Below are positions 1-64,000 of a DNA stretch of 64,000 nucleotides, piece by piece. The notes beneath the pieces were generated by a model. It was not told the origin of the DNA and ran no database searches. It saw only the letters and a list, made by a program, of their open reading frames with translations. Every line of letters begins with the position of its first letter. The first letter of the stretch is position 1. This DNA comes from Pseudobutyrivibrio ruminis. Lineage in GTDB: Bacteria; Bacillota; Clostridia; Lachnospirales; Lachnospiraceae. The translations under genes were made by a program, and so were the position numbers. The DNA is taken from NCBI GenBank assembly GCA_015057305.1, contig SVES01000002.1, positions 62,001 through 126,000 on the forward strand, in the 5' to 3' direction.

Positions 1-663
1 AGGCCAGCCCTTGTTCCACTTAATGTTAAGGAAGCATATATTGCCAAAATGCAGGGACTAGCCCTGAAAAATGTCAGTCTAAACATTTTTGAAGGCAATA
101 AAAGTATATATGATGGTTTTGGAGAGATGCTTTTTACTCATTTCGGAGTTTCAGGACCATTGGTATTATCTGCTAGCTCTATAATAGGAAAGAAGCTGCA
201 AGCTTGTGGCAATCTTAAGGCTGTTATTGATTTAAAGCCGGCTCTTTCATTAGAAGAGCTTGATAATCGGTTGCTTAGAGATTTTAATGAAAATATGAAT
301 AAGCATCTTAGTTCTGTACTTAGAGGCTTGTTACCAGCATCCATGGTTCCTGTGTTTATTGAAATCCTTAATTTTGATGATGGTAGGCAGATTAATTCTG
401 TAACCAAGGAAGAACGTATGGCTATAATTAATTTGTTAAAGGCATTTCCTTTTACAATTACTGGTCTGCGGGAATACAAGGAAGCAATTATCACACAGGG
501 TGGCGTCTCAGTAAAAGCTATTGACCCATCTACCATGAAATGTAAAAATATAAATGGATTGTCCTTTGCTGGAGAAGTTCTTGATTTGGATGCTTTTACA
601 GGAGGCTTCAACCTTCAGATAGCTTGGTCTACTGGCTATTTGGCAGGTATTTCTATTAGTTAA
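1..663 (+). CDS. NAD(P)/FAD-dependent oxidoreductase, HI0933/BaiN-like (C-terminal part)
   Basis: The reading frame is open from base 1, so the gene starts upstream of the window; about 220 C-terminal residues are present. The first residues (RPALVPL) and the later FTHFGVSGPLVL, ITQGGVSV and GGFNLQIAWSTGYLAG segments match the end of the HI0933-like flavoprotein family (YhiN/BaiN group), with the final Gly-rich part closing the FAD site. Physiological substrates of these proteins are mostly unknown; a bile-acid reductase role is known only for some members and cannot be claimed here. It is followed after 24 bp by cmk, probably in one transcript. The N-terminal dinucleotide-binding motif lies outside the window. 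Confidence 0.8.
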   Translation, partial: RPALVPLNVKEAYIAKMQGLALKNVSLNIFEGNKSIYDGFGEMLFTHFGVSGPLVLSASSIIGKKLQACGNLKAVIDLKPALSLEELDNRLLRDFNENMNKHLSSVLRGLLPASMVPVFIEILNFDDGRQINSVTKEERMAIINLLKAFPFTITGLREYKEAIITQGGVSVKAIDPSTMKCKNINGLSFAGEVLDLDAFTGGFNLQIAWSTGYLAGISIS

Positions 664-687
664 TTAATAATTTGGAGGATATAGATT

Positions 688-1344
688 ATGGCATTTAATG
701 TTGCAATTGACGGACCTGCAGGAGCAGGAAAATCTACAATAGCTAAGGCGGTTGCTGCTAAGAAGGGGTACGTATATGTAGATACTGGAGCAATGTATAG
801 AGCAATGGCTTTATATTTTCTTCGCTCAAATATATCAAAGGATGACGAAGCAAAGATTTCTTCAGTAGTAGACGATATAGTTGTTTCTATTAAGTACGAA
901 GCTGGTTCACAGCATGTTATTCTAAACGGTGAGGATGTTACAGGTCTCATTAGAACAGAAGAGGTTGGCAACATGGCCAGTGCAACTTCAGTGTATAGCG
1001 CTGTAAGAACAAAGCTTGTTGCGTTACAGCAGGAACTTGCAAAAACTACTGATGTTATTATGGATGGAAGAGATATCGGAACTGTAGTTTTACCAAATGC
1101 AAATGTTAAGGTATTTTTGACAGCTTCAGTAGAATGTAGAGCAAAACGTAGATTTGACGAGCTTCAGGCAAAGGGAGAAAATCCTGATTTTGATAAAATA
1201 GCCAAGGACATAGAGGAGAGAGATTACAGAGATTCTCATCGTGAGATTAGCCCGTTAAAGCAGGCGGAGGACGCAATCTTAGTGGACAGCTCCAATATGA
1301 CAATAGATGAAGTGGTTGGGACTATTTTAGATTTGTGTAAATAG
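688..1344 (+). CDS. cmk: Cytidylate kinase
   Basis: Phosphorylates CMP and dCMP to the diphosphates in the cytosol. The 218-residue protein has the normal length and begins with the nucleotide-binding P-loop GPAGAGKST (residues 9-17), followed by the family motifs DTGAMYRAMALY, MDGRDIGTVV and RDYRDSHREISPL, which bind CMP and form the lid. A GGAGG ribosome site lies ahead of the ATG. The order flavoprotein-cmk-ispH-rpsA is common in clostridia, and the 11-bp gap to ispH suggests co-transcription. No key residue is missing. Confidence 0.96.
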   Translation: MAFNVAIDGPAGAGKSTIAKAVAAKKGYVYVDTGAMYRAMALYFLRSNISKDDEAKISSVVDDIVVSIKYEAGSQHVILNGEDVTGLIRTEEVGNMASATSVYSAVRTKLVALQQELAKTTDVIMDGRDIGTVVLPNANVKVFLTASVECRAKRRFDELQAKGENPDFDKIAKDIEERDYRDSHREISPLKQAEDAILVDSSNMTIDEVVGTILDLCK

Positions 1345-1355
1345 AGGATTATTCT

Positions 1356-2201
1356 ATGGATGTAATTTTAGCTAAATCAGCAGGCTTTTGTTTCGGAGTA
1401 CAAAGAGCAGTTGACGTTGTTGAGAAACAAATTCAAGAGGGGGACGGGTTTTTGTATACCTATGGTCCCATAATTCACAACGAAGAAGTTGTAAAAGAAT
1501 TTGAAAAGCATGGTGTCCAGGTTATGGATGAGGATAGAATAGAGGCTTATGCACCTGGTACTGTTATCATTCGTTCCCATGGAATCACAAAGGCAGTTGA
1601 GGAAAAGCTTAATGAGTTAGGACATAATGTTATTGATGCCACTTGCCCTTTTGTAAAGAAAATTCATAAGGCGGTTGATGAACACTCCAAGGCTGGTGAG
1701 TTTATAGTTATTATTGGAAACCCTGACCATCCAGAGGTAAAGGGAATTGTGGGATGGATTAATGGAAATAACTACAAAGTTATACCGGATGAGGAAACTG
1801 CAAAGGATTTTTCAGTAAATTCTTCTCAAGATATCTGTATTGTTTCTCAAACCACCTTTAACCATAATAAATTTCAAGAATTAGTTGAAATTATAAATCA
1901 AAAAGGTTATCATATTATTGTTTTGAATACAATATGCGATGCGACTAATAAAAGGCAGGTTGAAGCTGCAGAAATTGCTTCAAAAGTTGATGCCATGGTG
2001 GTTATTGGAAGTAAGAATTCGTCTAATACCCAAAAGTTGTACGAGATATGCAAAACAAGATGCAACGATACTTACTATATACAGACGGCTGATGATTTCC
2101 AGTCATCTGACCTTAGTTCCATTGAAAGTGTAGGTATTACCGCAGGGGCATCCACCCCAAACAATATTATCGAGGAGGTTCAAAAGAAATGTCAGAAATG
2201 A
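1356..2201 (+). CDS. ispH: 4-hydroxy-3-methylbut-2-enyl diphosphate reductase
   Basis: Last enzyme of the MEP isoprenoid pathway; a [4Fe-4S] protein that makes IPP and DMAPP from HMBPP. The 281 residues contain the three cluster cysteines at about 12 (GFCFGV), 97 (DATCPF) and 194 (NTICDAT), and the substrate-binding histidines near 41, 75 and 125. In many clostridia IspH is fused to ribosomal protein S1. Here the two are separate, but the stop codon lies inside the start of rpsA (13-bp overlap), so they should be translationally coupled. The protein lacks any S1 tail. Confidence 0.95.
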   Translation: MDVILAKSAGFCFGVQRAVDVVEKQIQEGDGFLYTYGPIIHNEEVVKEFEKHGVQVMDEDRIEAYAPGTVIIRSHGITKAVEEKLNELGHNVIDATCPFVKKIHKAVDEHSKAGEFIVIIGNPDHPEVKGIVGWINGNNYKVIPDEETAKDFSVNSSQDICIVSQTTFNHNKFQELVEIINQKGYHIIVLNTICDATNKRQVEAAEIASKVDAMVVIGSKNSSNTQKLYEICKTRCNDTYYIQTADDFQSSDLSSIESVGITAGASTPNNIIEEVQKKCQK

Positions 2202-3307
2202 GTTTTGAACAAATGTTGGAGGAATCATTTAAAACTATACACAATGGAGAGGTAGTAGACGGTACTGTTATTAGCGTAAAGCCAGATGAAATCGTTTTAA
2301 ATATCGGTTATAAGTCAGACGGTATTATTACACGTTCAGAGTACACAAACGAGTCAAATGTTGACCTTACTACTGTTGTAAATGTTGGTGATTCTTTATC
2401 AGCTATCGTTATCAAGGTTAATGATGGAGAGGGACAGGTTCTTCTTTCATACAAGAGACTTGCTCAGGAAAAGGGTAACGAGAGACTTGCTGAAGCCTTT
2501 GAAAATGGTGAAGTACTTACAGCTACAGTTGATAAGGTACTTAAGGGTGGTCTTACAGTAGTTGTTGATGAGGCTAGAGTATTTATTCCTGCTTCATTCG
2601 TTTCAGATGTATATGAAAAGGACCTTGGAAAATATCAGGGACAGGAAATTAGCTTCGTTATCACTGAGTTTGATCCAAAGCGCCGTAGAATTATTGGTAA
2701 CAGAAAGACTCTTCTTGTTGCAGATAGAGCAAAGGCTCAGGAAGAACTTATGTCTAAGATTGCTGTTGGTCAGGAATTCGAAGGAACAGTTAAGAATGTT
2801 AAGGATTTTGGTGCATTCATCGATTTAGGTGGAGCTGATGGTCTTCTTCATATCTCAGAAATGAGCTGGGGACGTGTTGAGAATCCTACAAAGACTCTTA
2901 ACGTTGGCGATAAGATTAAGGTATTTGTTAAGGAAATCAAGGATGGCAAGATTGCACTTTCTTGCAAGTTTGATGATGAGAATCCATGGAACGGTGCTGC
3001 TGAGAAGTACGCAGTTGGTACAATTGTAAAGGGTAAAGTAGTTCGTATGAAGGACTTTGGCGCTTTCGTTGAGCTAGCTCCTGGAATTGATGCGCTTTTA
3101 CATGTATCACAGATTTCTAAGGATCGTATTGAGAAGCCTTCTGATGTGCTTTCAGTTGGTCAGGAAATTGAGGCTAAGGTTGTTGAATTCAATGATGATG
3201 AAAAGAAGATTAGCCTTTCTATGAAAGCTCTTACAGATCCAGATGATGCTTCTGATGAAGATGTTGCAGATGTAAATATCGAAGAAGTTGCAGCTGAGGA
3301 AGAGTAA
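2189..3307 (+). CDS. rpsA: Ribosomal protein S1-like, four S1 domains
   Basis: RNA-binding protein of the small ribosomal subunit or an S1-like relative. The 372 residues contain four OB-fold S1 repeats at about 17-90, 105-170, 193-262 and 277-348; the third and fourth show the classic VKDFGAFIDL and MKDFGAFVEL cores. The tail after 350 is acidic. Firmicute S1 proteins have four repeats rather than the six of Escherichia coli, so the length is normal. The ATG at 2189 has GAGGAGG ten bases upstream inside ispH; a second ATG at 2198 overlaps the ispH stop and could be used instead. Confidence 0.92.
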   Translation: MSEMSFEQMLEESFKTIHNGEVVDGTVISVKPDEIVLNIGYKSDGIITRSEYTNESNVDLTTVVNVGDSLSAIVIKVNDGEGQVLLSYKRLAQEKGNERLAEAFENGEVLTATVDKVLKGGLTVVVDEARVFIPASFVSDVYEKDLGKYQGQEISFVITEFDPKRRRIIGNRKTLLVADRAKAQEELMSKIAVGQEFEGTVKNVKDFGAFIDLGGADGLLHISEMSWGRVENPTKTLNVGDKIKVFVKEIKDGKIALSCKFDDENPWNGAAEKYAVGTIVKGKVVRMKDFGAFVELAPGIDALLHVSQISKDRIEKPSDVLSVGQEIEAKVVEFNDDEKKISLSMKALTDPDDASDEDVADVNIEEVAAEEE

Positions 3308-3328
3308 TTAGTAATTTCTATTGATTAT

Positions 3329-3361
3329 AAAGAGTTCTTGGGTTTCCAAGAGCTCTTTTTT
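3329..3361 (+). terminator. Intrinsic terminator after rpsA
   Basis: AGAGTTCTTGG pairs with CCAAGAGCTCT (one G-U pair) across a three-base loop and runs into TTTTTT. It should end the cmk-ispH-rpsA transcript. Confidence 0.88.
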
Positions 3362-3434
3362 GCTAGTCATAGTTGGCTAAAATATTAATTATGATAAAAC
3401 TTTAAGCTGTAACAATTAATACACAATTAATTAG

Positions 3435-3440
3435 TATAAT
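3435..3440 (+). promoter_or_regulatory. Probable -10 box for cheR
   Basis: A perfect TATAAT lies 45 bases before the preferred cheR start. No convincing -35 is seen at the usual distance, so this is tentative. Confidence 0.4.
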
Positions 3441-3484
3441 GTATTTTGTTTAGATTAGCGAAAAACATGATAGGAGTATACAAT

Positions 3485-4258
3485 ATGGACAATTATGATG
3501 GTTTCAAAAAAGAGGTTTATGATTTAACAAAAATTGATTTAAGCTCTTACAAAGAAAAACAGATGCGCAGACGTATTGACTCTCTTGTGACAAAGCATAA
3601 ATGTAAGGAATATCACGAGTATGTTGGACTTTTAAAAAAGGATAAAGAGGTTTTTGATGAATTTGTCAATTTCCTCACTATCAATGTTTCTGAATTTTAT
3701 CGCAATCCAGATCAATGGGAATTAATGACAAAGGAGTTCATTCCTGAATTAATTGCACATTCAGGACAAAATCTTAAAATTTGGAGTGCTGCCTGTTCAA
3801 CAGGTGATGAGCCTTATTCTCTTGTTATGGCTCTGTCTCAACACATGCCACTTAATAAGATTAAAATATATGCAACTGACATAGACAAGCAGGTTATAGC
3901 CACTGCCAAGGTTGGATTGTATAATGCTAAGAGTATTGCTGGAGTTCCAGCAGATTTAAAAAAGAAGTTCTTTACTCCTGTTGGAAATTCCTTCCAGATT
4001 AGTGAAGAAGTAAAGAGATGTGTAGAATTCAAGGAGCACAATTTACTTAGAGATCCTTATCCAAGCAATTATGATATGATTGTATGCAGAAATGTATTGA
4101 TTTACTTTACTGATGAGGCTAAGGACGAGGTTTATGACAAGTTTGCCAAGTCTCTAAGGCAGGGTGGAATCCTGTTTATTGGCTCAACAGAGCAGGTTAT
4201 CAACTACAAGGATCTTGGATATAAGAGACGCTATTCATTCTATTATGAAAAAGTATAA
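3485..4258 (+). CDS. cheR: CheR-type chemoreceptor glutamate methyltransferase
   Basis: SAM-dependent methyltransferase that methylates glutamates of chemoreceptors. The all-helical N-terminal CheR domain (RRRIDSL and following) is followed by the Rossmann SAM-binding domain with WSAACSTGDEPYS, the DID acidic loop and MIVCRNVLIYF. An earlier TTG (3446) extends the frame, but ATG 3485 is preferred because TAGGAG stands eight bases ahead of it; this gives 257 residues, the family size. No other chemotaxis gene is nearby, so it acts with receptors encoded elsewhere. Confidence 0.9.
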   Translation: MDNYDGFKKEVYDLTKIDLSSYKEKQMRRRIDSLVTKHKCKEYHEYVGLLKKDKEVFDEFVNFLTINVSEFYRNPDQWELMTKEFIPELIAHSGQNLKIWSAACSTGDEPYSLVMALSQHMPLNKIKIYATDIDKQVIATAKVGLYNAKSIAGVPADLKKKFFTPVGNSFQISEEVKRCVEFKEHNLLRDPYPSNYDMIVCRNVLIYFTDEAKDEVYDKFAKSLRQGGILFIGSTEQVINYKDLGYKRRYSFYYEKV

Positions 4259-4263
4259 TGAAA

Positions 4264-4410
4264 ATGACGGCTGATGATTTAGTGTAACATGCTCCCGCAG
4301 GCCACTGATGTAAGCTCCGCTTACTAGACCAACATTTTCCTTCATTACACTCGGAAAATGTTGGTCATATCCTGCTCGCGCTTGCCAACTCTATGAACAT
4401 CAGCCTTATG
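4264..4410. repeat. Nested inverted repeats between convergent cheR and yprB-like genes
   Basis: The spacer is almost entirely self-complementary. GGCTGATG (4269) pairs with CATCAGCC (4398), GCAGG (4297) with CCTGC (4371), GTAAGC with GCTTAC (4310-4324, three-base loop), and a perfect 14-bp stem joins 4327-4340 to 4353-4366. It has no long T-run like the simple terminators elsewhere in the window. It could act as a two-way terminator, a structured RNA or a small repeat element. Confidence 0.6.
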
Positions 4411-4423
4411 TTATATATATAAT

Positions 4424-5482
4424 TTAATGCTTCAACATATATCTGCATACCTTAACCAGCAGGGGTGGGGTGAGGTCCAAGATATCTATGTAGGTTTCCT
4501 TGGATTCGTAGGTTGGTTTGAAAATGCGAGTGGTTCCTATATCGATCTTTTCAGGAAGGGCAAGAAATTGCCCTTCTTTTTTTACTTTGCAATCAGCTCT
4601 TTTGGCAGGGCGACGACATTCTTTATCCATGCTTTCGCCTATTGATTTTGGGATGATAATATCTTCGTTAATAAGATAATAATAGTTTTTGTAATCTGGC
4701 AAAAATGTGTAAAGCTCCCCCTTAAATAGATTCAAAGTAACGTATATACGATTATTTTTTATAATATATAGACCGTATTCTCTTTGTTTGTTAATGGGAT
4801 TTGGCAGTTCAAAACCTATTTCAACCTCAAATCTTAGCTTTCCATCATTTATTTCATGAGAGATATATCGTAAATCCGTATTTAAAAGCTCAGGGTATGA
4901 AAGAATATCTGTGATATAAATCATGCCCTTTACATCCTCGTAATTATGGAGAAGAATTAGTTCTTTTGAGGTTGTATCTCCGGTTAGACTATAGTGCATA
5001 TATACAGGGATAAGTTCACCACCATTGTATTTATCATCACGGTGGAGACCTAGAAATTCTTCGATTGTTTTTTGCTTGTAATTTGGTAAATCAAGTAGGC
5101 ATCTGGCCTTTGTGGTCATTAAATACATATCTGTATGAGACTTTGATTTTATTTTTGTATTTAATTTATATTTACGACAGCGCTCAACAATAAAGGATTC
5201 ATCAAAACGAGTTGAATTAAAACCTAATAGCTTTGGATATTTTTCCATTATAGTTTCAAATTCCTGTAAAATTTCCAATTCTTCAGATTCATTTGAAGCT
5301 AGTAGCTGGGTAATTGTTATTGTATCCCCGACTCTTGTGGCATATCCAATAAGATATATATAAGATTTTCTTGGAGATAAACCAGTACATTCGATATCAA
5401 AAAACAAGGTGTTTTCATCAAAATAAATATCGTATACACGGTTTGGATTTTCTAACTTATAGCTATTATTAATAATTTCCAT
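4424..5482 (-). CDS. RNase H-like exonuclease-fold protein, YprB family
   Basis: Predicted metal-dependent 3'-5' exonuclease-fold protein of 352 residues. The N-terminal half carries DEDD-type motifs: FFDIECTGLS (about residue 28), LLGFNSTRFDESFI (about 105) and LHNYEDVKGMIYI (about 180), which supply the acidic metal ligands. The C-terminal half is a less conserved beta-rich region. YprB of Bacillus is the nearest relative I recognise; its biological role is not settled. It is one of only two - strand genes and faces rnfC divergently; an ATTATA at 5516-5521 could be its -10 on the - strand. Confidence 0.75.
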   Translation of the reverse strand: MEIINNSYKLENPNRVYDIYFDENTLFFDIECTGLSPRKSYIYLIGYATRVGDTITITQLLASNESEELEILQEFETIMEKYPKLLGFNSTRFDESFIVERCRKYKLNTKIKSKSHTDMYLMTTKARCLLDLPNYKQKTIEEFLGLHRDDKYNGGELIPVYMHYSLTGDTTSKELILLHNYEDVKGMIYITDILSYPELLNTDLRYISHEINDGKLRFEVEIGFELPNPINKQREYGLYIIKNNRIYVTLNLFKGELYTFLPDYKNYYYLINEDIIIPKSIGESMDKECRRPAKRADCKVKKEGQFLALPEKIDIGTTRIFKPTYESKETYIDILDLTPPLLVKVCRYMLKH

Positions 5483-5564
5483 ATTCTAAACTCTTTCAAT
5501 TATTTCTATTGTTAAATTATACACAAACAATACAGATTTGGTACTAAAAAATATACAAAATAAA

Positions 5565-5604
5565 TGAGAATAATTCTCTTTTATTTAGGGCAAAATGTTA
5601 TAAT
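5565..5604 (+). promoter_or_regulatory. rnf promoter with Fur-like dyad
   Basis: TGTTATAAT (5596-5604) is an extended -10 about 47 bases before rnfC. Over the -35 region lies a 7-1-7 palindrome at 5565-5579, TGAGAAT-A-ATTCTCT, matching 11 of 14 specified positions of the Fur consensus TGATAATNATTATCA. A repressor bound there would block RNA polymerase. Confidence 0.55.
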
Positions 5605-5651
5605 GAATTTAAATTATTAACACAAATTTTACAGAAAGAGGGGTAGAGTTA

Positions 5652-6971
5652 ATGGGCCTGAGAACATTTAAAGGTGGTGTTCATCCTTACGATGGCAAGG
5701 AACTTTCAAAGGAAAAGCCTATCAAGGAATTGAAACCACAGGGCGAAATGGTCTATCCACTATCTCAACATATCGGTGCACCTGCACAGGCATGTGTTGC
5801 GGTAGGAGATACAGTACTTCGTGGTCAGAAAATCGCTGAGGCAGGTGGCTTTGTATCATCACCTATCTTTTCCAGCGTTTCTGGCACAGTTAAGGCTATT
5901 GAGCCAAGACGTGTTGCTACTGGTGACATGGTTAATTCTATCATCATCACTAATGATGGTAAATTTATCGAAACTGGCTTTGAAGGCTGCGATGATTATA
6001 GCAAGCTTTCAAACGATGAAATCATCAAAAAAATTCAAGAGGCAGGCATTGTTGGTATGGGAGGTGCGGGATTCCCTACTCACGTAAAGCTTTCGCCTAA
6101 TAACCCGGAGAAAATTGAGTATATTATTGCAAACTGTGCTGAGTGTGAGCCTTATCTTACATCTGATTACCGCAGCATGGTTGAGCAGCCTGAAAAGCTC
6201 ATCACAGGAATGAAGATTATTTTACAGCTTTTTCCAAATGCAAAGGGTCTTCTTGGTATTGAGGACAATAAAAGCGATGTAATTGCATCCTTGGGAAAGC
6301 TTGTAGAAAATGAGCCCCGTATAGAAGTGGTACCATTGCTTACAAAATATCCTCAGGGCGGTGAGAGACAGCTAATCAAAGCTTGTACTAATCGTGAAAT
6401 CAATTCAAAAATGCTTCCTGCCGATGCGGGATGTATTGTTGATAATGTAGCTACTATAAATGCTATATATACAGCCATAGTTGAGGGTAAGCCAGTTATG
6501 GACCGTATCTTTACATTGACTGGTGACGCAGTTATGGAGCCTAGAAATTATCGTATTTGCATTGGCACTAGCTGCAAGGAGATATTGGAAGCTGCTGGAG
6601 GTTTTGTTAGAGAACCAGCCAAAATAATTTCAGGAGGTCCTATGATGGGATTTGCTGTTATGGATACAGATATCCCTACAACGAAGACTTCGGGAGCATT
6701 GTTATGCCTTTCTCAGGACGAGGTATCTAAGTTCGAAACTACTGCTTGTATAAACTGCGGCAGATGTGTTGAGGCGTGCCCTGAAAATCTTATTCCATCA
6801 AGACTTTCAAAATTCTCTGATCACGGCGATAAGGCTGAATTTGAAAAATGGTACGGTCTAGAGTGTATTGAATGTGGAAGCTGTAGCTTTGCATGTCCTG
6901 CTAGAAAACCTCTTGCACAATCTATAAAGACAATGAAAAAGCTTGTGCTTGCTGATAAGAGAAAAAAGTAG
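5652..6971 (+). CDS. rnfC: Rnf complex subunit RnfC
   Basis: Peripheral subunit of the membrane ferredoxin:NAD+ oxidoreductase, which couples electron transfer from reduced ferredoxin to NAD+ with Na+ or H+ export. The 439 residues show the RnfC N-terminal domain (FKGGVHPYDGKELS), the NAD/FMN-binding Gly-rich stretch GIVGMGGAGFPTHVK near 135, and two [4Fe-4S] motifs near 370 and 410 (CINCGRCVEACP and CIECGSCSFACP). It is the first gene of rnfCDGEAB, read from its own promoter. A GAAAGAGGGG ribosome site precedes the ATG. Confidence 0.97.
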   Translation: MGLRTFKGGVHPYDGKELSKEKPIKELKPQGEMVYPLSQHIGAPAQACVAVGDTVLRGQKIAEAGGFVSSPIFSSVSGTVKAIEPRRVATGDMVNSIIITNDGKFIETGFEGCDDYSKLSNDEIIKKIQEAGIVGMGGAGFPTHVKLSPNNPEKIEYIIANCAECEPYLTSDYRSMVEQPEKLITGMKIILQLFPNAKGLLGIEDNKSDVIASLGKLVENEPRIEVVPLLTKYPQGGERQLIKACTNREINSKMLPADAGCIVDNVATINAIYTAIVEGKPVMDRIFTLTGDAVMEPRNYRICIGTSCKEILEAAGGFVREPAKIISGGPMMGFAVMDTDIPTTKTSGALLCLSQDEVSKFETTACINCGRCVEACPENLIPSRLSKFSDHGDKAEFEKWYGLECIECGSCSFACPARKPLAQSIKTMKKLVLADKRKK

Positions 6972-6989
6972 AAAGGGTAGGGTAGAAAA

Positions 6990-7946
6990 GTGAGTAATTT
7001 ATTAAAGGTTTCTTCATCTCCACATGTAAGAGCGAAAGACGACACAAGCCGCATAATGCTTTATGTTCTTATTGCCCTGATGCCAACTACGATTTTTGGT
7101 ATTTTTAATTTTGGAATTAGAGCACTTTTGCTAGTGTTGGTTTGTATTATTACATGTGTTTTATCTGAATTTTTGTTTGAAAAAGCTGTTGGCAAAAAGA
7201 GTACAATAGGAGATTTAAGTGCGGCGGTTACTGGACTTCTATTGGCACTAAATCTTCCTCATACACTTCCTGTTTGGCAGGCTGTTTTAGGCTCAGTATT
7301 TGCCATAGTTGTTGTAAAAATGTTATTTGGAGGTCTGGGTCAGAATTTCATGAATCCAGCCCTAGGTGGAAGAGTATTTCTTCTTATTTCATTTGCAGCT
7401 ACCATGACTAATTTTGAGTTTGATGGAGTGGCAGGAGCAACACCACTAGCACTTCTTAAAAATGGTGAATCAGTTAATACTCTTGATATGCTTATTGGTA
7501 GATGTGGTGGAACAATTGGTGAGACAAGTGCTCTTTGCATTTTACTTGGAGCAATTATTTTGATTTTACTGGGAGTAATCGATTTGACTATTCCAGGCAT
7601 CTATATTGTTACATTTTCAATTTTTATTATGCTTTTTGGCGGTCATGGCTTTGACACTACATTTTTAGTTGCACATTTATGTGGCGGTGGTTTAATGCTT
7701 GGTGCATTTTTTATGGCTACAGACTATGTAACATCCCCAATCACACCTGGTGGAAAAGTAATATATGGTATTTGCTTAGGGGTACTTACTGGAGTATTTC
7801 GTATTTTCGGTAATAGTGCAGAAGGTGTCAGCTATGCAATTATTTTTAGTAACCTGTTAGTGCCTTTAATTGAAAAGGTTACTGTACCTCGTGCATTTGG
7901 TATTGTAAAAGAAAAGAAGGCTAAGGAGGTGAAGGCTAATGAATAA
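6990..7946 (+). CDS. rnfD: Rnf complex subunit RnfD
   Basis: Integral membrane subunit with about nine hydrophobic helices that carries a covalently bound FMN. The flavinylation motif GATPLA is present with its threonine at residue 151. The start is GTG, 18 bp after rnfC; the N-terminus SSSPHVR is typical of the family. It overlaps rnfG by 8 bp, so translation is coupled. Its length (318) is normal. RnfD forms much of the ion path with RnfA and RnfE. Confidence 0.96.
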   Translation: MSNLLKVSSSPHVRAKDDTSRIMLYVLIALMPTTIFGIFNFGIRALLLVLVCIITCVLSEFLFEKAVGKKSTIGDLSAAVTGLLLALNLPHTLPVWQAVLGSVFAIVVVKMLFGGLGQNFMNPALGGRVFLLISFAATMTNFEFDGVAGATPLALLKNGESVNTLDMLIGRCGGTIGETSALCILLGAIILILLGVIDLTIPGIYIVTFSIFIMLFGGHGFDTTFLVAHLCGGGLMLGAFFMATDYVTSPITPGGKVIYGICLGVLTGVFRIFGNSAEGVSYAIIFSNLLVPLIEKVTVPRAFGIVKEKKAKEVKANE

Positions 7947-8556
7947 ATTAGTTAAAGATGCTCTTATCCTTACTTGTATTACAGTTATTGCTGGATTTGC
8001 ATTAGGCCTTGTTTATGAAATTACAAAGGCTCCAATTGCCAAGGCAGAGGCTGATGCTTTACAAAAGGCTTACCAGACCGTATTTGCTGATGCTGCATCC
8101 TTTGCTGATATGGATGGCTTTGATTCTCAGAGTGCTACCCAATTAGTAGCAGATGCAGGCTATACAAATGAAACCATTGATAACTGTGTTGAGGCTCTTG
8201 ATGCTTCAGGAAATGTTTTGGGCTACGTAATTACGGTTACCACCTCTGCTGGATATGGTGGAGATATTACATTCTCAATTGGAATTACAAATGATGGAGT
8301 GATTAATGCTTATTCAATTACAAGCATTTCAGAAACTGCTGGTCTTGGTATGAAGGCTAGAGATACTGGAGATGGAACTTTTTCATCTCAGTTTAATTCC
8401 CGTGCAGCCGAGATTTTTACAGTTACTAAGACTGGAGCCAAGGATACATCTGAAATAGATGCAATTTCCGCAGCTACAATTACTTCTAATGCAGTTACAG
8501 GAGGCGTAAATGCAGGCGTCACCTACTTTAATTCACTGGTAGGAGGTGCAGAATGA
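7939..8556 (+). CDS. rnfG: Rnf complex subunit RnfG
   Basis: Flavoprotein anchored by one N-terminal helix (residues 8-28), with an extracytoplasmic FMN-binding domain. The covalent FMN threonine is T180 in the motif DAISAATITS, and AGYGGDI plus ETAGLGMKA are the other conserved segments. The 205 residues fit the family. It overlaps rnfD and rnfE, consistent with stoichiometric synthesis of the complex. Confidence 0.96.
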   Translation: MNKLVKDALILTCITVIAGFALGLVYEITKAPIAKAEADALQKAYQTVFADAASFADMDGFDSQSATQLVADAGYTNETIDNCVEALDASGNVLGYVITVTTSAGYGGDITFSIGITNDGVINAYSITSISETAGLGMKARDTGDGTFSSQFNSRAAEIFTVTKTGAKDTSEIDAISAATITSNAVTGGVNAGVTYFNSLVGGAE

Positions 8557-9413
8557 ATAAGAATTTAGAAAGAGTATATAACGGTCTTTGGAAGGAAAAT
8601 CCTACTTTTGTGTTGATGCTTGGTATGTGTCCTACACTTGCTGTCACCACATCAGCTATCAACGGTATTGGTATGGGACTTTCTACGACGGTAGTTTTAG
8701 TCCTTTCCAATATGATGATTTCAGCATTGAGAAATCTTATTCCTGATAGAGTTAGAATGCCGGCATTTATCGTAGTTGTTGCATCCTTCGTTACAATAGT
8801 ACAGTTTTTAATGCAGGGCTTTTTACCTTCTTTATATGAATCCCTTGGAATTTACATTCCACTTATTGTAGTTAACTGTATTATTTTAGGACGTGCTGAA
8901 AGTTATGCTTCCAAAAACCCGGTTATCCCATCTATGTTTGATGGTATAGGTATGGGTCTTGGATTTACAATTGGCCTTACACTGATTGGTATTGTTCGTG
9001 AAATATTAGGCAATGGCTCAATATTTGATGTAGCTATAACACCACTTAACGATTATCACATTACTTTATTTGGACTTGCTCCTGGCGCATTTTTTGTTCT
9101 AGGATGTCTTGTTGCTATTATGAATGTGGTTCGTCGTAAGATGGAAGAAAAGGGCAAACCACTTCCTGCTGTTCAGGGTTGCTTGGCAGGAGATTGTAGT
9201 GGATGTACCTTATCAAGTGCCTGCACCGGCAAATCACTAGTTCATCCTGTAGAAGATATACCAGAGGTGGATCCAAAGGATGTAGCAAAGCCACAGGCTT
9301 CTAAACCACAGGTTGCCCAGACTTCAAATGCTAAAAATACAGAGGATGTTGAAAAATCAGGTTCAGATTCCTCATATGCAGATGATGAAATAGTAGGAAA
9401 GGAGGAAAAATAA
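8553..9413 (+). CDS. rnfE: Rnf complex subunit RnfE with Cys-rich cytosolic tail
   Basis: Membrane subunit with six helices in residues 15-192 and the family motifs NPTFVLMLGMCPTLAVT and GMGLGFTIGL; C26 is the cysteine expected to help bind a cluster within the membrane. Residues after about 195 form an extra hydrophilic tail of about 90 residues. It holds cysteines 210, 215, 218 and 224 (spacing C-x4-C-x2-C-x5-C), followed by a Pro/Lys/Ser/Asp-rich disordered stretch. RnfE proteins usually end near 200-230 residues, so the tail is an addition. Its four cysteines could hold a metal or Fe-S cluster (inference). It overlaps rnfA at a single base. Confidence 0.93.
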   Translation: MNKNLERVYNGLWKENPTFVLMLGMCPTLAVTTSAINGIGMGLSTTVVLVLSNMMISALRNLIPDRVRMPAFIVVVASFVTIVQFLMQGFLPSLYESLGIYIPLIVVNCIILGRAESYASKNPVIPSMFDGIGMGLGFTIGLTLIGIVREILGNGSIFDVAITPLNDYHITLFGLAPGAFFVLGCLVAIMNVVRRKMEEKGKPLPAVQGCLAGDCSGCTLSSACTGKSLVHPVEDIPEVDPKDVAKPQASKPQVAQTSNAKNTEDVEKSGSDSSYADDEIVGKEEK

Positions 9414-9997
9414 TGAGTTACGTTACTGGTCTAATATTACTTTTAGTTGCTTCGGCAATTGTAAATAACGTTGTTCTTTCTCAGTTCCTTGGCTTATGTC
9501 CTTTCCTTGGTGTTTCAAAAAGGGTTGAAACTGCTGCAGGCATGGGTGGCGCTGTAATATTTGTAATTACCATAGCATCCTTTGTAACATCTGTGATTTA
9601 CAAATACATTTTGGCACCTACTGGATTTGAATACATGCAGACAATAGTCTTCATTCTTGTAATTGCTGCACTTGTTCAGTTCGTTGAGATGTTCCTTAAA
9701 AAGAGCGTTCCAGCCTTGTATCAATCACTTGGCGTTTATTTACCTTTGATTACTACAAACTGTGCCGTTCTTGGAACTGCAATTAATAATGTTACTAATA
9801 ACTATGATATCTTGGAATCGGTTATCAATGGCTTTGGTGTTGCTGTTGGTTTCACCATTGCGATTGTTATTATGGCTGGTATACGAGAAAAGATTGAATA
9901 CAATGATATTCCTGAGACATTCAAGGGTTCAGCTATAGTTCTTGTTACTGCAGGGCTTATGGCAATGGCGTTCCTTGGATTTTCAGGGGTAATATAA
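9413..9997 (+). CDS. rnfA: Rnf complex subunit RnfA
   Basis: Membrane subunit of 194 residues with six helices, a homologue of RnfE that packs against it with opposite topology. Conserved segments include NNVVLSQFLGLCPFLGVSK near the start, with the cluster-binding cysteine, and TTNCAVLGTAI in the middle. The ATG overlaps the rnfE stop (TAATG). Length and motifs are normal, which makes the extended RnfE stand out. Confidence 0.96.
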   Translation: MSYVTGLILLLVASAIVNNVVLSQFLGLCPFLGVSKRVETAAGMGGAVIFVITIASFVTSVIYKYILAPTGFEYMQTIVFILVIAALVQFVEMFLKKSVPALYQSLGVYLPLITTNCAVLGTAINNVTNNYDILESVINGFGVAVGFTIAIVIMAGIREKIEYNDIPETFKGSAIVLVTAGLMAMAFLGFSGVI

Positions 9998-10009
9998 GGA
10001 GGTGCGTTT

Positions 10010-10801
10010 ATGAGTATAACAGGAATTTTACTGGCAGCTGTTATCGTAGGCGCTACTGGTTGTATAATTGGATTTTTCCTTTGCTTCTCGGCTGAAAAAT
10101 TTAAAGTTGAAGTAGATCCAAAGGAGGAGGCTGTACTTGGAGTGTTACCTGGTAACAATTGCGGTGGCTGTGGTTATGCTGGTTGTTCAGGTCTTGCTGC
10201 TGCAATAGCTAAAGGCGAGGCACCAGTTAATCAATGCCCTGTTGGTGGTGCTCCGGTTGCTACCAAGATTTCCGAGATTATGGGAGTGGAAGCAGAGGCA
10301 GGAGTTCGCAAGGTTGCTTTTGTTATGTGCCACGGCACTTGCGAAAATGCTAAGCAGCTTTATGATTACACAGGTGTAGAGGATTGCAAGGCTATGGCAT
10401 TTGTGCCAGGTGGTGGACCTAAGGCCTGCTCTTACGGCTGTATGGGCTTTGGCTCATGCGTAAAGGCTTGCCCATTTGATGCAATTCATATTGTAGATGG
10501 AGTGGCAGTAGTAGATAAAGAAGCCTGCAAGGCTTGCGGTAAATGTGTAGCTACATGCCCTAATCATTTGATAGAGCTAATTCCTTACGATTTTGGTCAT
10601 GCTGTTCGTTGCCACAATAATGACAAGGGCAAAGATGTAATGAGTGTCTGCAAGGTTGGCTGTATTGGATGCCATAAATGTGAGAAGGTCTGTGAGGCTG
10701 ACGCAATTCACGTTGATGGATTTTTTGCTCACATCGACCAGGATAAATGTACAAGCTGCGGTAAATGCGCAGAGGCTTGTCCTCGTCACATAATTCTTTA
10801 G
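10010..10801 (+). CDS. rnfB: Rnf complex subunit RnfB, polyferredoxin
   Basis: Electron-entry subunit that accepts electrons from reduced ferredoxin. An N-terminal membrane helix (residues 4-26) is followed by the four-Cys Fe-S domain NNCGGCGYAGC...QCP, then several ferredoxin-type 4Fe-4S motifs, including CKACGKCVATCP and CTSCGKCAEACP at the C-terminus. At 263 residues it is in the range of clostridial RnfB. It is the last gene of the operon; an AAGGAGGTG ribosome site precedes it. No simple terminator follows; the large inverted repeat at 10820 begins 19 bases after the stop. Confidence 0.96.
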   Translation: MSITGILLAAVIVGATGCIIGFFLCFSAEKFKVEVDPKEEAVLGVLPGNNCGGCGYAGCSGLAAAIAKGEAPVNQCPVGGAPVATKISEIMGVEAEAGVRKVAFVMCHGTCENAKQLYDYTGVEDCKAMAFVPGGGPKACSYGCMGFGSCVKACPFDAIHIVDGVAVVDKEACKACGKCVATCPNHLIELIPYDFGHAVRCHNNDKGKDVMSVCKVGCIGCHKCEKVCEADAIHVDGFFAHIDQDKCTSCGKCAEACPRHIIL

Positions 10802-10819
10802 CCTAGAGCTTATAAAGAT

Positions 10820-11172
10820 TTACAAAGTTACTATTGCATGATGAGGACGGACAATATTGTTGTAATAATCATCTAGTCTTAACTAATTTTGTATATTACT
10901 ATTTGCTGATACATTCACTAAGTAGAACTAAAAAGAGATATTTGTATGGAAATTGCACCGTGGCACATTCAACATCGTGTTTCAACGTGACCACTGCTGC
11001 CGCCATCGTAGCGGCAGCTGCAATTCCATATCAAATATCTCTTTTTGTTCTACTAAGCTCATTCCAAAGCAAATAGTAAATATACTAAAATTAGCTTAAG
11101 ACTGATGATTCTATAAGTTATAGAATGTCCGTCCTCAGCATACTTGGACGAAAGAATTGTAAAACTTTGTAA
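10820..11172. repeat. 353-nt nested inverted repeat; candidate structured RNA or mobile miniature element
   Basis: The region folds into one long rod. Paired arms from outside in: 10820-10829/11163-11172 (10 bp, perfect); 10842-10853/11126-11137 (12 bp, perfect); 10867-10882/11096-11110 (one bulge); 10883-10907/11068-11094 (two small bulges); 10921-10927/11048-11054; 10930-10944/11032-11046 (15 bp, perfect); 10945-10957/11019-11030 (one bulge). The tip splits into two hairpins, 10960-10994 and 10996-11018 (GCTGCCGC/GCGGCAGC), and a side hairpin sits at 11109-11125. The only frames through it are chance frames created by the symmetry. I recognise no known RNA family. The remaining bases to 11317 hold only a palindrome (11206-11220) and a small CCCC/GGGG hairpin (11235-11246). 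Confidence 0.7.
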
Positions 11173-11317
11173 GAACACCTACTAATAAATATGCAAGATT
11201 CCACATTTAGATAATCTAAAATCTGCGATTGTTTCCCCTACTGGGGTGTGAGGCCAGGGGCATGGCAAGTGCTTATTCAAAAATAGAGGGTGTGAATAGT
11301 AACTTTACAAAAAGGGC

Positions 11318-11346
11318 TTGACTTATATCAAGCTACATAGTAATAT
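11318..11346 (+). promoter_or_regulatory. Promoter for tRNA-Glu
   Basis: TTGACT (11318-11323), a 17-base spacer and TAATAT (11341-11346) form a strong vegetative promoter about 30 bases ahead of the mature tRNA. Confidence 0.75.
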
Positions 11347-11377
11347 ATGACTTGTCGCTGATAGCGACGGGTCATAT
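11345..11377 (+). other. 15-bp hairpin abutting the tRNA 5' end
   Basis: ATATGACTTGTCGCT pairs with AGCGACGGGTCATAT around a GAT loop, with two G-U pairs, and ends on the base before the tRNA. Transcription should start inside its left arm, so only part may form in the RNA. Confidence 0.6.
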
Positions 11378-11449
11378 GGTTCCTTGGTCAAGCGGTTAAG
11401 ACGTCGCCCTCTCACGGCGAAAACAGCGGTTCGATTCCGCTAGGAACTG
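11378..11449 (+). tRNA. tRNA-Glu (anticodon CTC)
   Basis: A 72-nt cloverleaf: acceptor GGTTCCT/AGGAACT, D arm GTC...GAC, anticodon stem TCGCC/GGCGA with loop CTCTCAC (anticodon CTC), T arm AGCGG/CCGCT with loop TTCGATT, and discriminator G. The CCA end is not encoded. The CTC anticodon reads GAG codons and normally supplements a UUC-anticodon tRNA-Glu located elsewhere. The gene stands alone with its own promoter and terminator. Confidence 0.93.
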
Positions 11450-11451
11450 CT

Positions 11452-11484
11452 AAAAGCATCCGATTAATTCGGATGCTTTTTTGT
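11452..11484. terminator. Terminator after tRNA-Glu
   Basis: AAAAGCATCCGA and TCGGATGCTTTTTT form a 12-bp hairpin with A- and T-runs on either side. It can serve both the tRNA on the + strand and tmcAL, whose stop codon begins at the next base on the - strand. Confidence 0.88.
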
Positions 11485-12660
11485 TTAGTTTTCGATGTTT
11501 GTAAGTTTAAATTTACGAGTGTATTCAGAGGGATAAAGTATACTGGTTTTGTTAGTCAGTGCAGCTCTGTAAATATTGCTTGAAATAATATCATACTTAT
11601 CTATTAGTTCGGTTGGAGCTGTGATTAAAGGGCAAGAGCCATTTTCTTTTATTGCGGATAGCAGGTTGGCGCCTGCTTTACTAAATCCTAACATTCTCAT
11701 ATAAGAAATGTATCCTTTATTTTTAGCGTTCGCAAAGTCATTATAGGTAATATCAAGTAGAATATGGCAAAGAACACGGCTTATTTTTGAATAAGTGACA
11801 TTTTTTGTTTTTAACAAATCACAAAATTGAGTGAAGGAAATATATTTGTCCAGGTTATTTTTTATTCGCTCTGATAAATCCTTATTGCAATCGAGGAAAT
11901 CCTTAAAATCTTCTGTAGTAAGAAGCTTATAGTGGAGCATTTCTGAGATGTCATCAGGCTTTGCAGCAACACTTTCTTGATAAACTGCTTCTGCCTTTTC
12001 TGGTACGGCATCAATAGATCCTGTATTAAAAAGATGTGAGCGAATAGCAGTTGCAGAACTAACAGAACCGGTGAGATCTGGTGAATTATAATCGTTAAAA
12101 TGGCGCTTAATTATCTCTATATTTAAATTAAGATTATTTGCAAAAATATAACGACAATACTCAAGCCCTAGAATATTATTAGGGCTTGAAGTAATTTCTT
12201 TAGGAATATACTTTTCTAGAAATTTAGCTCTAGCGGTAGCATATGTATCTCCAGCAGCAACATTTGATTTAACAGTCTCATTAAATTTCTTTGAGTTTTC
12301 TAACTCAAGGAGCTTTTTGGCAGATTCTTTAAAAATATCTTTATTATTACATTCGGCACCAAATAAGATAGTGTCAACAACCCCGGTAGAAGCAAGTAAA
12401 GCTACTCCAGCTGAGGCAAATTCTCTGGCAGAGCTTGAGGCAAAGATTGTAGGAATCTCAAGAATTATATCCGCACCACATTTTAAGGCGGCCTCGGCTC
12501 TAGTGTATTTGTCAAAGCAGGCAATTTCTCCACGCTGAGTAAAGCTACCAGACATGGCAACAATTACAGCATCAGCACCTAAAACATTTTTTGCGTAATC
12601 GATTTGCAGCTTGTGCCCATTATGAAAGGGATTGTATTCTGCAACTATTCCAACTATCAT
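11485..12660 (-). CDS. tmcAL: tRNA(Met) cytidine acetate ligase
   Basis: Forms N4-acetylcytidine at the wobble position of elongator tRNA-Met from acetate and ATP (role known for Bacillus TmcAL, formerly YlbM). The 391 residues begin with the nucleotidyltransferase HxGH motif (HNGH, residues 13-16, in AEYNPFHNGH) and continue with the family segments MSGSFTQRGEIACFDKY and SSPNNILGLEYCRYI. It diverges from ackA; a link through acetate activation is suggestive only. Confidence 0.9.
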   Translation of the reverse strand: MIVGIVAEYNPFHNGHKLQIDYAKNVLGADAVIVAMSGSFTQRGEIACFDKYTRAEAALKCGADIILEIPTIFASSSAREFASAGVALLASTGVVDTILFGAECNNKDIFKESAKKLLELENSKKFNETVKSNVAAGDTYATARAKFLEKYIPKEITSSPNNILGLEYCRYIFANNLNLNIEIIKRHFNDYNSPDLTGSVSSATAIRSHLFNTGSIDAVPEKAEAVYQESVAAKPDDISEMLHYKLLTTEDFKDFLDCNKDLSERIKNNLDKYISFTQFCDLLKTKNVTYSKISRVLCHILLDITYNDFANAKNKGYISYMRMLGFSKAGANLLSAIKENGSCPLITAPTELIDKYDIISSNIYRAALTNKTSILYPSEYTRKFKLTNIEN

Positions 12661-12820
12661 TTATTTGCTCCTTAGCATTGTTAAATACATCATACACTTA
12701 TATTTATTTTTGCTCAAATTTAATTTTTCTAGAGTCTTTAATTTAAAAAAATTATGGGATTGTTTAGTATTAAGTACTAAGCCGCAAATTGCAAAATATG
12801 TGGTGTTATATCAATGGAAA

Positions 12821-12831
12821 TGTGCTATACT
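12821..12831 (+). promoter_or_regulatory. Extended -10 promoter of ackA
   Basis: TGTGCTATACT contains the TGn extension and a TATACT -10 box, 61 bases before the ackA start. The -35 is poor, as is usual for extended -10 promoters. Confidence 0.5.
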
Positions 12832-12892
12832 AAACAAGTTGAATTATGTTTTAAAGAAAGAAATATATAAATTTAGGAGGAATTACTCAATT

Positions 12893-14089
12893 ATGAAGAT
12901 TTTAGTTATCAACTGTGGTAGCTCATCTCTTAAGTATCAGGTTATTGATTCCGAGAGCGAGCAGGTACTTTGCAAGGGTCTTTGCGAGAGAATTGGTATT
13001 GATGGACGTATTGTATACCAAAAGGCTGGTCTTGATAAGGAGACTACAGAAATTCCTATGCCTTCTCACAAAGAGGCTGTTGCAGCTGTTATTAATGCTA
13101 TTACAAATGATAAAACAGGAGCTATTGCTTCTCTTGATGAAATTGATGCTGTTGGCCACAGAGTTGTACATGGTGGTGAAAAATTTGCAGCTTCAGCTCT
13201 TATTACAGATGAAATGATTAAAGTAGTAGAAGAGTGCAATGATTTAGCACCTCTCCACAATCCAGCAAATATAATTGGTATTAATGCTTGTCGTGAGCTT
13301 ATGCCAGGTAAGCCACAGGTTGGTGTATTTGATACAGCATTCCATCAGACAATGCCTAAGGAAGCTTACATGTATGCTGTTCCTTACAAGTATTATGAGA
13401 AATATGGCGTTCGTCGCTATGGCTTCCACGGAACAAGTCACAGCTATGTTTCAAAGAGAGTTTGCGAGTTTGCAAATGCTGATATTAACAACTCTAAGAT
13501 TATCGTTTGCCACATTGGTAATGGAGCTAGTTGCTGTGCGGTACTTAATGGCAAGTCAGTAGATACTTCAATGGGTCTTTCTCCACTAGAGGGTCTTGTA
13601 ATGGGTACACGTTCAGGTGATATTGATCCTTCAGCTGTTGAATATATGGCTAAGAAAGAGGGCTTGGATTTCCCAGGTATTATGAATGTACTTAATAAGG
13701 AATCTGGTGCTCTTGGAGTTTCTGGTATTTCATCAGATTTCCGTGATTTAATTGCTTCCTCTGCAGAGGGCAACGAGAGAGCTAAGCTTGCTATGGATAT
13801 GATTGCATACCGTATTGCAAAGTATGTTGGTGCATATGCCGCAGCTATGAATGGTGTTGATATGATTTGCTTTACAGCAGGTCTTGGAGAGAACAATGCA
13901 GGCCTTCGCCAGGCAGTTTGTGATCATCTGGGATTTATGGGTGTTGAGCTTGATAGCTCACGTAACGAAGGACCAAGTGAAGACAAGCTTATTTCTTCAG
14001 ATGCTTCAAAGGTTAAGGTATTCGTTATCCCTACAAACGAAGAGGTTATGATTGCCAGAGATACTGCTGCAATTGTTTCAGGCAAATAA
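12893..14089 (+). CDS. ackA: Acetate kinase
   Basis: Makes ATP and acetate from acetyl phosphate, the main substrate-level phosphorylation step of acetate fermentation. The 398 residues carry the N-terminal VINCGSSSLKY, GHRVVHGGEKF, VFDTAFHQTM, CHIGNGAS and the signature MGTRSGDIDP. The frame is open 87 codons further upstream, but ATG 12893 has AGGAGG twelve bases ahead and matches the family N-terminus. Phosphotransacetylase, usually the preceding gene, is absent here, so acetyl phosphate must be made from a gene elsewhere. Confidence 0.96.
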   Translation: MKILVINCGSSSLKYQVIDSESEQVLCKGLCERIGIDGRIVYQKAGLDKETTEIPMPSHKEAVAAVINAITNDKTGAIASLDEIDAVGHRVVHGGEKFAASALITDEMIKVVEECNDLAPLHNPANIIGINACRELMPGKPQVGVFDTAFHQTMPKEAYMYAVPYKYYEKYGVRRYGFHGTSHSYVSKRVCEFANADINNSKIIVCHIGNGASCCAVLNGKSVDTSMGLSPLEGLVMGTRSGDIDPSAVEYMAKKEGLDFPGIMNVLNKESGALGVSGISSDFRDLIASSAEGNERAKLAMDMIAYRIAKYVGAYAAAMNGVDMICFTAGLGENNAGLRQAVCDHLGFMGVELDSSRNEGPSEDKLISSDASKVKVFVIPTNEEVMIARDTAAIVSGK

Positions 14090-14136
14090 TTTGTAAACTG
14101 AATTTTGAAAATTGAGTATATTTTCATTAAAAGTGT

Positions 14137-14165
14137 TTGACAAGCAATACAAACCTTAGTATAAT
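14137..14165 (+). promoter_or_regulatory. Promoter of the yceD-rpmF unit
   Basis: TTGACA (14137-14142), a 17-base spacer and TATAAT (14160-14165): a perfect consensus vegetative promoter, 27 bases before yceD. Confidence 0.88.
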
Positions 14166-14191
14166 TGACCAAGTGTGGATAGGAGATTTTT

Positions 14192-14722
14192 ATGAAGATT
14201 TCTATTAAGGATATTACTTCATTACCTGATCAGAATAAGAAGTTCGCTGGAAACTGCGATTTACATGAGTTTTCTTATCTTGGTAGTAATTTTTCTATCA
14301 ATCACGTAAAGCCATTTGATGTAGTTTTATCTATGATTGGTTCTAAAAAGCTTCATATCGAATTTACTTCTGAGTGCACAATCTCAGGTGAATGTGATAG
14401 ATGCTTGACTTCAGTATCATTTATGGTACCTGTCTCAATTGATGAAACTGTTGAGGTTTCAGAAGGGCAGGTCGTTATGGATGAGGATATTGGTCCTTAT
14501 TCCTTCGTAGATGGTGAAGATATCGACATAGATGAACTCATTTTAAACGAGATCTTATTGAATTTCCCGGCAAAGATATTGTGCCAGGATGACTGCAAGG
14601 GGATTTGTCCTGTTTGTGGTAAGAATCGTAACATCGAGCCTTGTGGCTGTGATGATACAGTTTTAGATCCTAGAATGGCACAATTTTTAGATGTCTTTAA
14701 TAGCTTTAAGGAGGTGAAATAG
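14192..14722 (+). CDS. yceD: YceD/DUF177 family protein
   Basis: DUF177 protein of 176 residues, found next to rpmF across bacteria and linked to 23S rRNA accumulation in plants and E. coli. It shows the internal SGECDRCLTSV pair and the C-terminal CQDDCKGICPVCGKNRN cysteine set, which may bind zinc, ending in DPRMAQFLDVF. It is one base pair from rpmF and driven by a strong promoter. Its biochemical activity is not settled. Confidence 0.87.
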   Translation: MKISIKDITSLPDQNKKFAGNCDLHEFSYLGSNFSINHVKPFDVVLSMIGSKKLHIEFTSECTISGECDRCLTSVSFMVPVSIDETVEVSEGQVVMDEDIGPYSFVDGEDIDIDELILNEILLNFPAKILCQDDCKGICPVCGKNRNIEPCGCDDTVLDPRMAQFLDVFNSFKEVK

Positions 14723-14723
14723 C

Positions 14724-14903
14724 ATGTCTATTTGTCCAAAGAACAAATCTTCTAAGGGAAGAAGAGATAAAAGAAGAGCAAACTGGAAAATGAGCAATCC
14801 TACTCTTGTTAAGTGCAGCAAGTGTGGCGAGCTTATGGTACCACATAGAGTTTGCAAGAACTGTGGTTCATACAACAAAAAAGAAATCATCTCTGTTGAT
14901 TAA
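14724..14903 (+). CDS. rpmF: 50S ribosomal protein L32
   Basis: A 59-residue zinc-ribbon ribosomal protein. It starts MSICPKNKSSKGRRDKRRA and has the zinc ligands C-x2-C (CSKCG) and C-x2-C (CKNCG). TAAGGAGGTG precedes the ATG at a good distance, within the end of yceD. The intact four-cysteine set marks it as the zinc-dependent form. Confidence 0.96.
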   Translation: MSICPKNKSSKGRRDKRRANWKMSNPTLVKCSKCGELMVPHRVCKNCGSYNKKEIISVD

Positions 14904-14914
14904 TTATGGTTTCT

Positions 14915-14945
14915 ATTCCCCTCTGTAAAGAGGGGATTTTTTTAT
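14915..14945 (+). terminator. Intrinsic terminator after rpmF
   Basis: CCCCTCT-GTAA-AGAGGGG followed by ATTTTTTT, twelve bases after the stop codon. Confidence 0.92.
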
Positions 14946-14974
14946 TTGTATTTTTAGTCTAATTCAAGTATACT
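14946..14974 (+). promoter_or_regulatory. Promoter of plsX-acpP
   Basis: TTGTAT (14946-14951), 17 bases, TATACT (14969-14974), directly behind the rpmF terminator. The leader to 15059 contains an imperfect hairpin at about 14999-15027. I see no FapR-type operator. Confidence 0.6.
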
Positions 14975-15059
14975 TCTTTATAGTGCGTAGATTATGCAGG
15001 AATATATTTTGTAAGGAAATATATCCTCAGGATTTTCCGCTGAAAGGATTGTATTTATT

Positions 15060-16079
15060 ATGGATTATACAGTTGTTGCATTAGATGCAATGGGAGGAGA
15101 TAATGCTCCATCTGAAATGGTTAAGGGCGCAGTAGATGCAGTCAATGCCAGAAACGATATAAAAGTTATTCTTGTTGGTAAAGAGGATATTATTAATAAA
15201 GAGCTTTCTGAGTACACCTACAACAAGGAGCAGGTTCAAATAAAAAATGCTACTGAAGTTATCGAAACAGCTGAACATCCTGTGGCAGCTATCAAAAGAA
15301 AGAAAGATTCTTCAATGGTTGTCGGCTTACATCTTGTTAAGGATGGGGCGGCTGAGGCTTTTGTATCTGCTGGTAATTCAGGGGCACTTCTTACAGGAGG
15401 CCTTGGAATTGTAGGACGTATTAGAGGTATCGAGAGAGCTCCTTTTGGCACATTATTCCCTGTAAAAAGCGGAGTAGCTCTTTTGGCCGATTCTGGTGCC
15501 AATGTGGATTGCCGTCCTAGTCACTTAGTACAATTTGCCAAGATGGGCAGCATTTATATGGAAAAGGTTGTAGGCATCAAAAATCCTAGAGTTGCCATTG
15601 TAAATGTTGGTGCTGAGGAAGAAAAGGGAAACGCCTTGGTTAAGGAAACTATGCCACTTCTTAAAGAATGTGAGGATATTAATTTTATTGGTAGCATAGA
15701 AGCTAGAAATATTCCAAATGGTGATGCAGATGTTATTATATGCGATGGTTTTGTTGGAAATGTTATACTAAAGCTTTACGAAGGCCTCGCTAGTACTCTT
15801 GTTTCTGTAATAAAGGGTGGTCTAATGAGTACTCTCAAATCAAAGATTGGTGCTGCCCTAGCATTGCCAGCTTTGAAAAAGACTCTCAAGGCATTTGACG
15901 CCAGTGAATACGGCGGAGCACCTTTGCTTGGATTAAAGGGACTTGTTGTTAAGACTCATGGTAGCGCTAAGGCTGGAGAGGTTAGAAACACCATATTCCA
16001 GTGTGTTACTTTTAAAGAGCAAAGAATTAATGAGCTTATTAGAGATTATATTGTAATAGATAAGAAAAAGGAGGATTAA
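15060..16079 (+). CDS. plsX: Phosphate acyltransferase PlsX
   Basis: Converts acyl-ACP to acyl phosphate, the acyl donor for PlsY in phosphatidic acid synthesis; a soluble protein that associates with the membrane. The 339 residues include DAMGGDNAPSEMVKGA at the start and ADSGANVDCRPSHLVQFA and ICDGFVGNVILK further on, all family hallmarks. It lies two bases from acpP, the carrier of its substrate. Its partner plsY is also in this window, 27 kb downstream. Confidence 0.96.
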   Translation: MDYTVVALDAMGGDNAPSEMVKGAVDAVNARNDIKVILVGKEDIINKELSEYTYNKEQVQIKNATEVIETAEHPVAAIKRKKDSSMVVGLHLVKDGAAEAFVSAGNSGALLTGGLGIVGRIRGIERAPFGTLFPVKSGVALLADSGANVDCRPSHLVQFAKMGSIYMEKVVGIKNPRVAIVNVGAEEEKGNALVKETMPLLKECEDINFIGSIEARNIPNGDADVIICDGFVGNVILKLYEGLASTLVSVIKGGLMSTLKSKIGAALALPALKKTLKAFDASEYGGAPLLGLKGLVVKTHGSAKAGEVRNTIFQCVTFKEQRINELIRDYIVIDKKKED

Positions 16080-16081
16080 AC

Positions 16082-16318
16082 ATGGAATTCGATTTACTCA
16101 AGGAAATTATTGCAGAGGTTTTAAACGTAGATGCTGCAGAAATTACTACTGAGACAACTTTTGTAGATGATCTTGGAGCAGATTCTTTAGATGTATTCCA
16201 GATTATCATGGGTGTTGAGGAAAAGCTTAACATCGAAGTTGATACTGAGGCAGCTGAAAAGCTTTCAACAGTTGGAGATGCTGTTGAGCTTATCAAAAAA
16301 ACTGTTGCAGGAAAATAA
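16082..16318 (+). CDS. acpP: Acyl carrier protein
   Basis: A 78-residue acidic helical protein that carries growing fatty acids on a 4'-phosphopantetheine attached to the serine of DLGADSLDVFQ (about residue 38). AAGGAGG stands ahead of the ATG. Placed between plsX and rnc, the usual Firmicute order. Confidence 0.96.
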   Translation: MEFDLLKEIIAEVLNVDAAEITTETTFVDDLGADSLDVFQIIMGVEEKLNIEVDTEAAEKLSTVGDAVELIKKTVAGK

Positions 16319-16328
16319 TTTAATATTT

Positions 16329-16362
16329 GAAAGCATCCAGCTTTTTACTGGGTGCTTTCTTA
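16329..16362 (+). terminator. Hairpin after acpP, weak terminator
   Basis: GAAAGCATCCAG pairs with CTGGGTGCTTTC (one G-U) around a seven-base loop, but only a short interrupted T-run follows. It may attenuate rather than stop transcription into rnc. Confidence 0.6.
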
Positions 16363-16415
16363 AACTTAAGAAGCTAATTATTTTGCTTTAAACCGTAATG
16401 AAATGGAGATAGGAA

Positions 16416-17120
16416 TTGAATCAGAATTTAAAAGAATTTCAAAAAATTATCGGTTATGAGTTTAGAGACGAAAGCTTACTAAAGCAGGCATTAACCCATA
16501 GTTCATATGCTAATGAGAACCATATGCCTAAGCTAAGTGACAATGAAAGACTGGAATTCCTTGGGGACGCAGTACTTGAAATTGTATCTAGTGAGTTTTT
16601 GTATCTAAATTATGCTGATTTAAACGAGGGCAAACTTTCAAGACTTAGAGCAAGCATTGTTTGTGAACCTACTTTAGCATTTATCTGTAAGGAGATTAGA
16701 TTAGGTGAATTTGTTCTCCTTTCTAAAGGCGAAGATATGACTGGCGGTCGTGATAGAAAAAGCATCCTTTCTGATGCATTTGAAGCGACTATTGGTGCGA
16801 TTTTCCTTGATGGAGGCATGGAGCCTGCATCTGAATATATTCACAGATTTGTATTAAATGACATTGAGCATAAGCAGCTGTTTCATGATAGCAAGACACG
16901 TTTGCAGGAAGTAGTTCAGGCCAATTATAAAGAGGCCCTTACCTACAATTTGATTAGTGAATCAGGACCAGACCATGCCAAAGAATTTAAGGTGGAGGCT
17001 GTTGTGGGCAGTCGTGTCCTTGGTGTAGGCATAGGCCGCACTAAGAAAGCGGCAGAGCAGGAAGCTGCTTACGAAGGCTTGCTTCGTTTACACAAAGAGG
17101 ATTCAATAAATATTATTTAA
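16416..17120 (+). CDS. rnc: Ribonuclease III
   Basis: Double-stranded RNA endonuclease for rRNA and mRNA processing. The 234 residues contain the catalytic signature ERLEFLGDAVLE (about 43-54), the second metal site DAFEATIGAIFLD near 115-130, and a C-terminal dsRNA-binding domain (KTRLQEVVQ through KKAAEQEAA). The start must be TTG at 16416, since the ATG just upstream runs into a stop; a GGAGATAGGA site supports it. The many long hairpins in this window are potential substrates. Confidence 0.94.
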   Translation: MNQNLKEFQKIIGYEFRDESLLKQALTHSSYANENHMPKLSDNERLEFLGDAVLEIVSSEFLYLNYADLNEGKLSRLRASIVCEPTLAFICKEIRLGEFVLLSKGEDMTGGRDRKSILSDAFEATIGAIFLDGGMEPASEYIHRFVLNDIEHKQLFHDSKTRLQEVVQANYKEALTYNLISESGPDHAKEFKVEAVVGSRVLGVGIGRTKKAAEQEAAYEGLLRLHKEDSINII

Positions 17121-17209
17121 TTGATGTTATGAAAAATTTAAACGACCCTGAATAGATATCTAAATTAGTTTGTAACATACAATGATTTATCCTTTGAAAG
17201 GAGCTTCCA

Positions 17210-17290
17210 GTGACCGTAAGAGGATTAATTATTGTCTGTGTAACAAGCGAGAGTAAGACTATTTTTCAGGCGGACTATAGGAGTGAATAA
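17210..17290 (+). CDS. Possible 26-residue leader peptide upstream of smc
   Basis: A GTG-started frame encodes 26 residues with a central hydrophobic run (GLIIVCVT) and a polar end. AAAGGAG stands seven bases ahead of the GTG, and its TAA overlaps the smc ATG by one base (TAATG), as for coupled genes. I recognise no family. The same DNA contains AACAAGC and CGGACTAT, shared with the hairpin elements upstream of der, gpsA and nrdG, so it may be untranslated leader instead. Confidence 0.3.
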   Translation: MTVRGLIIVCVTSESKTIFQADYRSE

Positions 17291-20200
17291 TGTATCTTAA
17301 GAGTATAGAATTATATGGATTTAAGTCTTTTGCAAAGAAGATGAGATTTGAATTTCATAATGGTATTACTGGTATCGTAGGCCCTAATGGCTCTGGTAAG
17401 AGTAATGTGGCAGATGCTGTTAGATGGGTACTTGGAGAGCAGTCTGCTAAACAGCTTCGTGGTGCCAGTATGCAGGATATTATTTTTGCTGGAACAGAGA
17501 CTAGAAAACCTTTGTCTTATGCATATGTTGCTCTTACCATGGATAATTCCGACCATGTTTTACCAGTAGATTATGAGGAAGTTACTATTGCCAGACGTGT
17601 ATATCGCTCAGGCGAGAGTGAGTATCTTTTAAATGGAACACCTTGTAGATTAAAGGATGTGTCAGAGCTTTTCTATGATACTGGTATAGGTAAAGAGGGC
17701 TACTCTATTATCGGACAGGGGCAGATTGAGAAAATCCTTTCAGGTAAGCCAGAGGATAGACGTGAGCTTTTTGATGAGGCAGTTGGTATTGTTAAATACA
17801 AGAAGCGTAAGGCAGCTTCTGTTAAAAAGCTTGAGAGCGAGAGAGAAAATCTTGTCAGAGTTAATGATATTTTGTCTGAACAGGAAAGACGTATTGGACC
17901 TTTGGAAAAGCAATCAGAGGATGCCAAGCAGTATTTAAAATATAAAGAAGAATTAAAGCGAATAGATGTTAACTCTTTCATGCTTGAGGTAGATAGGCTT
18001 CAGGGGAATTTAGATGAAGTGGAAAAGAATGCAAGCCTTGCAAAAGAGCATCTTGAGGAAAGTAAAGCCTCTCAAAATGAGATTAGAGAGAAATATGATT
18101 CTTTAGAGCAGCAGATAGCTGATTTAGATGAACAGATTGAGACCTTAAAGAAAAATCAATCTGATTCCACTTTGTTAAAAGGAAAGCTGGAGAATGAGAT
18201 TGCACTTTTGGAGGAGCAGATACGTTCTGCCAATGCAACTGATGAAAGCTTGTCAGCACGAGTTGCTGAAATAGAGGCTGACAAAGCAGAAAAAGAAGTA
18301 CAACTTGATAGCTTTAAAAAGGAGAAAGAGGAATTAGATAAGACTCTTGAGGAAGCTATTGAAAGATTAACCTCTGTTAAAAACAATTATTCAGAATTAC
18401 AGACATTAATAAATACAAATAATGAGAAAATAGAATTAGACAACAAAGCCATAATGGATTTGTTGAACAATAGAGCATCTATCAAGTCCAAGGAACAACG
18501 ATTGGAGACGATGCTTGAGCAGACCAATATTAGAAAGGCCAAACTCAATCAGCGTCTTTTAGAGCGTAAGACTAAGGAAGAGGACTTGGACGCAGCTGTT
18601 TCAAGGGCTGAGGATGATTTCAAAAATGCTCAAGGTCTTTTGCTAGACCTTCAGGACAAGGATAAAGAGCTTCTTGATAAATCTCAGGAATGGAAGGATA
18701 AATCTAAAGAAAATACTGAGGCTATTCAGAATAAGAAAAATGAATTTGCCAGGGTTCAAACCAAGCTTGAATCAATTAAAAATATAGCTGAGCGCTACGA
18801 AGGCTATGGTACTTCTACTCGTAAAATTATGGAGCAGAAGGGAAAAATTGACGGTATAGAAGGTGTTGTTTCAGATATTATTTCTGTAGATAAAAAATAC
18901 GAAATGGCTATCGAAACAGCCCTCGGTGGAAATATCCAAAATATCGTTACCACAGATGAAAACAGTGCAAAGAAGCTTATTAATTATTTAAAAGAAAACA
19001 AGCTGGGACGTGCTACATTCTTGCCGCTTACTTCCGTAGATGGCAGAGGCAATTTTAAAAAGACTGAGGTTTTAAATGAAAAAGGCGTTTTAGGTCTTGC
19101 TTCAGAGCTTGTTTCAAATGATAGTAAATTTGACGGTGTTGTGGCATATTTGCTTGGACGTGTAGTTGTTGCCGAGCATATCGATTCAGCTATTGCTCTT
19201 GCAAAAAAGAATAATTACAGTATTCACATTGTTACACTTGATGGTGAGTATTTGGCACCAGGTGGTTCAATGGCAGGTGGTCACTTCAAGAACAAGTCAA
19301 ATCTTCTTGGAAGAAACCGTGAAATCGAAGAACTGGAAAATAAGCTTGATACTCTTACAAAAGAAATAGACGGTCTAAATGAAAGAGCAGCAGAAATTGA
19401 AACTGCCCTGGCACTTGTGGAGGCTGATAAGGCTGATAATACTTCAAAGCTTAATGAAGCAGCCATTGCCCTTAATACTGCCAAGCTTGGTTTAGATAGA
19501 GCAAATGAGCAAAAGAAGGAAAGCCTAAATGCATATGAGGGCTTATCAAAGGAAAGCGAAGAATTAGAGCTACAACTTAAGGAAATCACAGCAGGCAGAA
19601 AAGATATCGAGCTTGAAAAACAGGAAAGCGAACGAAAGGAAGTTGAGCTCAAGGAAGAAATTCAGAGATTGTCAGATGAGGTTGATGAGAAAACCTATAT
19701 GGAGACCTCTGTTAATAGAACAATGTCTGAGGTTCAAATTGAAGAAGCAAATGCTAGACAAAAAGTAGAATTTGTGGAGCAAAATTTAACTCGTGTAATT
19801 TCAGAGCTTGAAAAATGTGATAATGATATTGCCACAATCAAAGAAAATGCTCAGTCCACAAAGGAAGAAACTGAAAATAAAAAGCTAAGAATAGAAGAGA
19901 TTAAAGCTACTATTTCCGCATCTGACCAGTCATTTGGTGAGTTGGAGCAAGAGATTAAGGATGCTGTTGAAAAGAGAGAGAATTTAAACAAGTCCCACAA
20001 AAATTTCTTTGAACAGCGACAGGAAATTTCAGATAGAATTTCCGAACTTGATAAGGAAATATACAGATTGGATTCCCAGAAGGAAAAAATCTCTGAGGCA
20101 ATTTCAAGTCAGAATAATTACATGTGGAATGAATATGAGCTTACATATCATTCTGCTGAGGAATTAAAAGATCCAGATTATAATGATTTGGATCAAATGA

Positions 20201-20850
20201 AAAAGGATGCTTCCAAAATTAAAAATGCAATCCGTGCAATGGGAAATGTTAATGTTAATGCCATTGAGGAATATAAGGAATTATCTGAAAGATATAATTT
20301 CCTAAAGGGACAGCATGATGATTTAGTTGAGGCAGAGGCTTCTCTTGTTCGCATCATTGATGAACTGGATGCAGGTATGCGAGAACAATTTGCAAAGGGC
20401 TTCAAGGATATTCAAAAGCAGTTTGATTTGGCCTTCAAGGAATTGTTTGGTGGTGGACATGGTTCCCTTGCACTTGTTGATGATGAAGACCTTCTTGAAA
20501 CAGGAATTATTATTAACGCCCAGCCACCTGGAAAAAAGCTTATTAACATGATGCAGATGTCCGGTGGTGAGAAGTCACTTACAGCAATAGCATTACTTTT
20601 TGCAATTCAAAACCTTAAGCCTTCTCCATTCTGTTTGCTTGATGAGATTGAGGCGGCTCTTGATGATGCAAATGTTGATAGATTTGCTGGATACTTACAT
20701 AAGCTTACAAAGAATACTCAGTTTATAGTTATTACTCACCGTCGTGGTACTATGAACGCAGCTGATATTCTTTATGGTATAACAATGCAGGAAAAGGGTG
20801 TTTCTACACAGGTTTCTGTAAACCTTATTGAAACACAATTGGATGATTAA
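17290..20850 (+). CDS. smc: Chromosome partition protein Smc
   Basis: SMC ATPase that compacts and separates sister chromosomes together with ScpA and ScpB. The 1186 residues show the N-terminal Walker A GPNGSGKS (31-38), a long coiled coil rich in Glu/Lys/Leu, a hinge around 500-680 (with GYGTSTRKIM and the Gly-rich LDGEYLAPGGSMAGG), a second coiled coil, and the C-terminal signature MSGGEKSLTAIALLFA with Walker B LLDEIEAALDD. Length is normal. It forms a pair with ftsY two bases downstream. Confidence 0.96.
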   Translation: MYLKSIELYGFKSFAKKMRFEFHNGITGIVGPNGSGKSNVADAVRWVLGEQSAKQLRGASMQDIIFAGTETRKPLSYAYVALTMDNSDHVLPVDYEEVTIARRVYRSGESEYLLNGTPCRLKDVSELFYDTGIGKEGYSIIGQGQIEKILSGKPEDRRELFDEAVGIVKYKKRKAASVKKLESERENLVRVNDILSEQERRIGPLEKQSEDAKQYLKYKEELKRIDVNSFMLEVDRLQGNLDEVEKNASLAKEHLEESKASQNEIREKYDSLEQQIADLDEQIETLKKNQSDSTLLKGKLENEIALLEEQIRSANATDESLSARVAEIEADKAEKEVQLDSFKKEKEELDKTLEEAIERLTSVKNNYSELQTLINTNNEKIELDNKAIMDLLNNRASIKSKEQRLETMLEQTNIRKAKLNQRLLERKTKEEDLDAAVSRAEDDFKNAQGLLLDLQDKDKELLDKSQEWKDKSKENTEAIQNKKNEFARVQTKLESIKNIAERYEGYGTSTRKIMEQKGKIDGIEGVVSDIISVDKKYEMAIETALGGNIQNIVTTDENSAKKLINYLKENKLGRATFLPLTSVDGRGNFKKTEVLNEKGVLGLASELVSNDSKFDGVVAYLLGRVVVAEHIDSAIALAKKNNYSIHIVTLDGEYLAPGGSMAGGHFKNKSNLLGRNREIEELENKLDTLTKEIDGLNERAAEIETALALVEADKADNTSKLNEAAIALNTAKLGLDRANEQKKESLNAYEGLSKESEELELQLKEITAGRKDIELEKQESERKEVELKEEIQRLSDEVDEKTYMETSVNRTMSEVQIEEANARQKVEFVEQNLTRVISELEKCDNDIATIKENAQSTKEETENKKLRIEEIKATISASDQSFGELEQEIKDAVEKRENLNKSHKNFFEQRQEISDRISELDKEIYRLDSQKEKISEAISSQNNYMWNEYELTYHSAEELKDPDYNDLDQMKKDASKIKNAIRAMGNVNVNAIEEYKELSERYNFLKGQHDDLVEAEASLVRIIDELDAGMREQFAKGFKDIQKQFDLAFKELFGGGHGSLALVDDEDLLETGIIINAQPPGKKLINMMQMSGGEKSLTAIALLFAIQNLKPSPFCLLDEIEAALDDANVDRFAGYLHKLTKNTQFIVITHRRGTMNAADILYGITMQEKGVSTQVSVNLIETQLDD

Positions 20851-20852
20851 TT

Positions 20853-21782
20853 ATGGCAGAAAAATTAAGCTTTTGGCAGCGCCTGATTAAAGGGCTGACT
20901 AAGACAAGGGACAATTTCATTAAATCCATGGATTATATTTTCAATGGATTTTCTAACATCAATGAGGATTTCTATGAGGAGCTTGAAGAGGTGCTTATCA
21001 TGGGAGATATTGGTGTGCGCACCACGGAGACTATTTTGGATGACTTAAAGGATGCTGTAAAAAAAGAGCATATAAAAGAGCCTTCAGAGTGCAAAGCCTT
21101 TCTTATCAATGAAATTAAAGAGCAAATGGCTCTAGGAGATACCGCTTTTGATTTTGAAAACAGGACAAGTGTGGTCCTTGTTATCGGTGTTAATGGAGTA
21201 GGTAAAACAACCACCATAGGCAAGCTGGCAGGAAAGCTTAAGAATAACGGCAAAAAGGTTATGGTGGCTGGAGCTGATACTTTTAGAGCTGCTGCTTCTG
21301 ACCAGCTTAAGGAATGGGCAGACAGAGCTAAAGTAGAGTTTGTCGGTGGCCCTGAGGGGTCTGACCCAGCTGCTGTAGTTTATGATGCTGTTCATGCAGC
21401 CAAGGCTAGAGGTGTGGATGTGCTTTTGGTAGATACTGCTGGAAGGCTTCATAACAAAAAGAATCTGATGAATGAGTTGGCCAAAATAAACAATACCATC
21501 TCAAAAGAGTTTCCTGAGGCCTACAGAGAGACACTTATTGTATTAGATGGTACTACTGGACAAAACGCTTTGGTTCAAGCAAAAGAGTTTTCTGAAGTAA
21601 CAGATATTTCTGGTATAGTTTTAACAAAATTAGATGGAACTGCAAAAGGAGGTATTGCAATTGCAATACAATCTGAGTTAAAATTGCCAGTAAAATATAT
21701 AGGTGTTGGTGAAACAATCGACGACTTAGAGAAATTCAACGCAGATGAATTTGTAGACGCTTTATTCTACGCTGAAGGCTAA
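20853..21782 (+). CDS. ftsY: Signal recognition particle receptor FtsY
   Basis: Membrane-associated GTPase that docks SRP-ribosome complexes at the translocon. The 309 residues are the NG domain: helical N region (1-95), P-loop GVNGVGKTTT (near 112), DTAGRLHNK and TKLDGTAKGG. The acidic A domain of E. coli FtsY is lacking, as in other Firmicutes. It is 2 bp from smc. Its partner ffh is 1.7 kb downstream, separated by ilvA and ylxM. Confidence 0.95.
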   Translation: MAEKLSFWQRLIKGLTKTRDNFIKSMDYIFNGFSNINEDFYEELEEVLIMGDIGVRTTETILDDLKDAVKKEHIKEPSECKAFLINEIKEQMALGDTAFDFENRTSVVLVIGVNGVGKTTTIGKLAGKLKNNGKKVMVAGADTFRAAASDQLKEWADRAKVEFVGGPEGSDPAAVVYDAVHAAKARGVDVLLVDTAGRLHNKKNLMNELAKINNTISKEFPEAYRETLIVLDGTTGQNALVQAKEFSEVTDISGIVLTKLDGTAKGGIAIAIQSELKLPVKYIGVGETIDDLEKFNADEFVDALFYAEG

Positions 21783-21806
21783 GACTAGAAGAAAGGGAGA
21801 CTAAAA

Positions 21807-23018
21807 ATGCTTACATTAGACAAATTCGAAGAAGCTTCAAAAATCGTCACAGAGGTGACACACGAGACAAAGCTGGTTTACAGCGATTATTTTAGTGAAA
21901 AGTGCGGTAATATGGTTTATCTTAAGCCGGAAAATATGCAGCTCACTGGTGCATACAAGCTTAGGGGAGCATACTATAAAATTAGCACACTTTCTGAAGA
22001 GGAAAGAGCCAAGGGGCTTATTACAGCATCTGCTGGTAATCATGCACAGGGTGTTGCATACGCAGCCAGCAAGTATGGAGTAAAGGCAACTATCGTTATG
22101 CCAACAACAACACCACTCATTAAGGTTAATCGCACAAAGAGCTACGGTGCTGATGTTGTTTTATACGGAGATGTTTATGATGAGGCTTGTGAATATGCAT
22201 ATAAATTGGCAGATGAGCATGGTTACACATTTATTCATCCATTTGATGATTTAGCAGTTGCAACAGGTCAGGGCACTATTGCAATGGAAATCTTTAAAGA
22301 GCTTCCTCTTGTTGAATATATTTTAGTTCCTATTGGAGGTGGCGGTCTTGCTACAGGTGTATCTACACTTGCTAAGCTGCTTAATCCAAAGATAAAGGTT
22401 ATTGGTGTTGAACCTAGTGGTGCAGCTTCTCTTAAGGCATCCTTTGAAAAGGGACAGGTAACTACACTTAATACTGTTAATACTATTGCAGATGGTACAG
22501 CAGTAAAGACTCCAGGTAGCAATATTTTCCCTTACCTTCAGGAGAATATTGATGAAATCATTACAGTTGACGATGACGAATTGATTGTTGCATTCCTTGA
22601 TATGGTTGAGAATCATAAGATGGTTGTGGAAAACTCTGGCCTTCTTACAGTTGCGGCTCTTAATCACTTAGGTTTCAAGGATAAGCGGGTTGTATCTGTT
22701 CTTTCAGGTGGCAATATGGATGTGATTACAATGTCATCTGTGGTTCAGCAAGGACTTATTTTTAGAGATAGAATTTTTACTGTTTCAGTACTTCTTCCAG
22801 ATAAGCCAGGCATGCTTGCTAAGGTTTCACAGGTTATTGCTGATAATCAGGGTAATGTAGTAAAGCTTGAACATAATCAGTTTGTTACAACAAATCGTTC
22901 TGCAGCTGTTGAGCTTCGTATTACACTTGAAGCCTTTGGAACAGAGCACAAGGAGCAAATCTTTAAAGCTTTAGAAAAAGAAGGCTACAGACCTAAAATA
23001 GTTAGAACTTCTCTATAA
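21807..23018 (+). CDS. ilvA: Threonine ammonia-lyase with ACT domain
   Basis: PLP enzyme that deaminates threonine to 2-oxobutyrate, for isoleucine synthesis or catabolism. The 403 residues have the PLP lysine in GAYKLRGAYYK, the substrate loop SAGNHAQGVA, the phosphate-cradling PIGGGGLATG and, from about 325, one ACT regulatory domain (VLLPDKPGMLAKVSQ). This is the shorter form with one ACT domain, allosterically controlled in known relatives. It has no functional link to its neighbours and interrupts the ftsY-ylxM-ffh group. Confidence 0.92.
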   Translation: MLTLDKFEEASKIVTEVTHETKLVYSDYFSEKCGNMVYLKPENMQLTGAYKLRGAYYKISTLSEEERAKGLITASAGNHAQGVAYAASKYGVKATIVMPTTTPLIKVNRTKSYGADVVLYGDVYDEACEYAYKLADEHGYTFIHPFDDLAVATGQGTIAMEIFKELPLVEYILVPIGGGGLATGVSTLAKLLNPKIKVIGVEPSGAASLKASFEKGQVTTLNTVNTIADGTAVKTPGSNIFPYLQENIDEIITVDDDELIVAFLDMVENHKMVVENSGLLTVAALNHLGFKDKRVVSVLSGGNMDVITMSSVVQQGLIFRDRIFTVSVLLPDKPGMLAKVSQVIADNQGNVVKLEHNQFVTTNRSAAVELRITLEAFGTEHKEQIFKALEKEGYRPKIVRTSL

Positions 23019-23020
23019 AG

Positions 23021-23060
23021 AAAAGAGGTGTAAAGTAAAAATGCTTGACACCTCTTTTTT
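23021..23060 (+). terminator. Intrinsic terminator after ilvA
   Basis: AAAAGAGGTGT pairs with ACACCTCTTTT across a 16-base loop and runs into a T-tract, just after the ilvA stop. Confidence 0.85.
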
Positions 23061-23096
23061 ATTATAGTATATTAAGTAAGTCACAAAAGGAGCGCA

Positions 23097-23432
23097 ATGG
23101 AAGATAAGATTAAATCAGGTTATCTATATGATTTCTACGGTGAGCTACTTACAGAGCATCAGCGTAGTGTATATGAAATGAGCATTAATGAGGATTTATC
23201 CTTGTCAGAGATAGCTGATACACTTTCCATTTCCCGACAGGCAGTTCACGATATTTTGAAAAGATGCGATAAGCTTTTGTCAGAATATGAAAATAGACTA
23301 CATCTTGTAGAGAAGTTTATGAATATAAGGGCAGATGTGCTTCGCATTAATGAATTGACAGAAGGTAAGGCTGATGCAGTCACACTTTCAAAGATTGCAG
23401 ACATATCTCAATTGATTTTAGAGGAATTATAA
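23097..23432 (+). CDS. ylxM: YlxM family HTH protein
   Basis: A 111-residue helix-turn-helix protein resembling sigma-70 region 4 (LTEHQRSVYEMSINEDLSLSE, then SISRQAVHDILKR). YlxM is encoded next to ffh in most Firmicutes and has been shown to affect SRP function in streptococci; it is not itself a sigma factor. Three bases separate it from ffh, so the two form one unit. Confidence 0.92.
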   Translation: MEDKIKSGYLYDFYGELLTEHQRSVYEMSINEDLSLSEIADTLSISRQAVHDILKRCDKLLSEYENRLHLVEKFMNIRADVLRINELTEGKADAVTLSKIADISQLILEEL

Positions 23433-23435
23433 TAT

Positions 23436-24776
23436 ATGGCATTTGATTCTCTTTCAGAGAAGCTTCAAGGGGTTTTCAAGAATCTCCGCAGTAAGGGACG
23501 TCTTTCAGAGGCTGATGTTAAGGCAGCCCTCAAGGAAGTCAAGATGGCACTACTGGAAGCTGATGTTAATTTTAAAGTTGTAAAACAGTTTACAAATACT
23601 GTCACAGAAAGAGCCATTGGTTCAGATGTAATGAATGGTCTTAATCCTGGACAGATGGTTATAAAGATTGTTAACGAAGAGCTTGTTAATCTTATGGGCT
23701 CAGATGTAACAGATATTACCTTTGCTAAGGGTGGTGAAATCACCACTATCATGATGGTTGGTCTCCAGGGTGCTGGTAAAACAACCACCACTGCAAAGCT
23801 TGCAGGCAAGGTAAAGCAGCGTGGCAAAAAGCCACTTCTCGTTGCTTGTGATATTTATCGTCCAGCGGCTATTGAGCAGTTGCAGATAAATGGTAAAAAG
23901 CAAGAGGTTGAGGTCTTTTCTTTAGGTGATAAGGAAAAGCCTGTTAAAATTGCCAAGGAAGCTATGAATTATGCCAAGAAAAATGGATTTGATGTAGTTA
24001 TATTCGATACGGCAGGTCGTCTTCACATAGATGAGGATATGATGGATGAGCTTTCTTCCATCAAGAAAAATATTGATATCCTCAACACTATTTTAGTTGT
24101 TGATGCCATGACAGGTCAGGATGCAGTTAATGTTTCAAGTACCTTTGATGAAAAGATTGGCATTGATGGAGTTATTATCACAAAGCTTGATGGTGATACT
24201 CGTGGCGGTGCGGCCCTTTCAATAAAGGCTGTAACAGGAAAGCCTATACTTTACGCTGGTATGGGCGAGAAGCTTTCAGATTTAGAGCAGTTTCATCCAG
24301 ATAGAATGGCAAGTAGAATCCTTGGGATGGGAGATGTACTTTCTCTTATTGAAAAGGCAGAGGCAGAAATTGACAAGGATGCGGCTCTAGCACTTTCAAA
24401 GAAAGTAAAGAAAGCATCATTTGATTTTAATGATTATCTCACTTCTATGGAGCAGATGAAAAAGCTTGGAGGTTTGAGTTCTATTCTAGGTATGATGCCA
24501 GGAATTAACGCCAGCCAAATGTCTCAAATAGAGGGTGCGGTGGATGATAAGAAGCTAGCTCATATAGAGGCTATCATTCTTTCTATGACACCAGCAGAGA
24601 GAGAAAATCCAAAATTACTAAATCCTAGCAGAAAGCACAGAATTGCTGCTGGAGCTGGTTTAGATATAGCAGAGGTTAATCGCTTTGTTAAGCAATTCGA
24701 GCAATCGAAAAAAATGATTAAGCAGATGCCAAATATGATGGGCAAGGGGAGACGCGGAATGCGTTTTCCATTTTAG
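23436..24776 (+). CDS. ffh: Signal recognition particle protein Ffh
   Basis: SRP54 GTPase that binds signal sequences as they leave the ribosome. The 446 residues show the N domain, the P-loop GLQGAGKTTT (near 107), DTAGRLHID, TKLDGDTRGG and a methionine-rich M domain from about 325 (GMMPG, MTPAERENP, MPNMMGKGRRG) that binds 4.5S RNA and signal peptides. Normal length. It is followed 37 bp later by rpsP, as in most Firmicutes. The SRP RNA gene is not in the window. Confidence 0.96.
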   Translation: MAFDSLSEKLQGVFKNLRSKGRLSEADVKAALKEVKMALLEADVNFKVVKQFTNTVTERAIGSDVMNGLNPGQMVIKIVNEELVNLMGSDVTDITFAKGGEITTIMMVGLQGAGKTTTTAKLAGKVKQRGKKPLLVACDIYRPAAIEQLQINGKKQEVEVFSLGDKEKPVKIAKEAMNYAKKNGFDVVIFDTAGRLHIDEDMMDELSSIKKNIDILNTILVVDAMTGQDAVNVSSTFDEKIGIDGVIITKLDGDTRGGAALSIKAVTGKPILYAGMGEKLSDLEQFHPDRMASRILGMGDVLSLIEKAEAEIDKDAALALSKKVKKASFDFNDYLTSMEQMKKLGGLSSILGMMPGINASQMSQIEGAVDDKKLAHIEAIILSMTPAERENPKLLNPSRKHRIAAGAGLDIAEVNRFVKQFEQSKKMIKQMPNMMGKGRRGMRFPF

Positions 24777-24813
24777 CCAAAGACCATTTAGTTTTATTTA
24801 GGAGGAATTAGAA

Positions 24814-25056
24814 ATGGCAGTAAAGATTAGATTAAAGAGAATGGGTCAGAAGAAGAGACCAATCTACAGAATCGTTGTAGCAGATGCAAGAGCACCTCGT
24901 GATGGAAGAAATATCGATGAAATCGGTACATACGATCCAAATCAGGAGCCAGCTGCAGTAACAGTTGACGCTGAGGCAGCAAAGAAGTGGATTTCTAACG
25001 GTGCAAAACCAACAGAAACAGTTGCAAGACTTTTCAAGCAGGCAGGCGTTCAGTAG
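24814..25056 (+). CDS. rpsP: 30S ribosomal protein S16
   Basis: The 80-residue small-subunit protein starts [19 protein letters not shown] and contains [19 protein letters not shown], both invariant features of S16. TTAGGAGGAA precedes the ATG. It leads the rpsP-khpA pair; the usual followers rimM-trmD-rplS are 7.6 kb away beyond a transporter operon. Confidence 0.97.
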
Positions 25057-25085
25057 GATAACTCGAAAGGAAAAGGATAATAGTG

Positions 25086-25322
25086 ATGAAAGAATTAGTT
25101 GAAGTAATTGCTAAGTCACTTGTAGACAATCCTGATGAAGTTGTAGTAACTGAGAAAGAGGACGCAAAGTCTATAGTTGTAGAACTTCGCGTTGCTCCTG
25201 CAGATATGGGTAAGGTAATCGGTAAGCAAGGAAGAATTGCCAAAGCTATCCGTGCCGTTGTGAAGGCTGCAGCTTCAAAGATTGACAAGAAAGTTATTGT
25301 TGACATTATTGATGCAGAATAA
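25086..25322 (+). CDS. khpA: KH-domain RNA-binding protein KhpA (YlqC)
   Basis: A 78-residue single KH domain with the RNA-binding loop VIGKQGRIAKAIR. KhpA pairs with KhpB/Jag and influences cell-wall growth and mRNA levels in streptococci. A GTG three bases earlier (25083) is in frame; ATG 25086 is chosen for its better distance from AAAGGAAAAGG. It ends the rpsP transcript, since a terminator follows. Confidence 0.93.
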   Translation: MKELVEVIAKSLVDNPDEVVVTEKEDAKSIVVELRVAPADMGKVIGKQGRIAKAIRAVVKAAASKIDKKVIVDIIDAE

Positions 25323-25335
25323 TTTTTAGTAAGAC

Positions 25336-25368
25336 AAAGGAGTCTGGAAAATCAGGCTCCTTTTTTTA
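25336..25368 (+). terminator. Intrinsic terminator after khpA
   Basis: AAAGGAGTCTG pairs with CAGGCTCCTTT (one G-U) and is followed by TTTTTTT. It separates the rpsP-khpA unit from the transporter genes. Confidence 0.9.
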
Positions 25369-25470
25369 CTACTATGACTTATTTAGTTGAGATATAAAAT
25401 CTTTATTTAATATTGCACTTTTGCAAAAACAATATATTAGCGCTTTAAAGTGATAGGCGTTTAAATGAAT

Positions 25471-25507
25471 AAAATGCCTGTAAAAATCGAGCCTTGTAGG
25501 CATTTTT
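25471..25507 (+). terminator. Second terminator-like hairpin in the khpA-oppA spacer
   Basis: AAAATGCCT pairs with AGGCATTTT across an 18-base loop with T-residues following. A second AGGCGTTTA segment just upstream (25455) could compete for part of the same pairing. No gene lies between this hairpin and the khpA terminator; it may back up that terminator. Confidence 0.55.
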
Positions 25508-25545
25508 GATTATTTATTTGCATAAATAGCATAAATATACCATTC

Positions 25546-25623
25546 TTGCCACTTAGTTGTATTTTTACTATAATAGCAAATGGTTTTTAGGACTCAATGA
25601 GGGGTTTTTGTAATCATTGTGTC
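25546..25623 (+). promoter_or_regulatory. oppA promoter and 5' leader hairpin
   Basis: TTGCCA (25546-25551), 17 bases, TATAAT (25569-25574) give a start near 25581 and a leader of about 255 nt before oppA. In the leader, GACTCAATGA (25591) pairs with TCATTGTGTC (25614) at nine of ten positions around a G/T-rich loop. The rest of the leader, to the AGGAGG at 25823, shows no riboswitch I recognise. Confidence 0.65.
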
Positions 25624-25835
25624 TTTCAGGGGTGTACAGTTGTTTTTAAGGGAAATAATTTTATCTGAGTTTAATTCTAAATATCTTTTAAAATTTCTAA
25701 TGTTTTCCTTTATTCATACTGGTTAGATAACTAAAGACATTAGCTTTTGCATAATAATGCTTTAGAGCATCCCAACAATTATGTTTACATTCTTCCAAGG
25801 GAGATGTAGATAAATATAATCTAGGAGGATTAATT

Positions 25836-28100
25836 ATGATGAAGAAAAAGGTTCTTTCTCTTATGCTTGCTGCAGTAACTGCTTTATCAATGGTTGCTTG
25901 CGGTGCTAATAGTGAAAGCAACAGTAGCTCAAGTAATTCTACAAGCAGCAGTTCAGACACTCCACTTGTTATTGCTTGGGATGCCATGAGCCAGAAGTTC
26001 AGTCCATTTTTTGCTGAATCTCATTCAGATATGTGGATAGAAGAATGGCTTGTAGGTCTTGATTTAACAAGAACAACAAGAAGCGGACAGTATATTCTTG
26101 AGGGTATTGACGGGTATACTGAGGAGTACAATGGTACAGAATACACATACTATACTCCTTCAAATATTGAAATTGTAGAAAACTCTGACGGAAGTGTTGA
26201 CTACAATATTACTCTTAGAGATGACATAGTTTTCTCTGATGGTGAGCCACTTACTATTGATGATTTAATCTTTACTATGTATGTGCTTGCAGATCCTACA
26301 TATGATGGTGGATCAGCATTTGCTTCGCTTCCTATTGAAGGAATAGATGATTACAGAAATGGCGTTTCAACAATGTCTGTACTTATTGCTGAAGCAGGTC
26401 CATCTAACACAGATTTTACATATTGGACAGAGGAACAACAGACAGCATTCTGGGATGCAGTTGCAAACGAAGGTGCAGCTTTCGCACAGGGAATTGTTGA
26501 TTATTGTGCTGAAAACGGTTATGTAGATAGCGCTGATGATGTTGCTGGCGCAGCTAAGGCATGGGGATTTGAGCTTGCTGATGGAGCAACAGCTGAAGAT
26601 TTCTTTAAGGCAATCGGAGAGCAGTATGGATGGAACTTTACATCTATGGATGCTGAGGCTGCTACTGTGACACTTGCAGATACAATGCCTGCTGATGTAC
26701 TTGCTATGTCAACAACTGGTGTAGAGACTGGTGATTCTGCAGATAGCATTTCTGGTATCAAGAAGACTGGCGATTACTCAATGACTCTTTCACTTACAGA
26801 GTTTAACGCACCAGCTATTGCAAGACTTGCATTCACAATTGCTCCTTTGCATTATTATGGTGATAGCTCACAGTATGATTATGACAATAATAAATTTGGT
26901 TTCCCTAAGAATGATTTGTCAATCGTACGTGATAAGACAACAGCTCCTTTAGGTGCTGGACCATATGTATTCAAGGAATACTCAAATAAAGTTGCATACT
27001 TAGAGGCAAACGAAAATTATTTCCTTGGAACACCAAGTATTTCTGAGATTCAGTTTAAGGAAACTCAGGAAGCTGATAAGGTACCTGCTTTGATTCAGGG
27101 TACAGCTGATATTGCAGAGCCTTCATTCTCTAAGAATACAGCAGAACAGATTGCTGCTGAGAACTCAAACGGAGAGGTTTCTGGCGATACTATTTATACA
27201 CAGCTCACTGATTACAATGGATACGGATATATTGGTATGTGCTCTAAGAATGTAAAGGTTGGCGATGATGCTTCATCAGAGGCATCTAAGAATCTTCGTA
27301 AGGGTCTTGCTACAATTATCGCTGCTTATCGTGATGTTGTTATTGATTCATACTATGGAGATGCTGCTGAAGTTATCAATTATCCAATTTCAAATTCTTC
27401 ATGGGCTGCACCACAGAAGTCTGACCCAGATTATGAAGTTGCATTCTCTAAGGATGTAGATGGAAATCCTATTTACACTGATGGTATGAGCGATGAGGAA
27501 AGATATGCTGCTGCAGAGGAAGCTGCACTTGGATTCTTTGAAGCAGCTGGATTTACTGTAGAAGATGGTAAGGTTACAGCAGCTCCTTCTGGAGCAAAGC
27601 TTTCATATGAGGCTATTATTCCAGGTAGTGGTTCTGGCGACCATCCATCATTTGGTATTCTTACTGGTGCTCAGGAATCACTCGCAAATATTGGTATTGA
27701 GCTTACAATCAATGACCTTTCTGATTCTTCTGTACTATGGGATAAGCTTTCTGCTCAGGAGGCAGAAATCTGGTGCGCAGCTTGGGGCGCAGAAGCTGAT
27801 CCTGATATGTATCAGGTATACCACAGCGAAGGTGGAAGTGCTTACCAGTATGCTATTTACTCTGATGAGCTTGATGCTCTTATTGAGGATGCTAGAGCTT
27901 CTGCTGACCAGTCATATAGAAAGGCTGTATACAAAGAGTGCCTTGATTTCATTGTTGACTATGCTGTAGAAATACCTATTTATCAGAGACAAAATGCTGT
28001 AACTTATGCTGCAGGCAAGTTTGATGAAGAATCTATTGTTAAGGATCCTTCACCTTACTATGATTTCTTTGCAGAGCTTTACACATTAAAGATGAAATAA
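25836..28100 (+). CDS. oppA: Oligopeptide ABC transporter substrate-binding lipoprotein (family 5)
   Basis: Extracellular peptide-binding lipoprotein. The start MMKKKVLSLMLAAVTALSM leads to the lipobox VAC; lipidation would fall on C22, and a Ser/Asn-rich linker follows. The SBP_bac_5 fold is visible in FSDGEPLTIDDLIFTMYVL and TTAPLGAGPYVFKEY. At 754 residues it is longer than the usual 530-600: about 130 Ala/Asp-rich residues (about 185-315) are inserted between strands of the N-terminal lobe. Such enlarged binding proteins occur in gut Lachnospiraceae. It has its own promoter and is likely made in excess over the permease genes because of the hairpins after it. Peptide specificity cannot be read from the sequence. 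Confidence 0.9.
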   Translation: MMKKKVLSLMLAAVTALSMVACGANSESNSSSSNSTSSSSDTPLVIAWDAMSQKFSPFFAESHSDMWIEEWLVGLDLTRTTRSGQYILEGIDGYTEEYNGTEYTYYTPSNIEIVENSDGSVDYNITLRDDIVFSDGEPLTIDDLIFTMYVLADPTYDGGSAFASLPIEGIDDYRNGVSTMSVLIAEAGPSNTDFTYWTEEQQTAFWDAVANEGAAFAQGIVDYCAENGYVDSADDVAGAAKAWGFELADGATAEDFFKAIGEQYGWNFTSMDAEAATVTLADTMPADVLAMSTTGVETGDSADSISGIKKTGDYSMTLSLTEFNAPAIARLAFTIAPLHYYGDSSQYDYDNNKFGFPKNDLSIVRDKTTAPLGAGPYVFKEYSNKVAYLEANENYFLGTPSISEIQFKETQEADKVPALIQGTADIAEPSFSKNTAEQIAAENSNGEVSGDTIYTQLTDYNGYGYIGMCSKNVKVGDDASSEASKNLRKGLATIIAAYRDVVIDSYYGDAAEVINYPISNSSWAAPQKSDPDYEVAFSKDVDGNPIYTDGMSDEERYAAAEEAALGFFEAAGFTVEDGKVTAAPSGAKLSYEAIIPGSGSGDHPSFGILTGAQESLANIGIELTINDLSDSSVLWDKLSAQEAEIWCAAWGAEADPDMYQVYHSEGGSAYQYAIYSDELDALIEDARASADQSYRKAVYKECLDFIVDYAVEIPIYQRQNAVTYAAGKFDEESIVKDPSPYYDFFAELYTLKMK

Positions 28101-28125
28101 TTATTATTTAGTTAATAAAATTGCT

Positions 28126-28230
28126 GCTTGGGGCTTATGCCCCAGGCAAGCATTATTAATAAAGGTATTTTATGATGGGATGGGGTATGAAAGATTTGGC
28201 ATGTTTGTCCTATCATAAAATACCTTTATT
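28126..28230 (+). promoter_or_regulatory. Two hairpins between oppA and oppB
   Basis: GCTTGGGGC/GCCCCAGGC (28126-28147, TTAT loop) is followed by a 23-bp stem joining 28158-28180 to 28208-28230 with a single G-U pair and a 27-base loop. Neither has a proper T-tract. They fit mRNA stabilisers or processing sites that keep oppA message above that of oppBCDF. Confidence 0.7.
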
Positions 28231-28266
28231 GGAGTCTAAAATTAAAAGGAAAGGAATTAATTACAT

Positions 28267-29253
28267 ATGAAAAAGTTTGTAATTAAAAGACTATTATTAT
28301 CAATTGTCATTCTCTTTTTTGTGTCTATGATTATTTATTGCATTATGCGTGCAATGCCTACCTCATTCGTAGAGCAAAAAGCTATGACACTATCTCAAAA
28401 ACCAGGTGCTAAAAGTTACCAAGAATGGTTAGATCAGCTTAATGCTGCATATGGACTAGATGTAGGCGTTGTTCCTGGATATTTTAAATGGTTGGCAAAG
28501 GCTATCAGATTTGATTTTGGGGATAGCTGGTATTTTAATGTGCCTGTATTAGAAAAATTTGCCAGCGTTATTTGGTATTCATTTGCTCTTGGTCTAGCTT
28601 CTTTTATCCTAGAGATAATTATTGCTATTCCACTTGGAGTTGTTGCAGCTAGAAAGCAGTATTCGGCAGTAGATTATTCTGTTGTTGTATTTGCACTTAT
28701 TGGTATTTCGCTTCCAAGCTTCTTTTTTGCAACTATTTTAAAGTGGATTTTTGCAGTTAAACTACAAATTTTTGATTTATACGGTATTGTTGGTCGTAAT
28801 TATATGAATTTATCTACCGGTGGAAAGATACTTGATATGGCATATCACCTTGTATTGCCTGTAATTACACTGACAATTGTTAATATCGGATATTTAATGC
28901 GTTATACTCGTACAAATATGCTTGAGGTACTTAGTGCTGATTATATTCGTACAGCAAGAGCTAAGGGACTTTCTGAAAAGAGGGTTGTTAATTTCCATGC
29001 ATTTAGAAATATTTTGATTCCTATAGTTACACTTCTTGGTTCGTCATTACCAGGACTTTTCGGTGGTGCAATGATTACTGAGACCTTATTCCAGATTCCT
29101 GGAATAGGTTATACATCTTATCAGTGTATCGTACAAGGTGACATTCCTTTTGTAATGTTTTATATGCTGTTTTTCGCAGTACTAATACTTCTTGGAAATC
29201 TTATTGCAGATATATTATATGCTGTAGTAGATCCTAGAGTTAGAGTAAATTAG
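28267..29253 (+). CDS. oppB: Oligopeptide ABC transporter permease OppB
   Basis: First membrane permease of the importer, 328 residues with six helices. The ATPase-coupling EAA motif appears as RTARAKGLSEKRVVNFHAFRN near 235, and the N-terminal helix (residues 6-28) is typical of the DppB/OppB family. AAAGGAAAGG lies before the ATG. It follows the 23-bp hairpin by 36 bases and begins the permease-ATPase part of the operon. Confidence 0.94.
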   Translation: MKKFVIKRLLLSIVILFFVSMIIYCIMRAMPTSFVEQKAMTLSQKPGAKSYQEWLDQLNAAYGLDVGVVPGYFKWLAKAIRFDFGDSWYFNVPVLEKFASVIWYSFALGLASFILEIIIAIPLGVVAARKQYSAVDYSVVVFALIGISLPSFFFATILKWIFAVKLQIFDLYGIVGRNYMNLSTGGKILDMAYHLVLPVITLTIVNIGYLMRYTRTNMLEVLSADYIRTARAKGLSEKRVVNFHAFRNILIPIVTLLGSSLPGLFGGAMITETLFQIPGIGYTSYQCIVQGDIPFVMFYMLFFAVLILLGNLIADILYAVVDPRVRVN

Positions 29254-29267
29254 AAAGGAGAAATATC

Positions 29268-30815
29268 GTGACAGACGTTAATAATATTGATAACAATGAA
29301 GAACTAGCCTTAGATGATGCCAATCGTGTTCAGGTACTTTCTCCTGGAATGATGGTTGCTAAGCGTTTCTTTAGAAATAAGCTTGCAATTACTGGTTTAG
29401 TAATAATTATTTGTATGTTTTTATTTTCGTTTCTGGGAGGAATGGTTATACCATATTCTCAAAGTAAAGTTTTTTATACTTCAGAAGAAATGAAAAAGGA
29501 TTATGCTGGTGCTACACTTATTTCTGAGTACCAATTATTTGCTGCTGATGGAGTCGAGCTTCCATCAGATATTAATTCAAAATTAATTCTTGCCCTTACA
29601 AAGGGAGAGGACGTAATTGAAACAAGAGACGGTTCAAAGTTTTCTCTTGAACAAATGGATGAGAATTCATATGAGATAAAAGCTGTTAATGGTGCTGAAA
29701 CTATGGCAGTAGCTGCTAAGCTTCAGATTGTTCCTGTTGATGCAGACACAAAGCTTTCTGGTAGCTTTAATGTGAACCTTATAAAGGCTTTGGCTACAGA
29801 TGATACTATGTTCGCATCAGACGATACTAGATATTCTATTGACTCTCAGGGAAATGGAGCTATCGTAACAGATTCAGACGGCAATGAAGTAGCTTACATA
29901 AGTGCATACAGTATTAATGCTGTCGAATCTGGTGTAACTCTTAGCATTGATTTTAGAGATGCCATTGTTGATGCTATAAATGATGGGGTAGATTCATTTA
30001 CTTTTAATGGTGAAGATGGTGAGGAAGAATACCAGATTTCAAACAAAAATGGCCAATACACAATTACTAAATACAAAGCAACAAGTGTAATAAACCAATT
30101 TGAGTCTCCATCACTAAAACATATATTAGGAACTGATGGAAACGGTATGGATTTACTTGCAAGACTTATGTATGGCGGCCGTATATCATTGCTTATCGGC
30201 TTTGTAGTTGTTGCTATAGAGTTAGTTTTAGGTATTATTATTGGTGGTACGGCAGGATTCTTTGGAGGCTGGGTAGATAATATTCTCATGCGTTTTGTAG
30301 ATATTATTTATTGTATTCCTACAATGCCACTTTATTTGATAATTGGTTCAATTATGGATTTTTACAAAGTAGATGCTGGTATTCGTATATTCTATCTTTG
30401 TATTATCATGGGTGCTATAGGCTGGGTTAGCCTTGCCAGAATTGTTAGAGGACAGATTCTTTCTCTTCGCGAGCAGGAATTCATGACTGCCTGCGAAGCT
30501 TTAGGTATAAGCATTAGGAGACGTATATTTAGACATCTTATTCCTAATGTTATTCCACAGCTTGTAGTATTTGCGTCCATGGGTGTAGGCGAAGTAATTT
30601 TGGCAGAATCTACACTTTCTTATTTGGGACTTGGTGTTAAATATCCTGCTGCTTCATGGGGAAATATTATCAATGCCGTTACTGATTCATACGTTATGAC
30701 AAACTATTGGTTTGTATGGATTCCAGCAGGTGTTTTAATTCTTCTTACAGTACTTGCATTTAACTTTATCGGAGACGGTCTTCGTGACGCCTTTGATCCA
30801 AAGATGAAGAGATAG
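29268..30815 (+). CDS. oppC: Oligopeptide ABC transporter permease OppC with extracellular repeat insert
   Basis: Second permease, GTG start. A first helix (40-62) is followed by an unusually long extracellular segment of about 215 residues before the conserved core (HILGTDGNGMDLLARLMYG near 285-303, five more helices, EAA motif MTACEALGISIRRRIFRH). Normal OppC proteins have about 300 residues; this has 515. The insert looks like three degenerate repeats at about 98-154, 163-215 and 224-276. Each has a leucine/isoleucine helix followed by Asp/Gly-rich strands (for example DGSKFSLEQ, DDTRYSIDS, GEEEYQISN). It may meet the enlarged OppA or hold peptide at the pore (inference). Confidence 0.92.
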   Translation: MTDVNNIDNNEELALDDANRVQVLSPGMMVAKRFFRNKLAITGLVIIICMFLFSFLGGMVIPYSQSKVFYTSEEMKKDYAGATLISEYQLFAADGVELPSDINSKLILALTKGEDVIETRDGSKFSLEQMDENSYEIKAVNGAETMAVAAKLQIVPVDADTKLSGSFNVNLIKALATDDTMFASDDTRYSIDSQGNGAIVTDSDGNEVAYISAYSINAVESGVTLSIDFRDAIVDAINDGVDSFTFNGEDGEEEYQISNKNGQYTITKYKATSVINQFESPSLKHILGTDGNGMDLLARLMYGGRISLLIGFVVVAIELVLGIIIGGTAGFFGGWVDNILMRFVDIIYCIPTMPLYLIIGSIMDFYKVDAGIRIFYLCIIMGAIGWVSLARIVRGQILSLREQEFMTACEALGISIRRRIFRHLIPNVIPQLVVFASMGVGEVILAESTLSYLGLGVKYPAASWGNIINAVTDSYVMTNYWFVWIPAGVLILLTVLAFNFIGDGLRDAFDPKMKR

Positions 30816-30824
30816 AGGTGTAAT

Positions 30825-31970
30825 ATGGCTAAAAAGAATGTTAATTATATATCAGCCAAGGAATCCCGTAGAATTGCGAAGGAAAATCGCAAGATTACAA
30901 AGGAATTTGAGGCTAAAAGAAATAGAAAGCATATTCCAGAAGAGGAATATATTACAAAGATGAAGGACTCTGAAAACTGTGTAGAGTTTGACGATGTTCA
31001 TACATACTTTTTTACAGATATCGGAACGGTTAAGGCTGTTGATGGTGTTTCCTTTAATGTGCCACAAGGCAAGACAGTTGGTATCGTAGGTGAGTCTGGT
31101 TGTGGTAAATCAGTTACATCACTTTCAATGCTTCAGCTTGTACAACGTCCACAGGGACAGACTGTTTCAGGTGAAATCAGATTTAATGATGGCAATAGGG
31201 TTGTTAATGTTGTAAATGCTCCTGATTCTGTTATGCGTGAAATGCGTGGTGAGAAAATGTCAATGATTTTCCAGGAGCCTATGACTGCACTAAATCCTGT
31301 ATTTAGAGTTGGTGACCAAATTGATGAGGTTATTAAGCTTCACAAGCCTGAAATGTCAGATGATGAGGTGAAGGCTCGTACAATCGAAATGCTGGGCATG
31401 GTAGGTATTGCCAACAAAGAAGGCGTATATAGCATGTATCCACATGAGCTTTCAGGTGGTATGAGACAGCGTATTTGTATCGCTATGGCTCTTGCTTGTG
31501 AGCCAAAGCTTATTGTTGCTGACGAGCCTACTACAGCACTTGATGTTACAATTCAGGCACAGATTCTTGATCTTCTTCGTGATTTGAAGGACAGAATCAA
31601 TAGCTCTATCATGCTTATTACACACGATCTTGGTGTTGTTGCTGAAATGGCTGATTATGTAGTTGTTATGTACGCTGGTCGTGTCGTAGAAAAGGGTACA
31701 GCAGCAGAAATTTTCAAGGACCCTAGACATCCATATACAATTGGTCTTATGAAATCAAAGCCTGTAGTTGGACAGAAGGTAGATGAGCTTTATTCTATTC
31801 CTGGTTCTGTTCCAAACCCTGTTAACATGCCAAATTATTGTTATTTCAAAGATAGATGCGATATGTGTATGGAATGTTGTAATGGAGATTTTCCTGAGGA
31901 ATACTATATTTCCGATACACATATGGTAAGATGTTACAGATGTAAAGAGGAGGGTGAAAGACATGAGTAA
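30825..31970 (+). CDS. oppD: Oligopeptide ABC transporter ATPase OppD
   Basis: ATP-hydrolysing subunit of 381 residues. It has Walker A GESGCGKSV, signature LSGGMRQR, Walker B with DEPTTALD and the C-terminal OppD/F domain with the cysteine set CYFKDRCDMCMECC. The first 45 residues are a basic, charged extension (RRIAKENRKITKEFEAKRN) not needed for the ATPase fold. It overlaps oppF by 8 bp. Confidence 0.94.
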   Translation: MAKKNVNYISAKESRRIAKENRKITKEFEAKRNRKHIPEEEYITKMKDSENCVEFDDVHTYFFTDIGTVKAVDGVSFNVPQGKTVGIVGESGCGKSVTSLSMLQLVQRPQGQTVSGEIRFNDGNRVVNVVNAPDSVMREMRGEKMSMIFQEPMTALNPVFRVGDQIDEVIKLHKPEMSDDEVKARTIEMLGMVGIANKEGVYSMYPHELSGGMRQRICIAMALACEPKLIVADEPTTALDVTIQAQILDLLRDLKDRINSSIMLITHDLGVVAEMADYVVVMYAGRVVEKGTAAEIFKDPRHPYTIGLMKSKPVVGQKVDELYSIPGSVPNPVNMPNYCYFKDRCDMCMECCNGDFPEEYYISDTHMVRCYRCKEEGERHE

Positions 31971-32946
31971 CGAGAAAGATTATATTCTAGAAGTCAATCA
32001 CCTTAAGAAATATTTCCCTATTAAGGGCGGCTTCTTCGGTGGAGTAACTGGAGAGGTTAAGGCTGTTGATGATGTTTCCTTCAAGATTGAAAGAGGCACA
32101 ACAATGGGTCTTGTAGGTGAGTCAGGTTGTGGTAAATCTACTACAGGACGTTCTATCCTTCGTCTTATAGAAAAGACTGATGGAGATGTTATTTTTAACG
32201 GTAAGGAAGTTTATGATAACAATAAAAAGGAAATGAGAGACCTTAGAACAAAGATGCAGATTGTCTTTCAGGATCCTTACTCATCACTTTCTCCTAGACT
32301 TCCAATCGGAGAAATTATTGGAGAGGCTGTAAGAGAGCATAATCTTGTGCCTAAGTCAGAGTATGATGAATATATATCAAAGGTTATGAAGGAATGTGGA
32401 TTGCAGGAGCACCACAAGGATAGATATCCTCACGAGTTTTCAGGTGGACAAAGACAGCGTGTTTGTATTGCCCGAGCTCTTGCGGTTAACCCTGATTTTA
32501 TTGTATGTGATGAGCCGGTATCTGCTCTTGACGTTTCTATTCAGGCCCAGATTATTAACCTACTTCGTAAGCTTCAGAAGGATAGAGGTCTCACATATCT
32601 ATTCATTTCACATGACCTTTCAGTTGTAGAGCATATTTCTGATACTGTTGGTGTTATGTATTTAGGCGGACTGGTAGAAACTGGAAAGACAGAGGATATT
32701 TTTGACAATCCTCTACATCCATATACAAAGGCTTTATTCTCGGCTATTCCAATGCCAGACCCTGATTTGAAAAAGAATAGAGTTACATTAGAGGGAGATA
32801 TACCTTCTCCTGCCAACCCACCTAAGGGCTGCAAGTTCCACACAAGATGTTCGCAGTGTATGGGTATTTGTAGCGAGGTTGCACCAGAACCAAAGGATAT
32901 GGGCAATGGTCATGTAGTAAGATGTCACTTATATGATGATAAATAG
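31963..32946 (+). CDS. oppF: Oligopeptide ABC transporter ATPase OppF
   Basis: Second ATPase of the importer, 327 residues: Walker A GESGCGKST, signature FSGGQRQRV, Walker B DEPVSALD and the OppF C-terminal cysteines (CKFHTRCSQCMGIC). A GTG at 31954 is in frame, but ATG 31963 follows AGAGGAGGG at the right distance. The stop is only nine bases before rimM, and no terminator intervenes, so rimM-trmD may be read from the opp transcript. Confidence 0.94.
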   Translation: MSNEKDYILEVNHLKKYFPIKGGFFGGVTGEVKAVDDVSFKIERGTTMGLVGESGCGKSTTGRSILRLIEKTDGDVIFNGKEVYDNNKKEMRDLRTKMQIVFQDPYSSLSPRLPIGEIIGEAVREHNLVPKSEYDEYISKVMKECGLQEHHKDRYPHEFSGGQRQRVCIARALAVNPDFIVCDEPVSALDVSIQAQIINLLRKLQKDRGLTYLFISHDLSVVEHISDTVGVMYLGGLVETGKTEDIFDNPLHPYTKALFSAIPMPDPDLKKNRVTLEGDIPSPANPPKGCKFHTRCSQCMGICSEVAPEPKDMGNGHVVRCHLYDDK

Positions 32947-32955
32947 GAGGACTAA

Positions 32956-33477
32956 TTGGAAGATTTATATCAGGTTGGTGCAATTACACAAACTCACGGT
33001 ATCAAAGGTGAGGTAAAGGTTTTTCCCCTCACTGATGATATTTCACGGTTCAAAAACATGAAGAATCTGCTGTTGGATGCTGGTAAAGAGGGCTATATAA
33101 GTCTCGAAGTAGAAAATGCTCGTCCACAGAAAAATCTTGTAATACTTAAATTCAAGGGCATTGATAATATTAATGACATTGAAAAATATAAGGGACATGG
33201 GCTTTATGTCACTAAGGAAAACCGTGTAGAGCTTAAGGCTGATGAGTATTTTATTGCAGATTTAATCGGTGTCAAAGTATTTCTTGATACAGATGCCGAT
33301 ACTGAATTTGGCGAGATTACAGACGTACTGCAAACAGGAGCAAATGATGTTTATGAAATTCAAATGACATCTGGCAAATCTGTTTTAGTGCCTGCAATCA
33401 AGGATTGCATTAAATCTGTAGATATGGAAAGCAATAAAATGATTATTCATCTTTTGGATGGACTGATTGGAGATTAA
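32956..33477 (+). CDS. rimM: Ribosome maturation factor RimM
   Basis: Helps assemble the 30S head around S19. The 173 residues show the N-terminal RimM barrel (ITQTHGIKGEVKVFPLTDD) and the C-terminal PRC-barrel (YFIADLIGVKVF through VLVPAIKDCIKSVD). The start is TTG at 32956 with TAGGAGGAC ahead of it. It lies one base from trmD. Confidence 0.94.
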   Translation: MEDLYQVGAITQTHGIKGEVKVFPLTDDISRFKNMKNLLLDAGKEGYISLEVENARPQKNLVILKFKGIDNINDIEKYKGHGLYVTKENRVELKADEYFIADLIGVKVFLDTDADTEFGEITDVLQTGANDVYEIQMTSGKSVLVPAIKDCIKSVDMESNKMIIHLLDGLIGD

Positions 33478-33478
33478 T

Positions 33479-34177
33479 ATGAAGTTTTATATTTTGACTC
33501 TATTTCCAGAGATGATTGAAGGAGTGCTTAATACCAGTATCTTAGGTAGAGCCAAAAATGCTGGATGTATTTCCTTTGAGGCTGTAAATATTCGCGATTA
33601 CACTTTGGATAAGCATAAGAAGGTAGATGATTATCCATATGGTGGTGGAGCCGGGATGGTTATGCAGGCGCAGCCTATTTATGATGCATATCAGGCGGTT
33701 TGTGGGAAGGCTGGTCATCATGTTAAGTGCATTTACCTTACTCCTCAGGGACAATTATTTACTCAGCCAGCAGCAAAGGCATTGGCATTAGAAGAGGATA
33801 TTTGCTTGCTTTGTGGCCATTATGAAGGTATTGATGAGCGAGTGTTAGAAGAAATAGTTGACGAATATTATTCTATTGGTGACTATGTGCTTACTGGTGG
33901 TGAGCTTCCTTCTCTTGTTATGGTTGATGCAATATCAAGGATGGTTCCAGGAGTTCTTACTAATTCTGAGTCCGGAGAAGATGAATCACTTGAAAATTAC
34001 TTGCTTGAATATCCTCAGTATTCCAGACCTGAAATTTGGAATGATAGACAGGTTCCATCTATTCTGCTTTCTGGAGACCACAAAAAGGTAGATGAATGGC
34101 GCCATGAACAGTCAGTTTTGCGCACAAAGGAGCGCAGGCCTGATTTATATGCTAAATATTTGGAAAATGGTTGTTGA
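33479..34177 (+). CDS. trmD: tRNA (guanine-37-N1) methyltransferase TrmD
   Basis: Methylates G37 next to the anticodon, which prevents +1 frameshifting. The 232 residues contain the knotted SPOUT fold with LCGHYEGIDERV and DYVLTGGELPSLVMVDA, the SAM-binding loops. ATG 33479 is preferred to the in-frame TTG 33467, which lies inside rimM. The end overlaps the -35 box of the rplS promoter. Confidence 0.95.
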   Translation: MKFYILTLFPEMIEGVLNTSILGRAKNAGCISFEAVNIRDYTLDKHKKVDDYPYGGGAGMVMQAQPIYDAYQAVCGKAGHHVKCIYLTPQGQLFTQPAAKALALEEDICLLCGHYEGIDERVLEEIVDEYYSIGDYVLTGGELPSLVMVDAISRMVPGVLTNSESGEDESLENYLLEYPQYSRPEIWNDRQVPSILLSGDHKKVDEWRHEQSVLRTKERRPDLYAKYLENGC

Positions 34178-34202
34178 AATTAGATGTTAACCATGTTATT
34201 AT
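34174..34202 (+). promoter_or_regulatory. Promoter of rplS
   Basis: TTGAAA (34174-34179), a 17-base spacer and TATTAT (34197-34202). The -35 box overlaps the trmD stop codon, so rplS can be expressed apart from rimM-trmD. Confidence 0.75.
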
Positions 34203-34208
34203 ATTTAA

Positions 34209-34282
34209 GTTGCTAAGAAGAGATGGTCCGCTGTTATTCAATAGGGAATATCAAGAACGTCGCGATTTTAGGAGGATTTAAA
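34209..34282 (+). promoter_or_regulatory. rplS 5' leader, candidate L19 leader RNA
   Basis: The roughly 74-nt leader includes TATTC/GAATA around a short loop, flanked by GGTCCGCTG and AACGTCGCG segments, and ends in AGGAGG. Firmicutes are known to have an autoregulatory L19 leader at this place. Assignment to that family is a guess from position and general shape. Confidence 0.35.
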
Positions 34283-34633
34283 ATGAACGCAAACGAGATT
34301 ATTAAAAACATTGAAGCTGCAGAGCTTAAGAACGAAGTTCCTGAGTTTGCAGTAGGCGACACAGTTAAGGTTTACGGCCTTATCGTTGAAGGTAACCGTA
34401 CACGTACTCAGGTATTTGAGGGTACAGTTATTAAGAGACAGGGCGGCAGCAACCGTGAGACATTCACAGTTCGCAAGTCTTCAAACGGTGTTGGTGTAGA
34501 AAAGACTTGGCCACTTCACAGCCCTAACGTAGAGAAGATTGAAGTAGTTAGAAAAGGTAAAGTTCGTAGAGCTAAGCTTTACTACCTCAGAAATCTCACA
34601 GGTAAGAAGGCAAAGGTTAAGGAGAGAATCTAA
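34283..34633 (+). CDS. rplS: 50S ribosomal protein L19
   Basis: The 116-residue large-subunit protein has [28 protein letters not shown] and [18 protein letters not shown]-like segments near the subunit interface, and ends [11 protein letters not shown] 34283 follows AGGAGGATTTAAA; an in-frame upstream ATG at 34223 would add 20 residues absent from the family and is rejected. Confidence 0.96.
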
Positions 34634-34645
34634 TCTCGAAAGTTC

Positions 34646-34681
34646 GAACAGTCGCAGAAATTGCGACTGTTCTTTATTTTT
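34646..34681 (+). terminator. Intrinsic terminator after rplS
   Basis: GAACAGTCGCA-GAAAT-TGCGACTGTTC followed by TTTATTTTT: an 11-bp perfect stem. Confidence 0.92.
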
Positions 34682-34731
34682 AGGAGTAAATGCGGTATAT
34701 TTATACTTAAGATTATAAAGGGATAGTATGA

Positions 34732-35331
34732 ATGTATAGAGAAGACAATAATTTTATAACTAAATTTAGGGCACATAGAAATAGTGGCTTAAATTTTAAT
34801 AGACGTAGAAGAAAAGTAGACTTAAATAAGGTTAGATATGTTTTTATTTTGATAATAGAGCTGGCTATTGTTATTGCTTTGGCTTATGGTTTAGTTTTAG
34901 CATTTGGAAAACAGGTAGAATGTTCTAATGCTTCTATGGAGCCTACCTATGAAACATCCGATATATTACTTGTAGATACAATTATTTATAAGTTTTCTAC
35001 ACCTAAGCAAGGGGATGTAATTGCTTTCAAGCCAAGAGCTAATGTTAACGCTAGCTATAGTGTAAAAAGAGTTATCGCAACTGCTGGTGATACTATCTAT
35101 ATCAGTAATGGACGTATATACATTAATGATGAGCTATACAAAGAAAACATTGATGTAGAAACCATAGAAAATCCTGGAATTGCAGCTTCTCCAATAACTC
35201 TTTTAGAAGATCAGTATTTTGTATTAGGAGACAATAGAAACGCTTCTGAGGATTCACGATTCGAAAGTGTGGGATTTGTTTCCAGCGAAGACATTTTGGG
35301 AAAAATATGGGCAAAGTATCCCTTTAAATAA
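34732..35331 (+). CDS. lepB: Type I signal peptidase (first copy)
   Basis: Cleaves signal peptides from exported proteins at the outer face of the membrane. The 199 residues have a basic N-terminus, one membrane helix (about 36-58), the nucleophile serine S68 (SNASMEPT), the general-base lysine K112 (SVKRVIA) and the GDNRNASEDSR box. A second copy lies 856 bp downstream on the other side of rbgA; the two share motifs but differ widely elsewhere, so they are not a recent duplication. Confidence 0.93.
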   Translation: MYREDNNFITKFRAHRNSGLNFNRRRRKVDLNKVRYVFILIIELAIVIALAYGLVLAFGKQVECSNASMEPTYETSDILLVDTIIYKFSTPKQGDVIAFKPRANVNASYSVKRVIATAGDTIYISNGRIYINDELYKENIDVETIENPGIAASPITLLEDQYFVLGDNRNASEDSRFESVGFVSSEDILGKIWAKYPFK

Positions 35332-35343
35332 TATGAGGTGAAT

Positions 35344-36183
35344 ATGGAATTTCAATGGTATCCAGGGCATATGACAAAGGCAAAGCGCCAAATGCAGGAG
35401 GATATAAAGCTTATAGATCTAGTAATAGAGGTTATTGATGCCAGATGTCCAATTTCTAGCAGAAATCCCGATATTAACAGTCTTGCCAATGGAAAGCTTC
35501 GTTTGGTTTTATTAAATAAATCAGATTTAGCTGATAAAGGAATCAACAAGAAATGGCTAGAATACTATAAAAGCCAAGGCTTTTATGCTGTTGAGCTAGA
35601 TTCTAGAGATAGAAAAAATATGAAAGGCGTACAAGCCACATTAGATGAGGTTTGTGCCGCTAAATTCGAAAAGGATAGAAAAAGGGGAATAAAAAATCGT
35701 CCAGTTAGGGCAATGGTTGTGGGTATTCCTAATGTAGGAAAATCTACTTTTATCAATTCTTTTGCTGGTCGAGCTGTAGCTAAAACAGGAAACAAGCCAG
35801 GTGTGACCAAAGGTAAGCAATGGATTAAGCTTAATAAATCAGTTGAACTTCTTGACACTCCGGGTATTTTGTGGCCCAAATTTGAAGATAATACAGTAGG
35901 CCTACATTTAGCTTTTATTGGCTCTATTAATGATGCAATCATAGAAACAAGAGAGCTAGCCTTAGAGTTGACGGATTATCTTAAGGATAATTATAGTGGT
36001 GTTTTAAATTCTCGCTATGAAGTTGATGAATCTGCAATAAATCACGAAATAGTTACGCAAATAGCTGTAAATAGAAATTTTGTTAAAAAGGGATCAGAAC
36101 CTGATTTTGATAAAGCATGTAGTGTTTTAATTGATGAATTCAGGAATGGAAGTCTTGGAAATATATCACTTGAAAGGCCATAG
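35344..36183 (+). CDS. rbgA: Ribosome biogenesis GTPase RbgA (YlqF)
   Basis: GTPase needed for late assembly of the 50S subunit. The 279 residues have circularly permuted GTPase motifs: G4 LLNKSDLAD first (about 55), then G1 GIPNVGKSTF (about 125) and G3 LLDTPGILWP, followed by a helical C-terminal domain. The start begins EFQWYPGHMTKAKRQM, the family hallmark. ATG 35344 is preferred over the GTG two codons earlier because of GAGGTG spacing. Confidence 0.95.
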   Translation: MEFQWYPGHMTKAKRQMQEDIKLIDLVIEVIDARCPISSRNPDINSLANGKLRLVLLNKSDLADKGINKKWLEYYKSQGFYAVELDSRDRKNMKGVQATLDEVCAAKFEKDRKRGIKNRPVRAMVVGIPNVGKSTFINSFAGRAVAKTGNKPGVTKGKQWIKLNKSVELLDTPGILWPKFEDNTVGLHLAFIGSINDAIIETRELALELTDYLKDNYSGVLNSRYEVDESAINHEIVTQIAVNRNFVKKGSEPDFDKACSVLIDEFRNGSLGNISLERP

Positions 36184-36186
36184 AAC

Positions 36187-36867
36187 ATGAAAGTAATAGA
36201 CTTTAACCAGGAAGAGGAACAGATAAAAAAGGATATTGAAAGAGCCAGACAAAACATGAAGGATGTGGAAGATTTGTCTGATTTCGACCCCAAAAAGGAT
36301 AGCGACGAAGAAGCAGAGGCATCAAAGGATTCCCTAGGAAAAGAAGTAATTAGTGTAATTCTTAATGTATTAATTTGTTTTGTTGTTGTTTTTCTAATCA
36401 CTCATTTTGTGGGGCAACGTACAGTTGTTAGCGGTTCATCAATGGAGGACACCTTATCTGACAAGGATAATCTTATTGTTGACAAAATCAGCTACAGACT
36501 ACACGACCCAGAGAGATTTGATGTAGTGGTCTTTCCACCTAAATATGAGGAGGATACCTATTATATCAAGCGAATTATAGGGCTTCCCGGGGAAGTAGTT
36601 AGAATTGATAGTGCTGGAGTTATCTATATAAATGGAGAGGTTTTAACGGAATCCTACGGCACTGAGACTATTCTCAATGCAGGATTAGCTGAAAATGAAA
36701 TCCTACTAGGTCCTGATGAATATTTCGTGCTTGGTGATAATCGAAATAATAGTACCGATTCACGTTTCGAGTCTGTAGGCAATGTGGAGGGTGATGATAT
36801 TGTTGGTAAGGCTTGGCTTAGGGTGTATCCTTTTAGTGATTTTGGTCTAGTAGATAACATAGAATAA
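36187..36867 (+). CDS. lepB: Type I signal peptidase (second copy)
   Basis: A 226-residue signal peptidase with a highly charged cytosolic N-terminus (residues 1-50), one membrane helix (about 53-74), nucleophile S85 (SGSSMEDT), lysine K128 (YYIKRIIG) and the box GDNRNNSTDSR. It starts three bases after rbgA and ends one base before rnhB, within the same operon as the first copy. Two copies suggest different substrate sets or doubled capacity for export. Confidence 0.93.
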   Translation: MKVIDFNQEEEQIKKDIERARQNMKDVEDLSDFDPKKDSDEEAEASKDSLGKEVISVILNVLICFVVVFLITHFVGQRTVVSGSSMEDTLSDKDNLIVDKISYRLHDPERFDVVVFPPKYEEDTYYIKRIIGLPGEVVRIDSAGVIYINGEVLTESYGTETILNAGLAENEILLGPDEYFVLGDNRNNSTDSRFESVGNVEGDDIVGKAWLRVYPFSDFGLVDNIE

Positions 36868-36868
36868 T

Positions 36869-37633
36869 ATGAGCGAAAAAAAGATATCGGAAATTCAAAA
36901 AGAATATAAGGAAATGGGTTTGGCAGATCTTCCTGATTTTATAGAGGAATATATAAATGACGGAAGACCAGGAGTTTCCAAAATTATTAATGTTGCCCAA
37001 AAGCGCATGGAAAAGTTGCGTATTGAACAGGAGCGTATTAATAAACTAAAGGAATTCGAAAACAAATACTGGGATACTTATGACTATATAGGTGGCATAG
37101 ATGAGGTTGGTCGAGGTCCTTTGGCTGGTCCAGTTGTCACAGCATGCGTTATTCTACCTAAAGGTTGCAATATTCTTTACATTAATGATTCTAAAAAGCT
37201 CTCTGCTTCAAAAAGAGAGGAGCTTTATGACATAATTATGGACCAGGCTATTTCTGTTAGTATAGGCGTGGTATCTGAGGAACGTATAGATGAAATAAAT
37301 ATTCTCCAGGCAACCTATGAAGCCATGCGTCAAGCCATTTCAGAGGCAAAAGTTGAGCCTCAGATTCTACTAAATGATGCTGTTTCCATTCCACAGGTTA
37401 ATATAAAGCAGGTACCTATAATTAAAGGTGATGCAAAGTCTATAACAATTGGCGCAGCTAGTATTATTGCCAAGGTAACTAGAGATAGAATGATGGTAGA
37501 ATATGATAGCATTTACCCTGAATATCATTTCGCATCAAATAAGGGCTATGGTAGCGCGGAGCATATAGCAGCGCTAAAAGAGTTTGGTCCTTGCCCAATT
37601 CATAGAAAATCTTTTATAGGCAATTTTGTTTAA
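36869..37633 (+). CDS. rnhB: Ribonuclease HII
   Basis: Removes RNA from RNA-DNA hybrids and misincorporated ribonucleotides. The 254 residues start with a 75-residue helical extension, also seen in Bacillus RNase HII, then GGIDEVGRGPLAGPV with the first catalytic acids, LNDAVSIP and KVTRDRMM, and end in the conserved GYGSAEHIAAL and HRKSF segments. It lies one base after the second signal peptidase. Confidence 0.95.
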   Translation: MSEKKISEIQKEYKEMGLADLPDFIEEYINDGRPGVSKIINVAQKRMEKLRIEQERINKLKEFENKYWDTYDYIGGIDEVGRGPLAGPVVTACVILPKGCNILYINDSKKLSASKREELYDIIMDQAISVSIGVVSEERIDEINILQATYEAMRQAISEAKVEPQILLNDAVSIPQVNIKQVPIIKGDAKSITIGAASIIAKVTRDRMMVEYDSIYPEYHFASNKGYGSAEHIAALKEFGPCPIHRKSFIGNFV

Positions 37634-37658
37634 ATACTAATATTTAATCAGGTGAGTT

Positions 37659-39530
37659 ATGAATATTAACACAGGTCTCAATCCCTACAATTCAAATTAT
37701 GCAAATAATGCTGTAGACCGCACTAAGATGAGTCAGAGCCAATCACTTACCGGCTCTGTCACTGACTCTCTTAAGGAAGGTGAGGTATTTGAAGGCTCTG
37801 TCAATTCTATTGAAAATGGCAAAGTCACAATTGGTCTTGCCAATGGTCAGACTATGACCGCACGTTTGGATTCTGGTGTTACCCTTACTCCTGGTCAATC
37901 TGTATTTTTTGAAGTAAAAAGCAACGATGGTAATCTTGTTCAAATCCGTCCAGTTTCATTGACTGGTCTTGAAGCAAATCCCACATTACTTAAGGCTCTT
38001 GATATGGCCAATTTGGTGGCAACAGAGCGTACAATTAACATGGTAAATTCCATGATGCAAAATTCTCTTTCCGTTAGTCCAGAGAATCTTGCAGCTATGA
38101 ATAGAGCGATGATTAATAATCCAGAGGTCGATATTCAGACACTTGTCACCATGACAAAGCATGGCATGGAGCTTACACCAGATAGTGTTAATATGTTTCA
38201 AAACTATGCCAATGACAAGGCTTTGCTTGTTGACAATTTTAATACTATTTCAGAAATGCTTCCTGAGTTAATGACATCTGAGGAAATGTCTGTTTCTGAT
38301 GTTATTGGTATGAATAATGCCATCAAGGAAATATTTGTTAATCAAGGCATGTCAGGTGAGGCACAGGAGGTTCAAGCTAGTCAGCCAGAGGCTACTGCAA
38401 CTCAGCCACAGGATTCAGCAAATGTGGCTAATGCAACTACTGTCAATAGCAATGATGTGGTTATAAACAGCAAAGGGGATGTTGCTACAAATACTGTGCT
38501 TAATACTGTAGACCAAATTATTGAAAACACCACAGATAATCCAAATACCTTGCAGGCTAAGGTGGAGGGGCAGCCACAGGCCCAATCAGCCTCTACAGAA
38601 CAGGTGGAAATTACATCTACAAGTCAAGGTTCACAGAATGTGACTACTGTTTTGGAAAATGAACTAGGGGCAAATGTAGTAAACAATTTAGTTAGTGAAA
38701 AGCAGATTGATTCATTTAATGTGCTTTTGAATAATTTACCAGATTTTCCGAAGGAGAATACTCTTGTTTTTGCTGAAAATGGCACTTTGAAGGCAGATGC
38801 TGATATTAATCAGCTGTTTAAAGAAATTACTGATTATTTTAATAAACATTCTGACATACCTAAAGAGCTATTAAATGACATAGTTAGAACTCCTTTGTAT
38901 AAAGGGTTACTTAAGAGTATAATTTCAAATAGCTTTGCAATGGAGCCAAAGGATGTTACAAAGCCGGGTGAGATTTCCAAGCTCTATGAAAGGGTACTTA
39001 AACAGACTGAAGCACTTGAAAAACTGGTTTCCAGCTTTAATAATAAAGCGGCGGAATCTATAAAGAATCAGACTGTGGAAATCAGACAGAATATCAACTT
39101 TATGAATTCTGCAAATGAAATGTATAATTTCGTCCAGATTCCGCTTAAAATGTACAATCAAAACACAGATAGCATGCTTTATGTCAAGCAAAACAAAAAA
39201 AGCTCTTACGAAGCTGGTGAGGAGATTACCGCATTTTTGCATTTTGACATGGAATATCTTGGTTCTACAGATGTATTTATCAGCCTAAAGGAAGCTAATG
39301 TGGCCTGTAAATGGAATCTTGCAAGTGAGGAATCCATGAAGCTTATTGAGGATAATCTGGATATTTTAACAGAGAGATTAAATGCTAAGGGCTTTAATGT
39401 ATCTTCGCAGGTTACCTGTGGCAATCCTAAGACAAGCTTTGTAGAGGATTTTCTTGGTGAGACAGCTGCGAGGGCTGAAAGCAAAACTGATGGCATAATG
39501 CATAGATATAGCTTTGATATGAGGGCATAA
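37659..39530 (+). CDS. FliK/YlqG-like protein with hook-length-control C-terminal domain
   Basis: A 623-residue low-complexity protein. Residues 40-110 form a small beta domain (EVFEGSVNSIENGKVTIGLANG); 110-330 are rich in Asn/Gln/Thr/Ser; and about 490-600 resemble the FliK C-terminal domain (FVQIPLKMYNQ, EITAFLHFDMEYLGSTDVFI, SSQVTCGNPKTSFVEDFLG). FliK works with FlhB to set hook length, but here no flagellar cluster is near. The gene stands between rnhB and an FlhB-like gene, exactly as ylqG-ylqH do in Bacillus subtilis. Function is unknown. Confidence 0.72.
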   Translation: MNINTGLNPYNSNYANNAVDRTKMSQSQSLTGSVTDSLKEGEVFEGSVNSIENGKVTIGLANGQTMTARLDSGVTLTPGQSVFFEVKSNDGNLVQIRPVSLTGLEANPTLLKALDMANLVATERTINMVNSMMQNSLSVSPENLAAMNRAMINNPEVDIQTLVTMTKHGMELTPDSVNMFQNYANDKALLVDNFNTISEMLPELMTSEEMSVSDVIGMNNAIKEIFVNQGMSGEAQEVQASQPEATATQPQDSANVANATTVNSNDVVINSKGDVATNTVLNTVDQIIENTTDNPNTLQAKVEGQPQAQSASTEQVEITSTSQGSQNVTTVLENELGANVVNNLVSEKQIDSFNVLLNNLPDFPKENTLVFAENGTLKADADINQLFKEITDYFNKHSDIPKELLNDIVRTPLYKGLLKSIISNSFAMEPKDVTKPGEISKLYERVLKQTEALEKLVSSFNNKAAESIKNQTVEIRQNINFMNSANEMYNFVQIPLKMYNQNTDSMLYVKQNKKSSYEAGEEITAFLHFDMEYLGSTDVFISLKEANVACKWNLASEESMKLIEDNLDILTERLNAKGFNVSSQVTCGNPKTSFVEDFLGETAARAESKTDGIMHRYSFDMRA

Positions 39531-39532
39531 TT

Positions 39533-39820
39533 ATGGCAGAAGAAAAAGTTATAGACAAAAATAAAACAGCGGTTGCTCTTTCCTATGAAGCTGGTGATAC
39601 AGCACCAAAGATATTAGCATCTGGTAAGGGATATGTGGCAGAGCAGATTATAGAAGAAGCAAAAAAAGCAGATGTGCCATTCTATCAGGATAATGAGCTG
39701 GCACAGACACTTAGCAAACTTAATATCGGAGATGCCATTCCACCCGAATTATACGAAGTAGTTGCTGAGATTTTGGTTTTTGTAAATGACATGGAAAAGA
39801 TAAAAGCAAAACTTGGATAG
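39533..39820 (+). CDS. FlhB C-terminal-like protein (FlhX/YlqH)
   Basis: A 95-residue protein equal to the cytosolic C-terminal domain of the export switch FlhB: AVALSYEAGDTAPKILASG corresponds to the region after the autocleavage site, and VPFYQDNELAQTLSKL and IPPELYEVVAEILVFV follow. The NPTH cleavage motif itself is missing. In some bacteria such FlhX proteins can substitute for the FlhB C-domain. It lies two bases after the FliK-like gene, which supports a joint role. Confidence 0.85.
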   Translation: MAEEKVIDKNKTAVALSYEAGDTAPKILASGKGYVAEQIIEEAKKADVPFYQDNELAQTLSKLNIGDAIPPELYEVVAEILVFVNDMEKIKAKLG

Positions 39821-39830
39821 ATAGGATTTA

Positions 39831-40190
39831 ATGAATAATAGAAAACAGGGAAATGATTTTGAAAAGCTGGCTGCCAATTACTTAAAAGAGCAGGGTATGG
39901 AGATTATAAAACAAAACTTTTATTGTAAAATGGGAGAGGTTGATATAATCGCAAAAGATGGCTGTTATCTTGTTTTTGTGGAAGTAAAATACAGAAAATC
40001 AACTTCCAAAGGAAGCGGCTTTGAGGCTGTTAATTTTAATAAAATGAGGAAGATATCACGGGTGGCGGATTACTATTTGTATAGCCACCGTTTTAGCGAA
40101 GATATAAATGTTAGATTTGATGTAGTTGTTATTGAGGAAGGACATTTAAAGCATTTAAAAAATGCTTTTGAGTATATACCAGTATGTTAA
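39831..40190 (+). CDS. yraN: YraN/UPF0102 family nuclease-fold protein
   Basis: A 119-residue protein with the restriction-endonuclease-like core of the family: GNDFEKLAANYLKEQG, the acidic EVDIIAKDG, and the VFVEVKYRKS (ExK) metal site, then the RFDVVVIE strand. YraN is widespread and predicted to be a nuclease, but its target is unsettled. It overlaps the next gene by 7 bp (ATGTTAA). Confidence 0.9.
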   Translation: MNNRKQGNDFEKLAANYLKEQGMEIIKQNFYCKMGEVDIIAKDGCYLVFVEVKYRKSTSKGSGFEAVNFNKMRKISRVADYYLYSHRFSEDINVRFDVVVIEEGHLKHLKNAFEYIPVC

Positions 40191-41503
40191 ATTCAAGTCA
40201 TAAAATAGCCCAGATTATGGAGGATAGCCCAGCAGAAAGGGTTGGACTGACTCCAGGGGATATTATAAAAAAAATAAATGATGTAGAGCTAGTAGACATT
40301 TTTGATTATCATTATTATTCTGATGATGCAGATATTACTGTGGAGCTTTTGCATGAGGATGGCACCACATCTTCTGTTTTTGTACAGAAGGAGGAAGGTG
40401 AAGATTTAGGCGTTATTTTCTGTAACGGTCTAATGGATGACTACAAATCATGCTCAAATAAATGTGCATTTTGTTTCATTGACCAAATGCCGCCAGGAAT
40501 GAGAGAAACTCTGTATTTCAAGGATGACGATACAAGGCTTTCTTTTTTGCAGGGAAATTATGTTACGCTTACCAATATGAAGATGGCAGATTTGGACAGA
40601 ATCATTGCCTACAAGCTTGGACCCATAAATATTTCAGTTCATGCTACTAATCCGGAGCTTAGAGTCAAACTGCTTCATAACAGATTCGCTGGTGATATTT
40701 TAGATAAGATTCGCAAGCTATACGAGGCTGGTATTCCTATGAATGCACAGGTAGTTGCATGTCCAGGGTTAAATGATGGTGCTGAGCTTGATAGAACCAT
40801 TTCTGATTTGCTTCAATTTGCACCAGTTATGAGTTCAATGTCTGTTGTGCCTGTAGGAGTGACAAAATATAGAGACGGTCTGTTTCCACTTCGAACCTAC
40901 ACAAAGGAGGAGGCAGGTAAGGTTATTGACCAGATTGAACATTGGCAACAAGAGGCCATGAAGCAAGTTGGCAATCATTTTGTTCAGGCTTCTGATGAGT
41001 GGTACATTCTAGCTGGGCGTCCGCTGCCAGAGGCCGATAGATACGATGGATTTATTCAGCTTGAAAACGGAGTCGGGATGCTTAGACTTCTTCATGAGGA
41101 GGTACTTGATGCCCTTGAAGACATTAAAAAGCCCCTCTTTATGAAAAAAAGGCATGTGACTATTGCCACAGGCAAGCTGGCCGCCCCATTTATGAAGGAG
41201 CTTGCCGACATCATCACTGAGAAATTCAATCGTGTCACTGTCGACGTGGTTACCATCACTAACGAATTCTTCGGTGAAGAAATCACAGTTTCCGGCCTCA
41301 TCACCGGACAAGATTTAATCAAACAGCTCAAAGAACGTGAGCTTGGCGATTCGCTCCTTCTATCATGCACAATGCTACGAAGTGGCGAAGAAGTCTTCTT
41401 GGACGACATTACGCTCTCAGAGCTCGAGCAAACTTTACAAGTTAAAACACGTATAGTACAATCAGACGGTCGCGATCTCGTATACGCGATTATAGGCAAA
41501 TAA
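40184..41503 (+). CDS. DUF512/PDZ radical SAM-like Fe-S protein
   Basis: A 439-residue protein: N-terminal PDZ-like domain (residues 1-65, SPAERVGLTPGDII), a radical-SAM-type cysteine triad CSNKCAFCF (C-x3-C-x2-C) near 90, a TIM-barrel region, and the C-terminal DUF512 domain. The family is strictly conserved next to der in clostridia but has no established reaction. The last 115 codons (41160-41503) switch to C-ending codons (ATC, GAC, GTC, TTC), unlike the rest of the gene, which hints at recombination or local selection. Confidence 0.86.
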   Translation: MLNSSHKIAQIMEDSPAERVGLTPGDIIKKINDVELVDIFDYHYYSDDADITVELLHEDGTTSSVFVQKEEGEDLGVIFCNGLMDDYKSCSNKCAFCFIDQMPPGMRETLYFKDDDTRLSFLQGNYVTLTNMKMADLDRIIAYKLGPINISVHATNPELRVKLLHNRFAGDILDKIRKLYEAGIPMNAQVVACPGLNDGAELDRTISDLLQFAPVMSSMSVVPVGVTKYRDGLFPLRTYTKEEAGKVIDQIEHWQQEAMKQVGNHFVQASDEWYILAGRPLPEADRYDGFIQLENGVGMLRLLHEEVLDALEDIKKPLFMKKRHVTIATGKLAAPFMKELADIITEKFNRVTVDVVTITNEFFGEEITVSGLITGQDLIKQLKERELGDSLLLSCTMLRSGEEVFLDDITLSELEQTLQVKTRIVQSDGRDLVYAIIGK

Positions 41504-41527
41504 TTCATGTTGAGTATAAAATCTTAC

Positions 41528-41594
41528 GTTAACAATGATTACGAATTCTTTCGTCGACTACATGTCTCCTTCAGAATTGAAATACATTGTTAAC
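41528..41594 (+). repeat. Inverted repeat downstream of the DUF512 gene
   Basis: GTTAACAATG (41528) pairs perfectly with CATTGTTAAC (41585); inside it AATTCT (41544) pairs with AGAATT (41573). No T-run follows, so it is a poor intrinsic terminator. It stands just upstream of the der hairpin element. Confidence 0.65.
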
Positions 41595-41640
41595 TAGATT
41601 TTGTCTTTACTGTATTTATAGAACTAGATTATTTAAGTGA

Positions 41641-41739
41641 GTAATCAGTAGTAAACAAGCTATTATTATTCTCAAGCGAAGCATTCCTCGCTGAGCGGAG
41701 AATACATAATGCTTGTTGACGTAACTGATTACGGACTAG
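41641..41739 (+). repeat. Hairpin element A upstream of der
   Basis: Outer stem GTAATCAGT/ACTGATTAC (41641-41649/41724-41732), inner stem AACAAGC/GCTTGTT (41654-41660/41711-41717), then ATTCTC/GAGAAT and CTC-AGCGA/TCGCT-GAG to a short tip. CGGACTAG follows at 41732-41739, just before the der ribosome site. The core matches element C (53876-53965) over 31 and 29 bases on either side of the tip. Confidence 0.85.
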
Positions 41740-41754
41740 GAAAAGAGGTAAGAT

Positions 41755-43080
41755 ATGGCAAGACCAGTGGTGGCGATAGTAGGTCGCCCTAATGTTGGTA
41801 AATCCACATTATTTAATGCACTCGCAGGAGAACGAATATCAATTGTTAAGGATACTCCAGGTGTAACTAGAGATAGAATTTACGCAGATATTTCATGGCT
41901 TAATTACGATTTTACTATGATTGATACAGGCGGTATTGAGCCAGATTCAAAGGATATCATTTTGTCTCAGATGAGGGAACAGGCTCAAATTGCTATTGAT
42001 ACGGCAGATGTAATCATTTTCCTTGTTGATGTTAAGCAGGGGCTGCAGGATAGCGACTCAAAGGTTGCGGACATGCTTAGACGTAGCCATAAGCCTGTAG
42101 TGCTTGTTGTTAATAAGGTAGATAGCTTTGAAAGAGACATGGCAGATGTCTATGAGTTTTACAATCTTGGTATTGGTGACCCTATTGCAATTTCCGCATC
42201 CAGTCGTCTAGGTTTTGGTGATATGCTTGATGTAGTCGTAAGCTATTTTCCAGAGCCAACTGAGAGTGAAGAGGAGGATGATACTCCAAAGATTGCTGTT
42301 ATTGGCAAACCTAATGTAGGTAAATCTTCACTAATCAATAAGCTTTGCGGTGAGGAACGTGTAATTGTATCCGATATTGCAGGCACAACTCGTGATGCAG
42401 TAGATACAAAGGTTCGTTACAATCACAAGGATTATATCTTTATTGATACAGCAGGCCTCCGTCGTAAGAGTAAAATAAAAGAGGATTTGGAGCGTTATTC
42501 TATAGTTAGAGCTGTTGCATCTGTAGAGAAGGCTGATGTGGTTATCATTATGATTGATGCCACAGAAGGTGTAACAGAGCAGGATGCAAAGATTGCCGGT
42601 ATTGCTCACGAACGTGGGAAGGGTATAATCATATGTGTAAACAAATGGGATGCCATTGAAAAGAATGACAAGACAATGAAGGAGCATGAGACAAAGATTC
42701 GCCAGATTCTTTCATTTATGCCTTATGCATCTATTCTTTTTATTTCAGTTAAGAGTGGTCAGCGACTTGGCAAGATTTACGAGACTATTGATGCTGTAAT
42801 CGAAAATAACTCAATGCGTATTGCCACTGGTGTTCTTAATGAAATTGTGTCAGAGGCAGTTGCACTTCAGCAGCCTCCTACAGATAAAGGTAAGAGACTT
42901 AAAATATTCTATACAACTCAGGTTGCAGTTAAGCCGCCTACATTTGTTATTTTTGTAAATGAGAAATATTTGATGCATTTTTCATATGTAAGATATTTAG
43001 AGAATAGAATTAGAGATGCCTTTGGCTTTGAAGGCACATCTTTAAAATTTATCATTAGAGAGCGAAAGGAAAACGAATAA
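41755..43080 (+). CDS. der: Ribosome biogenesis GTPase Der (EngA)
   Basis: Tandem-GTPase required for 50S assembly. The 441 residues have two G domains, each with a P-loop: GRPNVGKST (about 9-17) and GKPNVGKSS (about 185), with DTGG and DTAG switch motifs and NKVD and NKWD specificity motifs, and a C-terminal KH-like domain ([19 protein letters not shown]). GAGGTAAG precedes the ATG, immediately after hairpin element A. The stop overlaps the plsY start (TAATG). Confidence 0.96.
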
Positions 43081-43739
43081 TGGTTGTTGTGGGGAGAATT
43101 TTAGCATTAATTATTGGCTATCTGTTTGGAATGGTTTTAATGGGCTATCTCATTGGTAAATCAAAAAATATCGATTTGACAAAGGTCGGTAGCGGTAATG
43201 TAGGGTCCACTAACACAATGAGAAATCTTGGTGTGGCAGCTGGGTTAATTACCTTAGCCTGGGATTGCCTTAAATGTGTTGTTGCTGTATTTTTTGTTTG
43301 GCTAACCTTTGGACGTTTCGTGGAAAATGTAAATATCTACATGGTATACGCAGGACTTGGCTGTGTCCTTGGTCATGATTTTCCATTTTATATGCACTTT
43401 AAGGGTGGAAAAGGTGTGGCTTCAACCTTAGGCTTTATTATTGCGCTATTTCCAATTGGATTACCAGTTCCAGCTGGAATTTTTATTGCCCTTGTGGCTC
43501 TTACTCGTTACGTATCACTTGGTTCTATTATAGGCGAATTATCCTTTGCAATTGAAATTGTTGTAGCTGCCTACCTTGGTTTGCTATCTGACAAATATCC
43601 AGGAGGACAATTGAAGGAAGTGGTAATTATCTGCTGCATCGTTTCAGCTCTTTCAATTGCACTTCATCACGCAAATATTGTACGCTTGCTTAAGGGCACA
43701 GAAAACAAATTCTCGTTCCATCCAGAAACACGCGCCTAA
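43080..43739 (+). CDS. plsY: Glycerol-3-phosphate acyltransferase PlsY
   Basis: Membrane enzyme that moves the acyl group from acyl phosphate (made by PlsX) to glycerol-3-phosphate, the first committed step of phospholipid synthesis. The 219 residues have about six helices and the three active-site motifs GSGNVGSTNTMR, LGHDFPFYMHFKGGKGVA and, later, the ALHHANI segment. It is coupled to der by overlap, and gpsA, which makes its glycerol-3-phosphate, follows after hairpin element B. Confidence 0.95.
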   Translation: MVVVGRILALIIGYLFGMVLMGYLIGKSKNIDLTKVGSGNVGSTNTMRNLGVAAGLITLAWDCLKCVVAVFFVWLTFGRFVENVNIYMVYAGLGCVLGHDFPFYMHFKGGKGVASTLGFIIALFPIGLPVPAGIFIALVALTRYVSLGSIIGELSFAIEIVVAAYLGLLSDKYPGGQLKEVVIICCIVSALSIALHHANIVRLLKGTENKFSFHPETRA

Positions 43740-43785
43740 ATCCGTAACGCAACATTCGTGGATTAGGTAATTATTTATTCAAGGA

Positions 43786-43878
43786 GCTGGTAGTAAACAA
43801 GCTCTGAGGTTATTGAAGAAGCACATTCTTAGTGCTCTGAAATAACACTCAGGCTTGTTTGCGTAACCAGCGGACTAG
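43786..43878 (+). repeat. Hairpin element B upstream of gpsA
   Basis: Outer stem GCTGGT/ACCAGC (43786-43791/43866-43871), inner stem AACAAGC/GCTTGTT (43796-43802/43853-43859), then CTGAG-GTTATT/AATAAC-CTCAG with one bulged A, and a GCAC/GTGC tip (43821-43834). AGTA and TGCGTA fill the internal loop, as in element A. CGGACTAG (43871-43878) and the ribosome site AGAGG follow. The interior sequence differs from A and C while the pairing is kept. Confidence 0.82.
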
Positions 43879-43887
43879 AGGTATATA

Positions 43888-44910
43888 ATGGCAAGAATTA
43901 GTGTATTAGGAGCTGGTAGCTGGGGTATTGCTCTAGCTGTCATGCTCAATAAAAACGGTCATGAGGTAAAGGTGTGGTCTCATCGTCAGTCTCAGGTAGA
44001 TCAGATGAATGACACTCATACCAGTGACAAAATAAAGGGTGTTAAGCTTCCTGAGTCAATGGAGTTTACTGCCGATATTGAGTCTGCTGTAAAATCAGCA
44101 GATGTTATTTTGATGGCTGTTCCATCAAAGGCTACTAGAGAAACTGCTGAAAAGATTAAATCCTTTGTAAGTATTAATCAGATTTTTATTACTGTAACAA
44201 AGGGTATAGAAGAAGATACACTTTTTACCCAGACTGAAATATTGGAAGATGTATTAGGCAATGATAAAAAGATATGTGTACTTTCTGGACCTAGTCATGC
44301 AGAAGAGGTAGTAGTATTCAAGCCTACTCTTGTTGTTGCTGGTTCCACAGATAGACAGACTGCACTTTTTGTGCAGAATCTTTTTATGAACGAATACTTT
44401 AGAGTATATTCCTCACCAGATGTAAAAGGAATCGAGGTTGGTGCAGCTCTTAAGAATGTCATTGCTTTAGCTGCTGGTATGTCTGATGGCCTGGGCTTTG
44501 GTGATAATGCAAAGGCAGCACTTATTACCCGTGGTATTAAGGAAATATCACAGCTTGCAGTAGCCATGGGAGGACAGCCAAAGACCTTGGCTGGTCTTAC
44601 AGGCGTTGGTGATTTGATTGTTACATGCTCATCTATGCATTCTAGAAATAGAATGGCAGGATTTTATATTGGACAAGGTATGTCAAAAGATGAGGCTATG
44701 GATAAGGTAGCCATGGTTGTAGAAGGTGTTTATTCTGCTAAGGCTGCTAAGAAGCTTGCAGATAAATACAATATCGAAATGCCAATAGTAGAAATTGTAA
44801 ATGCTGTTCTTTTCGATGGGCTTGCAGCAAAGGATGCTGTGTATGAATTGATGACGCGTTCTAAAAAGGATGAATCATCAGATTTGGAGTGGGAGAATTG
44901 TAATGCATAG
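43888..44910 (+). CDS. gpsA: Glycerol-3-phosphate dehydrogenase (NAD(P)+)
   Basis: Reduces dihydroxyacetone phosphate to sn-glycerol-3-phosphate for phospholipids. The 340 residues open with the Rossmann motif GAGSWGIALA (8-17) and include SGPSHAEEV, GAALKNVIALAAG with the catalytic lysine, and LTGVGDLIVTCSS. Its product feeds PlsY, encoded just upstream. It overlaps the following DUF2207 gene by 8 bp. Confidence 0.95.
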   Translation: MARISVLGAGSWGIALAVMLNKNGHEVKVWSHRQSQVDQMNDTHTSDKIKGVKLPESMEFTADIESAVKSADVILMAVPSKATRETAEKIKSFVSINQIFITVTKGIEEDTLFTQTEILEDVLGNDKKICVLSGPSHAEEVVVFKPTLVVAGSTDRQTALFVQNLFMNEYFRVYSSPDVKGIEVGAALKNVIALAAGMSDGLGFGDNAKAALITRGIKEISQLAVAMGGQPKTLAGLTGVGDLIVTCSSMHSRNRMAGFYIGQGMSKDEAMDKVAMVVEGVYSAKAAKKLADKYNIEMPIVEIVNAVLFDGLAAKDAVYELMTRSKKDESSDLEWENCNA

Positions 44911-46675
44911 CAATAGAAAAAGTTGGTTAAGCTTTCTAGGTACATTATTTTTTATTCTAGGAATCATTACTCTTATCATTTCTGGCATCCTTATTTTAGG
45001 ACATATAATAAACTCTGTTAAATCTAACAACTCCAAGGCAGATGGCTTTTATATTGATTCTTATGAGGTCAATCTTGATGTTGATTCTAGCAATAAGATT
45101 CATGTTACTGAAAATATTACTGTTGATTTTTACGAGAGTGATCATCATGGGATTTTTAGATTTATTCCTGAGTGGCTTAAATACAAATCAAAAGACGGTA
45201 AAACAAATTCTAGGAGAGCAGAAATATCTAATATAGATGTAGAAGGCGTGGCTCATTCTTCTGATTTAATGTATGCAAGCTATTTTAATCAACGGGGATT
45301 AGATGATTTTACCGTAGATAAAATTCATGGAAAACAGCGTATAAAAATAGGAAATTCATATTACACCTTAGAAAAAGGTTTATATACCTACCAAATATCC
45401 TACGATTATGATATGAATGGAGATATTTACAAGGGATTTGATGAGCTTATTTTTCATGCCTTCGGTGATTACTGGGGTACTGAAATTAACGGTGCGAGAG
45501 TAAATATTAAACTTCCAAAGGATATCGATGCTTCCACTGTTATTTCATTTTTTGCTGATAAGAAACGTAAGAACGATATTACTTCATACGTTAACTACAA
45601 GGTTGACGGAAATATTATAACTGCCCAGGTTTCTGAGGATTATAAGCTTAATGGAGCTTTAACAGTTGATATAGAGCTTCCTGATGGTTATTTTACTGAT
45701 TCAAAGGTTACATACGGCAGCAAGGCTTTTATCTTTAGTGTAGTTTGTTTGGCATGCTTTTTAGGTTGCTTCTTTTTTTGGAACAAAAATAGGGATGGAG
45801 ATTTGCTTGGTGAGGAAACTACAGTAGCTACAGCACCAAATGGACTTGAAGCTGTTGAAATGGGCTATATTTATGGTGGAAGCGGTCAGCTTTTACTAAT
45901 TACTGTTATTCTTCAGCTGGCTACCAAGGGTTATATTAGAATTAAAAATCCTAGCAGTAAAACTAAACTAAAAATTGAAAAGACACCAAAGGTTGCAGAT
46001 AATCTATCTTATACTGAAAAGTTTGTATATGAGAATTTATTTAAAAAGGGTGATTCTGTTATACCAGCAGAGGATTCTCAAGTTGGTAAGCTTAATTCAA
46101 AGCTAACCAAAATGTTAGAGGAAAAATTTGATTCCAGCATTTACAATTTAAGATCATATGTTGAATATGTTTTTTCAAGTATTTTGTTTTTGGTAGCATG
46201 TATTTCCTTTTGTATGGGATATATTTTCTCGGAAGATATGCATCCAATGCTAAGATGGCTATTTTTGCCAGCCTTTGTATGTACAATTATTTCTGGATAT
46301 TTTGCTGTTAAAACACCAAAAAATAGTTCATATGGAAACCAAATGCATCAAAGAATAGAGGATTACAAGAATTATCTAAGCGCAATCAAGAAACAGGAGC
46401 TAGAAAAGGAAATTAAGGAAAATCCTGATTATTTTGATGAGATTCTTCCATATGCTTTTATACTTGGTGTATCCAAAAAGCTGGTTAAAAAATATGATTT
46501 TGAAGTAGATGCTACAAATCGATACTATAACTATACTGATAATATTACAACAAACGTCTATTATGATTATTCTAGCACAAGCTCTGGCTCTAGTTCTAGT
46601 TCGTCAGGCTGTGGAGGTGGATGCTCATCCTGTGGTGGAGGTTGTTCTTCCTGTGGTGGAGGCGGATCATGGTAA
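44903..46675 (+). CDS. DUF2207 membrane protein with Cys/Gly-rich C-terminal tail
   Basis: A 590-residue membrane protein: helix at about 12-35, an extracytoplasmic DUF2207 beta domain (about 50-265; VTENITVDFYE, HGIFRFIPEW), helix near 275-293, a cytosolic region, two helices near 410-455, and a helical segment. The end is low complexity: a Ser-rich stretch and then CGGGCSSCGGGCSSCGGGG with cysteines 570, 574, 577, 581 and 584. DUF2207 proteins often end in Gly-rich tails; the regular cysteines are the special feature. The frame extends 11 codons upstream inside gpsA, but ATG 44903 follows GGGAG. Its last codons overlap a radical SAM gene by 7 bp. Function unknown. Confidence 0.85.
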   Translation: MHSNRKSWLSFLGTLFFILGIITLIISGILILGHIINSVKSNNSKADGFYIDSYEVNLDVDSSNKIHVTENITVDFYESDHHGIFRFIPEWLKYKSKDGKTNSRRAEISNIDVEGVAHSSDLMYASYFNQRGLDDFTVDKIHGKQRIKIGNSYYTLEKGLYTYQISYDYDMNGDIYKGFDELIFHAFGDYWGTEINGARVNIKLPKDIDASTVISFFADKKRKNDITSYVNYKVDGNIITAQVSEDYKLNGALTVDIELPDGYFTDSKVTYGSKAFIFSVVCLACFLGCFFFWNKNRDGDLLGEETTVATAPNGLEAVEMGYIYGGSGQLLLITVILQLATKGYIRIKNPSSKTKLKIEKTPKVADNLSYTEKFVYENLFKKGDSVIPAEDSQVGKLNSKLTKMLEEKFDSSIYNLRSYVEYVFSSILFLVACISFCMGYIFSEDMHPMLRWLFLPAFVCTIISGYFAVKTPKNSSYGNQMHQRIEDYKNYLSAIKKQELEKEIKENPDYFDEILPYAFILGVSKKLVKKYDFEVDATNRYYNYTDNITTNVYYDYSSTSSGSSSSSSGCGGGCSSCGGGCSSCGGGGSW

Positions 46676-47655
46676 GAGAATTTGTATTACAATGGCATAT
46701 CAGCGAAGGCTGTAACCTTAAATGCTTGCACTGTTATCAAGAGGGACATGTACCGGTATCACTTAATAGAAAGCAGCTTTTTGACATTTTAAATCAATAC
46801 AGACAACTTCTTAAGGAACAGGGGATAAAAGGTCATATAAATATAACTGGAGGAGAACCACTGTGTTCTCCTCATTTTTTTGAGCTATTAGAGGTGTTTA
46901 AAAAGGACAAGGAGTTATATAGTTTTTCTATTCTTACAAATGGGACGCTGATTACTGATGAGATTGCAAGGAAGATTGCTAGCTTCGGTCCTGAGTATGT
47001 TCAAGTAAGCCTGGAGGGTGGCAAGAAGACTAACGACTATATCAGAGGCAAGGGCGTCTATAAAAAGGTTGCAAAGGCTGTAAAGCTACTGAAAAAATAC
47101 AATATATATGTTTCACTATCATTTACAGCAACAGCTCTAAATTATAAAGAATTGCCAAAGGTAGTAAGGTTTGCCAAAAGATATGGGGTGAACACAGTAT
47201 GGTCTGATAGATATATTCCATTGAATTCACCAGATATAAATCTATGCATGAATAAAGAACAAACAAAAGAATACTTGGATTTGATTACAAGGGAGAGCTT
47301 TGCATTAAAGCATGAGGGCTGTAAAACAGAGGTTGCTCTTTACAGGGCTTTGCAGTTTTTAAAAACAAATAATCTGCCTTATTCATGTACAGCAGGAAAA
47401 ACACTTTTGACTGTTATGGAAAATGGTGATTTGGTGCCTTGCAGACGGATGCCTATTGTGGTTGGAAATCTCCTTGAAAGCAATATGCTAGATTTTTATA
47501 AAAATTCAGACGTTTTAAAGATGCTTAGAGAAGATAGGGTGCCAGATGAATGTAGCGATTGTGATTACAGCGCATTCTGTAAGGGCGGTTTGAAATGTCT
47601 TACATATGCTACCTACGGGGATTTAAATCATAAGGATGAGGGCTGCTTTAATTAA
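46669..47655 (+). CDS. Radical SAM/SPASM-type protein, possible peptide maturase
   Basis: A 328-residue radical SAM enzyme with the cluster motif CNLKCLHC (cysteines 15, 19, 22), followed by NITGGEPL. The C-terminal region has at least seven cysteines arranged as in SPASM domains (SCTAGKT, LVPCRRMP, ECSDCDYSAFCKGGLKC, GCFN), which bind auxiliary Fe-S clusters in enzymes that modify peptides. ATG 46669 overlaps the DUF2207 stop (ATGGTAA), and the Gly-codon repeat GGTGGAGG of that gene doubles as the ribosome site. The overlap with a Cys/Gly-tail gene suggests that tail as its substrate (inference). Confidence 0.86.
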   Translation: MVREFVLQWHISEGCNLKCLHCYQEGHVPVSLNRKQLFDILNQYRQLLKEQGIKGHINITGGEPLCSPHFFELLEVFKKDKELYSFSILTNGTLITDEIARKIASFGPEYVQVSLEGGKKTNDYIRGKGVYKKVAKAVKLLKKYNIYVSLSFTATALNYKELPKVVRFAKRYGVNTVWSDRYIPLNSPDINLCMNKEQTKEYLDLITRESFALKHEGCKTEVALYRALQFLKTNNLPYSCTAGKTLLTVMENGDLVPCRRMPIVVGNLLESNMLDFYKNSDVLKMLREDRVPDECSDCDYSAFCKGGLKCLTYATYGDLNHKDEGCFN

Positions 47656-47667
47656 GGAAAAGTAGTA

Positions 47668-47701
47668 TTGACACACTTAAGTCAAAGTAGTATTATACTA
47701 C
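47668..47701 (+). promoter_or_regulatory. Promoter with palindromic operator
   Basis: TTGACA (47668-47673), 17 bases, TATTAT (47691-47696). Over the -10 box lies the dyad GTAGTAT-T-ATACTAC (47687-47701), a likely repressor site. It drives the four-gene membrane cluster that follows. Confidence 0.68.
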
Positions 47702-47726
47702 CAACAATTTAATAAGGGAGAAATAT

Positions 47727-48770
47727 ATGTATACAGAAGAACAACTGGCGTTAATGAAAAGATTCACATATTACCCTAAATTGGTTATTGCTGGTTTTTG
47801 GGTATTTGTAAGTAGTACAGCCTTAGAACTGTTTTTTCAGTTGTTTAATGCCATATTTTTAAATTATAAGACCGACTATGATATTTTAAGAACGAATATT
47901 TTTTCTACAATCATATTAACCTTTGCAGGAATACTAATAATTGTAGGATATACCGGAATATTTAGTTCATTCAAAAAGCAATTGTTTCTAGAGATTTATG
48001 ATAATTTAGATGTTGATTCAATTACAGAAAAACGTCTCAATCGGTTTGAAATCTTTCTTTGCCAAATTGGTAATTTAATAGCTTTTATAGGTATTTTTAC
48101 CAGTGTGTTAGTTGCATATGCCTTAGCAGATGAGTTTGAAGAAGAATATGATTTCAAAGCTTTAAATGGAAAAGTTCTAAGTGTTCTCTTAAGTATTATA
48201 GCAGCACTTTGCCTTACCTGTTTATTTGCAATGCACTGCGTTACAGGCCATGAACAAAGAGTGCAGCAATTTGAAAAAGCACAGGCAATGCTTGAGAGTG
48301 CCGATAAAGTTTTTCTAAAGTATAATGCTGAAGATTCTCATACCTTTGGATTCGACAAAGACTCTTTGCATTTTTCTCTAAGTGAATATTGGAATTATTG
48401 TAAAGATGATGAGTATTGTATTTCATTCAATCTAGACAAGGATGATTTTCTTGTTTCCACTGTAAACATGGACTTTGATTTTGACGACTCAATGGACAGA
48501 GCCGAGCTTTATGATGATTTCGTGGAAGAATTCCATAATGCCACATCAGCATTCAAAGAAACCGAACTAAAATTTCAATATTCAGAAATGGGCTATGGGC
48601 TAACATTGCCAGAGAATTTTAAAGAGAATTTTATGAATTCGGAAGAGGGAACCTTTGAATATAGATACCAATTATCAAATGATGCAAGTGTTCATGTAGA
48701 TATTGAGAAGAATAAAGATTATGAAGGAAATAAATATATAAAGATTTCCTACCATATTTATAATTTTTAA
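47727..48770 (+). CDS. Unknown membrane protein
   Basis: A 347-residue protein I do not recognise. Four hydrophobic helices (about 18-45, 56-80, 107-132 and 147-170) occupy the first half; the second half (175-347) is a soluble acidic domain rich in Asp, Glu, Phe and Tyr (for example DFDFDDSMDRAELYDDF). TAAGGGAG precedes the ATG. It is 15 bp from the DUF3137 gene and follows a promoter of its own, so it belongs with the LemA group. No metal or nucleotide motif is visible. Confidence 0.75.
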   Translation: MYTEEQLALMKRFTYYPKLVIAGFWVFVSSTALELFFQLFNAIFLNYKTDYDILRTNIFSTIILTFAGILIIVGYTGIFSSFKKQLFLEIYDNLDVDSITEKRLNRFEIFLCQIGNLIAFIGIFTSVLVAYALADEFEEEYDFKALNGKVLSVLLSIIAALCLTCLFAMHCVTGHEQRVQQFEKAQAMLESADKVFLKYNAEDSHTFGFDKDSLHFSLSEYWNYCKDDEYCISFNLDKDDFLVSTVNMDFDFDDSMDRAELYDDFVEEFHNATSAFKETELKFQYSEMGYGLTLPENFKENFMNSEEGTFEYRYQLSNDASVHVDIEKNKDYEGNKYIKISYHIYNF

Positions 48771-48785
48771 TGAAGGGGAAATATA

Positions 48786-49700
48786 ATGGAAAATAATGTT
48801 GATTTTTTAGATATGAAAAAGAAGATGCTTATTTCAAAGGTGCTTTTAGTTATTGGCGTTGTCTTTGCAGTTTTGGGCTATCTTTCTTATAAATTAGCAG
48901 GCTTTGGACTTGGAATTGTTTTTTTGCTTGCAGGATTTGGCCTTGCTTTTGTAGGAGGAAAATTTAGTAGTGATTTTAAAAATGATTTTACAGATCAGGT
49001 TATGATTCCTACTATTCAAAGCATATTTCCAAATTCCACATTTATTGTGTATTTGGATGATAAACGAATTACAGAGCATTTTAAAAAGCTTGGAATGATT
49101 CGTAGGGATAGTTGTGAGAGAATCACTAATTTGCTTGCTGTTGAAACAGGTGGGCATCTTCTTAATGAGTTTTCATGTGAAGAATATCATGAAGTCCCTA
49201 ATCCAAAGGGTGCCGTAAACAACATATATACTTATAAGGGAACAGAGTTTAGATATGATTATGCCACTAATATAGATGGTGTAGTTAGAATTCTTTCCAG
49301 TCATAAGAATAAGCTTTCAAACAGTGAAAAGACTTTCCTTCCTAAGGAATGCAATTTCACACCTGAAAAAATCGAGACAGGAAACATTGAATTAGATGAA
49401 AGTTTTGAGATTTTTGCAAGCTCACAGCATATTGGATTTTTTGTTTTGAATTCTACTGTTATAGAAAAGATAAAGCTTTTTAGAGAAAAATATGGAGACT
49501 TTGGTATTGCTATTACAGGGGATGAATTGTTTATTTCTTTCGATGGTGTAGATAGATTTATAAAGCTTCCAGACAAGGTTTCTCAGATTAATGAAGATGC
49601 ATTTAAAAATGCAAAGGATCAGATTTATGATATTGTAGAAATGCTTAACGACATTGGATATGCGATTTCTAAACATGTAGAAAAAGAGAATATAATTTAA
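48786..49700 (+). CDS. DUF3137 family membrane protein
   Basis: A 304-residue protein with two adjacent N-terminal helices (about 15-32 and 38-56) and a cytosolic DUF3137 domain with the pattern FSCEEYHEVP, then SQHIGFFVLNS and DELFISFDG near the end. DUF3137 genes commonly neighbour lemA, as here. Its role is unknown; a part in cell-envelope maintenance is inferred from context only. Confidence 0.78.
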   Translation: MENNVDFLDMKKKMLISKVLLVIGVVFAVLGYLSYKLAGFGLGIVFLLAGFGLAFVGGKFSSDFKNDFTDQVMIPTIQSIFPNSTFIVYLDDKRITEHFKKLGMIRRDSCERITNLLAVETGGHLLNEFSCEEYHEVPNPKGAVNNIYTYKGTEFRYDYATNIDGVVRILSSHKNKLSNSEKTFLPKECNFTPEKIETGNIELDESFEIFASSQHIGFFVLNSTVIEKIKLFREKYGDFGIAITGDELFISFDGVDRFIKLPDKVSQINEDAFKNAKDQIYDIVEMLNDIGYAISKHVEKENII

Positions 49701-49735
49701 AATGAATGGGAGCAGATTTTGAAAGGAGAAGTATT

Positions 49736-50287
49736 ATGACAGGATTAATTATTGTAGGAGTCATTGTTTTAGTAGTTGTAATTATTGCAATTTGGTTTGT
49801 GAAGGTTTCTAACAATTTTAAGAGACTTGGGACTACGGTGGAGCAGACAAAAGCAGATATCGAAGTTTACATGATAAAAAGATATGATGTACTTATGAAT
49901 TCTATGAAGACTGCAAAGGAATTTGCAAGTCATGAGGAGGATGTTTTTTCTAAGCTTGTAGAAATAAGAAAGGGAATGGATTTTAACAAACTTTCTGAGC
50001 AGGCTGCACTTCAGGAGGAAGCATCAAGAAGTATTTTTGCCTTAGCAGAAGCATATCCAGAGCTTAAATCTACAGAACTATTTGCAAATCTTCAAGTTCA
50101 GCTCTCTGATGAAAATGAGCATTATGCTGCTGCAAAGCGTTCGTACAATTCAAACGTATCCAGATTTAATAAAGAAGTTGTTGTATTTCCTAACAGCATT
50201 GTAGCTTCTATGACAGGTGTTAAGGAACTTCCTTTCTTCAAGGATGAAAAGGCTGAAGAAAAGAAAGAGGTATCATTAGATTTTTAA
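49736..50287 (+). CDS. LemA family protein
   Basis: A 183-residue protein with one N-terminal membrane helix (3-23) and a long helical bundle. The family signature appears in NNFKRLGTTVEQTKADIEV, the repeated KRYDVLMNSMKTAKEF segment, and SRFNKEVVVFPNSIVASM near the end. ATG 49736 is preferred to an upstream in-frame start at 49706 because of GAAAGGAGAA. LemA proteins are widespread with unclear function, often next to DUF2207 and DUF3137 genes, both present in this cluster. Confidence 0.9.
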   Translation: MTGLIIVGVIVLVVVIIAIWFVKVSNNFKRLGTTVEQTKADIEVYMIKRYDVLMNSMKTAKEFASHEEDVFSKLVEIRKGMDFNKLSEQAALQEEASRSIFALAEAYPELKSTELFANLQVQLSDENEHYAAAKRSYNSNVSRFNKEVVVFPNSIVASMTGVKELPFFKDEKAEEKKEVSLDF

Positions 50288-50413
50288 TCTAAATAAAACC
50301 GAGAATCCAGCTTTGGTGATGGAAAATATCGCTTCAGAGAAAATTGATTTTTTAATTTAATATTTTATTGAATGGAGACAATGGTTTAAATAAAAATATA
50401 TGGGGGAAAACAG

Positions 50414-51490
50414 ATGTATGATGATGAATTAAATAACGAAGGCATAAAACGTTTGCCTGTTTTTGTAATTGGAGTACTTGGCGTACTTAATATTATTTTC
50501 GGTTTATATAGATTATATGTTGCGGTGACATATGAATGGGTAGGAAGATTAAATGAGCCCAATTTTAAGTTTGTAATAATCACATATGGATTTTTTATTC
50601 TTTTAGGAATAATTTTTTTATTTTTGGCAAATAGATTACTTCATAGATTGCTGCCAACAGCTGATGATATAGAGACTAGAAATAAAAGAAAAGAAAAGGC
50701 ATTAATGGCTAGAGAAGCTAAAATACAAGCCAAAGAAGCTATGGGACGTGAAAAACGGGCAAAGCTAGCTCAAGAGCGGGCAGCAAAGTACAATGAATTG
50801 CAGCATAAAAAGGAAGAAGAACAATTTGAAAGACTTAAAGTAGAATTTGCAACCCAGGCCATAAATCAAAACAACCAGAATACTGATGGACCAACATCTT
50901 TCCCTGTTGAGCTTCATTTCTTTGAAAAGCCTTTTGTTTTGCTAAATTTTATAAAATATGGTGGAGCATTTATTGCTGCAGCAACCACTATCTATGGAAT
51001 TCATCATATAAAATATATGGAGACCATATATAGCCGGCCTCAGGATGATAACAAATTTTATCTGTTTTTATTTATCACTATAGTACTTTTCTGGATAGGG
51101 CTTATTTTATGGATAATAGGCGGCAACTTTAAGTTTTCTTCAAATAATTGCTGTATAGCAAATAGAAATGGACAATTATATATTGTTTACCTGAAAAGAG
51201 AACGTATTGCAGAATCTCTGCCAGTAAAAGGATTTTTTAGTCATGGAGTCGTAGGAAAGTTGGTTAATTCCATTGCAACTATTGTTTTAGCTAATGAGTA
51301 TCATAATAAGCTTTTAGCGAATTTAAAAGCAGCTGATTTTAATGAAACTGTTAGAAGAATGATTGAAGAAGGGGAATATAACAGCCTGGTTGATGTTATG
51401 CCTTTAAATAAAAACAATAAAAAGATTGATAAATGGTACGTTAAATATATAACCCGTAAATATTATAAAGAGAAAATGGCTAAAATATGA
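50414..51490 (+). CDS. Unknown membrane protein with central coiled coil
   Basis: A 358-residue protein I do not recognise. It has helices at about 15-40 and 50-75, then a charged, likely coiled-coil region (about 85-150; Lys/Glu/Ala-rich, such as REAKIQAKEAMGREKRAKL), two further helices near 180-205 and 218-240, and a soluble C-terminus. A GGGGGAAA ribosome site precedes the ATG. It closes the envelope cluster that starts at 47727 and shares the two-plus-two helix layout with the 47727 protein, though I see no clear sequence similarity. Confidence 0.72.
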   Translation: MYDDELNNEGIKRLPVFVIGVLGVLNIIFGLYRLYVAVTYEWVGRLNEPNFKFVIITYGFFILLGIIFLFLANRLLHRLLPTADDIETRNKRKEKALMAREAKIQAKEAMGREKRAKLAQERAAKYNELQHKKEEEQFERLKVEFATQAINQNNQNTDGPTSFPVELHFFEKPFVLLNFIKYGGAFIAAATTIYGIHHIKYMETIYSRPQDDNKFYLFLFITIVLFWIGLILWIIGGNFKFSSNNCCIANRNGQLYIVYLKRERIAESLPVKGFFSHGVVGKLVNSIATIVLANEYHNKLLANLKAADFNETVRRMIEEGEYNSLVDVMPLNKNNKKIDKWYVKYITRKYYKEKMAKI

Positions 51491-51528
51491 TTGAATTGTG
51501 AAACTTTATTTTGTGGTGCATTAACGTA

Positions 51529-51589
51529 TTGACTACTAGATGATGTGGTGGTAGTATAATTCTATCAACACAACATCTAGTAGTTTTTT
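51529..51589 (+). promoter_or_regulatory. Inverted repeat around the nrdD promoter region; possible NrdR site or terminator
   Basis: TTGACT (51529) lies 20 bases before TATAAT (17 before TAGTAT). CTACTAGATG (51533-51542) and CATCTAGTAG (51574-51583) form a perfect 10-bp stem enclosing the -10, and a six-T run follows. The segment ACACAACATCTAGTAG (51568-51583) matches about 12 of 16 positions of the NrdR box as I recall it. It could be an operator for nrdDG, a terminator for the upstream gene, or both. Confidence 0.45.
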
Positions 51590-51664
51590 ATTTACAGGAA
51601 ACAAGATGTTGACAGAATATTATATACAAATGCAATTATTTTTAGATAAAACCCGGAGGTTATG

Positions 51665-53788
51665 ATGGAAAGATTTGTTGTTAAAAAGGATGGAGCCTTA
51701 GAAGCTTTTAATGTACAAAAGGTGGTTGATGCTGTTAGTAAATCAGCTACTAGAGTGCTTGTAAAATTTACACCTGAGCAGGAAAAGTTTATATGTCAAT
51801 TTGTTGAGGAAAGAGTGGAGGAGCTTGGCCTTGAAAAAATTGAAATTGCACAGATGCACAATATTGTTGAAGGCGCTTTGGAACGTGTTAATCCAATGGT
51901 TGCAAAGTCTTATAGGGATTATCGTAACTATAAGCAAGATTTTGTACAGATGCTGGATGACGTTTATAAAAAGTCTCAGAATATCATGTACATTGGGGAT
52001 AAAGAGAACTCTAATACGGATTCAGCTCTTGTATCTACGAAGCGCTCGTTAATTTTTAATGAGCTTAATCGTGAGCTATATAAAAAGTTCTTCCTTACAA
52101 CTGAGGAGATTCAGGCAATTCGTGACGGATATATCTACATTCATGATATGAATGCCAGACGAGATACTATGAATTGCTGTTTGTTTGATGTTAAATCAGT
52201 TCTCGAGGGTGGCTTTGAGATGGGTAACATCTTCTACAATGAGCCAAAGAGTCTTGATGTAGCCTTTGATGTTATTGGTGATATTGTTCTTTCTGCAGCA
52301 AGTCAGCAGTATGGTGGCTTCACAATACCACAGGCTGACGAGATTCTTGAAAAATATGCTCAGAAATCTTATGACAAATATATGGAAAAATACTTAAATC
52401 TTGGTATTGATAAGGACAAGGCTCACGAAGTCTCTATGGCTGAGGTACAAAGAGAGATGGAACAGGGCTTCCAGGGCTGGGAGTACAAGTTTAATACTGT
52501 TGCATCGAGCCGAGGAGATTATCCATTTATTACAGTTACTATCGGTCTTGGCACATCCACATTTGCAAAGATGGCATCTAAAGCCTGCCTTAAGGTTCGT
52601 TCTATCGGCCAGGGCAAGCCAGGATTCAAAAAGCCAGTTCTTTTCCCTAAGGTAGTATTTCTTTATGATGAAAATTTACACGGTCCAGGAAAAGAGCTTG
52701 AGGATGTGTTTGAAGCAGGAATCGACTGCTCTAGAAAGACTATGTATCCTGATTGGCTTTCACTTACAGGTGAGGGCTATATTGCAAGCATGTACAAAAA
52801 ATATGGCAAGGTTATATCACCTATGGGGTGCCGTGCATTTCTTTCCCCTTGGTATGAAAGAGGCGGCATGAAGCCGGCAGATGACAATGATGAGCCTGTA
52901 TTTATTGGTAGATTTAATATTGGTGCTGTTTCACTTCATCTTCCAATGATTCTTGCAAAATCAAGACAGGAATCAAGAGATTTCTACGAGGTGCTTGATT
53001 ACTATTTGGAGATGATTAGAAAGCTTCACATTCGTACCTATGCATACCTTGGAGAGATGCGTGCATCTACAAATCCACTTGCATACTGCGAAGGGGGCTT
53101 CTATGGCGGCCACCTTGGCTTCCACGACAAGATTAAGCCACTTTTAAAGGCTGCCACAGCATCCTTTGGAATTACAGCATTTAATGAGCTCCAGGAACTC
53201 TACAATGGCAAATCCCTTGTTGAGGATGGAGAATTTGCACTCGAAGTTCTTAAGCATATCAACGAAAAGGTTAATCAGTTTAAGGAAGAGGATGGCAATC
53301 TTTATGCTATCTACGGTACACCTGCTGAAAATCTTTGCGGCTTACAGATTAAACAGTTCAGAAATAAATATGGCCTTATTGAGAATGTTTCAGACAGACC
53401 TTATGTATCAAATTCATTCCACTGCCATGTAACAGAAGATATTACACCAATCCAAAAGCAGGATTTAGAGGGACGTTTCTGGGAGCTTTGTAATGGTGGT
53501 AAGATTCAGTATGTTCGTTATCCAATCAACTACAATCGTGAAGCTGTTAAGACCTTAGTTCGCAGAGCTATGGACAAGGGCTTCTATGAAGGCGTCAACC
53601 TATCACTTTCTTATTGTGATGACTGTGGTCACGAGGAGCTTGAAATGGATGTTTGCCCAGTATGTGGCAGCAAGAACCTTACCAAAATTGACCGCATGAA
53701 CGGATATTTATCATATTCACGTGTAAAGGGCGACACTCGCCTTAATGAAGCCAAAATGGCAGAAATAGCCGATCGAAAATCTATGTAA
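51665..53788 (+). CDS. nrdD: Anaerobic ribonucleoside-triphosphate reductase
   Basis: Class III glycyl-radical enzyme that makes deoxyribonucleotides without oxygen. The 707 residues show an N-terminal ATP-cone (1-95, VVKKDGALEAFNVQKVV), the barrel, and a C-terminal zinc site with four cysteines (CDDCGHEELEMDVCPVCG) followed by the glycyl-radical loop MNGYLSYSR. Of two adjacent ATGs, 51665 fits the GGAGG spacing better than 51662. The activase nrdG follows after hairpin element C. Confidence 0.95.
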   Translation: MERFVVKKDGALEAFNVQKVVDAVSKSATRVLVKFTPEQEKFICQFVEERVEELGLEKIEIAQMHNIVEGALERVNPMVAKSYRDYRNYKQDFVQMLDDVYKKSQNIMYIGDKENSNTDSALVSTKRSLIFNELNRELYKKFFLTTEEIQAIRDGYIYIHDMNARRDTMNCCLFDVKSVLEGGFEMGNIFYNEPKSLDVAFDVIGDIVLSAASQQYGGFTIPQADEILEKYAQKSYDKYMEKYLNLGIDKDKAHEVSMAEVQREMEQGFQGWEYKFNTVASSRGDYPFITVTIGLGTSTFAKMASKACLKVRSIGQGKPGFKKPVLFPKVVFLYDENLHGPGKELEDVFEAGIDCSRKTMYPDWLSLTGEGYIASMYKKYGKVISPMGCRAFLSPWYERGGMKPADDNDEPVFIGRFNIGAVSLHLPMILAKSRQESRDFYEVLDYYLEMIRKLHIRTYAYLGEMRASTNPLAYCEGGFYGGHLGFHDKIKPLLKAATASFGITAFNELQELYNGKSLVEDGEFALEVLKHINEKVNQFKEEDGNLYAIYGTPAENLCGLQIKQFRNKYGLIENVSDRPYVSNSFHCHVTEDITPIQKQDLEGRFWELCNGGKIQYVRYPINYNREAVKTLVRRAMDKGFYEGVNLSLSYCDDCGHEELEMDVCPVCGSKNLTKIDRMNGYLSYSRVKGDTRLNEAKMAEIADRKSM

Positions 53789-53822
53789 CGTGGCTAGCCG
53801 GTAGGCGGTGCACAGGCAATAT

Positions 53823-53857
53823 TAACGATAATAAATGAGCAGTTCATTATACGTTAG
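53823..53857 (+). repeat. Small hairpin between nrdD and element C
   Basis: TAACG and ATGA on the left pair with TCAT and CGTTA on the right, with A/T mismatches between them. No T-run follows. It is the second hairpin in the nrdD-nrdG spacer, as 41528-41594 is ahead of element A. Confidence 0.5.
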
Positions 53858-53875
53858 AGGAATTTCTCAGCGTGA

Positions 53876-53986
53876 GTAAACTGTAGCTAACAAGCTATTA
53901 TTATTCTCAAGCGAAGCATGTCGCTGAGCGGAGAATACATAATGCTTGTGAGCGTAACAGTTTACGTAAGTTAGACTGCGGACTTG
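53876..53986 (+). repeat. Hairpin element C upstream of nrdG
   Basis: Outer stem GTAAACTGT/ACAGTTTAC (53876-53884/53957-53965), inner stem AACAAG/CTTGT(G) with the same core as element A (31 and 29 identical bases around the tip). Its outer stem differs from that of A at two positions, each matched by a compensating change on the other arm. CGGACTTG (53979-53986) and GGAGA precede the nrdG start. Confidence 0.85.
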
Positions 53987-53994
53987 GAGATTAT

Positions 53995-54486
53995 ATGAAT
54001 TACCATAATATTACAAAAGACGACATGCTTAATGGTGATGGCTTACGTGTGGTCCTTTGGGTGGCAGGCTGCGACCATCATTGTAAGGAGTGTCAGAATC
54101 CTCAAACATGGGATCCTGATGGCGGCATCAAATTTGATGCTGCGGCAAAAGAAGAATTATACGAGTCATTATCTCGCGACTATATATCTGGTATCACGTT
54201 TAGTGGTGGAGATCCACTTTTTCCTGGCAATAGACAGGAAGTGACGGAGCTTGCCCGGGAGATTAGGGAGAGATTTCCCGGGAAGACCGTCTGGCTCTAC
54301 ACTGGTTTTACCTATGAGCAAATTAAAGAACTAGAAATTATGAAATATTTGGATGTTCTGGTTGACGGAGAATTTGAAATTGATAAGATAGATTTGCAGG
54401 CAAAATGGAGAGGCAGTATTAATCAAAGAGTAATTGATGTGCCTCAGACTAGAAATTTAGGTAAGCTTGTACTTGCTTGCGATTAA
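53995..54486 (+). CDS. nrdG: Anaerobic ribonucleotide reductase activating protein
   Basis: Radical SAM activase that creates the glycyl radical on NrdD. The 163 residues have CDHHCKECQNP (C-x3-C-x2-C) with the family partner motif TWDPDGG and FSGGDPL for SAM binding. Length is normal. The 206-bp spacer from nrdD, filled with hairpins, is long for a gene pair that is usually almost contiguous. Confidence 0.95.
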   Translation: MNYHNITKDDMLNGDGLRVVLWVAGCDHHCKECQNPQTWDPDGGIKFDAAAKEELYESLSRDYISGITFSGGDPLFPGNRQEVTELAREIRERFPGKTVWLYTGFTYEQIKELEIMKYLDVLVDGEFEIDKIDLQAKWRGSINQRVIDVPQTRNLGKLVLACD

Positions 54487-54506
54487 ATTTAGGGAGAATT
54501 GAATAA

Positions 54507-54944
54507 ATGAATATTAATATTTTGCGTATGACTGATTCTGCAAAGCTACCAGAACGAGGTTCAGCTTCGGCAGCTGGGTATGATTTGTTTGCTGATGTTA
54601 GCCAGGATGTAACTATTGCACCTCACGAAACCAAGATGATTGGCACAGGTCTAGCAATGGAAATCCCAGAGGGATATTTTGGTGGAATATTTGCAAGAAG
54701 TGGTCTTTCGGCCAAGGAAGGACTTAGACCAGCAAATTGTGTTGGCGTTGTAGATTCAGATTACAGGGGAGAGATAAAGGTAGCCCTTCATAATGATGGA
54801 GAGGTTCCAAGAGTTGTGACTAGTGCACAAAAGATTGCACAGCTTGTTGTTGTTCCATTTCTATCAATTGGATTTACTGAGGTCTCAGAATTGTCTGATA
54901 CGGTCCGCGGAGAGGGCGGATTCGGTTCCACTGGAAAACATTAA
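54507..54944 (+). CDS. dut: dUTP diphosphatase (trimeric Dut)
   Basis: Hydrolyses dUTP to dUMP, keeping uracil out of DNA and supplying dTMP synthesis. The 145 residues contain the five dUTPase motifs, notably ARSGLSAKEG, NCVGVVDSDYRGEI and the C-terminal RGEGGFGSTG loop that closes the active site. It lies 20 bp after nrdG, forming a nucleotide-metabolism group with nrdDG. Confidence 0.96.
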   Translation: MNINILRMTDSAKLPERGSASAAGYDLFADVSQDVTIAPHETKMIGTGLAMEIPEGYFGGIFARSGLSAKEGLRPANCVGVVDSDYRGEIKVALHNDGEVPRVVTSAQKIAQLVVVPFLSIGFTEVSELSDTVRGEGGFGSTGKH

Positions 54945-54957
54945 TAAAACCTATAAT

Positions 54958-54984
54958 GGCGCCTGGACTATTCCAGACGCCTTT
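54958..54984 (+). terminator. Weak terminator after dut
   Basis: GGCGCCTGG pairs with CCAGACGCC (one mismatch) around a six-base loop, followed by only TTT. Confidence 0.55.
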
Positions 54985-55024
54985 GAAGCGTTTATATTCT
55001 AAGATTTGAAAGAGAGTAAGTTTT

Positions 55025-56950
55025 ATGGCAAAAAAGGTTACTTATGATGCAAGCTCCATATCTGTATTAGAAGGCTTAGAGGCTGTTAGAAAAAGACCTG
55101 GTATGTATATCGGGTCTACTTCTAGAAAGGGCTTGAATCACCTTATTTATGAAATAGTAGACAACTCTGTTGATGAGCATTTAGCAGGGGAGTGCGATAC
55201 TATTCATGTCACACTTGAAAAGGATGGCAGTTGTACTGTCGAGGATAACGGACGAGGCATCCCGGTTGGTATGCACGCTAAAGGTGTTCCAGCAGCCCGC
55301 TTGGTATTTTCCACACTGCATGCTGGCGGAAAATTTGACGATAGCGTTTACAAAACCTCTGGTGGTCTACATGGTGTAGGCTCATCTGTTGTTAATGCTC
55401 TTAGCACCTATATGACAGTTGATATTTCAAGGGAGGGCTTTGTTCACCACGATAGATATGAGAGAGGGGTTCCTACAGAGGAGCTTGTAGATGGACTTCT
55501 TCCAAAAATCGCAAAGACTACAAAGCATGGCACAAAGATTAATTTCCTGCCTGACCCAGAAATATTCGAAAAAACATATTTTAAAGAGGATGATATTAAG
55601 TCTAGACTTCACGAGACTGCTTATCTCAATCCAGGCTTAACTATTAATTATGCTGATTTACGTGGTGAAGAACCAGAATATGAGACTTTCCATGAGCCAG
55701 ATGGTATAAAAGGCTTTGTTAAAGAAATAAATAAGACTGCAGAGACACTTCATGATGTCATTTATTTTAAGGGCAGTTCAGATGGCATTGAGCTTGAAGT
55801 GGCATTCCAGTATTGTAATGAATTTAAGGAAAATATTTTAGGCTTTTGTAATAATATTTATAACTCTGAAGGTGGTACACACATCACAGGTTTTAAGACT
55901 GTTCTTACCACTGTAATTAATAATTACGCAAGAGAGCTTGGAATTCTTAAAGACAAGGATGCAAATTTTACTGGTGCAGATGTTAGAAACGGCATTACAG
56001 CCATAGTTTCAATCAAGCATCCAGATCCTCGTTTTGAAGGTCAGACTAAGACTAAGCTTGATAATCCTGATGCTTCTAAAGCCACACAAAAGGTTTGTCA
56101 GGACGAATTAATTCTCTACTTTGACAGAAATTTGGATACATTAAAGGCTATTATTTCCTGCGCAGAAAAGTCTGCCAAGATTCGTAAATCAGAAGAAAAA
56201 GCAAAGACAAATCTTCTTACTAAGCAAAAGTTTTCTTTTGATCAAAATGGCAAGCTTGCCAACTGTGAATCAAGGGATGCAGATAAATGCGAAATCTTTA
56301 TCGTAGAGGGAGATTCCGCTGGTGGTTCTGCAAAGATGGCAAGAAACCGTATGTATCAAGCTATCATGCCAATAAGAGGTAAAATTCTAAACGTTGAGAA
56401 GGCATCTATGGACAAGGTGCTTGCCAATGCTGAAATCAAGACACTTATTAACGCCTTTGGATGTGGTTTTTCTGAGGGCTATGGCAATGACTTTGATATA
56501 ACAAAGCTTCGTTACGACAAGATTGTTATCATGGCTGATGCGGATGTGGATGGTGCCCATATCTGCACATTGCTTTTGACCTTCTTCTATAGATTTATGC
56601 CAGAGCTTATCCGTGAGGGGCATGTTTATATTGCAATGCCTCCTCTTTATAAGGCAATTCCTTCCAAGGGTGAGGAGGAATACCTTTATGATGATGTTGC
56701 TCTTGAAAAGTACCGTAAAAAAATGAATGGAAAGTCATTTACCCTTCAAAGATACAAAGGTTTAGGTGAGATGGATAAGGATCAGCTTTGGGAGACCACC
56801 CTTGACCCTGAACGTCGAAAGCTTAAGCTTGTAGAAATTGAGGATGCACTTATGGCTTCAGAGGTAACTGAGTTATTAATGGGTAGCGATGTTGCACCTC
56901 GAAAGGAATTTATTTACAAACATGCCAAGGAAGCTGAAATAGATGCTTAA
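55025..56950 (+). CDS. parE: Type IIA topoisomerase ATPase subunit, ParE-like
   Basis: ATP-binding subunit of topoisomerase IV (or gyrase). The 641 residues have the GHKL ATPase motifs EIVDNSVDE, DNGRGIPV and YKTSGGLHGVGSSVVNALS, then the TOPRIM domain with VEGDSAGGSA and DADVDGAH. The sequence around GGLHGVG and the HGTKINFLPDPEIF segment resemble Gram-positive ParE more than GyrB, and no dnaA, dnaN or recF is nearby. ParE and GyrB are hard to tell apart by eye, so the symbol is a preference. Confidence 0.82.
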   Translation: MAKKVTYDASSISVLEGLEAVRKRPGMYIGSTSRKGLNHLIYEIVDNSVDEHLAGECDTIHVTLEKDGSCTVEDNGRGIPVGMHAKGVPAARLVFSTLHAGGKFDDSVYKTSGGLHGVGSSVVNALSTYMTVDISREGFVHHDRYERGVPTEELVDGLLPKIAKTTKHGTKINFLPDPEIFEKTYFKEDDIKSRLHETAYLNPGLTINYADLRGEEPEYETFHEPDGIKGFVKEINKTAETLHDVIYFKGSSDGIELEVAFQYCNEFKENILGFCNNIYNSEGGTHITGFKTVLTTVINNYARELGILKDKDANFTGADVRNGITAIVSIKHPDPRFEGQTKTKLDNPDASKATQKVCQDELILYFDRNLDTLKAIISCAEKSAKIRKSEEKAKTNLLTKQKFSFDQNGKLANCESRDADKCEIFIVEGDSAGGSAKMARNRMYQAIMPIRGKILNVEKASMDKVLANAEIKTLINAFGCGFSEGYGNDFDITKLRYDKIVIMADADVDGAHICTLLLTFFYRFMPELIREGHVYIAMPPLYKAIPSKGEEEYLYDDVALEKYRKKMNGKSFTLQRYKGLGEMDKDQLWETTLDPERRKLKLVEIEDALMASEVTELLMGSDVAPRKEFIYKHAKEAEIDA

Positions 56951-56972
56951 TACTAAGAAAGGGTAATAAATT

Positions 56973-59213
56973 ATGTCACAAGAAGTAATTAGAACTGAAT
57001 ATTCTGAGATAATGCAGAAATCCTTCATAGATTATTCAATGTCAGTTATCCTTGCTCGTGCAGTACCTGATGTTAGAGATGGTCTTAAGCCTGTACAGCG
57101 TCGTACTCTTTACGACATGTACGAACTGAAGGTTGATTATAATAAGCCATATAAAAAGAGTGCCCGTATTGTAGGTGATACAATGGGTAAATATCATCCA
57201 CATGGAGATAGCTCTATTTATGAGGCTCTTGTAGTTATGAGTCAGGATTTTAAGAAAAGTCTTCCTCTTGTTGATGGACATGGAAACTTTGGTTCTATCG
57301 AAGGAGATGGAGCTGCTGCCATGCGTTACACAGAGGCTCGTCTTGCCAAGGTTGCTCAGGAAGTCTACTTAGGAGACCTGGATAAAAATGTAGTAGATTT
57401 TGTTCCAAACTATGATGAGACAGAAAAGGAACCAGAAGTACTTCCAGTACGAGTTCCTAATATTCTTATAAATGGTTCTGATGGTATCGCAGTTGGTATG
57501 GTTACTTCCATTCCACAGCATAACCTTGGAGAGGTTATAGACGGTGTTATCGCTTATATGAAGAACCCTGATATTAACACAGCACAGATGCTGGAGCTGA
57601 TTCCAGGACCAGATTTTCCTACTGGTGGAATTATTACAAATAAGGACGATTTACTTGAAATATATTCTACTGGTGTTGGCAAAATAAAAATTCGTGGTAA
57701 GGCAGAAATTGAAAAAATCAAGGGTGGTAAGGAGCAGATTGTTATTACAGAGATTCCTTACACAATGATAGGTGCCAATATTGGTAAATTCTTAAATGAT
57801 ATCTATAGTCTTGTTGAAACTAAAAAGACCAATGATATTACAGATATTTCAAATCAATCCTCAAAGGATGGTATGCGCATAATTGTTGAGCTTAGAAAGG
57901 GCGCAGATGCCAATAATGTTTTAAATTTGCTATACAAAAAGACAAGGCTTGAGGATACTTTTGGTGTCAATATGCTTGCAGTTGCAGATGGCAAGCCTGA
58001 GACACTTGGAATTGTTCCAATTATCAGACATCACGTTAATTTTCAGTATGAACTTTGTACTAGAAAATACACACATTTACTTGGCAAAGAGCAGGAAAAG
58101 AAGGAAATCCAAGAGGGCTTAATCAAGGCATGTGATGTTATTGATTTGATTATCGAAATCCTTAGAGGCTCTAAGGATGTAAAGCAGGCTAAGGCCTGCC
58201 TTGTTGACGGTATTACAGCGGGCATTAAGTTTAAATCTGTTGAGTCTAGACGTGATGCTGAGCTTCTTAGATTTACCGACAGACAGGCTCAAGCAATTTT
58301 AGATATGCGTTTACATCGTCTAATTGGCTTGGAAATCGAAGCACTGAGAGCTGATTATGATGAAACAATGGATAAAATTGCAAAATATACTAAGATTTTA
58401 TCCAGCCGCGGTGAGATGGCAAAGGTTATTATTAAGGATTTGCAGTCAATTAAAAAGGAATATGCTAGAGCTCGTCGCACAGTGATTGACAATGTGGAAG
58501 AAGCTGTTGTTGAGGAGAAGCCAATTGAGGTTATAGACGTTGCTGTTTTAATTGATCGATTTGCTTATGCTCGTGTGGTTGATATGCCAACCTTCGAAAG
58601 AAATAAGGAGGCTGCTGAGGCTGAATCTAAAAAGATTGTCATTTGTAAAAACACAGATAAGCTATGTCTTTTTACTGGAAGTGGCGAGATGCACACCATA
58701 AAGGTTCTAAGCCTTCCATTTGGAAAGTTTAGAGATAAGGGACAACCAATCGATACAGCTGAAAAAGGCTCTAAGCTAGACCTTACAAAAGAAAATCTTA
58801 TACTTGCTGATTCAATGGAAAATATCAAAGGGCATAAGCTGTTATTTGGTACAAAAACAGCTATGATTAAGCTTGTTGACGGTAGTGAATTTGATGTTAG
58901 CCGTAAGGTTATTGCTGCAACTAAGCTTGCAGAGCAGGATGAAGTAATATGTGTTCAGCTTATTGAAGCCGGCACTACTGTTGTTATGCAATCGGCAAAG
59001 GATATGTTCCTTAGGATAGAGGGAGATACAATTCCTGAAAAGAAAAAGACTGCTGTGGGTGTTCGTGGAATGAAGCTTGCAAAGGGTGATGAGCTTACAA
59101 ATATTTATGTTTTGCCAGAAGGTGAAAATATTGATGTTAAGGTAAAGGATAAGGTTGTTGCACTTGGCAGATTGCACGTAGCCTCACGTGATACAAAGGG
59201 CGTTAAAAAATGA
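56973..59213 (+). CDS. parC: Type IIA topoisomerase DNA-cleaving subunit, ParC-like
   Basis: Cleavage-rejoining subunit that pairs with the preceding gene. The active-site tyrosine is Y119 (AAAMRYTEAR). The quinolone-resistance region reads HPHGDSSIYE, with S80 and E84 at the positions that mutate to resistance, so it looks wild type. At 746 residues it is shorter than GyrA, and its C-terminal domain lacks a clear GyrA box, which points to ParC. It overlaps the HAD gene by four bases (ATGA). Confidence 0.83.
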   Translation: MSQEVIRTEYSEIMQKSFIDYSMSVILARAVPDVRDGLKPVQRRTLYDMYELKVDYNKPYKKSARIVGDTMGKYHPHGDSSIYEALVVMSQDFKKSLPLVDGHGNFGSIEGDGAAAMRYTEARLAKVAQEVYLGDLDKNVVDFVPNYDETEKEPEVLPVRVPNILINGSDGIAVGMVTSIPQHNLGEVIDGVIAYMKNPDINTAQMLELIPGPDFPTGGIITNKDDLLEIYSTGVGKIKIRGKAEIEKIKGGKEQIVITEIPYTMIGANIGKFLNDIYSLVETKKTNDITDISNQSSKDGMRIIVELRKGADANNVLNLLYKKTRLEDTFGVNMLAVADGKPETLGIVPIIRHHVNFQYELCTRKYTHLLGKEQEKKEIQEGLIKACDVIDLIIEILRGSKDVKQAKACLVDGITAGIKFKSVESRRDAELLRFTDRQAQAILDMRLHRLIGLEIEALRADYDETMDKIAKYTKILSSRGEMAKVIIKDLQSIKKEYARARRTVIDNVEEAVVEEKPIEVIDVAVLIDRFAYARVVDMPTFERNKEAAEAESKKIVICKNTDKLCLFTGSGEMHTIKVLSLPFGKFRDKGQPIDTAEKGSKLDLTKENLILADSMENIKGHKLLFGTKTAMIKLVDGSEFDVSRKVIAATKLAEQDEVICVQLIEAGTTVVMQSAKDMFLRIEGDTIPEKKKTAVGVRGMKLAKGDELTNIYVLPEGENIDVKVKDKVVALGRLHVASRDTKGVKK

Positions 59214-59863
59214 TAAAAAATATATATTTTGATTTAGATGGTACTTTAGTTGATTCGGCGCCTGGCATTATCGAAGGACTAAAGCGTACTCTTGTTAAGT
59301 TTGGATATGAGATTCCCGACTATTCTACACTTAGAAAATGCGTAGGGCCACCATTTACGGTTTCTTATCCTGATATTTTACATATCAAGGATGAAGATTT
59401 TACAGAGGCAGTGGCATATTACAGGCATTATTATGATGTTGAAAACGGAATGTATAACGCTACTGTATTTGCTGGTGTAGAGGACTTGCTTAAGGAATTG
59501 GTTAAAAGAGGCTATTGCTTATTTGTTTGTACCTCAAAGCCTGAACCTACAGCAAGAAAGCTACTTAAAAAACTGGAGATTGATAAATATTTTACAGATA
59601 TCTGTGGTGCCACTTATGATGCAAAAATAGACACTAAAACAGATGTTATCAATCTTTGCTTTGAAAGAGCACCTTGGCATAAAAAGGATGAAACAATACT
59701 TATAGGTGACACAAAATATGATGCTGAGGGTGCCTACAATACTGGAATCCGCTGTATAGGGGTTTCCTGGGGCTTTGGAGATTGTGCTGAAATGGAAGCC
59801 GCTGGTGCTGTAGAGATTTTAGATTTGCCTAGTGAGGTGCTTGATTATATTGAAGCAAATTAG
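59210..59863 (+). CDS. HAD-family phosphatase, phosphoglycolate phosphatase-like
   Basis: A 217-residue haloacid-dehalogenase-like hydrolase. Motif I is DLDGTLVDS (about 8-16) with the nucleophile aspartate, motif II VCTSKP (near 104) and motif IV IGDTKYDAEGA. A helical cap (20-85) places it with Gph/PpaX-type enzymes. Substrate cannot be fixed from the sequence. It is coupled to parC at one end and overlaps the CPBP gene at the other. Confidence 0.85.
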   Translation: MIKNIYFDLDGTLVDSAPGIIEGLKRTLVKFGYEIPDYSTLRKCVGPPFTVSYPDILHIKDEDFTEAVAYYRHYYDVENGMYNATVFAGVEDLLKELVKRGYCLFVCTSKPEPTARKLLKKLEIDKYFTDICGATYDAKIDTKTDVINLCFERAPWHKKDETILIGDTKYDAEGAYNTGIRCIGVSWGFGDCAEMEAAGAVEILDLPSEVLDYIEAN

Positions 59864-60491
59864 AATTAATAGAATTATTCAAATTATATATCCTTTATTA
59901 GTTTATTTTATTGTATATCAATTTGGAGTAGCATTTCTTATAGAATTAATAGGGGATAAATATGGAAAGCTAACATGTCTGCTTATAGCAGGCATTGTTT
60001 GCATTTTCCCCATGTGGATTATATATAAATCCGTTCCTAAGCTTGTACCAGAGCCAATTAATGACAAAAAGCAAATAATAAATTACGCTCTGTGGTGCCT
60101 TGGGATTGTTGCACTTGGAATTATTATGAATATAATACTAACCCAAAGCGGGATAGTAGAATATTCTAGTGGTTTTGCTAAGGCAGAGGATACTTTGTCT
60201 AATGGGATTTTTATAATAAAGCTTTTGTGTAATTGTCTTGTAATACCTGTATTAGAGGAGCTTCTTCTTAGAGGTATTATTACTGGACAATTGTATCTAT
60301 GGCATGGATCTATTAGCGCAGTTTTTATTTCATCATTTTGTTTTGGAATTCTACACAATAATATAGTACAATTTATTTATGCATTTGTTATCGGTATTGG
60401 ATTAGGGATTATGTACATTAAATGTAAAAGACTATCTCTTTGCATATTGTCTCATTGTCTGATTAATTTAATTGTAATTATTTTTAGCTAG
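59850..60491 (+). CDS. CPBP-family intramembrane protease
   Basis: A 213-residue membrane protein with about six helices and the CPBP (CAAX-like) motifs: EELLLRG (glutamates near 135), FGILHN with its histidine, and a final HCLIN. The start is uncertain: TTG 59850 has GAGGTG ten bases ahead and gives a 14-bp overlap with the HAD gene; a GTG at 59832 is possible. In bacteria such proteins serve in peptide processing or bacteriocin immunity; no peptide gene is adjacent. Confidence 0.8.
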   Translation: MKQIRINRIIQIIYPLLVYFIVYQFGVAFLIELIGDKYGKLTCLLIAGIVCIFPMWIIYKSVPKLVPEPINDKKQIINYALWCLGIVALGIIMNIILTQSGIVEYSSGFAKAEDTLSNGIFIIKLLCNCLVIPVLEELLLRGIITGQLYLWHGSISAVFISSFCFGILHNNIVQFIYAFVIGIGLGIMYIKCKRLSLCILSHCLINLIVIIFS

Positions 60492-60521
60492 TTTCAGGTG
60501 TTAAATTTAGGAGGAGCTTAT

Positions 60522-61256
60522 ATGTCACGTTCACAAGAAGAAATTAAGGAATCTAAAGCAGGCTTAGCAGCTCATATAATAGGAGCCATAGCATTTATCG
60601 CCTTGGGTATTTGTTTATTAACTTTGGATGCTACATTTATCTCAAAACTTGTATATTCTTTTTCTGTGCTTGTTATCGGAATACTATTTATATGCTTTGG
60701 CGCATATTATATGATTAAATATTTCTTTAATCATGAGTTTATCAGAGTCTCTAATTACGGCTTTACCATGGGAGTTATTCTTGTAATAATCGGTGCTGTA
60801 TTTATTTTCAAGGCTAATCAGATTTCTATCTTTATAGATGCTTTGGTTTGCCTGATAGGAGTTGTATTCGGAGCAATAATGCTACAGCAGTCATTTGCGT
60901 TATTCCATATCCAGAGAGGCTCGTGGTTTATAAGCCTACTTCTTGGAATTGCTACCATTGGCTGTAGTATTTATTTACTTATGGGCAATACTCAATTCTT
61001 TACTGGTATTCTTGTTAGTAGTGTTTATCTTATTGCTGTTGGAGGAATATCTCTATTCTCATTATTATTGATGGCAATAGGACTTAGAGATCATAAAAAA
61101 GACTCAACAAGAAACATCAATAGAAACATGGAGGAATCTCCTCTTTCAAAGACAAAGCAGGAGGAATCTATTTTTGAAGAGGAGCCTGTGGTTGAGATTA
61201 AGGAGGAAAGCAAGTCAGAACCAGAGGCTGATAGTGATGCTTTATTCGAAGAATAA
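60522..61256 (+). CDS. DUF308/HdeD-like membrane protein
   Basis: A 244-residue protein with six helices in residues 15-190, arranged in three hairpins, as in the HdeD/DUF308 family, followed by a hydrophilic acidic tail (about 200-244, Glu/Ser-rich). ATG 60522 follows TTAGGAGGAG; the in-frame start at 60498 lacks a ribosome site. HdeD is an acid-resistance membrane protein in E. coli, but this family is broad and no function is claimed. Confidence 0.75.
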   Translation: MSRSQEEIKESKAGLAAHIIGAIAFIALGICLLTLDATFISKLVYSFSVLVIGILFICFGAYYMIKYFFNHEFIRVSNYGFTMGVILVIIGAVFIFKANQISIFIDALVCLIGVVFGAIMLQQSFALFHIQRGSWFISLLLGIATIGCSIYLLMGNTQFFTGILVSSVYLIAVGGISLFSLLLMAIGLRDHKKDSTRNINRNMEESPLSKTKQEESIFEEEPVVEIKEESKSEPEADSDALFEE

Positions 61257-61283
61257 TAATTCTTTAATAAATAGTTTATTTAC

Positions 61284-61311
61284 ATGGCGCTTATAGGGCG
61301 CCATTTTTTAT
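61284..61311 (+). terminator. Intrinsic terminator before groESL
   Basis: ATGGCGC pairs with GCGCCAT around a seven-base loop and is followed by TTTTTT. Confidence 0.88.
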
Positions 61312-61410
61312 TTCTACTTTTTTAAAATCTATTAGTGAGAAAAAGTGAGAAAAAAAGAGATATAGCGAGATATAGTGCAAAATTATGCAAAATTGCGTCA
61401 GCTTTACTGC

Positions 61411-61439
61411 TTGCAACAATTGGTTTAGAATCCTATTAT
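61411..61439 (+). promoter_or_regulatory. groESL promoter
   Basis: TTGCAA (61411-61416), 17 bases, TATTAT (61434-61439), directly ahead of the CIRCE element. Short direct repeats (GAGATATAG twice, GCAAAATT twice) lie upstream at 61350-61395. Confidence 0.75.
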
Positions 61440-61450
61440 ACATTTTGTAG

Positions 61451-61477
61451 TTAGCACTCGGATACAGTGAGTGCTAA
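61451..61477 (+). promoter_or_regulatory. CIRCE operator (HrcA site)
   Basis: A perfect TTAGCACTC-N9-GAGTGCTAA, the binding site of the heat-shock repressor HrcA, lies at the expected transcription start of groESL. groESL is therefore induced when HrcA loses activity during heat stress; HrcA itself needs GroEL to stay active. Confidence 0.98.
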
Positions 61478-61514
61478 CAGAAAATTAGATTTTTAATATA
61501 GGAGGTAATATAAA

Positions 61515-61799
61515 ATGAAATTGGTTCCATTAACAGATCGTGTTGTATTAAAACAATGCGAAGCAGAGGAGACAACAAAGTCTGGTATAATACTTGCAAG
61601 TGCTGCACAGGAGAAGCCACAGGAAGCTCTTGTTATTGCTGTTGGACCTGGTGGGGTTGTAGATGGCAAGGAAGTAACAATGCAGGTTAAAGAAGGACAG
61701 AAGGTTATATATTCGAAGTATGCTGGTACAGAAGTAAAGCTCGAGGGTGAGGAATATATTATTGTTCGCCAAAATGATATTCTTGCAGTAGTTGAGTAG
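61515..61799 (+). CDS. groES: Co-chaperonin GroES
   Basis: A 94-residue lid protein of the GroEL chamber. It has LVPLTDRVVLKQ at the start, the mobile loop region EETTKSGIILASAAQEKPQ and the C-terminal YIIVRQNDILAVVE. ATAGGAGG precedes the ATG, and it leads the CIRCE-controlled operon. Confidence 0.97.
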   Translation: MKLVPLTDRVVLKQCEAEETTKSGIILASAAQEKPQEALVIAVGPGGVVDGKEVTMQVKEGQKVIYSKYAGTEVKLEGEEYIIVRQNDILAVVE

Positions 61800-61824
61800 A
61801 ATTAATTTTATAGAAAAGAGGTAG

Positions 61825-63465
<1,641 letters not shown>

Positions 63466-63499
63466 AATTAAGCAATTTTAAGTATTTAAGGTTTCATTT

Positions 63500-63537
63500 C
63501 ACCGCTGGTTATGTTAAAATAATCAGCGGTGTTTTTT
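63500..63537 (+). terminator. Intrinsic terminator after groEL
   Basis: CACCGCTGGTTAT pairs with ATAATCAGCGGTG (one G-U) around a six-base loop and runs into TTTTTT. Confidence 0.93.
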
Positions 63538-63556
63538 ATTATTTAGAGGTGATATT

Positions 63557-64000
63557 ATGAATAAAGTAGCAATACTCACAGATAGCAATAGTGGCATTAC
63601 TCAGGCACAATCCAAAGAACTTGGTATTTTTGTTGTGCCAATGCCATTTTATATAGACGGTAATTTATTTTATGAGGATATAGATTTAACTCAAGAAGAA
63701 TTCTATGAAAAGCTTACCAAGGGTGGTGAGATTACTACATCTATGCCTATTACTGGTAATCTTATGGATATATGGGACAGCATTCTTAAAGACTATGATG
63801 AGCTTGTATATATTCCTATGTCTTCAGGACTTTCATCTTCTTGCGCTACTGCAAAGATGCTATCAGAGGATTACGACGGCAGAGTTGTAGTAGTGGACAA
63901 TCAGCGTATTTCTGTTACACAAAAGCTTTCTGCAATTGAAGCAAAGAAGCTTGCTGATTTGGGAAAGAGTGCCCAGGAAATCTGTGATGCTTTAATGGAA
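63557..64000 (+). CDS. DegV family fatty-acid-binding protein (N-terminal part)
   Basis: The first 148 codons are present; the gene runs past the end of the window. It begins KVAILTDSNSGI, with DLTQEEFYEKL, ITTSMP and YIPMSSGLSSS further on, the features of the DegV family, whose members bind a fatty acid and present it to the FakA kinase. AGAGGTGAT stands ahead of the ATG. A FakA partner is not visible here. Confidence 0.9.
   Translation, partial: MNKVAILTDSNSGITQAQSKELGIFVVPMPFYIDGNLFYEDIDLTQEEFYEKLTKGGEITTSMPITGNLMDIWDSILKDYDELVYIPMSSGLSSSCATAKMLSEDYDGRVVVVDNQRISVTQKLSAIEAKKLADLGKSAQEICDALME

Follow-up and report, generated by a model that had tools for sequence, protein, structure and literature searches.

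A genus-restricted family of dispersed hairpin repeats in Pseudobutyrivibrio that may act as folded RNA in cis

Three genes of Pseudobutyrivibrio ruminis, der, gpsA and nrdG, are each preceded by a long hairpin with a similar core, which raises the question of what such a repeat is and at which level, RNA or DNA, its structure is kept. The window studied here is a stretch of 64,000 nt from assembly GCA_015057305.1 (contig SVES01000002.1, positions 62,001–126,000 of the forward strand); all coordinates refer to it. A sequence-only reading had described three elements in it, A, B and C. They are real, and two more are present. Copy A (41641–41732, forward strand) is found in the leader of der, 22 nt before its ATG, and scores 97.9 bits with our covariance model (E 3.3e-24). 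Copy B, first described at 43786–43871, is matched by the model at 43783–43874 (forward strand, 77.0 bits), 13 nt before the ATG of gpsA; on its other side there is a gene (43080–43739) which we take to be plsY and which had no NCBIfam family at E 1e-50. Copy C (53876–53965, forward strand, 97.1 bits) lies between nrdD and nrdG, 29 nt before the nrdG ATG. The three gene names are borne out by protein families over their cut-off: TIGR03594 for der, a ribosome biogenesis GTPase (41755–43080), NF000941 for gpsA, an NAD(P)H-dependent glycerol-3-phosphate dehydrogenase (43888–44910), and TIGR02491 for nrdG, the anaerobic ribonucleotide reductase activating protein (53995–54486), all on the forward strand. 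The fourth copy (41516–41604, reverse strand, 63.1 bits, E 1.3e-14) shares the der leader with A and is inverted relative to it; its counterparts in eight other species show compensatory changes. The fifth (17165–17251, forward strand, 43.9 bits, E 2.3e-9) is a diverged copy, ACAATGA...TTATTGT, with an ATG behind GGAG 38 nt downstream, as read from the sequence.

Direct reading agrees with what had been said of A, B and C. A and C have in common 31 nt (AACAAGC...GAAGCAT) and 29 nt (TCGCTGAG...GCTTGT). Their 9-bp outer stems, GTAATCAGT/ACTGATTAC in A and GTAAACTGT/ACAGTTTAC in C, differ at two positions, each time with the opposite arm changed to match, and B has a third outer stem, GCTGGT/ACCAGC. 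All three fold better than their shuffled sequences (z -5.3, -7.2 and -4.2), with none of 200 shuffles as good in any of them.

The complete hairpin is about 90 nt long. Outermost is a stem whose sequence is copy-specific. Next come an internal loop with one A facing GTA on the opposite arm, 3–4 bp of variable stem, the nearly invariant stem ACAAGC/GCTTGT and a T bulge. Further in, some 12 bp of stem lead to an AA/G loop, which 2 bp separate from a GA/GA-like loop, and a short stem forms the tip. The internal loop had been drawn as AGTA opposite xGCGTA: the loop exists, but it is better drawn as A opposite GTA followed by the variable stem and ACAAGC/GCTTGT. Our alignment of the P. ruminis genome has 93 distinct rows, of which 92 are copies and one is a reading of the opposite strand. 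The A/GTA loop is near-fixed in them, with A in 92 rows and G, T and A on the opposite side in 91, 90 and 91; the T bulge is found in 90. The base after GTA is G in 64 rows and A in 28. The loops near the tip are looser: the AA step has A in 80 and 85 rows, and the 5' side of the GA loop has G in 81 and A in 64. A further bulge at column 74 is not conserved, being absent in 31 of the 93 rows, and was therefore left out of the core. Such a fixed, unpaired core is probably recognised by a protein.

The repeat is abundant in its own genome. The bare pattern ACAAGC-N20..50-GCTTGT occurs at 78 places and its reversed control at 2; a few of the 78 (e.g. L001, L004, L007) are something other than this hairpin. 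A covariance model built from 13 copies gave 98 rows, which are 96 distinct places; a second model, built from 103 rows, gave 110, and once 14 opposite-strand readings of places already counted are taken off, the total is 96 here too. These figures together exclude chance. Both searches scored at most 150 candidates, so that 96 is a lower bound; the fifth copy of the window appeared solely when the window was scanned directly.

The taxonomic range is narrow. Matches are found in 28 of 29 genomes of Pseudobutyrivibrio, from 1 to more than 70 in each (counts above 70 are lower bounds), and in none of 32 genomes of other genera. When 10 candidates were scored per genome, a sample of the family (397 genomes, 334 genera) gave matches only in its two Pseudobutyrivibrio genomes, and a sample of the phylum (398 genomes) only in the genome studied here. 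A pattern scan of named genomes gave at least 103 loci, and all 80 among the matches listed are titled Pseudobutyrivibrio; three of the loci (L230, L243, L260) are the der site of this window, with flanks 79–89% identical. The only viral-contig match coincides in part with a predicted open reading frame, and the fold predicted for it has no ACAAGC/GCTTGT stem, so we do not propose a phage origin. The sequence-only reading knew of no described family with this core, and that still holds: at gathering score Rfam release 15 finds in the whole window only a tRNA (11378–11449), and a permissive scan of 41450–43950, which takes in three of the five copies (A, B and the fourth), gave only a chance microRNA match at 43649–43707 (E 0.23). 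Open-access papers, to which our search was confined, gave no description of this hairpin family.

The covariation of the two arms is overwhelming. In the P. ruminis genome 93.0% of 3337 cells pair and 32 of the 36 pairs have changes on both sides; the covariation score is 0.580, against 0.158 for shuffled alignments and 0.052–0.089 for slid structures. Support is weakest for the three outermost pairs and for columns 17/86, 38/66 and 45/58. The 128 distinct rows from relatives, which are not independent since they share orthologous sites, give similar figures: 91.4% of 4570 cells pair, 33 of 36 pairs are changed on both sides and the score is 0.551, against 0.143 when shuffled. As both alignments were fitted to the model, two further tests were used. 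One is free of alignment and is anchored on the invariant TA and GT (5 of the 96 copies have no such anchors and were dropped): in columns 4–7 of the outer arms 334 of 340 cells are paired, against 52.9% between arms of different copies and 60.0% in the best of 1000 shuffles; the 85 distinct arm sets include 70 different 5' arms. The other compares a single site. The paired differences between A and C had been taken as a sign of selected structure, but alone they are weak proof, because A and C are not orthologues; the orthologues at der are the proper test. There the inverted copy of the leader, followed through nine species, is 94.4% paired, with 15 of 34 pairs changed on both sides and a score of 0.373 against 0.135, which supports the claim.

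The position of the copies with respect to genes is also far from random. We considered open reading frames of at least 100 aa and a window of 80 nt upstream of their start. In the P. ruminis genome (n = 96) 47 copies within this distance are in the sense orientation and 2 in antisense (p 4.4e-12); in relatives (n = 124, after dropping 11 of 135 matches with short flanks or identical context) the numbers are 79 and 4 (p 4e-19). The loci of relatives were drawn with a pattern which misses the terminator-type foot, so that the proportions of the niches are biased in them, while the strand should not be. An earlier count with shorter open reading frames gave a similar picture of strand and position. 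The median distance to the start is 22 nt in the P. ruminis genome and 23 nt in relatives. Within 80 nt past an upstream stop we find 29 of the 47 leader copies and 44 of the 79, so most of them lie between two genes of the same direction. Away from starts the copies appear in both orientations. Placement just ahead of a gene, as originally proposed, is thus only part of the picture: 44 of the 96 copies are within 80 nt of the 3' end of a gene without being sense leaders, and 24 of the 96 stand between convergent genes. The sequence-only reading had named a lack of further copies, broken stems and random positions as what would speak against it; we find abundant copies, compensated stems and non-random positions, both in this genome and in its relatives.

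The genes behind the 47 sense leader copies are ordinary and unrelated; 16 were scanned against protein families and the other 31 were read by eye, and no common pathway is evident among them. The scanned genes include der, nrdG, deoC, smpB, lactate dehydrogenase, AICAR formyltransferase, fabZ, cobB, gpsA, cysK, uxuA, hypE and nrdR; part of a transketolase and an ABC ATPase have families only below cut-off, and one gene has no family at threshold. In several leader copies TTTAG(A)TGA upstream of the outer stem can pair, as judged by eye, with GGACTAGG downstream of it; such pairing would mask part of the ribosome-binding site.

At der the fourth copy of the window is antisense to the gene, and so are its counterparts in most aligned species. 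A promoter-like sequence, TTTACA-N17-TACAAT, is found at 41434–41462 (forward strand), within the end of the gene upstream of der, and all 28 genomes compared have TTTACA-N16..18-TANAAT upstream of the der site. Both der copies would therefore belong to a transcribed 5' leader. The upstream gene, whose 3' end holds the promoter-like site, matches family TIGR03279 only below cut-off, and the site is kept even in G011 and G024, whose upstream sequence differs.

Folding of the sense strand as RNA predicts that G·U pairs are tolerated and A·C mismatches are not. The ratio G·U:A·C is 50:15 in the P. ruminis genome and 108:10 in relatives. A single tip column (45/58), unpaired in 29 of 93 rows, accounts for nine of the 15 A·C cells in the P. 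ruminis genome; without it the ratio is 49:6. The anchored, alignment-free comparison gives 19:2 and 37:4 in the same two sets, and detection by the model favours G·U somewhat. The copies at the 3' ends of genes in relatives have a ratio of 30:3, so the excess is not tied to the leader niche. A contrast in the P. ruminis genome between leader copies (27:1) and 3'-end copies (18:14; Fisher p 0.0003) was set aside, because of that single tip column and because of the 30:3 in relatives. G·T is milder than A·C also in single-stranded DNA, so that the excess alone is compatible with a strand-specific DNA hairpin. Transcription also exposes the sense strand to C-to-T change, which could add some G·U. 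Together, the G·U excess and the strand bias point to folding in single-stranded form by one particular strand. Sense-strand RNA is a simpler reading than a strand-specific DNA hairpin, because near starts the folding strand is the sense strand of the next gene.

The occupancy of individual sites varies between genomes. Among 28 genomes the der site has a pair of copies in 7 (in G025 with the left hairpin deleted) and none in 13; in the other 8 there is a single copy, a remnant (G016) or a left copy whose right-hand partner differs (G011, G024). The gpsA site was compared in 27 genomes, with a copy in 14 and none in 13; G017 was kept outside the tree count, and the site could not be read in G001 and G023. 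On a tree of der and gpsA at least seven changes of state are needed at der and at least five at gpsA. The pair at der is inverted as a block in G006, and the single copy of G028 is in the other orientation. Even the close sisters G008 and G023 differ at der: their flanks (L138, L162) are 97–98% identical and the difference is a 220-nt leader block with two hairpins, a natural experiment.

At gpsA the outer stem GCTGG is kept (GCTAG in 2 of 14), with inner hairpins of quite different types between species. In the gpsA leaders of G028 and G014 (L184, L191) the inner hairpin is swapped for a different long stem, CCCTTTTT...AAAAAGGG, on a similar outer stem; the foot can therefore carry quite different tips. 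Nested copies were found in the P. ruminis genome (C99:6466) and at L059, L063, L311 and L315, with un-nested L254 and L270 at the same site. That the hairpin also spreads or is exchanged is shown by its presence or absence at given sites, by nesting and by tips that are almost identical between unrelated loci. Longer palindromic intergenic repeats, with blocks such as CTCCGTGCTCCCGCAGG and CTCGCGCTTGCCAAGG, stand beside the hairpins at L063, L270, L311 and L101 and seem to form a second family of dispersed repeats in the genus.

Our main reading is that these are Pseudobutyrivibrio-specific dispersed hairpin repeats which work as folded RNA in cis, to which we give a probability of about one half. 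A non-autonomous hairpin repeat would have spread in the genus, with inner hairpins exchanged between copies, and its RNA would now be under selection in transcripts; about half of the copies in the P. ruminis genome stand in sense just before a start codon. The sense transcript would fold into the hairpin, and its A/GTA loop would be recognised by a trans-acting RNA-binding protein or an endoribonuclease, RNase III or RNase Y for example. The bound protein might then process, protect or repress the messenger RNA and so set the processing, stability or translation of the downstream cistron; the 3' copies would be terminator or 3'-protection hairpins. The confidence just given refers to an RNA-level role as a whole and it is lower for any one enzyme. 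The sequence-only reading had offered a regulatory leader, an RNase III site or a miniature mobile element, any of which may apply; the strand bias and the G·U excess favour a role as RNA. Counting against it are the dispensability of the copies at given sites, as in the genomes with none at der or gpsA, leader genes with no evident common pathway, and the antisense copy at der. A bolder version, which we find doubtful at present, is a genus-wide post-transcriptional regulon: one dedicated RNA-binding protein or nuclease would read the A/GTA loop in dozens of messenger RNAs and set the cistron-specific processing or translation of unrelated housekeeping genes, the whole system having been domesticated from a mobile hairpin within one genus.

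The turnover of sites could also mean that the hairpin is a selfish, non-autonomous element of MITE or REP type, recognised by a transposase or recombinase in its single-stranded DNA form, its structure kept for mobility and any effect on messenger RNA being a by-product. The occupied and empty orthologous sites with their repeated changes, the near-identical inner hairpins of A and C at unrelated loci, the nested copies, the block inversion in G006 and the GTAG at the foot of many copies, as in REPs (PMC3733652), all fit this alternative, which we judge possible but on the unlikely side. Against it, no direct repeat of 4 nt or more was found at the junction in 99 comparisons of filled and empty sites, many at the same loci and hence not independent, and some probably losses rather than insertions. 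Y1 transposase PF01797, the sole transposase family searched, is present in only 10 of the 29 genomes of the genus, including that of P. ruminis; it was not found in the copy-rich, 99% complete G012 and others, where it may have been lost in the past. Since outer stems differ and inner parts match, it is attractive to suppose that the inner hairpin was inserted into an existing palindrome with a 3-bp GTA duplication. The empty palindromes that this predicts are absent: the leader form (exact pattern, one common subtype) was found in 0 of 29 genomes, and the terminator form (up to 3 mismatches) gave one match with 3 mismatches in the 29 genomes, against two for the reversed control. A mobile hairpin would moreover need a polar insertion mechanism to account for the sense bias at start codons, and pairing is kept by compensation at the same der site in nine species.

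The copies in convergent pairs suggest another role, that of plain intrinsic terminators or attenuators with long stems: TTTT closely follows the outer stem in 15 of the 24, and the outer stem is of GTTCC type in 14. As an account of the whole family it is improbable, as a T run is found in only 3 of the 47 leader copies and the GTTCC-type stem in none, and a terminator needs neither conserved internal loops nor a strand bias at starts. It is also conceivable that covariation arose without selection, by template-switch correction of quasi-palindromes or by gene conversion between copies. The inner hairpins at gpsA differ by type rather than by species, so the copies are not independent; but correction would erase mismatched loops and the A/GTA loop and T bulge persist, G·U is far above A·C, and paired changes are seen among copies at one site, der. 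We hold this very improbable. Least credible of all is a metabolite-sensing riboswitch or another ligand-binding leader. A structured RNA near the start codon with nearly invariant unpaired bases would suit it, but the hairpin is simple and unbranched, has no Rfam match, stands in dozens of copies before unrelated genes and has its interior replaced wholesale at gpsA.

Structured intergenic repeats are often regarded as parasitic, their effects as incidental. Here, marks of selection for sense-strand RNA occur side by side with marks of spread and loss, which makes the family suited to a direct test of whether a mobile repeat became a regulator. Nearly a hundred natural variants in one genome, together with occupied and empty sites in sister genomes, would make the effect of one hairpin on expression measurable many times, and the conserved loop is a clear bait for a protein partner. 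It is also a new, easily searched RNA family for the annotation of a rumen genus.

Several known repeats resemble it in part. The BOX and SPRITE repeats of Streptococcus pneumoniae, as the sections on them in PMC3049150 describe, are lineage-restricted and intergenic, fold tightly as RNA and are transcribed as 5' or 3' extensions of operons; SPRITE resembles a terminator, and BOX is modular (A-B-C), with terminal inverted repeats which pair together. The Pseudobutyrivibrio repeat is like them in its high copy number, its restriction to one lineage (1 of 334 genera in the family sample), its intergenic location and its conserved fold. From their position and the conserved promoter-like site at der we infer that its copies are transcribed with the neighbouring operon, as BOX is. 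It differs from what is described for BOX in being one hairpin with a fixed asymmetric loop, a sense bias at starts and copy-specific outer stems. The repeats bcr1–bcr18 of the Bacillus cereus group, in the parts of PMC6542083 and PMC3446304 that deal with them, are 100–400 bp long, are found in one group only and reach 130 copies for bcr1; about half of the copies in two strains are transcribed, often in UTRs or within operons, and some are proposed to be RNA elements. Confinement to one group, many copies and folding are common to both families. The mobility of bcr is, however, tied to a TTTAT motif, whereas no repeat is seen at the junctions of ours, which belongs to another taxon and has another core.

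The GTAG-tagged REPs with RAYT transposases measure 20–40 bp, most of their stems have 6–9 bp, and the phyla listed for them in the portion of PMC3733652 consulted do not include Firmicutes. Dispersed palindromes, sub-families with alternative complementary stem bases and, in many copies, the GTAG foot are shared with them. We do not assign our repeat to this class, as it has about 90 nt and a long bulged stem, its GTAG is not invariant and no Y1 transposase was found in many copy-rich genomes. The target-site duplication expected of MITEs of the DDE type was seen in 0 of the 99 comparisons, which overlap in loci. Stem-loop sequence families of 40 bacterial genomes also share a predicted RNA fold and are mostly intergenic (PMC2267715); in the sections of that report consulted none comes from Pseudobutyrivibrio and no strand-specific place before start codons is described. 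The many copies, their place and strand ahead of genes and the paired changes point to an undescribed family of structured RNA repeats which would act in messenger RNA. In its history it is best likened to BOX or bcr repeats, with copies gained and lost at individual sites and no target duplication seen.
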